Assembly: GCF_029633865.1 (NCBI RefSeq)
Contig: NC_079216.1
Location: forward strand, 20,890,019 to 20,954,018
Length of the DNA: 64,000 nt
From: Lampris incognitus
Lineage: Eukaryota > Chordata > Actinopteri > Lampriformes > Lampridae
Reading direction: 5' to 3'
How positions within the stretch are numbered: position 1 is the stretch's first letter; each line of letters opens with the position of its first letter. Under the pieces are notes generated by a model. It did no database searches and was not told the origin of the DNA. It saw nothing but the letters and a program-made list of their open reading frames with translations. Shown piece after piece: positions 1-64,000 of the stretch. The position numbers and the translations under genes are program-made.

Positions 1-299
1 TCTTCTAGGATACATTCTGTATAGCCACCTAGTGGTCATATTATGCACTTGTTACCTGTGAGTTCATTGACTTCCTGCTCTGGTGTTTGCAATTACGGTG
101 GCACTTTAAAGTTTGTGAACCCTTTAGAATTTCCTATATTTCTGTATAAATATGGTCTAAAACATCATCAGATTTTCACACAAGTCCTAAAAGTAGATAA
201 GGAGAACCCAATTAAACAAACGAGACAAAAATATTATACTTGGTCATTTATTCATTGAGGAAAATTATCCAATATTACATATCTGTGAGTAGCAAAAGT

Positions 300-1749
300 A
301 TGTGAACCTTTGCTTTCAGTATCTGGTGTGACCCCTCCCCCTCCGTGCAGCAATAACTGCAAATTAACGTTTCTGGTAACTGTTGATCAATCCTGCACAT
401 TGGCTTGGATGAATTTTAGCCCATTCCTCCATACAAAACAGCTTCAACTCTGGGTTTCCTCACATGAACTGCTTGCTTCAGGTCCTTCCACAACATTTCG
501 ATTGGATTAAGGTCAGGACTTTGACTTGGCCATTCCAAAACATTAACTTTATTCTACTTTAACCATTCTTTGGTAGAACAACTTGTGTGCTTAGGGTCGT
601 TTGCATGACCCACGTTCTCTTGAGATTCAGTTCACAGATAGATGTCCTGACATTTTCCTTAAGAATTCACTGGTGTTGCCCACTGTGGACCGGGGTTCGC
701 GCCCCGGTCTCGTCAGATCCGACTATGGCCGGACTCCATGAAGCAGCAATAATTGTCAACGCTGTCTTCGGGAGGGGGGCGGAGTCGGCTTGTGTTCGTC
801 ACATGAATGCGTCTCTGTGTGTGTCGGAAAAAGCAGTGGTTCGGCCTGGATTCGCCTGTTCGCAAAGAGGGGAGGCATCTCCTTCGAGACTGCCGGCTGG
901 AGAGATGCAGTTGGCGAACGCATGCGGTACGAGGGTGGGTGTTTGAACTGGAATAGGGATCGATTTGCCAGTAAATTGGGAGAAATCAGAAATAAATCGA
1001 TAAATACATAAAAGAATTTGCTGGTATAATTTAGAATTCATTATTCCATCAATGATGGCAAGCCGTCCTGGCCCAGTTGCCTCAAAACAGGCCCAAACCA
1101 TGATACTACCACCACCGTGTTTCACAGATGGGATAAGGTTCTTATGTTGGAATGTGGTGTTCTACTTTCGCCAGACATAACGCTTCTCATTTTAACCAAA
1201 AAGTTCTATTTTGGTCTCATCCGTCCAGAAATGTTTTTTCCAATAGCCTTCTGGCTTGTCCACATGATCTTTAGCAAACTGCAGATGGGCAGCAATTTTC
1301 TTTTTGGAGAGCAGTGGCTTTCTCCTGGCAAACCCTGCCATGCACACCATTATTGTTCGGTGTTCTCCTGATGGTGGACTCATGAACATTAGCCAAAGTG
1401 ACAGACGCCTTTAGTTGCTTAGAAGTTACTCTGACTCCTTTGTGACCTGGCCGACTATTACACGCCTTGCTCTTAGAGTGATCTTTGATGGTCGACCACT
1501 CCTAGGGAGGGTAACAATGGTCTTGAATTTCCTCCATTTGTACACAATCTGTCTGACTGTGGATTGGTCAAGTCCAAACTCTTTAGAGATGGTTTTGTAA
1601 CCTTTTCCAGCCTGATGAGCATCAACAACGCTTTTTCTGAGGTCCTTAGAAATCTCCTTTGTTCTTGCCACGATACACTTCCACAAGCAGGTGTTGTGAT
1701 GATCAGACTTTGATAGATCCCTTTTCTTTAAATAAAACAGGGCGCCCAC
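300..1749 (-). pseudogene. Tc1-family transposase, degenerate
   Basis: Tc1 transposases bind the terminal repeats with an N-terminal bipartite helix-turn-helix domain and cut and paste with a DDE catalytic domain. The N-terminal block is at 1426-1749 (paired-like HTH with KSVVDAHQAGKGYKTIS, then GRPSKITLRARR). The catalytic domain begins in another frame at 1192-1389 (FWTDETKIELFG, first Asp), and the next block at about 1011-1125 holds KHGGGSIMVWACF. The C-terminal part below 660 is separated by the SINE and carries several stops. At least two frame changes plus the insertion mean no functional protein. It was a mobile-element gene, not a host gene. Confidence 0.85.
675..1011 (+). mobile_element. 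tRNA-derived SINE, 5'-truncated, inside the Tc1 element
   Basis: It carries a pol III B-box-like GGTTCGCGCCCC near its start and is flanked by imperfect direct repeats, AAGAATTCACTGGT (661-674) and AAGAATTTGCTGGT (1012-1025), 12 of 14 bases equal. It matches the reverse strand of 24999-25356 over most of its length. That fuller copy also has the A-box half of the tRNA head, so this copy lacks about the first 50 bases. The insertion post-dates the Tc1 copy. Confidence 0.85.
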
Positions 1750-2038
1750 TCACACCTGATTGTCGTCCCACTGATTGAAAACACCTGACTCTAATTTCAC
1801 CTTCAAATCAACTGCTAATCCCAGAGGTTCACATACTTTTGCCACTCACAGATATGTAATATTGGATCATTTTCCCTCAATAAAGAAATGACCAAATATA
1901 ATTTTTTGTCTCATTTGTTTAACTGGGTTCTCTTTATCTACTTTTAAGACTTGTGTGAAAATCTGATGATGTTGTAGGTCATATTTATGTAGAAATATAG
2001 AAAATTCTAAAGGGTTCACAAGCTTTCAAGCACCACTG

Positions 2039-2512
2039 TATCTTGCAGGTACTAAAGGAGAACCTGTGTACTGAGGGCTACACCCTGAAAAAGGCCGTTT
2101 GTACCGCTACACATGGGTTGTAACCCAGCTCTATTTTAATAAGCACATGTATTGTCTATATTTTTAAGAATTTCACCATGAAATAGACATCTCAATAAAG
2201 GCTTTTAAACTTTTCCCAGAAGAGTGCCTTGGACCTTTTTTCTTATTTGATGGATTTGTTGGTTGGGATGATATAGCACTGGGTAAGACCCAGATGAGTC
2301 CAAGATGTGATGCCTAATTTTAGCCCATATCATCACCCATTGTCAGACCAAATAGGTTTGTTCAATCTGTGACCCAGATGGGTAACCCAAGTGGGCCCCA
2401 GATTATATGTCCATATTATGTCAATGACCTTTTATTCAAAAGACATGACTGACATACCAATCTCTGTCCTTTGATGTAAGCATTTCCATTGACTAATAAT
2501 CAAGTATTATAT
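2039..2512. other. Non-coding, unidentified
   Basis: There is no convincing ORF. About 2170-2240 contains AATAAAGGC and reads like the 3' end of a transcript or LINE. About 2280-2410 has several diverged GACCCAGATG/GGGCCCAGAT words, suggesting an old MITE. Neither could be named. Confidence 0.3.
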
Positions 2513-2743
2513 GGGGCGGCACGGTGGTGCAGTGGTTAGTGCAGTCGCCTCACCGCAAGAAGGTCCTGGGTTTGAGCCCTGGGGTAGTCCAACCTTGGGG
2601 TTCGTCCCGGGTCATCCTGTGTGTGGAGTCGGCATGTTCTCCCCGTGTCTCTGTGAGTTTCCTCCAGGTGCTCTGGTTTCCTCACACAGTCCAAAGACAT
2701 GTAGTTCAGGTGAATCGGCCATACTAAATTGTCCCTAGGTGTG

Positions 2744-2811
<68 letters not shown>

Positions 2812-2935
2812 GGCCCTGGGATGGACTGGTGGCCTGTACAGGGTGTCTCCCCACCTGCCACCCAATGACTGCTGGAATAGGCTCCAGCCTCCCTGTGACC
2901 CCGAGAGCAGGATAACTGAAAGTTAGTGAATTATC
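2513..2935 (+). repeat. Fish interspersed repeat (GGGGCGGCACGGTGG head), full length
   Basis: It has a tRNA-like head (GCAGTGGTTAGTGCAGTCG, then GGTTTGAGCCC), a conserved middle (CATGTTCTCCCCGTG, CAGTCCAAAGACATG), a GT microsatellite, and a tail containing CAATGACTGCTGG and ATAGGCTCCAGC. Related copies are at 11545-11818, 24863-24975, 35665-35800 and 56708-57075, and head-only relatives with another tail at 15390-15740, 52228-52590 and 61553-61890. The class is uncertain; I treat it as SINE-like. Confidence 0.8.
2747..2810 (+). repeat. (GT)n microsatellite
   Basis: About 31 GT units within the interspersed repeat, at the position where other copies also carry GT or CA runs. It creates spurious long ORFs on both strands. 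Confidence 0.95.
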
Positions 2936-3477
2936 AGGCTGAATCAGTGCTGTTATTTTAGAATGTGATATCACCAACTGTTATTTGGTGATGTCACTGA
3001 CCTATAAACTATCAAATCAAAGTTAAGTTTTTTGTTTTTTGTTTGATAAGTTCGTTCAGCAAGATTGTATCCTGTTGTTTCTGACTGATAATCTTTTTAA
3101 ATAAACCCTATTTTCCAGGCGATTCTGAGCTTCCTGCACAAAGACAGCAGTCTCCTCTTGAGAGAAACGTTTGCTGTGTGTGAAAAACTCTGGACTGTGC
3201 TCTCTTGCTAACCAAATTCTCTGTGCGCTCATAGAGCTCTGAAATGGTTCATTCAGGACCAGCCCTGCTGGTGATACGAAGTATGTTCCTCCCCATTACC
3301 AAGTGCACTACAGGTGCGCCGTGAAACTCTGCCATGGAAATACCAGAAGTGCACTGACCATGCATTGAGAACATGCTGCACTACACAGGTAATTGTGATT
3401 TGTACTTTGAATACTGAAAATAGAGCCCTTGATGCTGAGCGTGTCTTTCTATGTCGTACGTGCTCTGCTCTCTAACA
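2936..3477. other. Non-coding, nothing recognised
   Basis: No ORF with a recognisable domain and no clear terminal repeats were seen. Confidence 0.3.
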
Positions 3478-4500
3478 GGCTTTGCTATTGGTTTACCCCA
3501 TTGAGGCTCTGCCTCGGCACCTGAGAAAGATCTTTTTATTCCCCACCCAATTGGGTGGTAGGAGCCACATAGCACTCACCCCTTATAAAACCCCTGTGTC
3601 TCTGCTGCTACTCTTGCTTTTTCCACTCAGCCATCTCAGCTACGGCTCGTCTGTGAGTTTCTTGTCCCCCTCTGGTGTTGCAGTGTTATTATGAAGACTT
3701 CTTCTGTCTTGTACTGCTATGATTGTCACCCCTGGTTGCCCACCAGTCCTGCTTTGTTTGCCTTGGCTGGCAGCAGCAGGAAGCCTTTGAAACCTGCCCT
3801 GCCTGTCTTGCCCTCCCTTTGTGCAGCCGTATTTCAGGGAAACGACTGCTGAATTGGTACCCCATGCAGTGCTCGGTGCAGTGTCTAGGGGGGGGGGGGG
3901 GGCTTGTTTTCAGCTGACTGACAAGTCAGCAGTGTCAAGCCCTCTGCAGGTTGGTACAGTACGGTACAAGACCCTCAGGTGGGGCAATGCTCGACTGTTG
4001 GACTGCTATTGTGGTGCACTATGGTAAGAGACCCTCAGAAGGGGCAGTACTCGACCGTTGGACTGCTGCTGTGTAGGTTGCTGTTTGGCTGGTGTCGGAT
4101 TAGTATCAGTTGGGCCCAGCTGGGAGTACACTCATCCCTAACTGCTTTTGCCTTAGTTGTGAACCAATAGTGAAGCCCATTAGAGGGTGGAGCACATACC
4201 ACATAGAAGGTAGTTACCCTGGATGTAATACCAGTTCTAGAATACATGCATAGCCACCTAACCACAAGCCCAGCTGGCCCCAGTCTTTGTTTCTGAATTT
4301 CAAAGGAGGAGGAGCAGCAGAGATGCAGGAGCTTTGTAGGGGGTGGGTACTATGCAGCTCCTACCATCCAGTTGGGTGCTGAGTACAAAGATCTTTCTCA
4401 GGTGCCAAGGCGGAGCCTTAATGGGGTAGACTAATAGCAAAGTCCGTTAGAGGGCTACGCAGCACTCATAGAACTAGAGTTACATCCAGGATAACTACTA
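3478..4500. mobile_element. Inverted-repeat-bounded element, class unknown
   Basis: The left arm (about 3478-3615: TTTGCTATTGGTTTACCCC, GCACCTGAGAAAGATC, TAGGAGCCACATAG) is matched in reverse complement by about 4310-4450 (GATCTTTCTCAGGTGC, GGGGTAGACTAATAGCAAAG). The arms are diverged. About 850 bases between them have no recognisable transposase, so this looks like a non-autonomous DNA element. Related motifs (TACCCTGGATGTAA near 4215, TACATCCAGGATAA near 4480) suggest a nested or duplicated end. Confidence 0.6.
3953..4072 (+). repeat. Two-copy ~61-bp tandem duplication
   Basis: The block with AAGACCCTCAGGTGGGGCA and GTTGGACTGCTATTG is repeated at once as GAGACCCTCAGAAGGGGCA and GTTGGACTGCTGCTG. 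It lies inside the inverted-repeat element. Confidence 0.65.
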
Positions 4501-6756
4501 TTTTATAGGTGATTCATCCATTGACTCTATGAACCCTTATTTTCTCTCCTCTAATCTTTATTTAAACCTAACAGAGCCAGAGGGTCGCTCCAAAGGTAAA
4601 AAGCTAACAAAAAAAAGAAAAGAAAAGGAAAAGCACAACACATAGTAATGCCAGAATATTCTTAAACTGTGGGCCAAGAAAAAAATGTATAACTCGAGTT
4701 TTAACCGGAGCTGTGTAAAACGCAAAGTTTCATAGAAAAAAAGAGGGGTGTGCAGGGGTATGCACAATCTGATATACAGCTTGTGCGGCATGTTAGTTTA
4801 AGTTTAAAGGAAAAGTAATCCCATGGTAAAAAGACAGAAGTTGGATGTTGATACAAATTAACAATCCTTGGTAATGACTGAAAATAAGGAGCTCATATAT
4901 ATCTGTCTCCAAAAGTATGTTCTTAAGCAAAATTTGATGATTTCATGGGCGCCGTTATTAAAGCTTTTTACCCCCTAGGGAAAGTCTTCTGGACCACTTG
5001 TGTAAATGCTTTGTCATCACACAGGCACAGGCACAGCAACACAGACGGTAAAGCTTAAAGTAACGAGCTCTCAGGTCATTAACTGAACTGTTTTTACATA
5101 GTTGTCCTGCTCTAAAGGACATTGTTAGCCGACTTCATACTCGGTGTCTTTTGTCCCTTCATAACATGTCTGAGGATGTTGACGTCAGCTTGTGCGGTGT
5201 CTTCTGCTTCCTTCAGTATTGAGTCTATGTGGCCGCATGCTGCAAAGAACATGATGGCCCCCTAGTGGCAGAAAAACAGAAGTACAAAATCACCTCACAG
5301 CTTTCTCTTAAATGGTCAATCGCTCCTGAAACGTATTTTATCGACTCTCAAAATTACAAGTTGCCAGTCCAGCATGTATTTATTTTACATTTACTATTTC
5401 TTTTAACATTCTACTTTTTTTATCCCCATTAATCAGACATCTCCATTATGTTTTCTCTCTATTTAAGTTTCACAAAAGTACGCTATCGATGTTTACTTAT
5501 TCATACTGTTTTTTTTATTCTTATTCCTATTTATTTGGTCTTATTCATTTATTGTCTTTACCTTCTCTGTTCTCGTGTCTTTTGGTCTTATTCTCATTTT
5601 GCCTTGTTTGGTTTTATTTCTTTTGTAAAGCACCTTGTATTTATGTTGTTTTAAAAGTATTATTTTTCATAGCAAATTGTTTGGTAAGCTTGACTAATGT
5701 TAACACACTGAGTGGTTGAGGCTTTATTTTCAACGTTGTGATAAATGGAGTCAAATGTAAGGTTTGCTTGACTTCCAGATATGGAGAGAATGTTGCATTT
5801 TTCAATCTGTTATATCAGAAAATTATGGCAATGTGCAGGGTCATTTGACTAGCACTTGTGCTAAAGGCAAGAACCGTCACATCAGCTGTTATTATAGACG
5901 TACTGGACTTGAAAGCCCCTACCGACTGCCGTAGCTGACTCATGATTGTGATTATTTACATAATAAGCCATCAGTAAACTTTGAGGCCAACTCAACTTGC
6001 TGCAGCTGCAACTGCAGACGCAGTGCAGGAGTCTCTGCACCCTCAGTGGCAGCATGTGAGGAAGATCTTGGTCCTGGTAAAAGTATTTCTGGTCACAAAG
6101 TCAGATATTGATCTTTCATTAGTGTTCACTCACCGGAACTGATCAAAATGACACAGGTCGCTGTGTTGTGTCAAGATTTGTGTAGGATTAAGCTAGCTTT
6201 TGTCGTGAAAGCATTTATTGATTGCTTATTTGTCTATAAAGCGGAAGAAGCCATAGTCCTAAAGAAGGACTATGAGGACCTACAGGTAAAGAGGGAGACA
6301 TCAAACTTGCACAAAACTTGGATGTTCCTTGGGAAGGAACTCGAAAACTTAAAGAAAAGCTCGGAAACTCAAAGCTTTTCACTAGTTCAAGTAAGTGGAC
6401 GACACCTGGGTTAGAATTAAATCACAAACAATGCACCAGCTGACCGAAGACAACAGAACACAACACAAAGGAACATAAAAAATACATTACAATAAATGAA
6501 CATCTGAACTTATTTTTGACAGACAACAGCGTGTTTGCCCTCTTCATTTCCTCTATCTTCTTCTTTACATCTCTTGGTTTAAGTAACCCCAAATTATAAA
6601 GGAACACTGTAGTTTGCCTGTTTGTTGGTAATAAGGTCATTTTGAAATAAAATCACGTGAGATGTATTAAGAGATGCAGAGGTCGTCACTCAGTCTTTCC
6701 TGAAATGTCCAGGTCTTTGCTCAGTTTCATGGCCATACTGAACCCTGTAATAATAG
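4501..6756. other. Long non-coding stretch, largely unidentified
   Basis: No confident gene. About 5620-5665 (TAAAGCACCTTGTATTTATG) resembles the 3' end of an L2-type LINE or its SINE partner. A short ORF at 6148-6414 includes a hydrophilic run (KAEEAIVLKKDYEDLQVK) that could be a remnant of coding sequence, but it was not identified and has no splice support. Confidence 0.3.
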
Positions 6757-7122
6757 TGTAGCGGCCCTGTGCAGTTGGGAGTTGTGGATCAGCGGAGTCG
6801 GTCTAGCGTCTTCCTGCTCTTGCCAATCACGGGAATGCATGTTATGTCGGGCAGTGTGCGTGCCAGTGGTTGGGTTGGGTTGGGTTGGGTTGGGTTGGGT
6901 TGGGTTGGGTTGGGTTGGGTTGGGTTGGGGGGTCTGGCCCGCTGGGTGCCTATTGGCTCTGTTGTGTGTTTTTCAAAGGCGGTGGGTTTTTTTGTTTGTT
7001 TTCGTTTTAGGTCTGTCTCTGCTGTTTGCTCTGGAGCGAGACATTGCTGCACGAGAGGTTTAATAAACCCACCTATGCGAGAAACCAACTGTTGTCTCCG
7101 TTTTTCTAAGTGAAACATTACA
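6757..7122 (+). mobile_element. Probable solo LTR or 5' LTR with adjacent primer-binding-like site
   Basis: It starts TGTAGCGG and ends ATTACA, contains a polyadenylation-like AATAAA near 7061, and is followed at about 7124-7135 by CGTGTCAGAAG, close to the tRNA-Leu-type primer site used by the short LTR family in this window. No internal coding region follows: sequence passes within about 70 bases into a TRIM copy. It is probably a remnant of a larger LTR retrotransposon. Confidence 0.5.
6868..6932 (+). repeat. (TTGGG)n pentanucleotide array
   Basis: About 13 tandem copies of TTGGG inside the LTR-like segment. The G-triplets could form G-quadruplexes on the plus strand. It is not the vertebrate telomere unit TTAGGG. 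Confidence 0.95.
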
Positions 7123-7186
7123 CACGTGTCAGAAGTTCACATCGTTTGACGAGGGACAACAATCCTATCGGGAGCTAGCCGAGTAT

Positions 7187-7827
7187 TTAGTGTCAGTTAT
7201 TTGACTGGTTAGCGTAGTCGCCCGTGGTCCGGGCTACCCAGGTCGATTCCCAGCTGCCTCCTGAATTCGCTGCATTGGTGTCAGGAGCGGGATGGTGAGA
7301 CCACGAGGCCATCGGAAGCGCGTGCGCCCAGAGGCGTGAGGGAGTTGATATGCTGGAGCACGCCCCAGATAGCAGACAATCTGGGGCACTTTTGGTACTT
7401 CCGGCTCAGTTATGGCACTGGTAACTGTTGTGTGGGCCAGACATGGCCCAAATGCAATGAACCGGGCTTGACTTGGGTTACAGCACATACTATGTGGGCC
7501 AGATGTGGGCCATATAAGGTGGATCTGTGGCTGAGCTGAGGCAGCCACACTCACTCTGAGTCATTCAAGGCCAAATGTGGGCCGTAAGGTAACTGCAGAT
7601 GTGGGCCATATTTGGGCCAAAGTTTCTTTGCTATCTGGGCGCGGGGGCGCGCTTCCCGAAGGAAAGAGGTAGTGTAACGACCATGAATGAGTAGACTCGC
7701 TAGCCGGTTGTCCAACGGGTCAGACCCTTTGTAGTTGAATGGTTAGCGCAGTCGCCCGTGGTGCAAGCGACGCGGGTTCGCGTCCCGACTGCAGCAGATT
7801 CTCGGCTGCCTCCTTGAATTCGCTACA
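7187..7827 (+). mobile_element. TRIM-like short LTR element, copy 1 (5' LTR truncated, MITE inside)
   Basis: The partial 5' LTR ends GAATTCGCTGCA at 7274. It is followed by a primer-site relative (TTGGTGTCAGGAGCGGGAT, 7275-7293), a short non-coding body, a purine-rich GGAAAGAGGTAG and the 3' LTR at 7673-7827 (155 bp, TGTAACG to GCTACA). The LTR holds a tRNA-like unit with TTCGCGTCCCG. The body is interrupted by a MITE at 7374-7639. There is no coding capacity. Confidence 0.75.
7374..7639. mobile_element. 266-bp MITE inside TRIM copy 1
   Basis: The ends are short inverted repeats (CCCAGATAGCA / TGCTATCTGGG) flanked by CGC on both sides (7371-7373, 7640-7642). Uninterrupted TRIM copies read straight through this point with one CGC. 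The interior repeats GTGGGCC words and has no ORF of interest. The superfamily is not certain; a 3-bp duplication would fit PIF/Harbinger-like elements. Confidence 0.7.
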
Positions 7828-8460
7828 ATAGAATAGGTAGTTAAGTTGCTGTATAAATTCACTCTGTAGGTCATATACATACCCTGTAATAATGGAGTAA
7901 GTACCCAGTGTTTAGAAATAACTACAGTATAAATTGTTTGTAAGATCCCAAATATTACCCCCATATTCCATAACTTCACATCTTGTTCCCCATATATGTG
8001 CACCATATATGTACTGGTACGTACTGTACTGGTACAGCAATAGTACTAGTATATTAAACTGTAACCACAGCGTAACGACGCTGTGTGCTAGTTATCAGAT
8101 TTTTAGGCGAAACTGGGACGAAACAGCCTGAATCAGCCATCGCGTGTTTGGTTTATTTGGTAACACAACCAGTCTCATACGCCTACTCAAAAATGTCTTT
8201 GTGATCTGGCCAAGCATATTTATCTTTGATTTGATATTGTGGAGGCTGAGGTGGGATGATGGGGAGGCAAGCATATATGGGGTGCGCAAGCTCCTCAACC
8301 CCCGCACAGAGGCGCCACACGCGCGCGCGCACACACGCGCTGCATAAACGATAAACGCACCGGTTTATTTCGTTTGCTGTAACGTGCTGATCCATCAGTC
8401 GATATGGGCTCCTTAGCATTTCTCTTTAACCCCGCCCGCCCCATCTTTTCTCTTTTCTCC
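7828..8460. other. Sequence upstream of galnt18 exon 1
   Basis: No gene recognised. AT-rich up to about 8260, then increasingly CpG-rich with a short (CG/CA) run at 8318-8340. It probably contains distal promoter sequence of galnt18; no specific element can be assigned. Confidence 0.35.
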
Positions 8461-8861
8461 TCTCACTCTTGAGCGTTGTCGGCGCACTTCAGTTGTGAGG
8501 GCCACTGGAACGGAAGAAAACACGCCTCCGACGACCCTGTTTGGTTGGACCAGGACCAGGCGGTGCAGCCGATTGGCGTTCGTGGCGGTGTGTGAGCTCG
8601 CTAGTAAAGCCCGCTGGCCGGCGGGCGGAGCGGAGCGGACGGGGCTGCAGGGGTTGTAGGGGCAGGTGGAAGCCGTTCAGCGGATGGACACGGCGTAACG
8701 GACGGTTCTGCCTTGGCAGGAGTCGCACAACCGCAGCATCGCAGCAGCGATATATCCACTAAATCTACATCCCTGCTGCGCGTCGTGGCTGAGTTAGGTT
8801 TGGTTTCTCTGGCGCTTCTTCCGTCCACCTGCCTCGTGCGCACCTATGGAGAGATGTCGCG

Positions 8862-9102
8862 ATGCTGTGCACAAGGAGAACTAAAACTTTGGTGTCAACA
8901 TGCGTGATACTGAGCGGCATGACCAACATCGTCTGCCTCATCTACGTCGGCTGGATTACCAACTACATGGCCAACGTGAGCTCCAAAGTTTCGGAGAGCG
9001 GCGAAACGGAGGCAAAGTTTGCGGACGACGCCAAAGGAGAGACGCTGAAGATCATGGAGAGGCTGGAGCGGCTGGAGAGCGTCGTCAGCCAGCACATCAG
9101 AG
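8862..9102 (+). CDS. galnt18: Polypeptide N-acetylgalactosaminyltransferase 18, coding exon 1
   Basis: GALNT18 belongs to the family of Golgi type II membrane enzymes that start mucin-type O-glycosylation by transferring GalNAc from UDP-GalNAc to Ser/Thr. This exon encodes the first 80 residues and one base of the next codon: a short cytosolic tail (MLCTRRTKT), a signal-anchor helix at about residues 9-31 (LVSTCVILSGMTNIVCLIYVGW), and the start of a stem with heptad-like ERLERLESVVSQHI. The reading is close to my recollection of the mammalian N-terminus, including TKTLVSTCVILSGMTN, and the exon ends at the equivalent point. The ATG is the first that gives the family N-terminus. A consensus donor GAG|GTAAGC lies at 9103. 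The catalytic and lectin domains must lie on later exons, none of which I recognised here. Only the anchor and part of the stem are seen, so the name rests on family memory. Confidence 0.85.
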
Positions 9103-10262
<1,160 letters not shown>

Positions 10263-10279
10263 CAAATATATATATATAT

Positions 10280-10436
10280 TATAACGTGCATGGATAAGAA
10301 GACACGCTGGCCGCTGGTTGGCGGGTCTGACCCTTTAGTCGAGCGGTTAGCGACGTCTCCTGCGGTGCGGGCGATACGGGTTCGCTTCCCGGCCGCAGCA
10401 GTTCCTGTGGTTACGTCGTCCCCCGAATTCGCTACG
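10280..10436 (+). mobile_element. TRIM-like element, copy 2: solo LTR with tRNA-like unit
   Basis: A single ~157-bp LTR (TATAACGTGCATGG to GAATTCGCTACG) with no primer site or second LTR after it. It shows the tRNA-like unit most clearly: D-stem GTCG (10338-10341) pairs with CGAC (10351-10354) around AGCGGTTAG, and T-arm CGGG (10377-10380) pairs with CCCG (10388-10391) around the 7-nt loop TTCGCTT. It probably arose by LTR-LTR recombination. Confidence 0.75.
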
Positions 10437-10667
10437 ATCATATATTCAGATAACATATATATAATATGATATAACATATATAATATTGTAACGTGCATGG
10501 ATAAGTAGACACGTTGGTCCTTGGCTAACGGGTCGGGCCCTTTAGTCGACTGGTTAATGTAGTCGCTTGCGGTGTGGGAACCACGGGTTCGCGTCCCGGA
10601 TGCGGCGTCCCGAGCTGCCCCCTGAATTCTCTACATTGGTGTCAGAAGTGGGACGGTGAGGCCGTAA

Positions 10668-11293
10668 TGCTACGTTCAGACCAAAGGCGGCGCGAATGCA
10701 TGCAAAGTCAATGGGAGGAGGCGAATGGGCGGAATAATTCGCGGCGAAATTACGGGCGGCGCGAATTGGGCGAATCGAGCGACGAACGCGCCTTCGCGGG
10801 AGTTCAAAAATGTCCAACTCGGGCGAATATTTCGCCAGGCGATAGCCAATCACCTTCAAGTAGGGTTAGAACCCGCCTTCGTGTTGGGAAAGAATACACG
10901 CCCCCTACCCAGAATTCTTTTCGGACGCCGTCCAAACGCAACTCCTGAACGAGCCGGTGAAATTCGCCAAGCTGGGCACGTCTCCGGTTTATGCTATGAA
11001 CCCAAACAGAACGCTGACGCCGGTTTCGGCGGCGCAAGTTGATATAAAGCAGAGCCACCGCAACTGATCTCTGTCGCTCATCCATCACAAGTAAACGCAA
11101 ACTGCTCGTGCGTGGTATTTGTTGTGTGCGGTCTAGCAAACTTGCTAGCAGCGTTGGTGTAACTAGACTGCTTGTTGTGACGTCAACACAGCGAATTCGC
11201 GTTCTGTTCGAACACACCTGGCGGAGCTGGCGGCCAAACACGGGCGAACAAAGCGGCGCGACCTCTCTCGCCGCCTTTGGTCTGATCGTAGCA
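10668..11293. mobile_element. PIF/Harbinger-derived MITE (626 bp)
   Basis: The terminal inverted repeats, 25 bases long, differ at one position (TGCTACGTTCAGACCAAAGG at the left; the right end reads TGCTACGATCAGACCAAAGG in reverse complement). TAA flanks both ends (10665-10667, 11294-11296), the 3-bp duplication of PIF/Harbinger. The interior is CpG-rich and keeps a minus-strand remnant of a transposase first exon. It has no catalytic domain, so mobility would need a transposase in trans. Confidence 0.88.
10868..11084 (-). pseudogene. N-terminal remnant of a PIF/Harbinger transposase
   Basis: Within an open frame of 169 codons (10804-11313, minus) the stretch starting MDERQRSVAVALL and containing RRRNRRQRSVWVHSINRRR and GEFHRLVQELRL resembles the start of fish HARBI1/ALP1-like transposases, with a basic run, W-V-H and the G-E-F-H motif. 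It then passes into unrelated sequence, so the DDE core is deleted. It supports the MITE being an internal deletion derivative of an autonomous Harbinger. Confidence 0.65.
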
Positions 11294-11544
11294 TAAGGCC
11301 ATCGGAAGCTCATGCGCCCAGAGGCGTGAAGGAGCTGATATGCTTAAGCGCGGGGACGCGCTTCCCGAAGGAGTGGGGTAGTGTAACGTGCATGGATAAG
11401 TAGACACGTTGGTCCTTGACTAACGGGTCGGACCCTTTAGTCGACTGGTTAACATTGTCGCTTGCGGAGTGGGAGACACGGGTTGTGGCGGTTCTCTCCC
11501 GGCTGTGGCGGTTCTCGGACTGCCCCCGAATTCGCTACAATATA

Positions 11545-11818
11545 AATCCATCTTATCTGAACCGTTTATCCTGCTCTCAGGGTTGCGGGGATGCTGGAGC
11601 CTATCCCAGCAGTCATTGGGCGGCAGGCGGGGAGACACCCTGGACGGGCCGCCAGGACATCACAGGGCCGACACACACACACACACACACTTTCACATTC
11701 ATACCTAGGGTCAATTCAGTACGGCTGATTCACCTGACTTAACGTGTCTTTGAACTGTGGGAGGAAACCGGAGCCCCTGGAGGGAAACCACGCAGACACG
11801 GGGAGAATATGCAAACTT
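11545..11818 (-). repeat. Fish interspersed repeat (3' part), minus strand
   Basis: In reverse complement it shows the tail of the repeat at 2513-2935 (AATGACTGCTGGGATAGGC, GGTTTCCTCC, CCCCGTGTCTGCGTGG) with a short CA run. The head is missing: it stops at about 11818 next to a CA/TA microsatellite. Confidence 0.8.
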
Positions 11819-11838
11819 CTATAATAACATAAAATATT

Positions 11839-11855
11839 ATATATATATATACACA

Positions 11856-11913
<58 letters not shown>

Positions 11914-12142
11914 CACATACACATACACATAATACACACACACACACATATATATGTGTGTGTGTGTATGTATGTATGTGTGTGTGTGTGTTTATATATG
12001 TGTGTGTGTATGTGTGTATATATAAATACTTGACTAACTGGATTATTTTGCTCCTTTCATGTGGAGCACTTTCCCTACCGTTGAGTGTTTCTTTTAACAA
12101 AGTTATATATATATATATATATATATATATAACTTTGTTAAA

Positions 12143-12210
<68 letters not shown>
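11839..12210. repeat. Compound (TA)n/(CA)n/(GT)n microsatellites around a repeat fragment
   Basis: Alternating TA and CA runs at 11839-11955, GT/TA runs to about 12025, a unique-like segment at 12035-12105 (the inverted relative of 10190-10262), a TA palindrome flanked by AACAAAGTT/AACTTTGTT at 12097-12140, then CA and TA runs to 12210. All ORFs here are repeat artefacts. Confidence 0.85.
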
Positions 12211-12213
<3 letters not shown>

Positions 12214-12269
12214 CCTTGGTGTGGTTCACCATGCATTAAACTTAAGATGCAGGGTTTACTATGTAACTG

Positions 12270-12545
12270 TGTGTCATATATTAGCTATAGATGTATTGGC
12301 TGTAGATCTATTATTTATAGATATATTAGCTATAGATCTATAGATACTATATTAGCTATAGATTTATCATGTATATATTAGCTGTATATATTATGTATAG
12401 ATGTATTATATATATATATGAGCTATATATTTATTATTTATAGATATATTAGCTATAGATAAATTATAGCTACATTAGCTATAGATATATTATAGCTATA
12501 TTAGCTATATATCTATTAGCTACCGATATATTAGCTATAGATTAT
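12270..12545. repeat. AT-rich tandem repeat, unit like TTAGCTATAGATATA
   Basis: Roughly 15-17-base units with the words TTAGCTATAGAT and TATATTAGC recur with heavy variation. The core AGCTATAG is nearly self-complementary. Confidence 0.75.
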
Positions 12546-13426
12546 TCTGTTCCCTCCACGGCAGATCATCAGTATATGCCTATGGTCATGCCAACCGTGT
12601 GTGATGTGTGTAATGTGTAACACAGAGCCCTGCATGTAAATGTATAGATACTGAGAGTAATGATGTAGTGTAAAGCAGTGGCAGTGTTATATGTATAGGT
12701 TGTGCATAGGTTGAGGGTTACAGCAGGTGAACAGGCTTGGCACTTCTCTGCCAGACTTCCCTCAGTACCCGATCTGCTGCCAGATTATTTTATGAGGCAT
12801 AGGCTGATGTGTTAATGTGATTTTGCCTTGTCACTGATACAACGAGACTGAACTGTCCTGCAAACTGTTCTGCAGACCTGCGGGGTTGGCTGATGATACT
12901 TCACCATATGTGTCTTCAAAATGTAAAGACTAATTTGGCTTCCTTGTATGCTGTATATGAGACTTGCTGGTTTCATATCAAGGCTATATATGAATAAAAT
13001 AATGTCCCCTATTTTCAAATATCTTTTTTTGTTTTGTTATAGTATTGCCAGTAGATTTGAAAGATGGCCCATGGTTCTGTCACCAAGTTAAGGAAGTTGT
13101 TTTTGTATTCAAGGTTCATGCTTGTTTCGTCACTTAAATCTACCATGATTTTCTGCAGCACAATATGACAATATCTGTCTCGAAAATACCAGAAGGAGTT
13201 GCTTAATGTCACCAATACACCCCCCCCACACACACACACACACTCCAGATGTCTGCGTCTGGAAACAAGGGGGGGCCCCGTCTCCCTAAAGGCTCGCCCC
13301 CCGGTCTGCAGCGGACAGTGCAGCGACGTCACAACATGGTTTTTGCGAGGCTGTTTGGAGATGGCGGCTGGCAGAAGAAGAAGGTCCTCCTTACAAACTT
13401 GGACACACAAAAACCTCGATAAAAGC
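12546..13426. other. Non-coding, nothing recognised
   Basis: No recognisable gene. A C-run and CA microsatellite lie at 13218-13244. The segment 13250-13400 is more GC-rich but has no identifiable exon. Confidence 0.3.
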
Positions 13427-13928
13427 ACACACCAGACCCACAACAAACCACACCAAATCCACAGCAGACCTACACCAAACCCACACCAAACCCACACCAG
13501 ACCCACAACAAACCACACCACATCCACACCAGACCTACACCAAACCCACACCAGACCACACCAGACCCACACCAGACCCACAACAAACCACACCAAATCC
13601 ACACCAGACCACACCAGACCCACAATGGACCCACACAAAACCACACCAAACCCACACCAGACCCACACCAAACCACGCCAAACCCACACAAGACCCACAC
13701 CAAACCCACACCAAACCCACACCAAACTCACACCAGACCCACACCAGACTCAGACCAAACCACACCAAATCCAGACCCAACCACACCAAACCCACACCAA
13801 ACCACACCAAACCCACACCAGACCCACACCAAACCACAGCAGACCCACAGCAGACCCACATCAAACCACACCAAACCCATATCATTCCACAAAAAACCCC
13901 ACACCAGACTCACACCAAACCACACCAA
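13427..13928. repeat. Minisatellite of CCACACCAAAC / CCACACCAGAC units
   Basis: About 500 bases of mixed 10-12-base units. As stop codons cannot easily form, several frames stay open on both strands (Thr/Pro/His-rich on plus; Trp/Val/Gly/Cys-rich on minus). Mixed unit lengths and no conserved frame argue against coding. Confidence 0.9.
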
Positions 13929-14892
13929 TGAAACCCTTTCACTGACGGTGAAAGAATTTCATCGTTTATCATCTTATCTTTTTAGGCTGTAGAAAAGAAG
14001 TGGAACACAGATGTGGAGACAGTAGTGTTTTTTACTGAGATATAATACAAGTCACTGCAAATGAGCCATGCACATATATATTAACAAATATCCCCTGTAC
14101 ATGGGCTGTCCCAAAGGCCCAGTAAATTAGCTCGAGTTAAATCACTGTCGTGATACAGCGGGCTCCGTATGCAAAGGTTATTTATCTTATGTATGAACGC
14201 CGTGTTTAGTATAACGACTGACATCATGTTACATCATGTGGTTTTAGTTGACTTAGCAGCTAATCTGCTTTTACAACATTTGGAAGGCAAGTTAAACGTT
14301 CCTCTATTTTGAGCAGCAAACCATTAACAAAGTCGTACAAAAGTTCAACCAGGATTGAAACGGGTCAAATAGATTTTGAATTATAGTTTTGATTCATTTT
14401 GCTTTTGCTCCCCAAAAATCTCAGCTCATGGACGTCAACGCTGGTCAGCATTCTGCTGGTTTCAGCATGTCCTGCATTATCAGCAGTTCTCCAGAAAGAG
14501 ATACTGGCACATACAAACATCTTGCACACAAACATAATAAAACCCATCATGTTATTATGCACAGACATGCAGATGCGCGTGCGCGCGCGCACACACACAG
14601 AGTCTATTATCGTGTGTGCGTTTTGTTACACAGTAATTGCATTGACCTCATGCATAGTTAACGTAAATTAACAGGTGACGATACCGACAGCGTTTATCTT
14701 GTTGGAACGACGTCACTTTTATAACCAATTCCTCGCCGGCCGGATTTGACATCAACAACTGAACACACTGCACGGGTGGATCACGTGCAGCACAACACAC
14801 GTGCTGTTGATGTCTTTACTAGAGCACATAGTATTTAAAGTTTTCTTTTAAATCTATTGACACACTATCATCCAGTTAGACAAACTGTCATT
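13929..14892. other. Non-coding, nothing recognised
   Basis: No gene or repeat end identified. A short (CG)(CA) run lies at 14577-14600. Confidence 0.3.
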
Positions 14893-15151
14893 TCACGTGC
14901 ATGGAGTGACATCACTGACCTTGAACTCGCTGCAAAGTGAACGGTGGTGTTCGTGCAGGTGGCTACACATGTTGGAAGCGTTTGCCGCTTTTGCAGCAAC
15001 TTTCTTCTTGCACGTTCGGCAGATGGGGTAGTCATCCTCTATGAGCTTCCCGTCGGAATTCTTAAAATAACCAAAATATGCCCAAGACTTCTGGCTTGGT
15101 CTGTTTAGACGGGTGAGAAAGCGGAGCAGCAGTATCACCTCCTTCAGCCAT
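14893..15151 (-). pseudogene. hAT-type BED zinc-finger exon 1, frameshifted
   Basis: BED fingers are the DNA-binding N-termini of hAT transposases and domesticated ZBED proteins. The minus strand begins at 15151 with MAEGGDTAAPL, a common start of fish hAT genes. One frame away it reads SWAYFGYFKNSDGK, then C-x2-C (PICRTCKKK) and an H-x4-H pair (HLHEHH), a complete BED finger. A donor-like AAG|GTCAGT follows the finger, so this is a first exon. The start and finger are in different frames, implying a frameshift or a start at the downstream ATG at 15138. No catalytic hAT domain was seen nearby. Confidence 0.7.
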
Positions 15152-15389
15152 TGTTTTGGAACAAAACGAGCTCGTCAGTGCAGCGCGTTCAGCTAGCAGC
15201 ATGGCACGCTGCGCCCGCATGGCGAGGTCATTTCCGTTGAAGTGATAATAAAAGAACGGTAAATGAGACCATCAAAAATAGACACGGTATGATAATCCCC
15301 AGGAATTTTATCACGATATATCAAATTAAGTTAAATTATTAAGTTTCCTTTATTAATCCCCTTGGAAATTACTTTACTGCAAATTAACC

Positions 15390-15740
15390 CATCCTAGCTG
15401 TTGATCTGTGTAGCCAGGAGCAGTGGGCTTCCGCCTTCATGCTGCAACCGGGGACCAGTTCTTTTCCCGTTGCCTTGCTCAGGGTATAAACCATAACATC
15501 CGTGTCTTTTTGATGGTGAGGAGCCCACGCAAACTCCACACAGAGGACGACCTGGGATGACCCCCCCCCCCAAGGTTTGACAACCCCGGGGTTCGAACTC
15601 ATGACATTTTTTTTATTATGAAAAAACATGCACAACACACCTCTTTCTTTTTTTAAATTTTTTTTTACATATTTACACAGATATATGCATGATCATTAGA
15701 ACAACAAGAAAAGCAACCTTCTCACTGGGCCACCGTGTCG
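15390..15740 (-). repeat. Fish interspersed repeat, alternative-tail type, minus strand
   Basis: In reverse complement it has the GGGCGACACGGTGGCCCAG head and the GGGGTTGTCAAACCTTGGG middle, then a tail unlike 2513-2935 but like 52228-52590 and 61553-61890 (CATCAAAAAGACACGG, AGCTAGGATGGGTTAA). About 110 bases of AT-rich sequence interrupt it near 15604-15715. Confidence 0.7.
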
Positions 15741-16012
15741 CCCAAAAATATTGAAAGAACCGGAAACGGTCCCATCCATATTTATAACCTTATAGCTCAA
15801 TTTACTGAACCATCTGTAATCCAATGGTACTAAAGCAGATGATGAGAGTGGAACATTGTCTTTATTCTTCTATATGTTGAAATGCATCACATGCGCGTGA
15901 GCGTGATTTGATATGTTGACATGTTGACTCGCGATGCCAGATGTATGCATGTATTGTTGTCTCAAAATGCCATAGCTTTGTGAAATTAGTTGACATGCAT
16001 CATTTGTGTATG
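15741..16012. other. Non-coding, nothing recognised
   Basis: AT-rich spacer between two repeats; no feature identified. Confidence 0.3.
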
Positions 16013-16453
16013 ACAGAATTGGACCCTTTAGCTGACTGGTTACCCGGGTTCACTTCCCGGCTGCGGCAGATTCCCGGCTGCCCCCTGAATTCGCTACATT
16101 GGTGTCAGAAGTGGGATGGTGAGACCGTGAGGCCATCGGAGGCGCGTGCGCCTCGAGGCGCGAGGCAGCTGATAGCGATGTCTCTCGCGGTGCGGGAGAT
16201 ACGGGCTCGCGTCCTGGCTGCGGCGGTTCCTGTGGTTGCCCCCCGAATTCGCTACATTGGTGTCAGAAGTGGGATGCGCGCAGACGCGCTTCCCGAAGGA
16301 GCGGGGTAGTGTAACGTGCATGGATAAATAGACACGCTAGTTAACGGGTAGGACCCTTTAGCCGAGCGGTTAGCGAAATCTCACGCGGCGCGGGCGATAC
16401 GGTTCGCGTCCCGGCTGCGGCGGTTCCTGTGGTTGCCCCGCGAATTCACTTCA
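16013..16453 (+). mobile_element. TRIM-like element, copy 4: three LTR segments in series
   Basis: Three LTR parts occur in the same orientation: ending 16098, ending 16256, and a near-complete one at 16310-16453. The first two are each followed by the primer site TGGTGTCAGAAGTGGGAT (from 16100 and 16258). A purine tract GGAGCGGGGTAG precedes the third. The first two lack their 5' ends, so this is a rearranged tandem array rather than a simple insertion. Confidence 0.78.
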
Positions 16454-16890
16454 ATACATTGTTTATCAACCTTTTGTCTGTGAGACCGGGTTGACCTGGT
16501 AACGTTTTTAGGCCCGTAAAGCTATGTGCCTGAATCTGATTTAAGGCAGGTCTTCCTTTGCATAACTATGTTTTTCAGAAACTGTTGCATGCCCCGTTAG
16601 CTGGTGCTGTGTTACATTGCAGGCAGGATGTGGTGGAAGCAGAGAACCAAAGCTGGGAAGGGAAGGAGAGAATCCGGCCAAAATAGCGGCATGATTACTC
16701 CACCGTACTCTACTCTGACACATGTGCACACAAAGTCCCTGTGTTGTACACCAAGCCTGCCGACAGCACAAGTTAAAAAATATCCCAAAAAAACCAAAAC
16801 TTAAAATGAACCCCCCAAACAAACAAACAAACAAACAAACGAACCACTAAATAAATGAATAAACAACGGTATGTAGAAGAGCATATAATG
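16454..16890. other. Non-coding; (AAAC)n run
   Basis: No gene recognised. A short AAAC/CAAA microsatellite lies at 16816-16842. Confidence 0.4.
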
Positions 16891-16894
16891 TACA

Positions 16895-17455
16895 ATGGGT
16901 ACTAGCCTCCCTTCATTGGCTTCTTGTCTGTTTTAGGAGCCAGTTTACGATTTTATTACTTGTTTTTAAGTCTTTAGATGGGCTGGCACCACTTTATTTA
17001 TCTGAGCTAATACATCATCATACACCAGTCAGAGCACTCAGGTCAACAAACCAGATGCTCTTACATGTTCCGAGATCCAGGCTTAAGAATAGGGGCGACA
17101 GAGCACTTGCAGTGGCTGCCCTGATCTCTGGAACAATCTACCAGTACACATAAGATCTGCTCAGACCCTAGAGACTTTTAAATCTTTGTTAAAGACTTAC
17201 CTCTTCTCGCTAGCATTCCATTCAAGTTGAGTTTGACACCGTGATCTTATTGTGCAAATATACTTTTACACTTATGCTTTATTGTTTACATTTTATATTC
17301 TTTATTCTATTATGTTTTCTTTCCATATGTTTTTATATTCATATGTGTCACTTATTTTATATTGTATTCTAAGCTTGTGCAGCATTTTGGCTCAACTGTG
17401 GTTGTTTTAAATGTGCGATATAAATAAACTTGACTTGACTACAATTATGTTCACA
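16895..17455 (+). mobile_element. L2-type LINE, 3' end
   Basis: Conceptual translation of 16900-17220 gives the conserved C-terminal part of L2-clade reverse transcriptases (LHWLPV-like start, KSLDGLAPLYLSELI, VRALRSTNQ, VPRSRLKNRGDRA, LKTYLF) with several stops. The sequence ends with ATAAATAAACTTGACTTGACT, an L2-like short tandem tail. It is a 5'-truncated dead copy. Confidence 0.85.
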
Positions 17456-18274
17456 GCAATCAATTCCAGAATAATTATTCCCGAATGGGGCTGGCTGGGT
17501 ATTAAATAGGGAAAATTAATGGCACAAGAATAATTATTATCAAGACACAAATTGGATTCATACTACTTCATGTTGATTGCATACTTTTTTCTTCGGTGTC
17601 CTTCCGTAGGATCTAGGGGTCTTGATAGAACCACCTCCTTCATAGGTTTTGGGCTTTGCCTTACAGTGTTCTGACTAATCACACGTCGCATAGGATTTGC
17701 GTTGTTTTCAGTAAGATGCTGTCCACTTGTTTGCCGAAGCAGAAAGGGGACAAAGTCACTGACAACTGATCCATTGCATGTCCTTAGCAGAAGAGCGTGT
17801 CACTTTATGCTGCGACATCCCAAGGCAGGACTAAAGCAATGGTGTGTGTGTGCGTGCGCGCGTGTGCATGTGATAAAGAAAGAGCGAAGATGAGGGTTGC
17901 ATGTCTGTCATGTAACACGTGTGCTCTTAACCTTCCATGCGTAATTTTGCATGAAGAACGTCCTCCCCGAGACACGTATGTTCCTATAACACAACACTGA
18001 AATAGCATATGTTTAAAGTTGCAATTTTCCCGCCAAAATAACAAATTAACTGAAGCTTAAAAACGCTAGTTCCTCCTCAGAGATATAAAGGTGATGTTTC
18101 TCTCATACACACCATTGCATCTCAGAGGAAAGCTGTTGAGGGCTGGTTGCGATGATTTAGTGTGCCTCGTTTTCCCAAAGCAAACATCACATCTGTAGTG
18201 CTCTTTCATGGCATGAAACGAAACTGTTGCTCTCTAATCATCACCTCGCCTCCTAACCTTGCTTATATTATTTT
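17456..18274. other. Non-coding, nothing recognised
   Basis: No gene or repeat terminus identified. Confidence 0.3.
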
Positions 18275-20100
18275 TTCCCTTAACTTCATGCTTTGGCTGA
18301 TCAACTTTATACCCCAATAGTTGCTACATCTCTGCACATTACCCTTATTCTTGAAGATCGTTGCCAGTATACTTCCTCTCCACTCCTCAGGCATTCTCTA
18401 ACTTTCCAATATTATGTTAAACAATCTAGTTAAAAACTCCACCGCCATCTCTCCTAAACTTCTCCATGCCCCCACAGGTATGTCATCTGGTATGTCATTT
18501 CCACTCTTCATCCTCTTCATAGCTACCCTCACCTCCTCCTTGCTAATCCACTGCTCTTTCTGATTCACTATCCCCACATTATCCAAACAACTCCCTCTTG
18601 TTTTCTTCATTTCTCAGACTCTTAAAGTACTCCTTCCACCTTCTCAACACATTCTTCTCACTTGTTAGCACATTTCCATCTCTATCATTCATCACCCTAA
18701 CCTGCTGCTCATCCTTCCCAGCTCGGTCCCTCTGTCTAGACAATTCATGCAAGTCTTTTTCTCCTTCCTCAGTCTCCAAAGTCTCATACAGCTCACCATA
18801 CGCCTTTTCTTTTGTCTTCGCCACCTCTCTCTTCACTTTATGCTGCATCTCCTTGTACTCCTGTCTACTTCCTTCACCTCTGACTATCTCACTTCTTCTT
18901 CCCAAACCTTTTCCTCCATTTATTTTACTGTACTTCCTCATTCTACCACCAAATCTCCTTGTCTACCTTCCTCTATCCAGATGACACACCAAGTGCCTTC
19001 CTAGCTGTCTCCCTCACCGTTTCTGCAGTAGTTGCCCAGACATCCGGCAACTCTTCACTACCATCCAGTGCTCATCTTAGCTGCTCCTTGATCTTCCCAC
19101 AACAGTCTTCCTTCTTTAATTTTCAACATTTGAACCTTGGCCTTCATTTTCTTCCTCTTCTTGGTCTCCAAAGTCCTCCTACAGACCATCATCCGATGTT
19201 GCTTAGCTACATTCTCCCCTGTCACCACCTTGCAGTCTCCAATCTCTTTCAGATCACACCTCCTGTATAAGATGTTGTCCACCTGTGTGCACCTTCCTCT
19301 ACTCTTATGTCACCCTGTGTTCCTCCCTGTTCCTGAAATACGTATTCACCACAGATATTTCCATCCTTTTTACAAATCCACCACCATTTGTTCTTCCACA
19401 TTCCCCTCTTTCCTTTCCTTCACCAACATGCCCATTGAAATCAGCTCAGATCACCACTCTCTCCTCCTTGAGTACACTTTCCACCACTTCTTCCAACTCA
19501 CTCCAGAATTCTTCTTTCTCTCCCATCTTACTCCCAACTTGTGGGGCATATGCGCTGATAATATTAATCATCACACCTTTGATTTCCAGCTTCATACTCA
19601 TCACTCTGTCCGACACTCTTCACCTCCAACACACTTTTGACATACTCTTCTTTCAGGACTACCCCTACCCCATTTCTCCTTTCATCCGCACCGTTGTGTA
19701 GAGTTTGAACCCATCTCCGATGTTCCTGGCCTTACTCCTGTTCTATCTGGTCTCTTGCACACAGAGTATATCTACCTTCCTTCTCCCCATCACATCAGCC
19801 AGCTCTCTCCCTTTACCAGTCATAGTGCCAAGTTCTGACTCTCACCTCCACACTCCTACCCTTTCTCCTCTCCCACTGCCTCTGGACATGCCTTCCCCCT
19901 CTCCTTCTCCTTCACCCAACAGTAGCATAGTTTCCACCGGCACCCTGCTGGCCAACAGTACTGGTGGCGGTCATTGGTAACCCAGGCCTCATCCGAGCCA
20001 GTGTGGAAATCTGATTTATGAACCGCGTATTTGATTTGGCAAAGGTTTTATGCCAGATGTCCTCCCTGATGTAACCCTCCCCATTTATCTGGGCTTGGAA
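18275..20100 (-). mobile_element. RTE-type LINE, 5' half (endonuclease to start of RT), degenerate
   Basis: RTE LINEs encode an AP-like endonuclease and a reverse transcriptase. On the minus strand there is a 5' leader (about 19980-20100), then endonuclease-domain remnants (IISAYAPQVGSKM near 19550; VTGENVAKQHRMMVCRRTL at 19058-19282), a linker (YKEMQHKVKREVAKTKEKAY, LHELSRQRDRAGKDEQQV; 18579-18941), and the start of RT (VAMKRMKSGNDIPDDIPV, MPEEWRGSI; 18275-18610). Frames change several times. Most of the RT is absent. Keeping the 5' half and losing the 3' half is unusual for LINEs and suggests later deletion. The family's 3' end appears at 63858-64000. Confidence 0.85.
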
Positions 20101-21104
20101 CTGGCACTAAAAATTCAGTGGCTTGTGCATCCCCAGTGGCTGGGTTATTTATGAATGTGAATAAACAATTCAGTATAGTGATGAATGGGGAAAAATTTGC
20201 CCAGTTTGCAGCATGATTCAGGAAATTGCTATGAAAAAGTTTCATTTGAATTCAAAAATCTTGAAATCCTGGGGGGAATGATAAAAGCAATAACAATGCA
20301 TTCACTTGTGGGCTAGCTAGGCTAAAGAAACCACAAGCATGCCTATCATGAAAAGAGGCTATGCTGGAAATAGCTTACACCTCAGAAAAACAAGAAGAGA
20401 AAGAAAAAGGAATTATGATGTTGTAGAATGATTATCATATACTGTCAAGTCATCCCTATAAATCCTACATCAGCAGCATCAGTATTGCATTCAGGCCTGA
20501 GATGGTTCAAATAATTTACCTGTTATTAAATTGTGTGCTATGTTGTGTTTGAAGGGATAGGTAGCCATGGGCCCACTAGAGGCCTGAGTCCCTATTGCAG
20601 TTGTACTTTATATCCCCGGTAACTATTTTGGTGGGTCACACTTCAGGCAACAGTAGTCCATCTTGATTTTCTTTTGAATGGATGGATGGATGGTATATCT
20701 CATTTGAACGACGTACTCTCTCATTTTAACAACTTAGTATCTTGTTTGAACGACTTATCTCGTTAGAATAACCTAGGTTCTCATTTGAATGACTTAGTAT
20801 CTCGTTTAAATGACTTACTTAAAAATTACCAAAAAAACAAAAACAAAAAAAAACCCTCATTTAGACTGAAGCGTCTCACAACATTATGGAAAGGACCCCA
20901 ACAGGAGATAGACCTTATGCTTTACATTTCACTTCATCTGGTCTCTGTTGTATCATCCATTTTACTGCTACTATTTGAACCGGGGGCAGGATTTTGGATG
21001 TTTAACCAACGAAGAAGTCATGTCAGATCTTATCAGAGGATTCGTTTGCGATAGCATAGCCTGAGACACAGAGGAACTGCTAGCAACAATTCATTTCCAA
21101 AGTC
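20101..21104. other. Non-coding with small tandem repeats
   Basis: It holds a (GGAT)n run at 20681-20692 and a short series of about 20-base units like TCTCGTTTGAACGACTTAG at 20695-20820. Nothing else recognised. Confidence 0.45.
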
Positions 21105-21305
21105 ATGGCTGAATATTTAACTGATTTCAACAATTTGGGTGAGGCATTTGAATTCGATGGCTACCTGCATTCATTTGAGCCAGAGTATACTGAGGAAGAG
21201 TTCCCAGAAATCGAAGTGAGGAGGAGGAGGAGGAGGAGGAGAGAGAAAGAGGGGCAACAGGCAGAGGGAGGTGAACCAGCTTCTTTGGCAGGCAGTGGTC
21301 ATTGA
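21105..21305 (+). pseudogene. Short acidic ORF, possible transposon-associated N-terminus
   Basis: 66 codons: MAEYLTDFNNLGEAF, then HSFEPEYTEEEF and an Arg run from (GAG)n repeats. The FEPEYTEEE motif resembles N-termini of a repeated fish protein family often linked to DNA transposons, but I cannot name it and no further domain follows. It may be a fragment. Confidence 0.35.
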
Positions 21306-21394
21306 CTGAAACCAGTGATCGTTCGCTGGTTTCATTCATGTGAAACCGATCGCCAGTTTCACGAACTGATCGTCATCATTACACATCAGGATGT

Positions 21395-21560
21395 GATCCC
21401 AGGAAGTTGAATACGTTCATCTGGACGCAAAGTTTAATGGGAGAAACGTTTCGATAGTCTCGGCTGACTGCAGGTATCCCCAACCTTATAAACACCACTG
21501 CTGCATAATGATCCTGCAGTCAGCTGAGGTTGATGAAGTCACTTAGATGAGCTCCTCTGT
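21395..21560 (-). mobile_element. Penelope-like element 3' UTR fragment
   Basis: The reverse strand matches the 3' end of the Penelope copies at 34430-34700, 36015-36265 and 51300-51425, with GACTGCAGGTATCCCCA, CCTTATAAACA and GTTCATCTGGA words. It is non-coding and diverged. Confidence 0.65.
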
Positions 21561-24030
21561 ACATTCAGATGAGATACACCCCCCCCCAAAAAAATGCTCC
21601 TAAAAACATTTCCCCCCATGTTCTTCATAGCCTCTATAAAAAAACTGCACAAATTGAAAAATAATTTGTCATCTTCAACAAATCTAGTCATTTGATTAGT
21701 CTCCTCTGTAGTAGTTTGTTTTAACTGTAATGCATCCTGTAACTGTATAATACACCCGTAAGTGCGTTACTTGTGAGGACAAAAGACCGGAAATTTTGAC
21801 AGGAAGTACAAAGAAGAGTCCCTTGCTCTCGGATGGTGATCTGAGATGTGGTGGGGTTTTTTTTAATTAAAGACGGGAACTGTGTACTGCGGTCGATACG
21901 CAGTATCGCAGTTAATACGATCTCGTCCCTGCACACACACCAGGGAGTTTCATAATAGACTGAACCTTAGCCAGAGACACTCTGCAGCCATTTGAAAGTA
22001 TGACCCGGCATCTTTATTCACCCTCGCACACAATACGAAGCACATACACATCTACATACAAAGCACATTTTGAACACAAAAAGAGTATACACCCACACAC
22101 ACACCACCCACAAATCTCAAGGGCAGTATAGCGGCAAGTGGAAATTTATCCACTTGTGCATACGGTTGTCTCATGCCATAAGCAGGACGTGAGCCAGGAG
22201 GTATGCAGGAGGGTCTCTGTGTGTTGCCGTGACTGCGTGTGAGTGTGTCCTCCTGCTATCTTTGCCATGTTGCATGCGCGTCATCTTCTGTAACAGTGAG
22301 GTTCCTCATAGTGGCAGGCTACTTGAAGGGCCCTGCCCACATTGCATCCTTGATGTGTCCAACATGGAATTGAACACATAGTAATGCTGACACTGCCCCC
22401 CCCCCCCCCACACACACTGTTTCTAGTGCCACAGCACACTACAGATCCCAAAGGCTGTGACACTTTTACTGGCCAAAGGAAAAACTGAATTGGATTCTCA
22501 AATTTATACAGGAAATCGTGTTTTACAAAGAGCCTAACAGCTATTACAAAACTCTTAAATTATACGAGTGTAGACTTCACAGTAGCCCGGAAAAAAACAT
22601 ATTTGGGATGCACAAGAGATTACTTTTAATAAATGGGTCACATTTTGGAGAAAACACTGACTTAGTGGATCAGCCGATGTGACTCATAGCGTGGTCACCC
22701 GGCTTCCACGCAGCCCCGCCACGGGGATGCAGCCTCGTTACACCTCTTCTTTAAAACGCAGTCACTTAGCAGCTGTGCACACCTGGTTACAAGGCTGCGT
22801 GATGGATGCCTCGTGCCTAACTGCCCAATTTGCAGAAAAGAAAACAGGGAGTCAGTTTCATATGGTTTTCTTTCTCAAGGTTTGAATCTTTACTAGATCA
22901 ACTATTATTTTATCAGCGGTAGCGGCGACTGATGACAATTATGAAATAGAAAAGTAAAATACAAATGAGTTAAAACAACAAAGCTGCATAAAGAATAAAA
23001 GAGGAGAGGACACAAGCAAGGTCCAAAAAAAAAAGAAAAGAAAAGACAGAAAAAGAAAAGAAAAAGGTACCAAAGGGCTTTCAGCACATTATGAGTACAC
23101 AGTCTTAAAAGGTTACGTTAGAGCAGGGTGCATATTCATCATCATGACCAGGTTTATTGAACCCTTCATGATGCGATTAGACCCCTGACTTTCCCCACTC
23201 TCAGTGAGATCTGCCTGCTTGCTATGACTCTCTGTAACTATCCCACATCCCCACTCCTCTGTATTATCTGTGGGTCACCCAGAATACACAACCTGGGAGA
23301 AAATCAATAACGCCCTCCGCCAGTGTTCTTCATACATGCATGGATTTGTCTCCCAGAGGCCTAAACGTGTGGCTATTCCCCAAAACAACATGAATTAATT
23401 GATTAATGTAGGCTTACCTTAGGAAAAACCCTGACACAGATAACTTCCTGCTGTATCCCTGAAGAGCCAGGAAGCACTCGTTTTCAGCCTGTCTCCACCC
23501 ATTCACATTCAGGAAGAAGCAAAACAAGGGGTGAAGAGCATGGGCACAGTAAAGGCGCTGGCTGTGTGGGTGGTTGGGAGGAGGAGGAGGAGGAGGGGGT
23601 CTGAAGTTAGCAGGGTTGTATTTGAACACCTTGTCCCAGCCTCTCACAAGTCTACCGCCAGAGTTCAGCTGGCTAATGACAGCGTGTCACCTTTCCACCC
23701 ATCTCAAATGTTGTCGGTCAGTCCAACACACTGAACCCAGTGTATCGGCAACACAGGGTGGGCTCTCAGTGTATTTAATGACCCCATGTTAAAACTGCAT
23801 GAAGTCATGCTTTTATGTTAAAGTATTACCTTGTGATTGCCATTCGTGTTGAAAATACCCCCCCCAAGCCCCAATGACAACAAACAAACAACAAAATGTT
23901 ACATGATTTGCCCATTTGTTGATTGCTGAGCACGGCTTGCTGTTTCGTGGAATCTTTACCACCGCAGAGGAAGTGACATATTTATGTATTTATAGGCTAC
24001 CATTTATCTAATGCCTAATGCTACATACAT
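21561..24030. other. Long non-coding stretch
   Basis: No confident gene. About 21960-22330 on the minus strand contains GAATAAAGA and could be an LTR or a 3' UTR, unproven. C-runs, a (GGA)n run (23577-23597) and a polypyrimidine block at 23026-23065 produce spurious ORFs. Confidence 0.3.
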
Positions 24031-24038
24031 ACATGCAT

Positions 24039-24039
<1 letters not shown>

Positions 24040-24082
<43 letters not shown>
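24040..24082. repeat. (CA)n microsatellite
   Basis: About 20 CA units. Confidence 0.95.
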
Positions 24083-24086
<4 letters not shown>

Positions 24087-24770
24087 TTGCTTGCTGGTTG
24101 TCCATCGTGCCCGATGATGACCATCTTCTTCTATTTGTGGGTCCTTTGAGGACTCAGATAGCAGAAGATACCTGCGCAGAGATGGTTTTTCAAGTGGCAT
24201 GGGGGGTGCGCTTCTCCCAACGCCACATGACTTGATTGTAGAGGAGATGGTTGTGATGGCAAGGGGGATCCCTAGACAACCGGCACCTCCACACAACTGC
24301 AGGGGGCTGCCGGAAATCCTGTTTTTCGGAAACCGCCTCGAAGCGTGCCGCCACAGCTTGCTTTTCTGTTGGGGTAAGCTCCCTTAGCCTTATGTCTTCC
24401 AGACTCACCCACAAGGCAGCGGGGCAGTGGTTGATAGGTGCCAGGGCGTGTCCACCAGGGTGGGCCTGCACACCATATCTCTGGGGCCCACTGCTGCTCC
24501 GAGATCCCCTGCCAAGTTAGCCTGGGGCCGCAAGACCCCAGTTACCACATGTGGCCTATGGGAGGCCTGGCAGGAGTCTTGGTGAAGGAGAGGCTATGTA
24601 CTGGCAAGGGAAGGCTTACACGCTAGGATGCTTCCCTATTCGCCACAAAGGCTAGCCAGCGGCAGCAAGCTAAGGGCAGGAAAGACACAAGCGGGTTGGA
24701 AGAACACATGCACCTTCCCTCCAACTACACACTGCTGCACTAGACGCATCACAACACCCTGTGTGTATGT
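24083..24770. other. GC-rich non-coding block, unidentified repeat-like
   Basis: The block (for example GGCCTATGGGAGGCCTGG) looks like dispersed repeat sequence, but no family, terminal repeat or intact frame was recognised. A 93-codon frame on the minus strand has no known domain. Confidence 0.3.

Positions 24771-24862
<92 letters not shown>
24771..24862. repeat. (CA)n-(TA)n-(GT)n-(TA)n microsatellite
   Basis: CA run, a short TA run, a GT run, then TA units to 24862. The CA and GT halves are mutually complementary around a TA centre, giving an imperfect hairpin. Confidence 0.95.
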
Positions 24863-24864
<2 letters not shown>

Positions 24865-24975
24865 ATTATCCAAACCGCTTATCCTGCTGTCAGGGTCACA
24901 GGGATGATGGAGCCTATCCCAGCAGTCATTGGGTGGCAGGCAGGGAGACACTGTGGACAGGTCGCCAGGCCATTA
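24863..24975 (-). repeat. Fish interspersed repeat (3' tail only), minus strand
   Basis: In reverse complement it gives the tail of the 2513-2935 family (GGCCTGGCGACCTGTCC, AATGACTGCTGGGATAGG, GATAAGCGGTTTGGATAAT). Confidence 0.8.
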
Positions 24976-24998
24976 TATAATATATACATTAGTTTAAA

Positions 24999-25356
24999 AA
25001 ATTATTTCTGATTTTTCCTCCCAATTTAGTGGCCAATCGATCCCTATTTTATTTCAAACTCCCACCCTCATACTGCATGCGTTCGCCAACTGCATCTCTC
25101 CGGCCAGCAGTCATTTGTCACTACAAGGCGACTCCAGGCCGAACCACTGCTTTTTCCGACACACACAGAGACGCATTCATGTGACGAACACAAGCCGACT
25201 CCGCCCCCCTCCAGAAGACAGCGTTGCCAAGTATTGCTGCTTCATCGAGTCCGGCCATAGTCGGATCTGACGAGACCGGGGCGCGAACCCCAGTCCCCAG
25301 TGGGCAACTGCATCGACACAAAGCCGATGCTTAGACCGCTACACCACCGCGGACCC
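24999..25356 (-). mobile_element. tRNA-derived SINE, near full length
   Basis: Read on the minus strand it begins GGGTCCGCGGTGGTGTAGCGG with A-box-like GTAGCGGTCTAAGC, then B-box GGTTCGCGCCCCGGTC, and a non-tRNA body shared with the SINE at 675-1011. The flanks TATACATTAGTTTAAA (24983-24998) and TATACATTATTTAAAT (25357-25372) are an imperfect target-site duplication. It lies directly beside a truncated copy of another repeat. Confidence 0.88.
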
Positions 25357-25372
25357 TATACATTATTTAAAT

Positions 25373-25626
25373 TGAAATGGATTACTTTGATTTTTTTGGT
25401 TGTACATAAGAAAATGATAAAGAAAATCAAGTAGTCACTGTATTAGAAGCCGATTTTTAATCTGTTCTATTCACTTGGAGTTTACAATACATGTACAGTT
25501 AACCATTTGAACCAACGATGAACCAACAGAACCAGTATTGTGATGCAAATCTATTACAGTCTTCCCTCCAAAAAGTCAGAGCTAAAACTAATTCAGTCTA
25601 AAGGTAGCTGTGGGCAGTTACTATTA
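25373..25626. other. Spacer, nothing recognised
   Basis: AT-rich sequence between the SINE and the Gypsy element. Confidence 0.4.
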
Positions 25627-25630
25627 GTAT

Positions 25631-25873
25631 TGTGGTGGACACGTATTGGGGACAGAATTCAACCCAGGAACTAAGGGTTAAGTCATGGTTGCCCTGGCAG
25701 GTTAACGCAGGGTTAAGTTATGGTTGTCCAGCCAGTTTTCTGGTTATTCTTGCCACCTCCGCTCAGTCGAGCTGTGGGTTTTGTTTGTCTCGCTGATTTA
25801 CCGTGGATTAAAGAAAGTTGCCTACACGGCTAAAGTGTGAACCTACGGTCTTCTCCGTTACTTCGGCTCTACA
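25631..25873 (+). repeat. 5' LTR of the Gypsy element
   Basis: 243 bp, TGTGGTGG to CTCTACA. An ATTAAAGAAAG near 25807 may serve in polyadenylation. It is indistinguishable from 29804-30046 by eye. Confidence 0.95.
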
Positions 25874-25925
25874 CTGGTGACCCCGACGTCGGTTTTCGGA
25901 TAAGTTTTCTGAAACCACACACATT

Positions 25926-26618
25926 ATGGCTACGAACGCCGTTGCAATTAAACTGCCGGAGTTTTGGGAGTCTTCCGCGGCTACATGGTTCGCGCAGGCT
26001 GAGGCGCAGTTCGCGCTCAGAGACATAACAGCAGACGAGACCAGGTACTACTACGTAGTGGCAGCGCTGGGGGGCGCTACGGCTTCCAGGATAAGCGGTT
26101 TCATAACCAACCCACCGGCCGATGGTAAATACGCCGCACTTAAACATCTCCTCCTTGAAACTTTTGAACTGTCAGCAACGGAGAGAGCACGTCGCCTCTT
26201 CGCAATTCAGGGCTTGGGAGATGGCAAACCATCGGAGCTAATGAGCAGGATGTTAAACCTACTGGGTCAAGAAAAGCCATGTTTCCTGTTTATGGAGCTG
26301 TTTCTGCGCAACATGCCGCCCCACGTCCAGACTGGGCTCGCTAACTCCACCATCACTGATCCCCGTGAGCTGGCAAAGGAGGCTGACCGATTCTTCGTCG
26401 CTACACAACGTTCCTCCCATGCCGGGGTGCTGGCTCCTACCTTCACTGGCCCCCCGCCGACATCGCGGGCGTGGCCCGACGGTGGCGCCACAGCATCAGA
26501 CCGCTACAAGCCCTCTGGACTCTGTATGTACCACGCTCGATTTGGTGCGAAAGCTAAACGGTGCCGTTCCCCCTGCAACTACAGGCCGACGGGAAACGAG
26601 AGGGCCAACACTCAGTAG
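25926..26618 (+). CDS. gag: Gypsy gag (nucleocapsid-type polyprotein)
   Basis: 230 residues, starting 52 bases after the LTR. Gag packages element RNA into cytoplasmic particles. The first ~130 residues form a capsid-like domain (LPEFWESSAATWFAQAEAQF, then DPRELAKEADRFF). Near the C-terminus a single CHCC finger is visible, C-x2-H-x9-C-x3-C (CMYHARFGAKAKRCRSPC), rather than the usual CCHC knuckle; this is a known mark of CsRn1-type elements. The frame is intact. It overlaps the start of pol (pol lies in the -1 frame), so pol would need -1 frameshifting; the exact slip site was not determined. Confidence 0.85.
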   Translation: MATNAVAIKLPEFWESSAATWFAQAEAQFALRDITADETRYYYVVAALGGATASRISGFITNPPADGKYAALKHLLLETFELSATERARRLFAIQGLGDGKPSELMSRMLNLLGQEKPCFLFMELFLRNMPPHVQTGLANSTITDPRELAKEADRFFVATQRSSHAGVLAPTFTGPPPTSRAWPDGGATASDRYKPSGLCMYHARFGAKAKRCRSPCNYRPTGNERANTQ

Positions 26619-26848
26619 TGGCCATGAGTGTTGGCGATACGAGCAGGCTACTCTTCATCCTCGACACCATCTCCGGTCGGCGATTTCTTTGTGACACGGG
26701 CGCACAGAGAAGCGTGCTCCCTGCTACTGACGTCGACATCATGGGCGGGGAGCGGGGCCCCCAGTTGGCGACGGCTGACGGCAGCCCTATCCACACCTAC
26801 GGCGTGCGGTCTGTAGAACTGTGTTTTGGTGGACAACGTTTCACGTAG
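26561..26848 (+). pseudogene. pol: Gypsy pol, protease part, ended by an in-frame stop
   Basis: This frame is -1 relative to gag. It includes the aspartic protease active-site triad as DTGA (GAC at 26693) within LCDTGAQRSVLP, and ends at TAG 26846-26848. The RT-containing frame resumes in the same phase immediately after, so a single stop codon separates protease from RT. The element is otherwise young, so this lesion is likely recent or stop-suppressed (the latter is speculation). Confidence 0.8.
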
Positions 26849-26857
26849 GAGTTCGTC

Positions 26858-29782
26858 ATGGCCAATGTAACGCTTCCCCTCCTCGGAGCTGATTTTTTGT
26901 GCGCTTACGGTTTGCTAGTGGACATTCAGAACAGCCGTCTGGTCGATGCCTTAACCTTCTCCTCCTTCGCATGTACGCGGAGGGAAGCGGCCTATGCAGG
27001 TCTAGCCAACTCTCTCTCAGAGGCAGACAAGTTCACCCGCCTCCTCGCTGAGTTCCCTGACCTCACCCAGCCTACCTTCTCTGCACCCACCGCTAAGCAT
27101 GGGGTGGAGCATCACATTGCTACGAAGGGGCCCCCGGTCTACGCCAGAGCCAGGCGTCTCGACCCCGCCAAACTCGCCATTGCCAAGTCTGAGTTCGAGC
27201 ACCTGGAACGCATGGGGATCATCCGCCGCTCTGACAGCCCGTGGGCGTCCCCACTCCACATCGTCGCTAAGCCTGATGGAGGTTGGCGCCCATGCGGGGA
27301 CTACCGCCGACTAAATGACGCCACCACGCCTGACCGCTATCCTGTCCCGCATATCCAGGACTTTTCTGCAAACCTGTCTGGCAAATGCGTCTTCTCAAAA
27401 GTCGACCTGGTCCGTGGTTATCATCAAGTTCCCGTGCACCCCTCAGACATCCCCAAGACAGCGGTGACAACCCCATTCGGCCTATTTGAATTCCTACGAA
27501 TGCCATTTGGACTCAAAAACGCGGCCCAGTCCTTTCAGCGGCTGATGGATTCAGTGCTCCGTGGCCTTCCTTTCATCTTCGTCTATTTGGACGACATACT
27601 CATCGCCAGCGCCTCCGAGGAAGAACACCTGTCCCATCTTCATGCCCTCTTCACACGCCTCAGCCAGCATGGGCTGATCGTCAACCCGGCGAAGTGCCGG
27701 TTCGGGCTGACAGCCATTGATTTCCTCGGGCACCGCATCACTGGGGACGGGGCAGTCCCCCTGCCCTCAAAGGTGGAAGCGGTGGCGGCCTTTCCGCGCC
27801 CCCAAACAGCTCGTGCGCTCAGGGAGTTCATCGGGATGGTGACATTCTACCACCGCTTCATTCCTCGAGCCGCCTTTATCATCCGGCCACTGTACGAGGC
27901 GCTGAAAGGCATGTCCCCCAACCAGGCGGTCGACTGGACAGCAGAGCGGGACCGTGCGTTCACCGAGACTAAAGCTGCGCTCTCCCAGGCTACCCTGCTA
28001 GCGCATCCTTCACCTACAGCGCCTATTTCCATAACCACGGATGCATCGGACTATGCTGTTGGTGCGGTTCACGAACAGTGGGTGGGGGGGGCTTGGCAGC
28101 CTTTGGCCTTTTTCAGTCGCCAGCTTACACCCCGAGAGCGCAAGTATAGTACTTTTGACAGGGAACTCCTCGGTCTCTGGCTCGCCGTCCGGCATTTCCG
28201 TTTCCTGCTAGAGGGCCGCGAGTTTACTGCGTACGTGGACCACAAGCCCCTCACGTTTGCCATGTCCAAGACGGCCGAGCCATGGTCCGCTCGCCAGCAG
28301 CGACAACTCTCCTACATTTCGGAATTCACTACCGACATCCAGCACGTCGCTGGTAAGTCTAACCAGGTAGCTGACTGCCTGTCTAGGGCAGTGATTGGAG
28401 CGGTCCACCTAGGCCTTGACTATGCACAGATGGCTGCTGACCAGGCCACGGACCCGAGCATCCTCCGTCTCCGGGCCTCCGACACGGGGCTCCGCCTGCA
28501 GGACGTTCCTTTCAGCGACACAGGTGTCACCCTCCTGTGTGACGTCTCCACAGGACAGCCCAGGCCCATCGTCCCGCACAGCTGGAGACGCCCCGTATTT
28601 GAAGCTGTGCACGGCCTCTCTCATCCAGGCGGTAAGCCATCCGTGCGCCTGACCTCTGCTAAGTTTGTGTGGGAGGGACTTAAGAGAGACGTGAAAGCGT
28701 GGGCCGACTCGTGTGTTGCCTGTCAGCGGGCTAAGATACACCGCCACATTAAGGCGCCCCTGGAACGCTTCGCAGTGCCGGAGAGACGATTTGACCATGT
28801 CCACGTCGACCTGGTTGGTCCCCTACCCCCCTCCCATGGGTTCACCTACCTCTTCACTGTGGTGGACAGGACTACGCGCTGGCCTGAAGCTGTTCCCCTG
28901 GCATCCACGACGTCTGCTGATGTGGCCCGGGCTTTTATTGGGTCGTGGGTCTCACGTTTCGGTACGCCTTCCGACCTTTCATCCGACCGTGGGCCACAGT
29001 TTACCTCAGAGCTATGGAATGCTGTGGGTGAGGCTCTGGGCGTCAAGCTTCATCGCACTACCGCCTACCACCCTCAGGCGAACGGCCTATGTGAGCGCTT
29101 CCACCGGTCCATGAAGGCTGCGCTTCGGGCTACTCTCAAGGACTGCAACTGGGTTGACAAGCTCCCATGGGTCATGCTGGGCCTGCGGACCGCCCCGAAG
29201 GAAGACCTACAAGCCTCCTCTGCGGAGCTGGTGTATGGCACGCCGCTGCGAGTCCCAGGCGATTTCATGCCCAATGCAACGCGTCCCTGGTCAGCTGTGG
29301 ACCAACGAGCCTCCTTGCTGGACGGGGTCAGAGCTTTCACACCCGTCCCTACCGCCCAATACGGCGCTCCGGTGTCCCAGGTGCCCCCAGGTCTGCAGTC
29401 AGCGGACTACGTGTTCATCCGTCACGACGCACACCGCCCCCCTCTGCAACCCCCTTATGACGGCCCCTTCCGCGTCCTGGAACGGGGAACTAAGCACCTG
29501 GTGGTGGATTTTGGGGGCACGGCCGAGCATGTTTCAGTGGACCGAGTTAAACCCGCACACCTGGACTTGACGCAGCCGTTGGAGTTAGCCCAACCTCCTC
29601 GTCGCGGTCGTCCCCCGGCTCCGCCTCCTCCCCCCGTGGAGGCCCGAGCTGCCTCTTCTGCTCCTCAGGCCGACCTCCACAGGCCCGCGTCAATGCCTCC
29701 CACAGACACTCCGGCCCCTGTTATCCGGAGCCGCCGGGGACGGCCTGTCGTCCACCCGCGCCTGCCTGACTTCGATTACTAG
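26858..29782 (+). CDS. pol: Gypsy pol: reverse transcriptase, RNase H, integrase
   Basis: 974 residues from the first ATG after the in-frame stop. RT spans about residues 120-300 with catalytic YLDD at 243-246 (27584). RNase H follows (TTDASD, Asp395 at 28040). The integrase has an HHCC finger (H585, H589, C619, C622) and a catalytic D651, D710, E746 with the D,D-35-E spacing ([22 protein letters not shown]). The C-terminal ~150 residues are Pro-rich and end [10 protein letters not shown]; no chromodomain is obvious. All catalytic residues are present and the frame is open to the stop 22 bases before the 3' LTR. The protein makes element cDNA in particles and inserts it into chromosomes. Expression of this part is uncertain because of the upstream stop. 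Confidence 0.9.
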
Positions 29783-29803
29783 GGCGAATTCTGGGGGGGC
29801 TCA

Positions 29804-30046
29804 TGTGGTGGACACGTATTGGGGACAGAATTCAACCCAGGAACTAAGGGTTAAGTCATGGTTGCCCTGGCAGGTTAACGCAGGGTTAAGTTATGGTTGT
29901 CCAGCCAGTTTTCTGGTTATTCTTGCCACCTCCGCTCAGTCGAGCTGTGGGTTTTGTTTGTCTCGCTGATTTACCGTGGATTAAAGAAAGTTGCCTACAC
30001 GGCTAAAGTGTGAACCTACGGTCTTCTCCGTTACTTCGGCTCTACA
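29804..30046 (+). repeat. 3' LTR of the Gypsy element
   Basis: 243 bp, preceded by the purine tract CTGGGGGGGCTCA and followed by GTAT. Confidence 0.95.
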
Positions 30047-30050
30047 GTAT

Positions 30051-30862
30051 ACTATTTAACGGTTAACACATTTATTCTGATAACACTGATCTAGTCTCAA
30101 AATTAAAAGACTAAAATGATTACAGTCATTCTGCAGAACTAAGGGTTGGACATGGAGTTTAATACTCACTAAATCTGACATTTTTGTTCATCTCCTCTGG
30201 TTCCTAGTTCTGCCATGGTTGCTGTCTTTGTGTCTGAATGACATCATTTGTGATTCACTTTCTGGTCCCCAAACTGTAGCTGTGCCTACAAAGCTGCTGG
30301 TGTGTAGCTAAACACAGGCTTCCACCTCCTGAGAAGGACTCACACACACTAAGCTTTCCCTCCAATGTGGGATAAAGGCATCATCTGGAGCAATCATCAC
30401 TCAAATAAAATTTACAGAATTTCTTCCATATTCTTTTATTTAAAGTTCATACCTGCAGTACACATTTGAGCCACACAGGGAAGCTCGTTGGTATTTCTAC
30501 TACACTCATGGACACAACCGCGAAATTAACATTGGCGAATATTCGCCTCCTCTTCACTTCCATTCTATGCGAGCGAAGGGACGAATAAAACATTCGCTTC
30601 AGGTGGGGAAGGAAATGTGCATCTTTAAATCAAGTAGAGTGTGTAGTTGACTTGGCGTCGCATCCTCGTCACTCAGCACAAGATAATTTCACCTTGGCAG
30701 GCGATGATGATTCGTCTGCATTTGCGCATGTGTGACCGTACTTAACGTTGCACCCGATATGCGCGCTGCGCTCCTCTTGTACACTGGACTGGGATGCAAT
30801 ACAATACTAAAAAGCAAGCAAGCCCAACTATCGCATCAGCAAGGTAGAGGTAACATTAATAT
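30051..30862. other. Non-coding; possible old Harbinger-like MITE
   Basis: About 30510-30760 has GCGAA/TTCGC words (GGCGAATATTCGCC) similar in style to the MITE at 10668-11293, but no terminal repeats or TAA pair could be fixed. No gene seen. Confidence 0.3.
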
Positions 30863-31232
30863 GGTAACGACCACGGATGACTAGACTCGCTAGCCCTTGG
30901 CTAACGGGTCGGATCCTTTAGTCGACTGGTTAACGTAGTCGCCCGTGGTGCGGAAGTCCCTGGTTCGTGTCCCGACCGCGGTTCCCGACTGCCTCGCTAC
31001 ATTGGTGTCAGAAGTGGGATGCTGAGACTGTGAGGCCGTCAGAAGCGCGTGCGTCCAGAAGCGTGAAGGAGCTGGTATGCTGAAGCACGGGGACGCGCTG
31101 ATTAGACTCGCTAGCCCTTGGTTAACGGGTTGGGCCATTTAGTCGAACTGTTAACGTAGTCGCTCTCGGTGCGGGAGACCCGGTTTCGCGTCCCGGACGC
31201 GGCGGTTCCCCGCTGCCCCTGAATTCGCTACA
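30863..31232 (+). mobile_element. TRIM-like element, copy 5: compact with both LTRs
   Basis: 5' LTR 30863-31001, primer site TGGTGTCAGAAGTGGGAT (31003-31020), ~78-base body, then a 3' LTR (31099-31232) that lacks its first ~25 bases. ATAT flanks both ends (30859-30862, 31233-31236). At about 370 bp it is the clearest view of the family: no ORF and no other insertion. Confidence 0.85.
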
Positions 31233-32569
31233 ATATGCACAATTGGATGTTTGGAGTAGGCCTAAAAAGATAACATTCAGGATAAGTTAATAGTACATAA
31301 TGGGCCCAATAAGATTTGACGTGGAATAGACCTGACCTTGTTAAGGAATTGATTGTTGACTGTTTGAATTGATTGTTTGATAACAATAGCTGTACTTAAA
31401 CACAAGCCTACTTGCTCTGATAATAGACATGAGCGTTTCAAAACGCTTTCAGCGAGAAGCATGTTTTTGATGGTACTGATTATTGTTGGTCTGATTATTG
31501 TACTTAGACCATTGAATCTAATATGAAAGGCTAGCGTACATTCTGTTTGTTTTACTGACGAGAGGGAAAAAGAGAGAGCCTGTTAACTCCGCCTAAATCC
31601 ACTTATTTTGTCTCATTTATAAAGTATGGAAATGGCAGTAAAAATGGCCAGGAACATCCATTTATGTACAAAGTCACTCTTCTCATGATTTATAGATAAG
31701 GCCTGTTGTGAATTGGGTTGCAATGGTTTGTCATTTTTAAAAAGTGGTTCCCCAGAAAAAAAAAAGTTTGTGAAACACTAGACTAAAAAGAAATGTCTGA
31801 AACCTCCCGAGATATAGTAGCTGTTGTGAGTCTATTGTTGATGCTCATTGTTATATAAGTCTTAACATAGTCTCAGAAAAGTCAACCCTTATTATTACTA
31901 AATTTCAAGTACCCACACTCCTATAAAACAGTTAAAATAAGTGAATTTTCTATGCTGTTATTTTATGGCATTCCCACTTTGCTAGATGATTGGTTTTACT
32001 GTTAACGCATCAATATTACCATTGTTATTGATATTGGAAATGACATTTATTAGATTGTGGGAGGTTTTCGAGTTATAGGAATTTACGACAGGGAGGGAAT
32101 AATGGGAACAATGTGAGCTGGATTTAAGCCCTTGACATACTGAGAATGTCAGATCTGAGTCTCAGGCAGGCAACTGAGTCACTCAGACTCTTACACCTGA
32201 GACTTCTCTGTAATATTGTGCAAAAGATATATTTTAAAAGCTTTTACTGTGATCAAATATTTCCCAGCACTGGGGACTTGACATTTGTCTGTCAGTCATG
32301 GTTTTTAACACTACATCAATTACTGTCTCTTCTGATTCTTCAATCTGAAGCTGATATTTCTGCCCCTCAGGTGTGGCTGGATTACTGAATGGGCCTAGCG
32401 GGCTCAGGCCCAGGGGCCCAAGGGCTCAGGGGGCTCCTAAGCCACTGCCTCCATGTGAAGTCACAGTTATCTTTGCATTTTTTGTCACATAGGCAACGGG
32501 CTTAGTCATTTATGTCAATAACAGAGCCCCAAAGGTCCTACTGAAGAACTGAAGGAAACTGCAAGTGAA
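31233..32569. other. Non-coding, nothing recognised
   Basis: No gene or terminal repeats found. Short frames (80 codons at 32146-32388) have no known domain. Confidence 0.3.
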
Positions 32570-32574
32570 TGTAC

Positions 32575-33340
32575 ACCAATCAGCCAGAACATTAAAACCA
32601 CTGACAAGTAAGTGAATAACATCAATTATCTCGTTACAATGGCACCTGTCAAGGGGTGGCTATATTAGACAGCAAGTGAACAGTCAGTGTTTGAAGTTGA
32701 TGTGTTGAAAGCAGGAAAAATGGGCAAGTGTAAGGATCTGAGCGGCTTTAACAAGGGCCAAATTGTGATGGCTGGAGGACTGGGTCAGAGCATCTCCACA
32801 ACAGCAGGTCTTGTGGGGTGTTCCTGGCATGCAGTGGTCAGTACCTACTGAAACTGGTCCAAGGAAGGACAACTGGTGAAACGATGACAGGATCATGGCT
32901 GCCTAAGGATCATTGATGGGTGTGGGGAGTGAAGGCCAGCCCATCTGGGCTGATCCCACAGAAGAGGTACTGTTGGTCAAATTGCTGAAAAAGTGAATGC
33001 TGCCTATGATAGACAGGTGTCAGAACACACAGTGCATCACAGCTTGCTGTGTATGGGGCTGCGTAGCCGCAGACCGGTCAGAGTGTACATGATGACCCCT
33101 GTCCACCACCGAAAGCACCTTCAATGGGCACATAAGCACCAGAACCGGACCATGGAGCAATGGAAGAAGGTGGTCTGGTCTGATGAATCACGTTTTTTTT
33201 TACATCATGTGGATGGCTGGGTATGTGTGCGTTGTTTACCTGGGGAAGTGATGACACCAGGATACACTATGCCAGGGAGGGCTTTTACACGTCTGTGCCC
33301 AGGGGCCCATTTTCTCATAAAACGCCTATGCCCTCAGGTA
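32575..33340 (+). pseudogene. Tc1-like transposase pseudogene (second family)
   Basis: Starts with an element-end-like CAATCAGCCAGAACATTAAA. The plus strand encodes [18 protein letters not shown] (HTH region, 32721) followed by stops, then 32993-33346 keeps the catalytic entrance (RPVRVYMMTPVHHRKHLQW, VVWSDESRFF with the first Asp). The 3' third and right terminus are missing. It belongs to a different Tc1 lineage from those at 96-2038 and 58608-59804. Confidence 0.85.
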
Positions 33341-34149
33341 GTTTAATAGCTATAGCAGAGGATGAGGCTTAGCTACTAGATTGTAGCTTAAATCTATACC
33401 TTTGTTATCCCAGGTATACCGATACTCATCTGGAGCACTGAACATCAACCTGAACGTCAATACATTCTGCCCCTATTCTAGGTCAATGCAGCAAACATGT
33501 ATTGTACAGAGGTATTGCCTCTCTAGTTCCCCCCTAAGACGTGAAGTAGTTATCTGTAGTACTGCAGACGATTTCTTGAAATAGTCTTGTTCTGTTGTAC
33601 TGCTCCGCTGTTATAAAGCAGCGTTACTGGATTGACTGATTTGTTTTGATCTAACAGTTCCCAAAAGGCCGTCAAAACAAAGCACTGGTAGCAGGAGTGC
33701 CCTGTCAGAGCACCAGCTCCAACAGTGGATAAATATCTGCCTCAGTCATCTGAGGTCCCCCGAATCTGTCATGACTGCTCTCTGTGACATGAGCACTCCC
33801 TGGCCTCCAGACAGCAGAGGCTTACAGAGGTACCCTCCAGTCAAATACCCTTTAGTCACACAGAACTCTTTCCTTTTAGGGAAAAAGTGGATGAAGGAAA
33901 CATTCAGATGTCTCATCCTCTCTGTCTGCCAACGTTACTTTCTTTAAAGTCCCTCCCAGAAACAAGCCCAAAGCAATCCCTGCCCTTCAGCTGTACTTTA
34001 TTGTTAGCCTGGTTAGAATCTTGTTTTACTCTGTTGGTAAGACTGTGGATTTGTGCATCAAAATGCAGCCCTGTTGCACAAGTGTTTGAGATCTATTTTT
34101 TCTTGATAATATATGTAACCGGTCAAACACTGCCTGATGGCTATGATGC
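33341..34149. other. Non-coding, nothing recognised
   Basis: No identifiable gene or repeat. Confidence 0.3.
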
Positions 34150-34358
34150 ATTATGACATTTGACAGATAAACAGGCTAATGATGACATATTTATAATGCA
34201 TAAATCCGTTTTAAATTGACATAATGTGTCATAAAGGTGGTTATGAGGTGTTGTGAGTGTGTATACATGGTTATAATGAATCTTACAATGACTTATAGGG
34301 CATTATAGATGCTTATAGGGCGTTATAGATGCAAGCTTCATAGAAAGTGTTACCGTTG
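34150..34358. repeat. MITE-like segment ending AAGTGTTACC
   Basis: Repeated words TTATAATG, GGCATTATAGATGC and TTATAGGG and an AGTGTTACC end resemble non-autonomous fish DNA elements. The left end was not fixed. Confidence 0.4.
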
Positions 34359-34429
34359 TTACACTCCGTTTCCATCTTCAGTCTGACATTGCCACCACTC
34401 TTACCGAGATCCGTAAGAAAAGATGACGA

Positions 34430-34700
34430 CAGGGGTACTTCTGCCACCATCGTACAATGCTGTGATTGCAGCGATTCCCCAATCCTCTGTGAATAGTACG
34501 CATGGCTGTTGAAACTCTAGTTAATGGTCACGGTAATCTGCATATGAAACTGGTCATTGGTTTCGGTCATTATGCCGCTGTGGGGACACCTGCAGTCAGT
34601 TGAGACTGAAGAGGTCACTTAGATGAGTGATGAAACATTGTTCTCAATAATCGCCGTGTCCAGATGAACTGATTCGCCTTTCTGGGATTTTCTAACCTGG
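34430..34700 (+). mobile_element. Penelope-like element 3' UTR fragment
   Basis: Shares with 47795-48264 and 51300-51425 the words TACAATGCTGTGATTGCA, CTCTGTGAATAGTAC, TCATTATGC, CCTGCAGTCAGTTGAGACTG and CCAGATGAACTGATTC. No coding part is attached. Confidence 0.75.
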
Positions 34701-35660
34701 ATTATTGAGCACGCATCAAGACATTTTGGCTGTTTCATCTCATGATGCCTGACTAGTCAGTCAACTCAGTGGAATAGGCAGATTCAAAGGTCTGGACCCA
34801 GGCAAAGTCAAACAACTATGTAGGGAAACCTACTTAATGTTTGTAATTCTGATTATATTTTGAAAAAAAAGTCACACTAAGCCTTATAGATTATTACAGA
34901 GGGATCAGCAAACAAAATGTACTAATTTACATATGATTTTTGTTATTTTTGGACCTAAGCATAGTTTTTTTCTCATTATTGGAGAAATCCGTCAATATCA
35001 CCAATTGCTGTGCCTCTCCAAGATGATTTAAAGTTCAAGGCCAGAGAGCTCAACACTATGACAGAATTATAGAAGGTGTCTTACCAGTGTGGGGACACTG
35101 GCCTATAGCTTTGGGAAGATAAGCTGAAATGTGTGACTGCCACCCTCTTGCTCGGTACGATCTAAGTACTGCAGCGGCTGAGAGAAGTTTTTGCCCTGAG
35201 GCTATTCACTAATCCCCCTCCAGATCCCTCGGGCTCCTCCGTAGCATTGTGAAGATTCAAAGAAGCCTCTGATTATTAAATGTCTTTGGTTTGAAAGACA
35301 TCCCACACCCCAATCTTAACCGTCTTTGTAGTTTTCCGTCCTTTAGATCCTAATTGGACAAGGCTGGGGATTTTCGTAAAAGTGTTTTAGGCCAAGGAAT
35401 AGGAAAGAACATCTAGGAGGTTTTAAATTCATTCATGTCCTATATTATCTCTTTCTAGTTAAAACTCATCAGTAAAAGCTGCAGCTAGCAATCAATTGGT
35501 TCCAATTTACAGAGTTTAGTAAATGATTTAAGTCTGCAATATGAGCCATAGTGACCAACTTTGCAGAATTATTTTAACAGAATTTGGACAGAATTTGTGA
35601 GCAATATCACACAGATTTGCAGGTTTGTGATATATTACACACACACACACACCATATATA
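34701..35660. other. Non-coding, nothing recognised
   Basis: AT-rich, no gene or repeat end seen. A short CA run lies at 35636-35650. Confidence 0.3.
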
Positions 35661-35664
35661 TATA

Positions 35665-35800
35665 TATGGCCCTGTGATGGTCTGGCGGCCTGTCCAGGGT
35701 ATCTCCCTGCCTGCTGCCCAATGACTGCTGAGATAGGCTCCAGCATCCCCCTGACCACGAGTAAGGATGAGCGGTTTGGATAATGAATGAATGAATATAT
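35665..35800 (+). repeat. Fish interspersed repeat (3' tail only)
   Basis: GGCCCTGTGATGG, AATGACTGCTGAGATAGGC and GAGCGGTTTGGATAATGAAT match the tail of 2513-2935. Confidence 0.8.
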
Positions 35801-36014
35801 ATGGTTTCTGCCCTGAGGCTGTTCTGTATCAATGTGGAGAAATCTTGAGACATAAAGCTAGTGCCTCAAAGGCATACAAACAACAGACTGTTAGTAATAC
35901 AAGGATTAGGATTTTCACGTGTTTTATGTTTTTCACAAACTCAGGTTTGTTTGACATGCTAGACCCATAAAATCGTTTCCAATGTGGTTGATTTTCTCTC
36001 TACTTGTGTCCCTA

Positions 36015-36265
36015 TTCAAAGAAGTTCATCTGGACACAGCATTTATTGACAGATATGTTTCATCACTCATCTAAGTGACCTCTTCAGTCTCAACTGACTG
36101 CAGGTGTCCCCACCCTTATAAACAATACAGTGCCTAGCGACCCAAACCAACGACCAATTTCATATGCACATACATATGGGCGTGACCATTAACTGGAGTT
36201 ACTACAGTGGCCACGTGTACTATTCACAGAGGGTTGGGGAATAGTTGCAGTCAGAGCACTGTAAG
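36015..36265 (-). mobile_element. Penelope-like element 3' UTR fragment
   Basis: The reverse strand aligns with 34430-34700 over most of its length (GTTCATCTGGACACAGC, CAACTGACTGCAGGTG, CTATTCACAGAGG). Non-coding. Confidence 0.75.
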
Positions 36266-36703
36266 ATGCTATTGCAAAGTAGCATTAACATTAGCCCCTG
36301 ATGTTTCCATTTTCTTTATGCTAAGGTAATATTAGCAAGGCTGATTCTGTCATAATCACGATGTCATTAAACAATTTGCTTCTGGATTTGTGGTGGAACT
36401 TGAGACTCATTCACGAGACAATAGTGTGGACATGTAGATAAAACTGATGTATGTTACTTACATAGTTAAAGGGAATGGTTGGTACAGTAGCCAAACTATG
36501 TCAGCTGAGGAGGCGGCAAATGCCAAGCTCACTGAAAATGACAAAAGTTGAATTGAAATGACCTTGTGACGGGTTTTCTTTCAGATATAGTAGATGTGAA
36601 ATCAGTTTATAGACGTCATATCTAAGCCCTGTCTTCTAATTGACCAAACAGCAGTTGCAATACCTGCAAAAAACACATTGATTTTTCACTACCCACCCAC
36701 ACC

Positions 36704-36744
<41 letters not shown>

Positions 36745-36884
36745 GACGTTCTATTTATATAGCAATGTCATGATGACAACATTGTGTGAGTAAATGCAAG
36801 ATGGGTGGCAACGTTTGTGATAATTTACTTAATTTTAACTGTGGTGTGTGAATGAAATGTTCATCATCTGGTTCCGTTTCAGAA
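36266..36884. other. Non-coding; CA microsatellite
   Basis: A (CCCA)(CA)n run lies at 36692-36742. Nothing else recognised. Confidence 0.4.
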
Positions 36885-37034
36885 TGAGAGCATCAGGGGA
36901 CAGCGAGGGACTGCAGATTGAGGCAGGTGTGGGATGCATGTGGAGCTGGAGCTCGAGGCAGTTATGGATATTAAGGGTGCAGCACACACATTCCCACTGT
37001 CAGACCTCTTTAAGAGGGCCAAAAAGAAGAAATG
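36885..37034 (+). other. Unidentified terminal-exon-like ORF
   Basis: A pyrimidine-rich stretch with TTTCAG ends at 36881. An open frame (after a TGA near 36918) reads to a stop at 37034 and ends DIKGAAHTFPLSDLFKRAKK, a plausible basic C-terminus. I cannot name it. The in-frame TGA between acceptor and ORF is a difficulty. It may be chance. Confidence 0.2.
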
Positions 37035-37035
37035 A

Positions 37036-37092
37036 GGACATTCTCTCTCTCTCTTTCTCTCTCTATCTTTCTGTCTGTCTCTCTCTCTCTCG
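37036..37092. repeat. (TC)n-rich microsatellite
   Basis: Imperfect TC/TCTG run. Confidence 0.9.
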
Positions 37093-37395
37093 CTACTAAA
37101 ACATAACATAAACTGTTTTCCAGTAGATTTTTCAGTTGTTGTACATATTGTCTTTTTGTTATTATTATTTTTTTTTTGATGAACTTGGTTGTATAGTGGC
37201 AATGCACTTTAATACAATTTTGGACACGGCTCTTGACTCACAACTGTTTCTTTTCTTTTCTTTTCTTTTTTAATGTCATGAATGGATGCCCCCCTTACTT
37301 CACTTTTGTAGCAGTAGGATTACATTAATTCTAAGGTTAGTTGTTCCCTATATCCTCATGCGAAATCCGACTGTAAATCTATACTTTAAAGCTAA
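37093..37395. other. Non-coding spacer
   Basis: T-rich runs (TTTTC repeats near 37250); nothing else seen. Confidence 0.4.
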
Positions 37396-37530
37396 TGTAA
37401 ACTAGTAATAAGACACGTTAGCCCCCAGCTAACGGATCTGACCCTTTAGCCGAGCGGTTAGTGATGTCGCCTTGTGGTGCAGTACACCTCGTATCGAATC
37501 CCGCACCGGGCAAGAAAATAACCGGCTACA
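37396..37530 (+). mobile_element. TRIM-like element, copy 6: solo LTR
   Basis: 135 bp, TGTAAACTAG to CCGGCTACA, with TTTAGCCGAGCGGTTAGTG and a diverged T-arm (GTATCGAATCCC). CTAA flanks both sides (37392-37395, 37531-37534), supporting a 4-bp target duplication for the family. Confidence 0.75.
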
Positions 37531-37835
37531 CTAATATTAAAAAAAGCGTTTTCTTCCCGGGAGAGCATGCCCCCAGAACTCCCAAGGGGGTTTGCGCCTC
37601 TGTCACCCTCCCCCCTTTTGAATCTGCATCCCTGGACAAAGCTAAGGGATGATCCCTATCTGATGAACTTTTCTCTGGGCACATGTTTACCTGACTTAAA
37701 AAATATTCTTGATCTGTCAAAGAATAGCTTGTTTGCAGTCACGTGATTCTGATGACGCGCGAGATTCAGATGGAGGGCAGGAAGTGAAAAGCAGAATGGA
37801 CGAGATGTTGCTAGTTTAGCCCGAACTGTGCTCGT

Positions 37836-38027
37836 TTAGACAATATCATGAGAGAAAGGTATAAATAGAAAGTAAGATATGTTGGACATGAGCCTTATGT
37901 TATGAAGAGTGATTCTTTTGACGAAGTGGTCACTGCACACACGCGCGTTACCCGACTCCGCTCCTCCCGACCCCAGACGACGGTTCGCGAGCCATTTTTT
38001 CCGGCGTTTTCGGTCAATTTCTTGCAT
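37836..38027 (-). pseudogene. THAP zinc-finger remnant
   Basis: The minus strand reads KRRKKWLANRRLGSGG and ARVCSDHFV, the second half of a THAP DNA-binding domain (W, then C-x2-H), as in THAP proteins and THAP-containing transposases. The upstream C-x2-C half was not found in frame. Probably part of a dead DNA transposon; a host THAP gene cannot be excluded. Confidence 0.5.
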
Positions 38028-39394
38028 TTCCCCCCCTCATGAACAACAACTTTTGGTACTCAATAAAACCTCCTTGTGGTTTCTCAGTTAATGACGCCAA
38101 ACATAGGCATTTCGAAAGTTTGTGATAGTGCTTCCTATCACTTCATGTCCTCCGTCGGTAGTTCGTGACGTCACATGCAAACAACCGATGGATACACAAT
38201 ACACACACCGAGGGCATAGAAAACAAAAAGATTGGCAGTGATTGCTTGACAGAACGTATTGCCCCCAATGTCACCAGTTTGAGCACTGGTGACAGCATTG
38301 AAGGAACTCCTTGTGGGCGAAGCAGACAGGGCTCATCCAAAGCAATGGCCAAATGGTAGAGGAGCCTGCAATTACAAGTGTCTGCAGTTTTGCCGGCTCT
38401 CTGTGAGGAGATTTGCTGGGCAACGGAGAGGCATGCAACGTGGCTCTTCAATATCGATATGCCAACTGCCCTTGCCATGTAGCAGCAGTGTTTCCTGCAG
38501 CTAATATTAACCCCCTCCTCCATGATTTACCTGACACCCGCAGAGATAACGCCATGATTTAAGTCTTGCTCCACTCACAACAGTTACTCGCAACCAGATA
38601 TCTGAAAAAGGGCGTTGTTGACCAAGGTATGTCACTTAATCGATAACACTGTCATGGCAACATACCACCTCATCTCTATAAATCCAAATGATCCCTTTAA
38701 TGTGCAGCAGCATGCTAAACCCCTATGGGTACCTATGGGTTTAGCTGAACCCATTCTAAACCGAAGCCTTGCTAGTCAAATGCCAAGTGACACAGCAACA
38801 GCCCCAGCATTTCAGGTTGATGTGCAAAACATAACCTAATGATGTGGAGTACCGACAGCATTTTCTGTTAGAGGACGGAAGTGAAAGTCAAGCCAAGTGA
38901 AATTCGAACATGACTAGGTTTAAGGCTTGATCGCGACTACATTTAATAAATGGCTGTTCTTGTATGACTGTTTAAAAAGCGGCTGTTTTGACATCGGTTC
39001 CGTGAGCAGCTGATGGCGTAAAAGAAAACTGTTCGTGACGCTTCATTTTGAAAGAGCGACGGCCAATGGGGAAACTCCAGCTCGACTGCCCGACCAATGG
39101 TGAAGCTCCATCACCCACTCAGGCACTCGCTCACTCACAGACGACCCGCATGCGTGGGGCTGGCCCCGCTGTTGCAGTCCGGTCAAAAATACAAAGCCAG
39201 CAGTGGCGATGCCAGGTAGCAGTTATGAATTGGGGGGCACTGGAAAGCTTGCAAATGTAGATAAAAGCACGAAACATCAAACTTCTATGCGCAGTTGCAG
39301 GACAGGTGAAAAAATGTAGACAGGAAAAGTGAGTCAGCACATAGGGCGTTAAATGACACATCTCTGGCTCTATCCGCCAAAAACCTGTTATATG
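38028..39394. other. Non-coding, unidentified
   Basis: A 126-codon minus-strand frame at 38143-38523 has no recognisable domain. The adjacent THAP remnant suggests that part of this could be transposon sequence, but nothing more can be supported. Confidence 0.3.
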
Positions 39395-39560
39395 TTTGTG
39401 GTGACGCTAAGGGACCACTCCAAGACACACGTCTGTTAGCATACGCTTCTTTACTTGAACACCCACGTCACACTCCTTCTCCGCTCTTACAGTCACTTAC
39501 ATCCTATCGTGTCCGCTAGCTCCCCCTACTGTCCTCCAACTGCATCAACTCAAGACATCA
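39395..39560 (-). mobile_element. Possible LTR fragment
   Basis: On the minus strand it starts TGATGTCTTG and ends CGTCACCACA, with GGGGGAGCTAGCGG in between. No partner LTR, primer site or reliable target duplication was found. Confidence 0.3.
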
Positions 39561-40180
39561 CGATGTTATTACACGGTTATTAATGGGATCATAAATGTGT
39601 ACAGTGTTTTTTTTGTGGCCATAAGAAACTGTCCTACAGCAAGAATAACTGTATTCAGTAGAATAACTTAACCCTTGTGCTGTGTTCGAAAGCTGTTTCT
39701 GTCCCATGTGTGCGCGGGTCAATTTTGAACCCTTAGTCCAACACACTCAAAAACAATGACTATCATCCAATATTGTTTTTACTACATCATAACTAACTTA
39801 TTATGCATTCATAATCATACAATCCTGTTGTAATTTTATTTTATGGCCCCAAGATACATTACACCACATATTTTTAAGTTAAAAATGGGAATAAGTTCAT
39901 TCATCATATTCCCTATATTGAAGACAGTGGATGATTATGTTATCTGAATATAACAGACTGATATTAGAATACAATTTCAAAAAAAAAGTTTTTAGAACTT
40001 CATATTATTAACTATAGTAACCTCTGTGGTGTTATGGGTCAAAATTGACCCATATAGATTTATGTTAGAAAAAGGTAAAAAAAACAAAACAAGCTTTTTT
40101 TCAAAAACACAACTTTATCTGATTCAAAATAGCAGATTGAAATGAAACACAAACATGAACAAGGGTGTTTCTGTGTATCC

Positions 40181-40273
<93 letters not shown>
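40181..40273. repeat. (GT)n microsatellite
   Basis: About 46 GT units in the 3' UTR region of the piggyBac gene. Confidence 0.97.
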
Positions 40274-40274
<1 letters not shown>

Positions 40275-40275
40275 T

Positions 40276-42120
40276 TCACATGCACGAATCACAGTATGCA
40301 GTTGTTTGAGTGTGCTCCCTGCAGATGTATTTTTTACAAGTGTGGCAAGTTGTGCTGGTTTTTCTGTCCTTGTTGGAAGGGCAGGACTGGCACCTCTTTC
40401 TCTTGCTGCCACTGGCATTCTCTGGTTCAGTCCTAGTGGAGGTTGCTGATGTGGTTGCAGCCTGCAGCTCTCTCACCAAGTTGGCAGAGCCAGGAGTTCG
40501 GGGAACCGACTGACGTTGTTCAATGTGGGGATTCACCAGAGCTCTCCCCAGCTCCTGAAGAAAGAGCCTCCTCTTGTTGAACTTGCCGTTGTTCCACCCA
40601 GGATTTATTTCAGTTCACACCACGAACGCACTGGAGGCTGAGACATCAAGAATGTTATAAAAGAAAGCCAATGGCCACCGGGCCGTCTTCCTTTGGCAAG
40701 TGTACGTGCCAGTGACCTTGTCGAGGTTGTCGACTCCGCCTTTGTTCCTGTTGTAGTCCAGGATAATGTTTGGCTTTTTGTCCTCCCTACTGCTCACAGC
40801 AGCATTCTTGTGGAGGGTGGACATCATGACGACATTTGTCGTTTTCTTTGGACAGTATGACACTGTTGTGGTGGTCTCCGTAAATGCAAACTTCGAGGAG
40901 AGAGGGGCTCTGTCCTTTGTGTCTAGCAGTGCAGAAGGAAGCTCAGGTTTATTCTTCCTGACTTTCCTACCATGGTCAGTTTTTTCCTCAGCAGTTCTTG
41001 GCCGAGGGCATAAGATGTGAAGAAGTTATCACAGGTGATGTTGTGCCCTCGAAGCCCTTGTGTCATGTTCAGCACCACCCGCATGCCTTGATTTTTCTCT
41101 GCCACTCCACTTGCAGATTTTCCGGTGTATACTTGCATGTTCCATGCATATAGCTGGTCCTGGCATCGCACGCTGCCCAGATTTTAATCCCGCATTTCCC
41201 AGGTTTGCTTGGGATATACTGCCTGAAGGGACAGCGGCCTCTGAACGGGACTAGTCACTCATCTACAGTGACCTCTGGCCCTGGATTGTAGACGCATGGC
41301 AAGCGTTCCACCCACTTGTCCCAAACCTCCCTAATGGGAGCAAGTTTGTCATGAGCATGGCGAGCAACTCTGGTTTCCCGATTGTCAAAGCGAATGACTC
41401 TTGACAAAACATGGAAGATCTGAAGTGACATGGTCGCACAAAAAATATTCCAGCCTGTCTCAGCATCCCATAGGCTGGCAGTAGCCTCATTATTGGATCT
41501 GTAAGGCAAGGCAATACAAGGCAGGTTTATTTGTCTGCCACATTTCAACAACAAGGGCAAAAGAAACAAATTATAAAAGGACATTTGAGTTCATAAGAGA
41601 ATAAAATTACAATGCAGAATACACACCTGTACATGCTAGCAAGAAGCAACAGCCCAAAGTAAGCATCCAGATAGGTTTTGTCTATTTTCTTCCAACTGTT
41701 GCTAAACACTCTTTTCTCTTCCAGGTTCATCATCTCAATCAAGATAGTGTGGATAGTCTGTGGTAAGAACAGCTCAAATGCTGTCTTTATATCTTGGACA
41801 TCTGACACTGCAAATCTAGTGGGCCCAGGGGTCATTCTGATGATGTTCTGAACTTGTGCTCGGCCTTTGGTTTCATAAGGGATCTTGGACCATGCCATCT
41901 TGCCATTCCTTGACATGAAGACCTCCTGTTGTTCTCCCTCATCCAGGCCTACGTCCTCATCAGATGTGTCTTCATCATGTTCAGGCACATACTCCACATC
42001 ATCTTCATCCTCAGACACATCTTCTTCAATTTCAGCCTGATCTCTCTCCCCCAAAGCCTGACCTCCCTCCTCAAAGATGCGATCAAGAGCCTCACGGGCA
42101 GTGAAAAATCTTTTGCTCAT
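40276..42120 (-). pseudogene. piggyBac transposase, two exons, inactivated
   Basis: piggyBac (PGBD-type) transposases excise precisely at TTAA. Exon 1 (42120-41627) has an acidic N-terminus (EEDVSEDEDDVEYVPEH) and the start of the catalytic core. Exon 2 starts at 41498 with SNNEATASLWDAETG, then IFHVLSRVIRFDNRE, EVTVDE (catalytic Asp region), CPFRQYIPSKPGK and TCDNFFTSY. A Cys/His-rich C-terminal finger (CQSCPSNKD, CHTCKKYICREH) ends at 40276. Lesions: in-frame stops at 41255-41257 and near 40613, and frame changes near 41150 and 40970. It matches the family in length and domain order. It is a transposon gene, not a domesticated PGBD gene, because TTAA-bounded ends are still present. Confidence 0.9.
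41499..41626 (-). other. 128-bp spliceosomal intron in the piggyBac transposase
   Basis: On the minus strand the donor AG|GTGTGTATT and acceptor TGCCTTACAG|A join the two coding parts in one frame exactly at a conserved point of the core. The intron has a pyrimidine-rich tail. Confidence 0.85.
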
Positions 42121-42731
42121 TGTGAAATCGACAGATACGGCTGAATGAAACTCAAATAACCTTGGCAGAGATATTTATAGAAGTTTATGCGAGACAATTT
42201 GTGCAATGTTGCTCATGCCACGCCCCCCACTAGATGATCAAAGCCGACACTGTACTGCGAGAAAATAATTGTTCCCGTGGAGGGAGGGGGGTGTGTTCAG
42301 GTTCAAGTTTAATTTCAGGGTCAGTGTCCATATTCTGTGAGAAAGGTTGAGTTCCCGTGGGAGGAGGGGTGCCAGAGGGATTGGGAGTACAAGTGCATAC
42401 TGCGAGAAAAGAATTGCTCCCATGGAGGAAGGGGGTGGGGGTGGGGTGTCTAAAGTAAAAAATGAATCTTGATTAAGCCAAATTTGACCCAGAGTTACCC
42501 ACAACATTTCAATGCACTGCTGGGTCTTCCCAGACCCGAACACCAAATGATACCCTTTTTTTTTCAGAGACCTTCAGAATTGGCTAAAATGGTCAAAATC
42601 GGTTTTGTAGTGTTTATATAGCTGTTGTGGAGGATATCATGATGCCTTGTTCCAATAAAAAAAAAACTCGATGGTAATTATTATATAATTTTAACTTGAA
42701 ATGGGTCATGGCAGACCCGAACACAACATAA

Positions 42732-44036
42732 TTAATAGTTCCCACTACAGTGCCAAGCAGGACAACCGGTCTTCCCGCCCCCGTCACAATGGGGTTCTGA
42801 TTGTTTCTGGTAAGCAGTGGTGGATTATGAGAACATTGTGCTTTCCCTGCAGAGATACGGGTTCTCTACTTACATGTCCCATTCACAGCTAAAGTAAAAA
42901 TTGACCTTTTTGAATAGTGGGCATTGCAAGTTTAAGAAGAAAAATAACTCCTTTGAGCAGCGTGGATTATTTTGTGCAATGGAACTGAAATAAAGTGAAG
43001 CCAAGCTCGGTAAAAGCTCCTGTGGCAGTAGTAACTTTGCAGCACGCAGGTTGAGGCGTTTCAGCTTGACTGGCTGTCACTTTTCCTGAGGGATACAAAG
43101 CAATCTCTGCCCACATAAAGTTAGAATCGCTGCAAGTCTCAGAGAAATCATAAAGGAGTGAATTGCCTTAAACTGAATTTCGTTGAGAGAAAGGGAATGG
43201 CATTGCAAGGGACACGTGGTGTGAACAGATTTGTGCACTTTCACTTAACCAGATACAGATTTAAGCACCACACGCCCTATAGACAATGTTAAAAACATCC
43301 AGTCCAGGGTGCACCTTCGGAGATTTGCTGCGTATTGTCCAACAGTAAACCACAGCCGTGCTGGGGGGTTAAATGGCCATGGAGATGGCAGAAGTACTTC
43401 TTCTGTAATTTAAGAGTGTCGTCTGTAGTTACAGTCCCATCACTAGGGCTTTCAAATAGAGTGATGAAGGAGGACGAGGAGGGGATGACACCAGGGTGAG
43501 AGACACGGGGGGCAGAATGGGAGATGGTGAAGTTCAGGGTGAAGAAGGGAATGCGGCGAGGTGAGGAAGATGAAGGCAAACAATGCAGAGGGAGGCGGGT
43601 ACACGCATGAAGAGAGTCACCATGCATGGTGGGTAGAGGGTACGACGAGTTTGCGTGTGCACGTGTGTGTGATAGAGCGGGGAGATGAGTCGAAAGTGGA
43701 GGAACGGGAGAATGGAAAGAAAGAGAAGGAGAAGAAAGCGTTTGAGCGCTGGCTCCGGAGGATTACCTTCCGTGTTGACATTTGGACTCTGATAATCAGG
43801 TGTTCCAGTTCTGCTTCCCCGAGGAGCCCAAGAAAAGATGATAGAACAATGAGCTTTTCTCTCTCTCCTTCCCTCTCCCCCGAGATAAACAGTGTTGTTG
43901 TTCCTCCTTTGGTGCATGTTTATGTTTCTATAAATCCTCCGGGGATTTCGCAGCGCGGCCGGTATTGTCTGTCTGTGTGTGTCTCTGATTGTTAACGCAA
44001 AATACACACAAAGCATCTACATATACCTAAAACCTG
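42732..44036. other. Non-coding, nothing recognised
   Basis: Open frames at 43561-43995 (+) and 43534-44016 (-) overlap on opposite strands in purine/pyrimidine-biased DNA and show no domain. I regard both as chance. Confidence 0.35.
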
Positions 44037-44468
44037 TTTGTGTATGTGTGTATATGTGTATGTGTGTATATGTGTATGTGTGTATGTGTGTGTATATGTG
44101 TATATGTGTATGTGTGTATGTGTGTGTATATGTGTATGTGTATGTGCATGTATATGTGTACGTGTGAGTGTGTGTGCATGCATGCACGTGCCTGTGTGGG
44201 CGTGTCTACAAACAGCAATAGGAGAATGGGTAATCAGTGGGGATGTGTGTCATCAGGGAGAAAAATCCTGGCTGCTCAGCCAGAGAAGATGAAGACGCAC
44301 GCCCCCCCCCCCCACACACACACACTCACACTCACACACACACACACACCTTATATGTTTTTTCACTCTCCTTTCCTGGTTGCCTTTTGGATGTCATCAG
44401 CATGGTGTGGTGTGATGTGTGTGGTGTGTGTGTGTGCTGTGGTGTGTGTGTGTGTGTGTGTGTGATGT

Positions 44469-44538
<70 letters not shown>

Positions 44539-44540
44539 TG
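44037..44540. repeat. Microsatellite cluster: (TGTGTATA)n, (CA)n, (GT)n
   Basis: TG/TATG repeats at 44037-44200, a C-run and CA run at 44301-44350, and a long GT run with GATG interruptions at 44402-44537. All ORFs here are artefacts. Confidence 0.93.
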
Positions 44541-45029
44541 CTCATCATGTACATGTGTGGAGCATTTCATGTGGAGCACCATGGTTGTGTAGGAGAAAGT
44601 CGTGTGGACTCCATGCCAGTGTAACAGTGTAACAGATAGTTATTGTGAAGTCAGGAACTTGTATTAATTAAGCTCAGTAATCAGCTGCTCTTCTTTAATG
44701 TTTGACTTCCTGCTAATGGGAGAAACATCCTTTTAAAGGCTGGAAACACTTTTTACATTTTACAACTTGTTCTTTGAAACAACTTTGCAATCTTACAATT
44801 TTTGCCCAGTTTTGTAGTTTGGGTTGCTCCACAGGAAACCTGAGAGGAGAACTATCCCAGTTCCGTGTTAATAGCGTCTCTCACATCTGTGGCTCACTTA
44901 GGGCTAATTCTTGTTATTTTTGACAACTCCAGCAATTCCATAATATACTATTATTATTCAGGCTTCTTGTTGGCCAAGCCTCACAGAATGTGTGTTCAAA
45001 TTGTAAAGTCTACTGCATCACTACAAGTG
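44541..45029. other. Non-coding, nothing recognised
   Basis: No gene or repeat terminus seen. Confidence 0.35.
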
Positions 45030-45778
45030 AAAATAACACATAACACTAACTAATGATAACACATAACACTAACTAATAATAATAACACTAACTAATGATA
45101 ACACATAAGACTAACTAATAATAATAATACTAACTAATGATAACACATAACACTAACTAATAATAACACATAACACTAACTAATAATAACAACACATAAC
45201 ACCAACTAATGATAACACATAACACTAAGTAGTAATAACACATAACACTGACTAATAATAACACATAACACTAAGTAGTAATAACACATAACACTGAATA
45301 ATAATAACACATAACACTAAGTAGTAATAACACATAACACTAACTAATAATAACACATAACACTAAGTAGTAATGACACATAACACTATCTAATAATAAG
45401 ACATAACACTAACTAGTAATAACACATAACACTAACTAATAATAACACATAACACTAAGTAGTAATAACACATACCATTAACCAATGATAACACATACCA
45501 CTAACTAATAATAACACATACCACTATCTAATAATAACAGATACCACTAACTAATAATAACACATAACACTAAGTAGTAATAACACATACCATTAACCAA
45601 TAATAACAAACACCACTAACTAATAATAACACATACCACTAACTAATAATAACACATACCACTAACTAATAATAACACATAACACTAAGTAGTAATAACA
45701 CATACCATTAACCAATAATAACACATACCACTAACTAATAATAACACATACCACTAACTAATAATAACACATAACACT
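45030..45778. repeat. 23-bp satellite array with higher-order organisation
   Basis: About 32 copies of a 23-base unit (CACATAACACTAACTAATAATAA in consensus; variants change ACTAACTAA to ACTAAGTAG, ATTAACCAA or ACTATCTAA). Around 45215-45440 variants alternate as dimers (46 bp); from about 45445 they recur as a five-unit block (115 bp) seen about two and a half times. The array is sharply bounded at 45778. Confidence 0.9.
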
Positions 45779-46429
45779 ACAGCACGTCATGGATCCATAT
45801 GTGATAAGAATGAAATGTGAGGAAGCAGTCATTCAACACAGTGAGTGGATTAAGTCTGAATCCTGTCCACACATGATACTGCCAATGAGATAAAATTAAT
45901 TTCTCACTCAGCACCTTAGACAGGATGTGACATATGTTGCAAGTGACTTCCTCTGACGTTGCCACATTTTGCGGCTGTTGTCAGGTGTGGCTGTCTGAAT
46001 ATCTTAAGCTCCTGTGCAGACAGATCCTAATTCTCACCAGTTTGCCCCCTGTTAATATAAGACAGGATCACATGAATGCAGTTGGCTGCTGGGTCATTCA
46101 AATGGCTGTTGATGTTGCTGTTGCTTTTTGTGTGTCAGATAGTTGATTATGCATGCTGTCATATGCAGGTGATGAAGCCTTCTCTACATGGTGTTTGTAT
46201 TGCCTCTGAAATGGATTTCACACTGTGAAGACCACTTGATAAAAATCTGATGTGGTTGAATTATGTGATGGTAATGTTGTCTAGTCTTGATGTTGATTTG
46301 TGCTGCGACCGCATATCTCATGTCCATACAAAGTTATGTCTATATGTTGTGGTATTTTGCAATGTCAACTACGCTGTTGGATGTTGTGATTTCACACTAT
46401 TATGATAATCCTTTTTTTTTTAATAGTCC
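45779..46429. other. Non-coding, nothing recognised
   Basis: No recognisable gene or repeat. Confidence 0.3.
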
Positions 46430-46735
46430 TGGTTACGACGTTAAACTTCGTCGGGTCGTCGGCGACTAAACCTGCCCCCCCACTTCAACCCTTGGGTTGT
46501 TGTGCGGAGGGTGTGTGGACACCCAGCAGGACTAAAAACAGAACCTGACAAAGGGCGGATGAGTTCCTCAGTGAACCAACGGCCACCCATACCTAGAGGA
46601 GACAGGGACCACCAGGTACTCCCCCTACTGAAACACAATGATGAATCAACAAATACTGAGGCATCAGCTGTACTCCTACGACATCCATAGGCTACGGAAT
46701 TGAAGAAGAAGAAGATGATGATGATGATGATTTTT
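46430..46735. repeat. Unidentified dispersed-repeat-like segment
   Basis: CpG-containing TACGACGTTAAACTTCGTCG and GTCGTCGGCGACTAAACC followed by GAAGAAGAAG(ATG)n resemble the end of a mobile element with a short tandem tail. The family is unknown. Confidence 0.35.
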
Positions 46736-46879
46736 TTTTGAAAGAAGTGAAAAATAGATATGCTGGACACAATGTGTGTCTCACCCCGTGGTTTTTCTTT
46801 CTTGCTTAAATGGCTGTCACAAGGTTGTGAGTAAGTGATTTTTTGAATGGTTGGAAGCTTTTTCAGAGAGCGATGTAGC

Positions 46880-47777
46880 TAATGATTTCTGGAATGTGCA
46901 GCTTTTCAGAGGCAGCTCTATCAACAAAAATTGTGACAGGCAGAGAGACAGTAACCGGTAGAAAGACAATAAAGCGGGCTCTGTTAGTTAACTCTGTGGA
47001 CAACCACATCAAGTTCACCAGGGAGAAAGTGAAAAATGACAGGTTAACCTTCTTAGACTGTGGAATTGCAGTTGGTGACGGGGGACATGTGATGTTGATG
47101 TAAACCAACACATATTGATTGGTACTTAAGGTTTGACTCATCAGCCACTGGAGCACAAACTAAGAGTAATCAGGACGCTGCACCACCGAGCTGACAATGT
47201 CCCCACTGACACAGCGGCCGGGGAAGGGGAGAAATCTCACATTAAACAGGTCCTGGTTAAGTGTGTTTATCCTAACTGGGCGTTTGCTAAAGCCAGCAAG
47301 ACGCCCAAACAGTGCACCAGCCAATCGAAGAGAGGAGAAGAACAACAGCTGCCTAAGCGTAAACCAGTGGTGATTCCGTATGTGGCGGGAATGTCGGAAC
47401 AGTTGAGACGTGCATTTTCCAAACACCGCATCTCAGCTGCGTTTAAACCCCAAAACACACTGGGCCAGAAATTGGTCCAGCCCAAGGATCGGGTCCCCCC
47501 GCACAAACAGAACAATAAAATGTACGCTGTTAAGTGCCAGGAGGATTGCTGTGACTTGTACATTGGGAAAACCAAACAGACGCTGGCCAAGAGGATGACA
47601 CAACACAGAAGAGCTAACGCGTCAGGCCAGGACTCCACACCCATCTACAGACCAGTGGCCACTCTTTCAGGGAGAATGTGTACATCCTTGATAGGGAGGA
47701 ACGCTGGTTTGAACAAAGAGGCCATCTATGTGAAGAGGGAACAACCATCCCTGAACCGAGGGGGGGGGGGGTGCTAA
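46880..47777 (+). pseudogene. Penelope RT end plus GIY-YIG endonuclease
   Basis: Penelope-like elements combine a telomerase-like RT with a C-terminal GIY-YIG nuclease that nicks the target. The region 46882-47103 keeps HIKFTREKVKN and RLTFLD, the last RT motifs. The 214-codon frame at 47133-47777 runs through PLEHKLRVIRTLHHRADNVP, a basic linker, RKPVVIPYVAGMSEQLRR, then the nuclease (MYAVKCQEDCCDLYIGKTKQ, KRMTQHRRA), ending EQPSLNRGGG. The two parts are in different frames, and the stretch between the nuclease motif and its end is disrupted. The catalytic RT core is missing. It is a dead, 5'-truncated copy. Confidence 0.85.
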
Positions 47778-48264
47778 AAGTACGTCTTTCGCCATCTTAC
47801 AATGCTGTGATTGCACTTATTCCCCAATCATCTGTGAATAGTACACATGACCATTGAAACTCTAGTTAAGGGTCACGGTATTTACAGGGTGACAGGCGCT
47901 AGTACAAGAAAGCTACGTATTTCAGATAAACTAAAACATTTTCTGCCGCACTAGTTGTACAGCCATAGTTATTGGGGCTCCCACATATGATTTTCGCCTT
48001 ATCTTTCCATTGAACTCCCCCCTTTATAGACAGGCCTCTGGGACCAATACTCCAAAAGAACTGCAATTGAAAATTAAATGGTATTCTGTGAATAGTATGT
48101 AATGACCAGTAACTCTCCAATGCAATTACAGCGTTGTAAAATGGTGCAAGATTTAACAGTGCTGTGATTGCATCTACTCTGAATAGTACCCGTGGCCATT
48201 GTAATTAATAGTCATGGCAATTTGCGCCTGGAACCAGTGTCAGATCACTGGTTTTGGTCATTAC
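46880..48264 (+). mobile_element. Penelope-like retroelement, 5'-truncated (left part)
   Basis: Contains the end of the RT domain, a linker, a GIY-YIG endonuclease and a 3' UTR. The 3' UTR is partly duplicated: the GCTGTGATTGCA...GAATAGTAC block occurs at 47805-47850 and again at 48155-48190. The element is cut at 48264 by an LTR insertion and resumes at 51300. Confidence 0.85.
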
Positions 48265-48269
48265 GCAAC

Positions 48270-48789
48270 TGTTACGTTCCCCGTTAAAGGCCCAGGGGAT
48301 GAGGGGAAGTAACAAAGAAAATGAAAGTGTCCCGGGGGAATAAGAAAGGTGGGAGGCGGAACCAGGTGTAAAAACAAACATTTATTAATAAAAACTAAAA
48401 ATAAGTCAATATATACACAACAAAAAGGGCAACTGAAGAAGCTGGCTCTTACCAGGCTTAGATAACAAAAACTCAGGTCAGACCAAAAAGAAAGAAACAA
48501 GAACAATAACACAGCTTTCACCCTCCTTCTCAAGGAGTATTGAGTATTGACACAAGAGCTCGCTCTCTGGTTGCCAGCAATGGCCCACTGGCCGCCGCCC
48601 CCCGCCCCTCCCTCTGGCTGCCAACAATGGCCCACTGGCACTGTTGGGCGTCTCTCTCCAAGGCTTATCCACAGCTGATGAGGGATTGGAATCACCTGGG
48701 CTCACCCAGCAGCTCCAAAGGAGGTGGGCATTACCTGGAGAGGGAAAATTACACACAGACATACAACACATGGCACTAGGGCCGTAACA
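48270..48789 (-). repeat. 3' LTR of the Bre1-carrying element
   Basis: 520 bp. On the plus strand it reads TGTTACGTTCCC to GGGCCGTAACA. It differs from the other LTR by substitutions and small indels (for example near 48300-48320 and 48535-48600). Confidence 0.9.
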
Positions 48790-49169
48790 CCCCCTCCCAT
48801 AAAAACAAACCCTAAGTTTGTATACAAGAGAGTAATCCTCTTCAACAATTGACACCATTACTACTTACCTCTTGCGAGTATGCATAGTGGAAAAATTCTG
48901 TCTTCTAAGTTTGCATACCCTGTTGCATGGTAATAGGGCAGCCATTCCACCCATGGGACAGAGCATCAGCCTCCAGCTTGTCAGCTCCTTTAGTTCCGCT
49001 TGAGCCTGGTCCCTGGCCTGCGTGAGGTCCTGCGTTAACCACTCACTGGCTAGGTAATGCTTATCCCTGGTATCCTCACAGTGCCTCTGCCACTCCAGGG
49101 CTCTTTGGACACACCTTTGGTCAACAGCTTTCTCTCACTCCAATCTTGTACACACCTGCTGCCCATATC

Positions 49170-49694
49170 TTTCTGTCTCACCTCTGCTTTTCTCTAGCTC
49201 CCTCACCACCTGCAGCTGTACACCCACCTGTCTTTTGAGAGTGAGCAGTTGGTCGGCCAGCTCTTCCTTTTCTTTTTTGGGAAGCTTGTGGATTTGGTTG
49301 GACTTGATCCGCTCACTCAGTTTTTAGTTGGCATCGTCCTTCTCCCTGAGCTGTTGCATCAGTCGGATGTTTTGCTCTTGCATGTCCTCAAATGCCTGGC
49401 CTGTAAAATCCATCTCGCTGAGTAAGGCATCCTCCTCCTGTTTCGCTATTGAAAGCTTGTTGAGGATGTCGGTCTGCCCCTCTACAGAACGAATCTTCCT
49501 CAGGGCCTCTTCGTCAGCCATTTTCTTGCCTTCCCTTCACTCCCTCTCTTCCAGGTCCTTAAGCCTCTGCTCCCCTGCCTTGGTCTTCTCAGCCGCCATG
49601 AGCTGGACTTTGTCCCTCTGCTTCTTGGGTGCTGAGCGGAGCGGTACATGTCAAACAGCAGCTTCACCTCCCGCTGGGACTTCTGCACAAACAA
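49170..49694 (-). pseudogene. Captured RNF20/RNF40 (Bre1 E3 ligase) coiled-coil segment
   Basis: Bre1 proteins (RNF20/RNF40) are nuclear E3 ligases that monoubiquitinate histone H2B; their long coiled coils precede a C-terminal RING. The minus strand shows in order [88 protein letters not shown] and [16 protein letters not shown], which follow the vertebrate protein colinearly as I recall it. About 165 residues are encoded with no intron, as expected of a copied mRNA. In-frame stops (49537-49539 and 49324-49326) and a frame change near 49640 disable this copy. The RING and N-terminus are absent. From memory the match is closer to RNF20 than RNF40; an alignment is needed to decide. Confidence 0.8.
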
Positions 49695-49699
49695 TCTTG

Positions 49700-50114
49700 A
49701 ACTGCTCCAAGCTGTTTCCTCTGTTGATTCGGCAGCTCCAAACGAAGCTTCTCTGCCTCAACCTGCTTTGCATGGCACTGGTGTGTGAGGTCAGTGACGG
49801 CGGACTCGAGGTGTGCAACTTTCACCTCCTGCTTCTGGGGCTGGTTTAGGTCCTTCCCTATTCTCGCTCATCTGGGTCATGACCGCCCGCAAACTGCGGT
49901 TCTGCCGCTTGCGTTTTAATGCCTCACAGAAGTTTCTCCACTTTAGGATTTGGAGGGGTACTGACATGTGAAGCTTGGGGAACATGCGGTTAAGCATTTC
50001 GTGAGTCGCCGCCACAGGGGGAGGAAATATTACACGGCAACAAACGCTTTTGTCTGTGAGCGCCAATTCGTCTGCCAACACCGTAGCCTGATGCAGAGCG
50101 GACACTTTTTTCAT
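49700..50114 (-). pseudogene. Chimeric ORF region between gag-like and Bre1-like parts
   Basis: The minus-strand frame at 49791-50114 contains VSALHQATVLADELALTDKS, similar to a segment of fish Gypsy gag capsid regions, then an unidentified FPKLHMSVPLQILKWRNF stretch. Next to it (about 49700-49850) is hydrophilic coiled-coil-like sequence (HLESAVTDLTHQCHAKQVEA) of unknown origin. Confidence 0.45.
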
Positions 50115-50271
50115 ACTGCACCTCTAGCTGTCGAATTCTAATAGCGGTCTCTGCCTCCAATTTCTTCAATTCCAACTCCCTGCGAAGCTGGAATTCTCTT
50201 CCCTTTTCCAACTGGGGGCGAGCAAGATGGACTTTTAACTGCACATCCAGCTTAGAACCATGGGTAGACAC
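49990..50271 (-). pseudogene. Gag-like N-terminal fragment of the LTR element
   Basis: 93 codons. KVHLARPQLEKGREFQLRRE and ELKKLEAETAIRIRQLEVQ are typical of the charged helical N-terminus of fish Gypsy gag proteins. The frame then leaves the family sequence, consistent with internal deletion. It is the most 5' coding segment after the primer site. Confidence 0.6.
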
Positions 50272-50792
50272 GTGAATCCAAAGTAGCCATAGCTAAGAGA
50301 ACAAACAACAAACACCATACACGGGCTGAATGTTAATTAGCCTCCGCTACAGCCATTCGACCTCACACTTTCAAAGTCACGTCCACCGGTGGCAAATTAC
50401 GGCAAACTGGAAATATAAGTATGGTTAGCCTTACAAACAAACTTGCCTGGTTGGAACTTCACCTATTTGTCTTCTCTGAGCGGCTTTAAAGGCTGAACTT
50501 TGGCGGCCTGAGCCCCGAAATGCGTACCCCCGCCAGGGAATGTTGTCCACGCCCAGGATTACTCCTAAAAGAAGAAAGGCAAAATAACAAGAGTGTCCGA
50601 TGGAAAGACTGATCACAGCTCAACTGGACCCTCCCCTATTCTAACCAGGGAAGCTGTCTGAAACATCAGACAAATTTCAGTACTCACCGCACCCACCACC
50701 AGAGACAAGCTGCACACAGCAACGACTTATACACACACGGAATCCACCTCCGAACCCATAAAAAAAAAAAAAATCCCGGACAAACCCCCAAT
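50272..50792 (-). other. 5' leader of the LTR element, with primer-binding site
   Basis: Non-coding leader between the 5' LTR and the gag-like ORF. It begins at the LTR border with the tRNA-Pro-like primer site and has an A-run at 50761-50773 on the plus strand. Confidence 0.6.
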
Positions 50793-51294
50793 TGTTACGT
50801 TCCCCGTTAAAAGGTCCAGGGGACGCAACAAAGAAAATAAGTGTCCCGGGAGCAAAAGAAAGGTGGGAGGCGGAACCAGGTGTAAAAACAAACAGATTTA
50901 TTAACAAAAACTAACCATAAGTCAATATATACAACAAAAAGGGTAACTGAAGAAGCTGGCTCTTAACTAACCAGGCTTAGATAACAAAAACTCAGATCAG
51001 ACCAAAAAGAAAGAAACAAGAAAAATAACACAGCTTTCACCCTCCTTCTCAAGGAGTACTGACACAAGAGCTCGCTCTCTGGTTGCCAGCAATGGCTCAC
51101 TGGCCATCTCGCTCTGGCTGCCAACAATGGCCCACTGGCACTGTTGGGCGTCTCTCTCCAAGACTTATCCCCAGTTTATGAGGGATTGGAATCACCTGGG
51201 CTCACCCAGCAGCTCCACAGGAGGCGGGGCATTACTTGGAGAGGGAAAATTACACCGAGACATACAACACACGGCACTAGCTAGGGCCGTAACA
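50793..51294 (-). repeat. 5' LTR of the Bre1-carrying element
   Basis: 502 bp, TGTTACGTTCCC to GGGCCGTAACA on the plus strand; clearly related to 48270-48789 but not identical. Confidence 0.9.
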
Positions 51295-51299
51295 GCAAC

Positions 51300-51425
51300 C
51301 TTACTGTTTATAAGGGTGGGGATACCTGGAGCCGCTGAGACTGACGAAGTCACTTATATGAGTGATGAAACGTTTCTCCAACTAACCTTTGTGTCTAGAT
51401 GAACTGATTTAACTTTCTGGAATTT
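51300..51425 (+). mobile_element. Penelope-like element (right part, 3' terminus)
   Basis: Continuation of the Penelope 3' UTR after the LTR insertion: TTTATAAGGGTGGGGATACC, GATGAAACGTTTCTCC, AGATGAACTGATTTAAC, ending near TTTCTGGAATTTC. Confidence 0.8.
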
Positions 51426-51640
51426 CACTGTTGTGCCATATTTTCTCCTCTTGTTGATGATTGTCTTCATTGTGTTCCAACATATATCTATTGCCTTGGA
51501 AAATCTTTTGTACCCCTCTCATGATCATTACCTTTCAACAATGAGATCCCTTTCACGCTTTGTAAGCTGTTTGTGGACCATGGCTTCGGCAATTGGATGC
51601 AGCCAAGAAGAAGTCAAGAAAATCCTACAGGATCAGCCAG
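51425..51640 (-). pseudogene. Tc1-like transposase N-terminal fragment
   Basis: The minus strand resembles the HTH region of another Tc1 lineage (MVHKQLTKRERDLIV-like start, then KTIINKRRKYGTTV-like end) with stops. It directly abuts the Penelope 3' end. No terminal repeats were found. Confidence 0.5.
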
Positions 51641-51839
51641 TAATGTGGGAAGTGGGGCTGCACCTCCTCCTAGTGGTGGGTGCAGACCCCCCCCCCCCAG
51701 TAGTGGCAGGTGGCTGTGTAACAGCTTAGACCCAACAGTATGCCTAACTTTTCATAACGCACTAATGTAAAAAAAACAAACAAACAAAACATACCTTTAT
51801 TTTAAACAGTGGCAAATCATTCATTGCTCACTCTCTCTC

Positions 51840-53520
51840 TCCAGCAATATGTGAGGCCTCAATATCTATATTGATCAAGAAAGAAAAGCACCCGCTTGAT
51901 TGTGCATCTTACCAACCTATCTCGCTCCTTAATACTGATGTGAAGATACTGACTAAAGCCTTAGCTCACCGTTTTAAGACAGTTCTTCCAGTTATAATTC
52001 CCCCAGACCAGACTGAATTTGCCAAAAAGAGGCACTCTTTTTTTTAATCTTTACCGTCTTTTTAACATTCTTTATTCTAAGCCTTCTCAGACCCCAAAGG
52101 TGGTGGTATCATTTGACGTGGAAAAGGCTTTCGATTGACTTTTGATTGGTTTTTGGTTGAGTGGGACTACCTTATTTTTACTTTTTCAAAAATCTGGTTT
52201 TGGTGATAGTTTTATATCCTGGGTCAGATTGGGTAGCATGGTGGCCCAGTGGTTAGTGCTTTCACCTCACAGCAGGAATGTCCTGGGTTTGAACCCTGGG
52301 GTTGCCCATCCTTGGAGGTCATCCCAGGTCATCCTCTCTGTGGAGTTTGCATGCTTTTGCTGTGTCTGTGGTGGGTTTTCTCTGGGTGCTCTGGTTTTCC
52401 CCCACCATCAAAAAGACATGCATGTTCGGGTTAATACTCCTGTCTGTGCCCCTGATCGAGGCATGGCAAGAAGAACTGGAGTTGGTCCGCGGGTGCTGCA
52501 CAGCAGCTGCCCACTGCTCCTAGCTACACAGCTAGGATGGGTTAAATGCAGAGAGGAATTTCCCCAAGGCAAGTAATATAATATATAACTTATTGTGCGC
52601 GTCCCTGAAGGCCTCAATATGTACAAATGATATAATCTCTTCATCTTTCCAGTTATACAGAGGAACTAGATGAGGGTGCCCTTTAAGCCCTCTGCTCTTT
52701 AAGATAGGAATAGAACCTCTGGCCATAGCCCTGCGTAGCAACCACAACATCCATAATATTTATAGAGACCAGGAACATAAGCAATCACTTTTTGCTGATG
52801 ACCTGTTGGTTATCGTGTCTGACTCCTTAACTTCCATCCATAGGATCTTGACATTATTGAAGGATTTTGGAAAATTTTCCAGATATAAACTCAGATTACA
52901 TAAAAGTGAGCTAATCCTAGTTAACTCCGCAGCAGATAAATGTCCGCTTAGCTCCCTTCTGTTAAAAATTTCATCTAATAAATTGACTTATCTTTGCATC
53001 ATTGTAACACGGAGATATAATAATTGTTTTAAACGTAACTTACTAACTCTGCTAGGCCGTATTAAACTTGATCTGGAATTCTGGTCTGGGCTCCCTCCAT
53101 CTCTTGTAGGTCATATTAATACTTTTGGCAAAATACCACTTGGACCCCTAAAAAATCAAAGGGAGAGTGATATGGAAATGTTCATGATGGAGGAAACTTG
53201 GGATCTAGTCATTAAGAGGATACACTCCTCTTCTTTATGCACAAGACATGGTGTAATCCAGTTGAAAGTAGTGCACTGCCTTCATTGGTGCAAAGAGAAA
53301 ATGGCTAAAATTAACCCAGATTTAGACCCAACATGTGACAGGTGCAAAGAAGCCACTGCCAGTCTCTTACATATATGTATGTTCTGGATCTGCCCAAAAC
53401 TGACTCAGTTCTGGCATTCCCTCTTTGAGGCCTTGGCTGCTGTTTTACATTTCCCACTTGAATCTTCTCCTCTGAGTGCTGGCAAACGTGTTGGCCTACA
53501 CCACTCTATTAGCTAGGAGA
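51840..53520 (+). pseudogene. L1-type fish LINE reverse transcriptase, disrupted
   Basis: The plus strand encodes RT motifs of fish L1-type elements: ASYQPISLLNTDVKILTKAL and PPDQTEFAKKRHS (51900-52040), VVSFDVEKAFD-like sequence (52095-52135), GFGDSFISWVRL (52199-52235), then after the inserted repeat GTRXGCPL-like and the SLFADDLLV-like catalytic motif near 52785-52810, and 52806-53516 (LTLLKDFGKFSRYKLRLHKS, RIKLDLEFWSGLPPSLVG, then a C-terminal C-x2-C...H finger, PTCDRCKEATASLLHI). There are multiple stops and deletions. Confidence 0.85.
52228..52590 (+). repeat. Fish interspersed repeat, alternative-tail type, inside the LINE
   Basis: Head GGGTAGCATGGTGGCCCAGT and GGTTTGAACCCTGGGG; from about 52410 the tail (CATCAAAAAGACATGC, GGTCCGCGGGTGCTGC, CCTAGCTACACAGCTAGG) is like 61553-61890, not like 2513-2935. 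It splits the RT frame of the LINE. Confidence 0.85.
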
Positions 53521-53939
53521 TTGATATCGTTCAAATAGAAGGAAGCGTCCCCTCCTACTTTCGTACATTGGATTGCAGAGGTTATGCAGTCATTGAAATT
53601 ATAAAAGATCAGATATACCATGAGTCAAGGGCACAGACAGGAATATTAACCTTATTTCTAAACCAGATGTGCGATACAGATGTTTGTGCAATACAAATGC
53701 ACAATTGTTAACACATATACAATTTCTGTATACTGGTTACAAATTATTGCTGTTATGTTTGTGGTTGTAACATAGTATATAATATATTATGCAGTTGTTT
53801 GGTGGCTGGTAGGTGGATATATAGTGTATACTTTTGGTATATGAGATAATATAGTGTAATATAGTGTGAGTATACTATATTTTTGTATATGGGCATTATA
53901 GGTTGTGGAGTCATGGTATGATATATGGCAAAGTGTAGA
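53521..53939. other. AT-rich non-coding, probably LINE 3' end
   Basis: Contains many ATATAGTGT words around 53820-53885. No gene seen. Confidence 0.35.
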
Positions 53940-54150
53940 GGCAATCGACTCCTGTATTTTCACAATGTGTGCCCGGTGTGTGTCTGTGTGGGAGTCCATA
54001 AACGGCCAAACTAAAGCACTTGGGGCCTAGATTCTTTTTGGAGGTTATCGGGGATGATCGGGGGCACCTATAAAAAATAGCAGAACATTAAAAATATGCA
54101 TAATGTGCGGAATATGCATAAAATATGTGGAATCCCTTCATAATCCTGAG
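53940..54150. repeat. Unidentified dispersed repeat, copy A
   Basis: CACAATGTGTGCCCGGTGTG, AACTAAAGCACTTGGGGCC, CTTTTTGGAGGTTATCGGGG and ATAGCAGAACATTAAAAATA recur in diverged form at 54800-55080 (AACTAAAGCATTTATGATCC, CTTTTGGAGGTGGTAGG, ATAGCAGAAAATTAAAATA). Confidence 0.6.
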
Positions 54151-54790
54151 CAGTTCAACAAGATGGCGAGCTCTGGCTACGTCACGCCTCGGCTCTTTCC
54201 GCCGTTCGCACAAACCTCGCGTTCTTAACGGGTTGCTGGATGGCGGTCGGAGACAGCGAGCAGCGTTGGAAATACAAAGCGTCCGTGAAATAAGCCACAA
54301 CGTCACAGTCGCATTTGCATGGGTCGAGCACGGGCGTATATGGCGGCTGTCACGTGAAGTGAACTCAGTAAAGTTTTCTGTTTTTGAATGTAAATCAGCG
54401 CGTGCGGGCGGTTCGGGTTTTGGCGGGTCTGACGAACAATAAAGTCGGCCGCTGTTGCGCGCGTGGAAGCGTCCGAGTGTCTTATCTGATGAATAACATT
54501 TAAAGGCCCAAACATACTCGGGCGGAACGTACGCGGAGTGGACTCCACGAGGAATGTCCGCAGTAATTTGGGCTTCCGTAGTCGAGCGCACTTCCGCGTT
54601 GTAATTTCCTGTAAAACTGTCCGTGAAACACTACATTACCCACAATGCTTGCGTGTTGTTTACACTCTTCTGTCATGGCGTCCGACACTGACGACGAGGA
54701 AGAGATGCTCTTGCCTGCTGGCTCTACAAGAAAATAAACTGAAGAGACGGTGGTATGTATCCTCTCTGTGACGTGTCGTACAGGTATGGG
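54151..54790 (+). mobile_element. CpG-rich segment with probable Harbinger 5' end
   Basis: It separates two copies of one dispersed repeat. About 54505-54545 (AAAGGCCCAAACATACTCGG, GAACGTACGCGG) looks like a Harbinger-type terminus. At 54674 a short frame begins MASDTDDEEEM, typical of the start of fish HARBI1-like transposases, and breaks after about 22 codons. Overlapping long ORFs (54125-54442 +; 54088-54591 -) have no domain and are probably chance in CpG-rich DNA. Confidence 0.45.
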
Positions 54791-54823
54791 TACTTTCGCA
54801 CCTTCTACTCATATATTTTCGGA

Positions 54824-54875
<52 letters not shown>

Positions 54876-55090
54876 TGTTAGTGTAGATAGCGGGACCGAA
54901 AACTAAAGCATTTATGATCCTAATTTCTTTTGGAGGTGGTAGGTATTGCTCCAGAGAGGACCAGAAAAATAGCAGAAAATTAAAATATAATTATAATAAT
55001 TATGCATAATTATGCAAAATTGGCATTTTCTAAAAATGGCTAAAAACCACTTTTCTCGGCATTTCAGATGATTCTGAGCATTTGGGGGAG
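54791..55090. repeat. Unidentified dispersed repeat, copy B, with (GT)n
   Basis: Second copy of the 53940-54150 repeat. A GT run (54825-54874) lies where copy A has a short GTGTGTGTCTGTGTG. Confidence 0.6.
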
Positions 55091-55319
55091 GGAGTTGGAG
55101 TGGGGGGGGTTAGGGGCAGGGGGAAGGCGGTTAGCTGGCAGGATGAAGAGGAGGGAGATTTAGACGGGTGCATAGCTAATAAACGTCATGATCACCGCAA
55201 CGTGGTTGCGGGTCACTTACTAGTTTAGTATATAAGCAATATTGTATGATATGTGGGGATAGGTTGTTGATTACTCAACCACGTACACAATTCTGTAAAG
55301 GAGTGATGTACCTGTTGTG
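55091..55319. other. Non-coding, G-rich then AT-rich
   Basis: No feature recognised beyond a G-rich tract at 55085-55130. Confidence 0.3.
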
Positions 55320-55500
55320 CTTACATGCTTTCCTCCAATGTCCTGTTTGTTGTTCTATTTATTTCTTCTGTTTTTTTCTTTTGGTTTTCTTTTCTTGTTA
55401 TTGTGAGTGATGTAAGCAAGTGCCAGAAGCTGCTGTGAACCGGAGTCCAATTCCTCGTGTGCACAGGCACACTTGGCCAATAAAGTTGATTCTGATTCTG
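55320..55500 (+). mobile_element. Rex1/CR1-like LINE 3' tail
   Basis: Ends CACTTGGCCAATAAAGTTG followed by ATTCTGATTCTG, the short tandem tail found at 3' ends of fish Rex1-type LINEs. No RT part is attached. Confidence 0.6.
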
Positions 55501-56170
<670 letters not shown>

Positions 56171-56700
56171 TGCATCGTTCCATCTGTGCAGTCCAGATTG
56201 ACCATAATCTTAATCCCTCTGCAGACAGGGAAAGAGTGACCTGGTATCTTTCGCTCTCTCTGTTTTTATCTCTCTCTGTCTCTCTCTTGCCTACTCTTGG
56301 TGTCTATCCTTCTGTTTGTCTATTTCTCTCTTCTGGCCTCTCTCATTCTCCCAGGGGACCAACCATTCTCTGAGATGTGAAGAATCAAAATTTAGACGAC
56401 AATAGTGGTTGCACCCAGAGAGGCACTCTTCACGTGACCAGCAGTCATATTCAACTTTTTTATCTTGTCTAAATTAGCTTACACACAAGTACACAAGTAC
56501 TACATCCTAAAATTTGCTCATAATGATAGGAGTTGGTGCTGGGAACCATTACATTAGCCTGGAAGTAGGATACATTATTATTTGAAAATAATTGCTCTTA
56601 CAATTTCTTTTTACCCATAAGCACCTGCACTGAGCACATGCCTGGGCATTCCTCTGCTGGCCAAAACAGCTTGCTTTGTGGGTAATATACAGGTAGACCT
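56171..56700. other. Non-coding, nothing recognised
   Basis: A TC-rich stretch at 56250-56290; nothing else. Confidence 0.3.
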
Positions 56701-56707
56701 AAAATAT

Positions 56708-57075
56708 GGGGCGGCACAGCGGCGCAGTGGTAAGCGTGGTCGCCTCACAGCAAGAAGGTGCTGGGTTTGAGCCCCAGGGTAGTCCAACCTTGGGGGTCGT
56801 CCCGGTTTGTCCTCTGTGTGGAGTTTGCATGTTCTCCCCGTGTCTGTGTGGGTTTCCTCCGGGTGCTCCGGTTTCCTCCCACAGTCCAAAGACATGTAGG
56901 TCAGGTGACTCACCCGTACTAAATTGTCCCTAGGTGTGAGTGTGTGTGTGTGTTGGCTCTGTGTGATAGTCTGGCGGTCTGTCCAGGATGTCTGCCCACC
57001 TGCCACCCAATGACTGCTGGGATAGGCTCCAGCATCCACGCGACGCTGACAGTAGGATAAGTGGTTCAGATAATG
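56708..57075 (+). repeat. Fish interspersed repeat (GGGGCGGCACAGCGG head), full length
   Basis: Same head, middle and tail order as 2513-2935 (GGTTTGAGCCCCAGGG, CATGTTCTCCCCGTG, CAATGACTGCTGGGATAGG) and only a short GT run. It is a good reference copy of the family. Confidence 0.88.
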
Positions 57076-58086
57076 GATGTAAGTTATGGTGCACATGACC
57101 CCACTTCCAACATTGTGATGGAGCCATTTCAGTCTCACTCCAGAAATGTGGCTGTTTATCGCTGTTAAAAAAAAAAAAAAAAACGGACAACAACACACAC
57201 CTGTATAGTGGAGATGCTGGCTGACAGGCTCAGTAGCCAAAGGTTAAGAAAAAGAAGCCACACACGCATATTTTATCCTGAAGAATATCCCGAAGAAGGC
57301 AATCAAGTTGCTGTAATTCTGATCAATTAATATTTTCATCAGTTATGAGTTTGCAGTTTCCTTTTCATAATCTATCTTAACCACCACGCGCCATGGTGAC
57401 GTTTGTCTGTTTGTTCTGGGTCAGATGCCAGGTAGATCCCTAACCAGTTCTCTCAAAGAACTGTGATTAAGGTGTAAACCAGACAGAGTAAAGTGGAGGA
57501 TTGATGAAAAATCGATCACTGTTAATTACATCAGTTGATACTATCCTTAATTTGATGAAGATGGTTTGATTAAGGTTTTAACATGGCAGTCGCAATAGTC
57601 AAAGTCTCGTCTTTATCTGATTGAAAGCAACATTTTGAACGTCCAAGTAAACACACTGATTGTTGTTATTTCCAACATACAGCATGCTCATTGTTGTCAT
57701 CATCTAAGTTGCCCCCTATAGGTCACTGATGAGTCTGGTTTTCAGCTGCAGGGCTCAACCAACTCCCAGTGGAAGCTTCCAGACTAGTGTCTAGTAGTGA
57801 ACTGAGTTGAGCTGGTGAGATTTAAGCTGGCTTTACCAGGCGATACTGTCAGTAGTAGCTTCCAGTTTTAATAATAGTTCACTGCAATGACCCCTCTCCA
57901 CCATGTACCCCCCCCTTCTCTCTTTTATTTTCTATTTTCTTGCTCTGTATGTTATTGCCACAGAGTCACGGGGCTTGGCCCTGTGACCAAGCAGTAAACT
58001 GCCCATGTCCACATTGGTAGACACTTACCTGATGCCCCCAGTCAATAAATAACATAATCACAGGCACAAATACACAGAATTTGTCA

Positions 58087-58087
<1 letters not shown>
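57076..58087. other. Non-coding, nothing recognised
   Basis: A poly-A run at 57166-57182. No gene or repeat terminus identified. Confidence 0.3.

Positions 58088-58183
<96 letters not shown>
58088..58183. repeat. (TC)n microsatellite
   Basis: About 47 TC units without interruption. Confidence 0.97.
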
Positions 58184-58185
<2 letters not shown>

Positions 58186-58605
58186 GCACACGTGCTCACA
58201 CATGCACACAAAGGGGGGTAATATGTGTCAGCCAATGAATGCTGAGGGCCTTCACTGCATACCTGCTGTGTGTAAAGAGTGTGTATACGTGTACTTTGGC
58301 GAGTTGTAGGAAATGCCACATCAACACTACACCTGACAGTTTGATAGTAACTAGGTGTGCATAGGGGTACGCGCTATAAGTGGAGTGCATGTTACAAATG
58401 CCTACACGCCTATATGGCTAATCTAGGCGTGCATATGGGCAGGATTTCTGTGCATGTCACCATAACATGATCTGGCACATCAGTTCAGCAGGTCAGCCAG
58501 GTACCTTTTAATTAAGATGTCGCTGGTTCAAACCACGATTATGCTGACATTTTATTGTTATTTTACAGTGCACCTACTGTAATTTATTTTAACAGTATGT
58601 TAACA
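58184..58605. other. Non-coding, nothing recognised
   Basis: No feature recognised. Confidence 0.3.
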
Positions 58606-58986
58606 TACACTACCGTTCAAAAGTTTGGGATCACCCAAACAATTTTGTGTTTTCCATGAAAAGTCACACTTATTCACCACCATATGTTGTGAAATGAATA
58701 GAAAATAGAGTCAAGACATTGACAAGGTTAGAAATAATGATTTGTATTTGAAATAAGATTTTTTTTACATCAAACTTTGCTTTCGTCAAAGAATCCTCCA
58801 TTTGCAGCAATTACAGCATTGCAGACCTTTGGCATTCTAGCTGTTAATTTGTTGAGGTAATCTGGAGAAATTGCACCCCACGCTTCCAGAAGCAGCTCCC
58901 ACAAGTTGGATTGGTTGGATGGGCACTTCTTTGAGCAGATTGAGTTTCTGGAGCATCACATTTGTGGGGTCAATTAAACGCTCAAA

Positions 58987-59181
58987 ATGGCCAGAAAAAG
59001 AGAACTTTCATCTGAAACTCGACAGTCTATTCTTGTTCTTAGAAATGAAGGCTATTCCATGCGAGAAATTGCTAAGAAATTGAAGATTTCCTACACCGGT
59101 GTGTACTACTCCCTTCAGAGGACAGCACAAACAGGCTCTAACAGGTACTATTTAATGAAGATGCCAGTTGGGGACCTGTGA
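58987..59181 (+). pseudogene. Tc1 transposase N-terminus, left arm
   Basis: Starts MARKRELSSETRQSILV and contains the first helix-turn-helix (EGYSMREIAKKLKISYTG). After the arm ends at 59142 it runs into spacer sequence, so only about 52 family residues remain and there is no catalytic domain. Confidence 0.85.
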
Positions 59182-59425
59182 GGCGTCTGTTTCTCAAACT
59201 AGAGACTCTAATGTACTTATCTTCTTGCTCAGTTGTGCAACGCGGCCTCCCACTTCTTTTTCTACTCTGGTTAGAGCCTGTTTGTGCTGTCCTCTGAAGG
59301 GAGTAGTACACACCGGTGTAGGAAATCTTCAATTTCTTAGCAATTTCTCGCATGGAATAGCCTTCATTTCTAAGAACAAGAATAGACTGTCGAGTTTCAG
59401 ATGAAAGTTCTCTTTTTCTGGCCAT
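59138..59425 (-). pseudogene. Tc1 transposase N-terminus, right arm
   Basis: The same start as the left arm, but it continues through the GRPR hinge (SRKRSGRPRCTTEQEDKYI) and LRNRRLTGPQLASSLNST before hitting the junction. It keeps about 93 family residues: two DNA-binding subdomains and no DDE core. If expressed it could at most bind ends. Confidence 0.85.
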
Positions 59426-59806
59426 TTTGAGCGTTTAATTGACCCCACAAATGTGATGCTCCAGAAACTCAATCTGCTCAAAGAAGTGCCCATCCAACCA
59501 ATCCAACTTGTGGGAGCTGCTTCTGGAAGCGTGGGGTGCAATTTCTCCAGATTACCTCAACAAATTAACAGCTAGAATGCCAAAGGTCTGCAATGCTGTA
59601 ATTGCTGCAAATGGAGGATTCTTTGACGAAAGCAAAGTTTGATGTAAAAAAAATCTTATTTCAAATACAAATCATTATTTCTAACCTTGTCAATGTCTTG
59701 ACTCTATTTTCTATTCATTTCACAACATATGGTGGTGAATAAGTGTGACTTTTCATGGAAAACACAAAATTGTTTGGGTGATCCCAAACTTTTGAACGGT
59801 AGTGTA

Positions 59807-60361
59807 TATTGGACTGACAGTAGGATAACTATGGGTTTTATGGGAATTTTACAGTATATCCCAGCATATTACTGTTTATTTACAAAGGGTAATAAAATCT
59901 GCTACTTTTGGATTTTATTCCCATAAACCCCCACAAATTAAAAAAAGTAGAAAACACAAGTGAGTACAGATTCAATAAAATATTGCTGTAGTTTATTACA
60001 AGTCCTCAATCATTTGTACAGCTAACATTGTAAGACTAATAATATTTGTATAAAAAGTGACAAGATACATCAGTACCATATATGGAAGAAACCGTCTCCA
60101 TTAGAATCATCACTGACAGGCTTTACTGAAGTCCTGAGCATCACCTCAGACGCTGAACTAAAATAGCATCCTGACCAGTGTACCAGAGCTGCATCCCAGC
60201 CAAGCCTGGAGACAAGCCTGCTGTACATGTAAATGTGCACTGCATGACAGGGAAAGTAAAGAGGGAGGAAGACAAGAGACAGAGGAAGAGAGTGAACAGT
60301 GAGAGCGGACTTGACTGCAGTGTTTGGCTGGTATCCCCAATCACCCATGACGAGTGCCTGT
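59807..60361. other. Non-coding, nothing recognised
   Basis: No gene or repeat end identified. Confidence 0.3.
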
Positions 60362-60405
60362 AAAACAAACAAACAAACAAACAAACAAACAAACAAACAA
60401 ACAAA
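60362..60405. repeat. (AAAC)n microsatellite
   Basis: About 11 AAAC units. Confidence 0.95.
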
Positions 60406-60610
60406 TAAAAAATTGAGCAACACCATGTCACTGTTACAATATAAAAAATATGAAACACTAATGGAGGGAGAGAGAGGTAAACATGAGTAGGAGGGAGAGA
60501 AAGGAGCCAGGGCAATAAACTGTGTTGAAGGGAGGGACAGAAAATGGTGACAGACAGGACAAAAACTAGAAAGAGGAGAGAACATGGAGACAGAACAGGA
60601 GAGAGGGAGG
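60406..60610. other. Purine-rich spacer
   Basis: GGAGGGAGAGA-type purine-rich DNA; no feature. Confidence 0.35.
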
Positions 60611-61165
60611 TTAGCTGGTTGGTGTGTTTAGGGAGGAGAGGCTACCTCATCAGTGGGTAAGGCAGCAGGTCTGGTTGGTGTTTAGGGAGGAGGTTACCTC
60701 ATCAGTGGGTAAGGCAGCAGGTCTGGTTGGTGTAGTTTAGGGAGGAGGTTACCTCATCAGTGGGTAAGGCAGCAGGTCTAGTTGGTGTAGTTGAGGGAGG
60801 AGGTTACCTCATCAGTGGGTAAGGCAGCAGGTCTGGATGGTGTTTAGGGAGGGAGGTTACCTCATCAATGGGTAAAGCAGCAGGTCTGGTTGGTGTAGTT
60901 TAGGGAGGAGCTTACCTCATCAGTGGGTAAGGCAGCAGGTCTGGTTGGTGTAGTTTAGGGAGGGAGGTTACCTCATCAGTGGCTAAGGCAGCAGGTCTGG
61001 TTGGTGGAGTTTAGGAGGAGGTTACCTCATCAGTGTGTAAGGCAGCAGGTCTGCTTGGTGTTTAGGGAGGGAGGTTACCTCATCAGTGGGTAAGGCAACA
61101 GATCTGGTTGGAGTAGTTTAGGGAGGGAGGTTAAGTCATCAGTGGGTAAGGCAGCAGGTCGGCAG
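60611..61165. repeat. Minisatellite, ~50-60-base unit, about 10 copies
   Basis: Unit TTAGGGAGGAGGTTACCTC, then ATCAGTGGGTAAGGCAGCAG and GTCTGGTTGGTG. Unit length varies by the presence or absence of TGTAG and by G-run length. Confidence 0.92.
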
Positions 61166-61552
61166 CATGAGGGCATGTTGGAGAGTTAAGGAGGGCTAGT
61201 GGGAAGAACGGAGTCAAGCAGAAATTAGAGAAACTAGATCTTCAGAAGACAATTTGTGTGCTTGTTTCAGCTTGAAAAAGTGGATAGTTGAAGTATTTTA
61301 AGCAGTACTTTATGTAGTTGAAGAAGTAGCTGAATTATCTGAAGCAGTACTTATCTTTTAAGAAGTTTAAAGAGTAGGCCAAATGATGCTCTCATTAACT
61401 AGAGTGGACTCAGACCGTTCCTCTGATCAATGTTGAAAATCGTATGAAATTATCTGAAAAGTATTATCTGAAATAATATAATTCAAGGAACTAAATCACA
61501 AGCCTTCACAATTATTCTATTTTTAAATTCTCATTTATTTATTTATTTATTT
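61166..61552. other. Non-coding, nothing recognised
   Basis: AT-rich with AAGTA/GAAGTA words; a (TTTA)n run ends at 61552. Confidence 0.35.
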
Positions 61553-61890
61553 GGGCAGCATGGTGGTGCAGGGTCCTGGGTTCAAACCCTGAGGTAGTCC
61601 AACCTTGGGGGTTGTCCCAGGTCATCCTCTGTGTGGAGTTTGCATGTTCTCCCCGTGTTTGCGTGGGTTTCCTCCGGGTGCACCAGTTTCCCCCACCATC
61701 AGAAAGACATGCATGTTAGGGTTAATACTCCTGTCTGTGCCCCTGACCGAGGCATGGCAAGAAGAACTGGAGTTGGTCCGCGGGTGCTGCACAGCAGCTG
61801 CCCACTGCTCCTAGCTACACAGCTAGGATGGGTGAACAGAGAGAATTTCCCTACAGAGAAAGAATTTCCCTACAGGGATCATTAAAGTAT
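61553..61890 (+). repeat. Fish interspersed repeat, alternative-tail type
   Basis: GGGCAGCATGGTGGTGCAG head lacking the segment before GGGTCCTGGG, then the same tail as 52228-52590 (CATCAGAAAGACATGC, GGTCCGCGGGTGCTGC) ending ATCATTAAAGTATAT. Confidence 0.85.
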
Positions 61891-62327
61891 ATAAGAATCT
61901 AAATATTTTGTAACTGACAAGATACTCCCCATTACATGCACAAATAAAGAACTTTTCTGGGTCTGCACACTTGACTTCCTTTAACTAAGAGGTCTGAATT
62001 TGGATGACTGCTCTCTGTGTTTCTGGTTCAACCGTTTAATCCACTTCCAGTCCAATAGATTAATGATAGGATGACCTGATGATTTCTATGATGACACTGA
62101 AGTTCCACTCAAGTGGATTCTTGTTTTGTGATTTTGTCTGCCTCATTGTAAATATTTTTTGTATGTGTGTGTTTTTCTATTTGGCACTTTGAGGTGTTGT
62201 GAAAGTTAACTTGATATGGGCTCCTCCAGTCAATCAATAGGCATCTAAATTATCTTACCCATCACCACCACCACATCCAACATCACTGAGCTTGGTATAT
62301 TACCTGTGTCATTTACACCAGTAATGG
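61891..62327. other. Non-coding, nothing recognised
   Basis: No feature identified. Confidence 0.3.
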
Positions 62328-62331
62328 CTAC

Positions 62332-62502
62332 CTGTGAATGAATTCCAGGGTTTTGGAGGCCTCGTCTTGATACTGGAGGTGGAAAATGTTGAACACTGCA
62401 AACGGTGCAGCGAGTCCTGACACAAAGGTTGGCTGAATGTCCTCACAGACCACGTTCCCCTGATGCCGATCATCCACTGGCTGTTTGCCACGGGCTCCTG
62501 TC
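62332..62502 (-). pseudogene. Unidentified exon-like ORF, 57 codons
   Basis: On the minus strand a candidate acceptor TATTTCATAG|GACAGG and donor CACAG|GTAGCC enclose 171 bases open in one frame: GARGKQPVDDRHQGNVVCED, IQPTFVSGLAAPFAVFN, EASKTLEFIHR. The last part looks like a folded protein rather than random sequence, but I cannot name the family. Upstream coding-like sequence on the same strand (62765-62992, 63060-63570) is broken by stops, so a decayed multi-exon gene or retroelement is likely. Confidence 0.35.
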
Positions 62503-62530
62503 CTATGAAATATAGAGTTTGAAATTAGGT

Positions 62531-62694
62531 GGAGTCTCCAGTTCCAGAAGTATTTTCTACCTTGTCCAGTGCCATCTGACACCATTTTGATTGATGGCTG
62601 CAATATTTCTCAGAAACAGGAAAAAAAGGTGGTAGCCTGGATTGTCAGATGGGACTGTAGAAGAGCAGAAAATACTTCTGGAACTGGAGACTCC
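62531..62694. repeat. Short inverted duplication
   Basis: GGAGTCTCCAGTTCCAGAAG (62531 onward) is matched in reverse complement at about 62665-62692, and the matching extends with gaps to TGTCAGATGG at 62643. The copies are about 100 bases apart and flank part of the exon-like remnant. Confidence 0.75.
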
Positions 62695-63857
62695 CTACAC
62701 TTTTCAACTCTAATGCAGTAATTTCAGTTTCAGTTGAGCAAATGTGTCTTAATTAAAAATACAACTAATGTACTGTTTTTCCAGGATGATATGCCATTAC
62801 ACTGATGAATATGGAATCTGCACAAGCACTTTCTACAGTGACCTCATTCTCATTACAAAATAAAGTTCTTTTAAAATGTACACCAAAATACATACTGAGC
62901 AAAATGAGCTGAGGGCTGGCTGGTAGAGTGAACCTTCTCTCACTGTCAGCGTATGTGGCAGACACCCGAAAAGTTAAGAGAAAGTAGGACAAAATGATAA
63001 TGTTATAGAATCATTTAACAATCACTGATCAATACTTAAATCAGCAAGAATCATCAGTCCATCTGAGCTCTCACCAAAATGAGCCATAAGAAGCTGAACT
63101 ACATGGAGAGTCAAACCCCCATCCAAACTCTGGGGAACAATGGCTTGCACATCACGGTGGTTCAGTTTGGTCCTAAAGTACTCAATAAATGTTCATCCAC
63201 ATTCCTCACTAGAGAACTCCAAAAGTTGCTTTACTTTGATATCCGTCAGCAACTCAAATGAGCGTAGAGGCTCCTCGGAGTAAAAAGGTATGGCCATTTC
63301 ATACTTAGATCCTCAATGGAGGATGCTGGCATTTGATTTATGTTGCTACGCTGAAGACTGTATGTGGTCTCCATGAGATTACATCAATGGAGTAAGCAAT
63401 AAAATGTGTATGACCTGGTTTTAATGTTGCTCCCGGGAATAAGACACTGACACACCTCACTTCTCCTTTTGCTGAGAAAGACATTCCAGGTCCCCACTCC
63501 CTTCTGAAAATCTTTTCATTCCTTACCATTTGCGGTTGTACAGTCGGCTCTATAATAGCAGAAGTAAACACAAGTTAGCTACATCTTCACACTGTAATTG
63601 ATGATTAACTGTAATAATGTTAACTTTACTGGCTGTTTTTTTCTAGCTTCAATTGAGTCTAAGCATACCCAACCTTATTTACTGAACTGAAAAGGCTGAG
63701 AGGCTGGAAAACTGGTGTGCTAGCCTATATCTGTAAGATTTTTCTTAAGTGAAAATGAGTATATGACCTCAAACAAACTTTACAAAGGTAAAACAGCCTA
63801 ATGTTTTTGTTAGCTAGCTAACATTACAAACGTTAACTGAACTCGAGCTAGCTACAA
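62695..63857 (-). other. Decayed coding-like or non-coding sequence
   Basis: Minus-strand fragments (for example RREWGPGMSFSAKGEVRCVS at 63338-63571) may belong with the exon-like ORF at 62332, but no family was recognised. Confidence 0.25.
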
Positions 63858-64000
63858 AGATTCTTCTTCTTCTTCTTCTTCTTCTTCTTCTTCTGGCTGC
63901 GCCTGTTAGGAGTCGCCACACCGAAACATCTGTTTCCATCTCTTCCTGTCCTTTGCATCTTCCTGTGTCACAAACACCACCTGCATGTCTTCCCTCACCA
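63858..64000 (-). mobile_element. RTE-type LINE 3' terminus, cut by the window edge
   Basis: The minus strand encodes the end of the ORF (REDMQVVFVTQEDAKDRKRW, QMFRCGDS, stop) followed by a short leader and a (GAA)n tail (63860-63894), the usual end of this RTE family. The 5' half of the same family lies at 18275-20100. The rest lies beyond 64000. Confidence 0.8.

What the first reader, a model, noticed from the sequence alone, without database searches (positions are those of the whole stretch)
48270..51294. LTR element that has captured a host Bre1 (RNF20/RNF40) mRNA segment
Seen: direct LTRs (520 and 502 bp), a 5-bp GCAAC duplication, a tRNA-Pro-like primer site and a polypurine tract define a minus-strand LTR element with no RT, protease or integrase. 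Between a gag-like fragment and the 3' LTR is an intronless, colinear run of about 165 residues matching the coiled coil of RNF20/RNF40 ([26 protein letters not shown]). Known: retroviruses and retrotransposons can transduce host mRNA. Inference: this is a gag-host-gene chimera mobilised in trans. A histone H2B ubiquitin ligase fragment in a fish LTR element is, to my knowledge, undescribed.
Basis: partly seen in the sequence, partly recalled or inferred. Interest (0 to 1): 0.9.

Follow-up and report, generated by a model that had tools for sequence, protein, structure and literature searches.

The report
Fish retrotransposon carrying two host genes
A family of parasitic DNA elements in a fish genome picked up spliced pieces of two ordinary host genes, CCDC57 and RNF20, fused them to its own gag gene, and copied the combination to dozens of places in the genome.

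Summary
Window 48270-51294 (minus strand) is an LTR element: LTRs of 502 and 520 nt, a 5-bp target duplication, no pol found. It holds spliced RNF20 sequence, 85-93% identical to host exons with introns missing, between pieces of a second spliced host gene, CCDC57.

It is not a one-off. The host genome has at least 40 places with the RNF20 piece, 58 counting the adjoining CCDC57 piece; copies read in detail share breakpoints. Two elements carry gag plus CCDC57 without RNF20, so CCDC57 was probably captured first. Joins between host pieces show 7-9 shared bases, as expected for template switching. In 12 of 21 copies CCDC57 and RNF20 form one open frame, in RNF20's own frame; 3 include the gag start. 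LTR pairs differ by 1-12%, so the family moved repeatedly. Selection on the fusion is suggestive only; no autonomous partner was identified.

Closest precedents: maize Bs1 and gene-capturing crocodilian ERVs. New variant of a known kind.

The parts
51295..51299 (.). target-site duplication GCAAC, one side
50793..51294 (-). 5' LTR, 502 nt, TG...CA
50773..50790 (-). primer binding site resembling tRNA-Pro
   Evidence: read in the sequence; tRNA identity recalled
50100..50290 (-). gag remnant, N-terminal coiled coil; ATG at 50290
   Evidence: sequence; same piece at the start of open frames in L018, L025, L026; no database hit
49916..50099 (-). gag remnant next to the nucleocapsid; the zinc-knuckle motif seen in sister copies is missing here
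49717..49909 (-). CCDC57 block A: host exon parts 6746-6824, 11432-11490 and 11738-11802 of L046+L047; 84-92% identical; a host intron removed at 11490/11738
49192..49722 (-). RNF20 (BRE1A) segment: about positions 78-642 of the spliced host stretch, four introns absent (a 17-nt deletion covers the first join); coiled coil only, no RING
48984..49200 (-). CCDC57 block B: host exon parts 276-307, 531-688 and 1048-1072, introns removed; upstream of block A in the host gene but downstream of it here; overlaps the RNF20 end by shared bases at the join
48790..48983 (-). 3' internal piece with polypurine tract next to the LTR; possible pol remnant (lead only)
   Evidence: Pfam negative
48270..48789 (-). 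3' LTR, 520 nt
48265..48269 (.). target-site duplication GCAAC, other side

Best explanation
This is one decayed copy of a non-autonomous LTR retrotransposon family that captured spliced mRNA of two host genes in succession by template switching during reverse transcription. Step 1: a gag-bearing element took up CCDC57 mRNA in two blocks whose order is swapped relative to the gene. Step 2: in a descendant, the reverse transcriptase left the element inside CCDC57, copied about 565 nt of RNF20 mRNA, and returned to the element, so RNF20 now lies between the two CCDC57 blocks. Step 3: a form with the downstream part removed (LTR - gag - CCDC57 - RNF20 - LTR) spread to dozens of places. Many copies still have an open Gag-CCDC57-RNF20 or CCDC57-RNF20 coiled-coil frame. 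Shown: the anatomy, splicing, shared junctions, multiple copies, elements with CCDC57 only, differing LTR ages and open frames. Inferred: the order of events, template switching as the mechanism, and mobilisation by pol proteins of another element.
For: Splicing: sister copies cross 3 RNF20 splice joins in the common form, and the window's longer form reaches over a fourth; CCDC57 joins also fall at host exon borders. One capture for the copies read: of 21 (window + 20), 15 start at exactly host position 78 and 3 more at 79-81; the other three start at 69, 133 (the window, which has a deletion there) and 157. Of the 40 genome places, 37 end at the same short-form edge, query base 368-388. Multiple copies: 40 places scored of 90 candidates for RNF20, 40 of 95 for CCDC57 block A; 58 distinct places together, window included, a lower bound. 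They lie on 18 contigs for RNF20. LTR matches on both sides in 11 of 20 fetched loci, downstream only in 8, none in 1. LTR-pair K2P 0.011-0.122 in 11 pairs. Elements without RNF20: L048 and L049, same swapped CCDC57 junction in both. Shared bases at joins between the present host sequences: CCDC57/RNF20 7 nt, RNF20/CCDC57 8 nt, CCDC57/CCDC57 9 nt (read by eye); random breakpoints give 7 nt or more in about 0.2%. In the window copy all host pieces lie in sense with gag, and the longest A run at the five joins examined is 4, so no poly(A) tail.
Against: No autonomous partner was found; the search meant to find one did not complete. Only 20 of the 39 other RNF20 places, plus two CCDC57-only places, were read in detail. 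L009 does not fit the simple series: about 370 nt lie between CCDC57 and RNF20, a second zinc-knuckle motif and a second, undeleted CCDC57 block follow RNF20, and no LTR was found within the fetched 9.5 kb; I read it as a recombinant. L028 lacks CCDC57, and L016 has an extra reversed scrap of block A. An exact 5-bp duplication was found at only 2 of 11 LTR pairs besides the window; several of those pairs are incomplete, or the 5' LTR is preceded by a purine tract. The window copy is the long form but groups with short forms in a weakly supported tree. The join from RNF20 to the 3' piece in the short form shows only about 3-4 shared bases (by eye).
Confidence: 0.9

Rival explanations
1. Two processed pseudogenes (LINE-made retrocopies of CCDC57 and RNF20) landed by chance inside one LTR element.
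For: LINE-type reverse transcriptase fragments lie next to the element, and retrocopies occur in fish genomes, which the authors suggest are mainly LINE1-made (PMC3136929, passages).
Against: No poly(A) at the five joins examined in the window, no 3' ends of the mRNAs, the same junctions in many copies with their own LTRs, and shared bases at the joins.
Confidence: 0.03
2. The element inserted once and the locus was then spread by DNA-level duplication, not retrotransposition.
For: L014 and L015 lie about 58 kb apart on one contig and are nearly identical in the RNF20 segment, so some local duplication is likely. Some LTRs are arranged in tandem.
Against: The 40 RNF20 places lie on 18 contigs. 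LTR-pair divergence differs from 0.011 to 0.122, and two further copies have their own target duplications that differ from the window's. Flanks of the copies were not compared with each other.
Confidence: 0.05
3. The host pieces are neutral passengers: the fusion protein has no role and frames stay open only because the family is young. (This concerns function and does not exclude the best explanation.)
For: omega over the 12 open copies is 0.65 with an interval reaching 1.04; the window copy and 8 other copies of the 21 have no open CCDC57-RNF20 frame; changes private to one copy have N:S 108:32, close to the neutral 3.25:1.
Against: Changes shared by the young group have N:S 13:9, and with those shared by nearly all copies 17:14 (Fisher 0.11 and 0.015 against private; the second includes host-lineage changes). 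3 of 4 shared indels keep frame against 10 of 23 private ones. Gag, CCDC57 and RNF20 are in one frame in three copies.
Confidence: 0.6

Closest known systems
Maize Bs1 retrotransposon
   Same: An LTR element with segments of several different host genes (three; PMC13317346 section 5; PMC5408686 passages).
   Different: Plant element with plant genes; here two vertebrate genes, with elements carrying only the first gene still present and a large family of copies in one genome.
LTR-mediated retrocopies of animals (Tan and coworkers, as described in PMC5408686, passages)
   Same: mRNA pieces captured by template switching at short shared sequences; LTR-mediated retrocopies reported in zebrafish among others.
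   Different: I could not read the original paper (my look-up was not held). Here two genes were taken in sequence and the chimera itself became a multicopy, moving family.
Crocodilian ERVs with captured KIT-ligand or nectin3 mRNA (PMC4299795, passages)
   Same: Vertebrate LTR elements with captured host mRNA, in several copies.
   Different: Those are retroviruses with one captured gene per lineage and ORFs reported under purifying selection; here fragments of two genes, coiled coils only, fused to a reduced gag.
Acutely transforming retroviruses with two captured genes (recalled, no call)
   Same: Gag-host fusion with two host genes in a defective element that needs a helper.
   Different: Exogenous viruses selected for transformation; here a germline retrotransposon family with no pol or env found.

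Membership tests
LTR retrotransposon | Paired LTRs with TG...CA ends and a short target-site duplication | tested here: met
   window; exact duplication also at 2 of 11 sister LTR pairs
LTR retrotransposon | Primer site after the 5' LTR and polypurine tract before the 3' LTR | tested here: met
   tRNA identity recalled
LTR retrotransposon | Multiple copies with independent LTR ages | tested here: met
Autonomous Ty3/Gypsy element | Protease, reverse transcriptase, RNase H and integrase encoded | tested here: not met
   none found in the window copy; of the sister loci only L009, L010, L048, L049 were tested with one Gypsy pol: a weak RT-like hit near L009, none in the others at E 0.001
Ty3/Gypsy (by gag or LTR) | Gag and LTR related to a known Gypsy lineage | tested here: inconclusive
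   weak zinc-knuckle matches in L048; database search with the window gag piece empty; resemblance to fish Gypsy gag is recalled
Host-gene-capturing LTR element (Bs1-like) | Intronless host gene segments between LTR-element parts, matching spliced mRNA | tested here: met
Host-gene-capturing LTR element (Bs1-like) | Segments from more than one host gene | tested here: met
Host-gene-capturing LTR element (Bs1-like) | Chimeric product transcribed and translated | not testable with these tools
   open frames only
RNF20/RNF40 E3 ligase | RING finger | tested here: not met
   the segment ends at position 642 of the spliced host stretch, before the exons that match the RING end of the protein; no Pfam RING hit in the pieces scanned

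The most novel reading that the evidence does not exclude
The family depends on its fusion protein. A reduced Gag, with its capsid part apparently lost but N-terminal coil and zinc knuckle kept, gained new oligomerisation and possibly centrosome-directed coils from CCDC57 and RNF20 (protein roles recalled). Selection has kept this Gag-CCDC57-RNF20 frame in the mobile lineage because it helps the element bind its own RNA and join another element's particles. This would be a transposon that built a new working protein from two host genes while spreading.
Probability: 0.25. Interest if true: 0.88.

Novelty: new variant of a known kind. Interest (0 to 1): 0.7.

Why it matters
Gene capture by LTR elements is usually seen as an end product (my impression from the papers seen). 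Here one genome holds the two host genes, elements with the first captured gene, elements with both, and a young expanded form, so the order and the exact template jumps can be read directly. It also offers a test of whether host coiled coils can take over part of Gag's job in a non-autonomous vertebrate retrotransposon. Fragments of a histone H2B ubiquitin ligase and of a centrosomal protein (functions recalled) in dozens of mobile copies could also confuse gene annotation of rnf20 and ccdc57 in this fish.

Tried and rejected
Single RNF20 capture: rejected once CCDC57 was found on both sides. One-off capture close to the time of insertion: suggested by only a small excess of amino-acid changes (14 of 129 sites against 8.2 expected, P 0.036), rejected when the genome search showed many copies. 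Left edge of the genome hits as a sign of a shared capture point: dropped, because it falls at the window's own 17-nt deletion; the capture point rests. Back-spliced circular CCDC57 RNA as the source of the swapped order: considered; the join (11930 to 210 in L046+L047) lies inside exons, not at their edges, so rejected. A frameshift-aware aligner of my own was too permissive for coiled coils; 12 shuffled controls reached 125 against 288, and I did not use its gag or block A alignments as evidence. CCDC57 block A part 1 is weak on its own by profile (E 0.078, level with an unrelated hit at 0.094) but is supported at DNA level against the host gene. Viral contig scans found nothing. Protein database: among the 120 listed hits of 211, none carries more than 3 of the five-letter words of the CCDC57 part, all from one short AQAELKE-like run, so no predicted chimera was seen there. 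A possible pol end motif near 48974 had no Pfam support. Literature: the listings showed no paper on RNF20 or CCDC57 in LTR elements (searches list two papers each that hold the words in other contexts); one search was about retroviruses with two genes. Most subscription papers are not held.

Full report
What was checked first. On the minus strand of 48270-51294 there are two LTRs (502 and 520 nt, 27 differences in 489 aligned bases, K2P 0.057), the same five bases outside both ends, a primer site and a purine tract, with 2003 nt between the LTRs. No pol domain was found in the 12 distinct reading-frame pieces given to Pfam, and the Gypsy pol encoded elsewhere in this window has no significant match inside the element. 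Two frames match human BRE1A at 4.5e-26 and 1.9e-13, and fish RNF20 proteins in a large database reach 4.7e-59.

Second gene. The frame just after the RNF20 match gave four database hits at or below 0.001 from 22 candidates, all fish CCDC57 (best 1.4e-14). CCDC57 also matches before the RNF20 part (1.3e-10 for one of the four proteins). A CCDC57 profile against 2069 six-frame pieces of the window has its four best hits all inside this stretch; the fourth (0.078) is not significant on its own and is about level with the fifth, which lies elsewhere (0.094). In the host's own ccdc57 gene (contig C22) the window pieces match exon parts at 84-92% identity, and joins fall at exon borders with GT...AG beside them where I printed them.

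Spliced origin. Gene models in the database with retained introns first pointed to exon borders in the captured part. The host rnf20 gene then settled it: exons of 118, 150, 213 and 126 nt plus an upstream exon, with introns of 518, 1502, 235 and 569 bp, absent from the element. In the window copy the first join falls in a 17-nt deletion. The best sister copy (L011) is 94.3% identical to the spliced host sequence over 437 nt across three joins.

A family. The RNF20 piece matches 40 scored places of 90 candidates in the 1.48-Gb host genome, window included; CCDC57 block A matches 40 of 95; 22 of these are neighbours, giving 58 distinct places. The tool calls such counts lower bounds. I fetched 20 of the 39 other RNF20 places. 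In 18 of 20, CCDC57 block A lies directly upstream of RNF20; in L009 about 370 nt lie between, and L028 lacks block A. LTR matches lie on both sides in 11, on the downstream side only in 8, and in none for L009. Of the 21 copies read (window + 20), 18 end RNF20 at host position 510-514, and the short form passes straight into the 3' piece. The window and L010 reach 642 and continue into CCDC57 block B; L009 reaches 624.

Elements without RNF20. Two further loci, L048 and L049, have gag parts, CCDC57 in long spliced form (host 6746-6957, 7741-7949, about 11388-11490, 11739-11930), then CCDC57 from further upstream in the gene (210-307, about 523-688), then the 3' piece and an LTR, with no RNF20 match. 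The swapped order therefore exists without RNF20, and both share the same swap point. In the window and L010 the CCDC57 sequence between host positions 11802 and 276 is replaced by RNF20. The simplest order is CCDC57 first, RNF20 second, then loss of the downstream part in the expanded form. L009 carries RNF20 followed by a second zinc-knuckle motif and a second, undeleted CCDC57 block; I read it as a recombinant of the two kinds.

Mechanism. At the three joins between host pieces the two templates, as they are in the host today, share 7, 8 and 9 bases (read by eye). For random breakpoints in the same sequences, 7 or more occurs in 0.16-0.20% and 9 or more in about 0.01-0.02%. The join of RNF20 to the 3' piece in the short form has only about 3-4. 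With sense orientation, no poly(A) at the five joins examined in the window and internal mRNA pieces, this fits template switching by an LTR-type reverse transcriptase, as described for LTR-mediated retrocopies (PMC5408686, passages). It remains an inference.

Activity and decay. LTR pairs of 11 sister copies differ by K2P 0.011-0.122, so insertions span a long period and the youngest are recent. An exact 5-bp duplication was found at 2 of these 11 (L010, L017). A tree of the RNF20 segment has L009 and L010 near the base and a young group of seven copies on a long stem; many inner nodes have low support, and the window's long form falls among short forms.

Is the fusion used? In 12 of 21 copies one open frame covers most of CCDC57 block A and RNF20 in RNF20's own frame; in 3 it also includes the gag start (L018, L025, L026), and one of these stops early within RNF20. 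Among those 12 copies omega is 0.56 for RNF20 (0.40-1.00), 0.90 for CCDC57 (0.51-1.90) and 0.65 for both parts (0.49-1.04) by a simple method that ignores transition bias and so leans low; the copies were also chosen for being open. Changes private to one copy have N:S 108:32, as expected without selection; changes shared by the young group 13:9 (Fisher 0.11 against private); with those shared by nearly all copies 17:14 (0.015, but host-lineage changes are included; a slightly different rule counts the latter 5:4 instead of 4:5). Shared indels keep frame in 3 of 4, private ones in 10 of 23. I call this suggestive, not shown. The window copy itself is broken by stops and frame shifts.

Comparison. 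Maize Bs1 took segments of three host genes (PMC13317346, section 5). Crocodilian ERVs took KIT-ligand or nectin3 mRNA (PMC4299795, passages). LTR-mediated retrocopies are reported for zebrafish (PMC5408686, passages). So capture by LTR elements is known. What I did not see in the listings and passages of the papers searched is RNF20 or CCDC57 captured this way, or a vertebrate family with two successive captures and surviving one-gene elements. The ligase RING is not included, so no ubiquitin ligase activity is expected.

Noticed in passing
window 25881-29782 +: A separate Gypsy element with long open frames: a 245-aa frame (Pfam DUF7041, probably gag) and a 977-aa pol frame with RT, RNase H and integrase domains.
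   Followed up: partly
window 47130-47774 +: Frame with a weak GIY-YIG match (E 0.00063, below cut-off), resembling a Penelope-like element; the LTR element may have inserted next to or into it (resemblance recalled).
   Followed up: no
window 51766-53513 +: Two frames with reverse transcriptase matches (RVT_1), one below cut-off, beside the LTR element; LINE type is my reading.
   Followed up: no
window 41548-42174 -: Fragment matching DDE_Tnp_1_7 (piggyBac-like, recalled) just at the cut-off.
   Followed up: no
L011, L018, L019, L020: The 5' LTR is preceded by the purine-tract piece, as if LTRs were in tandem, and the purine-tract unit is repeated before many 3' LTRs.
   Followed up: no
L009 3313-3657 (reverse-complement coordinates): An RT-like stretch (25% identity to the window's Gypsy pol, E 2.6e-5) lies just upstream of the gag piece in this odd copy; possibly a lead to the helper element.
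   Followed up: partly
L048 and L049: Longer gag than in the RNF20 family: about 470-540 nt lie between the two gag pieces, probably a capsid part that the RNF20 family lost.
   Followed up: partly
L016 about 4067-4116 (element orientation): A 50-nt scrap of CCDC57 block A lies reversed just before the normal block.
   Followed up: no
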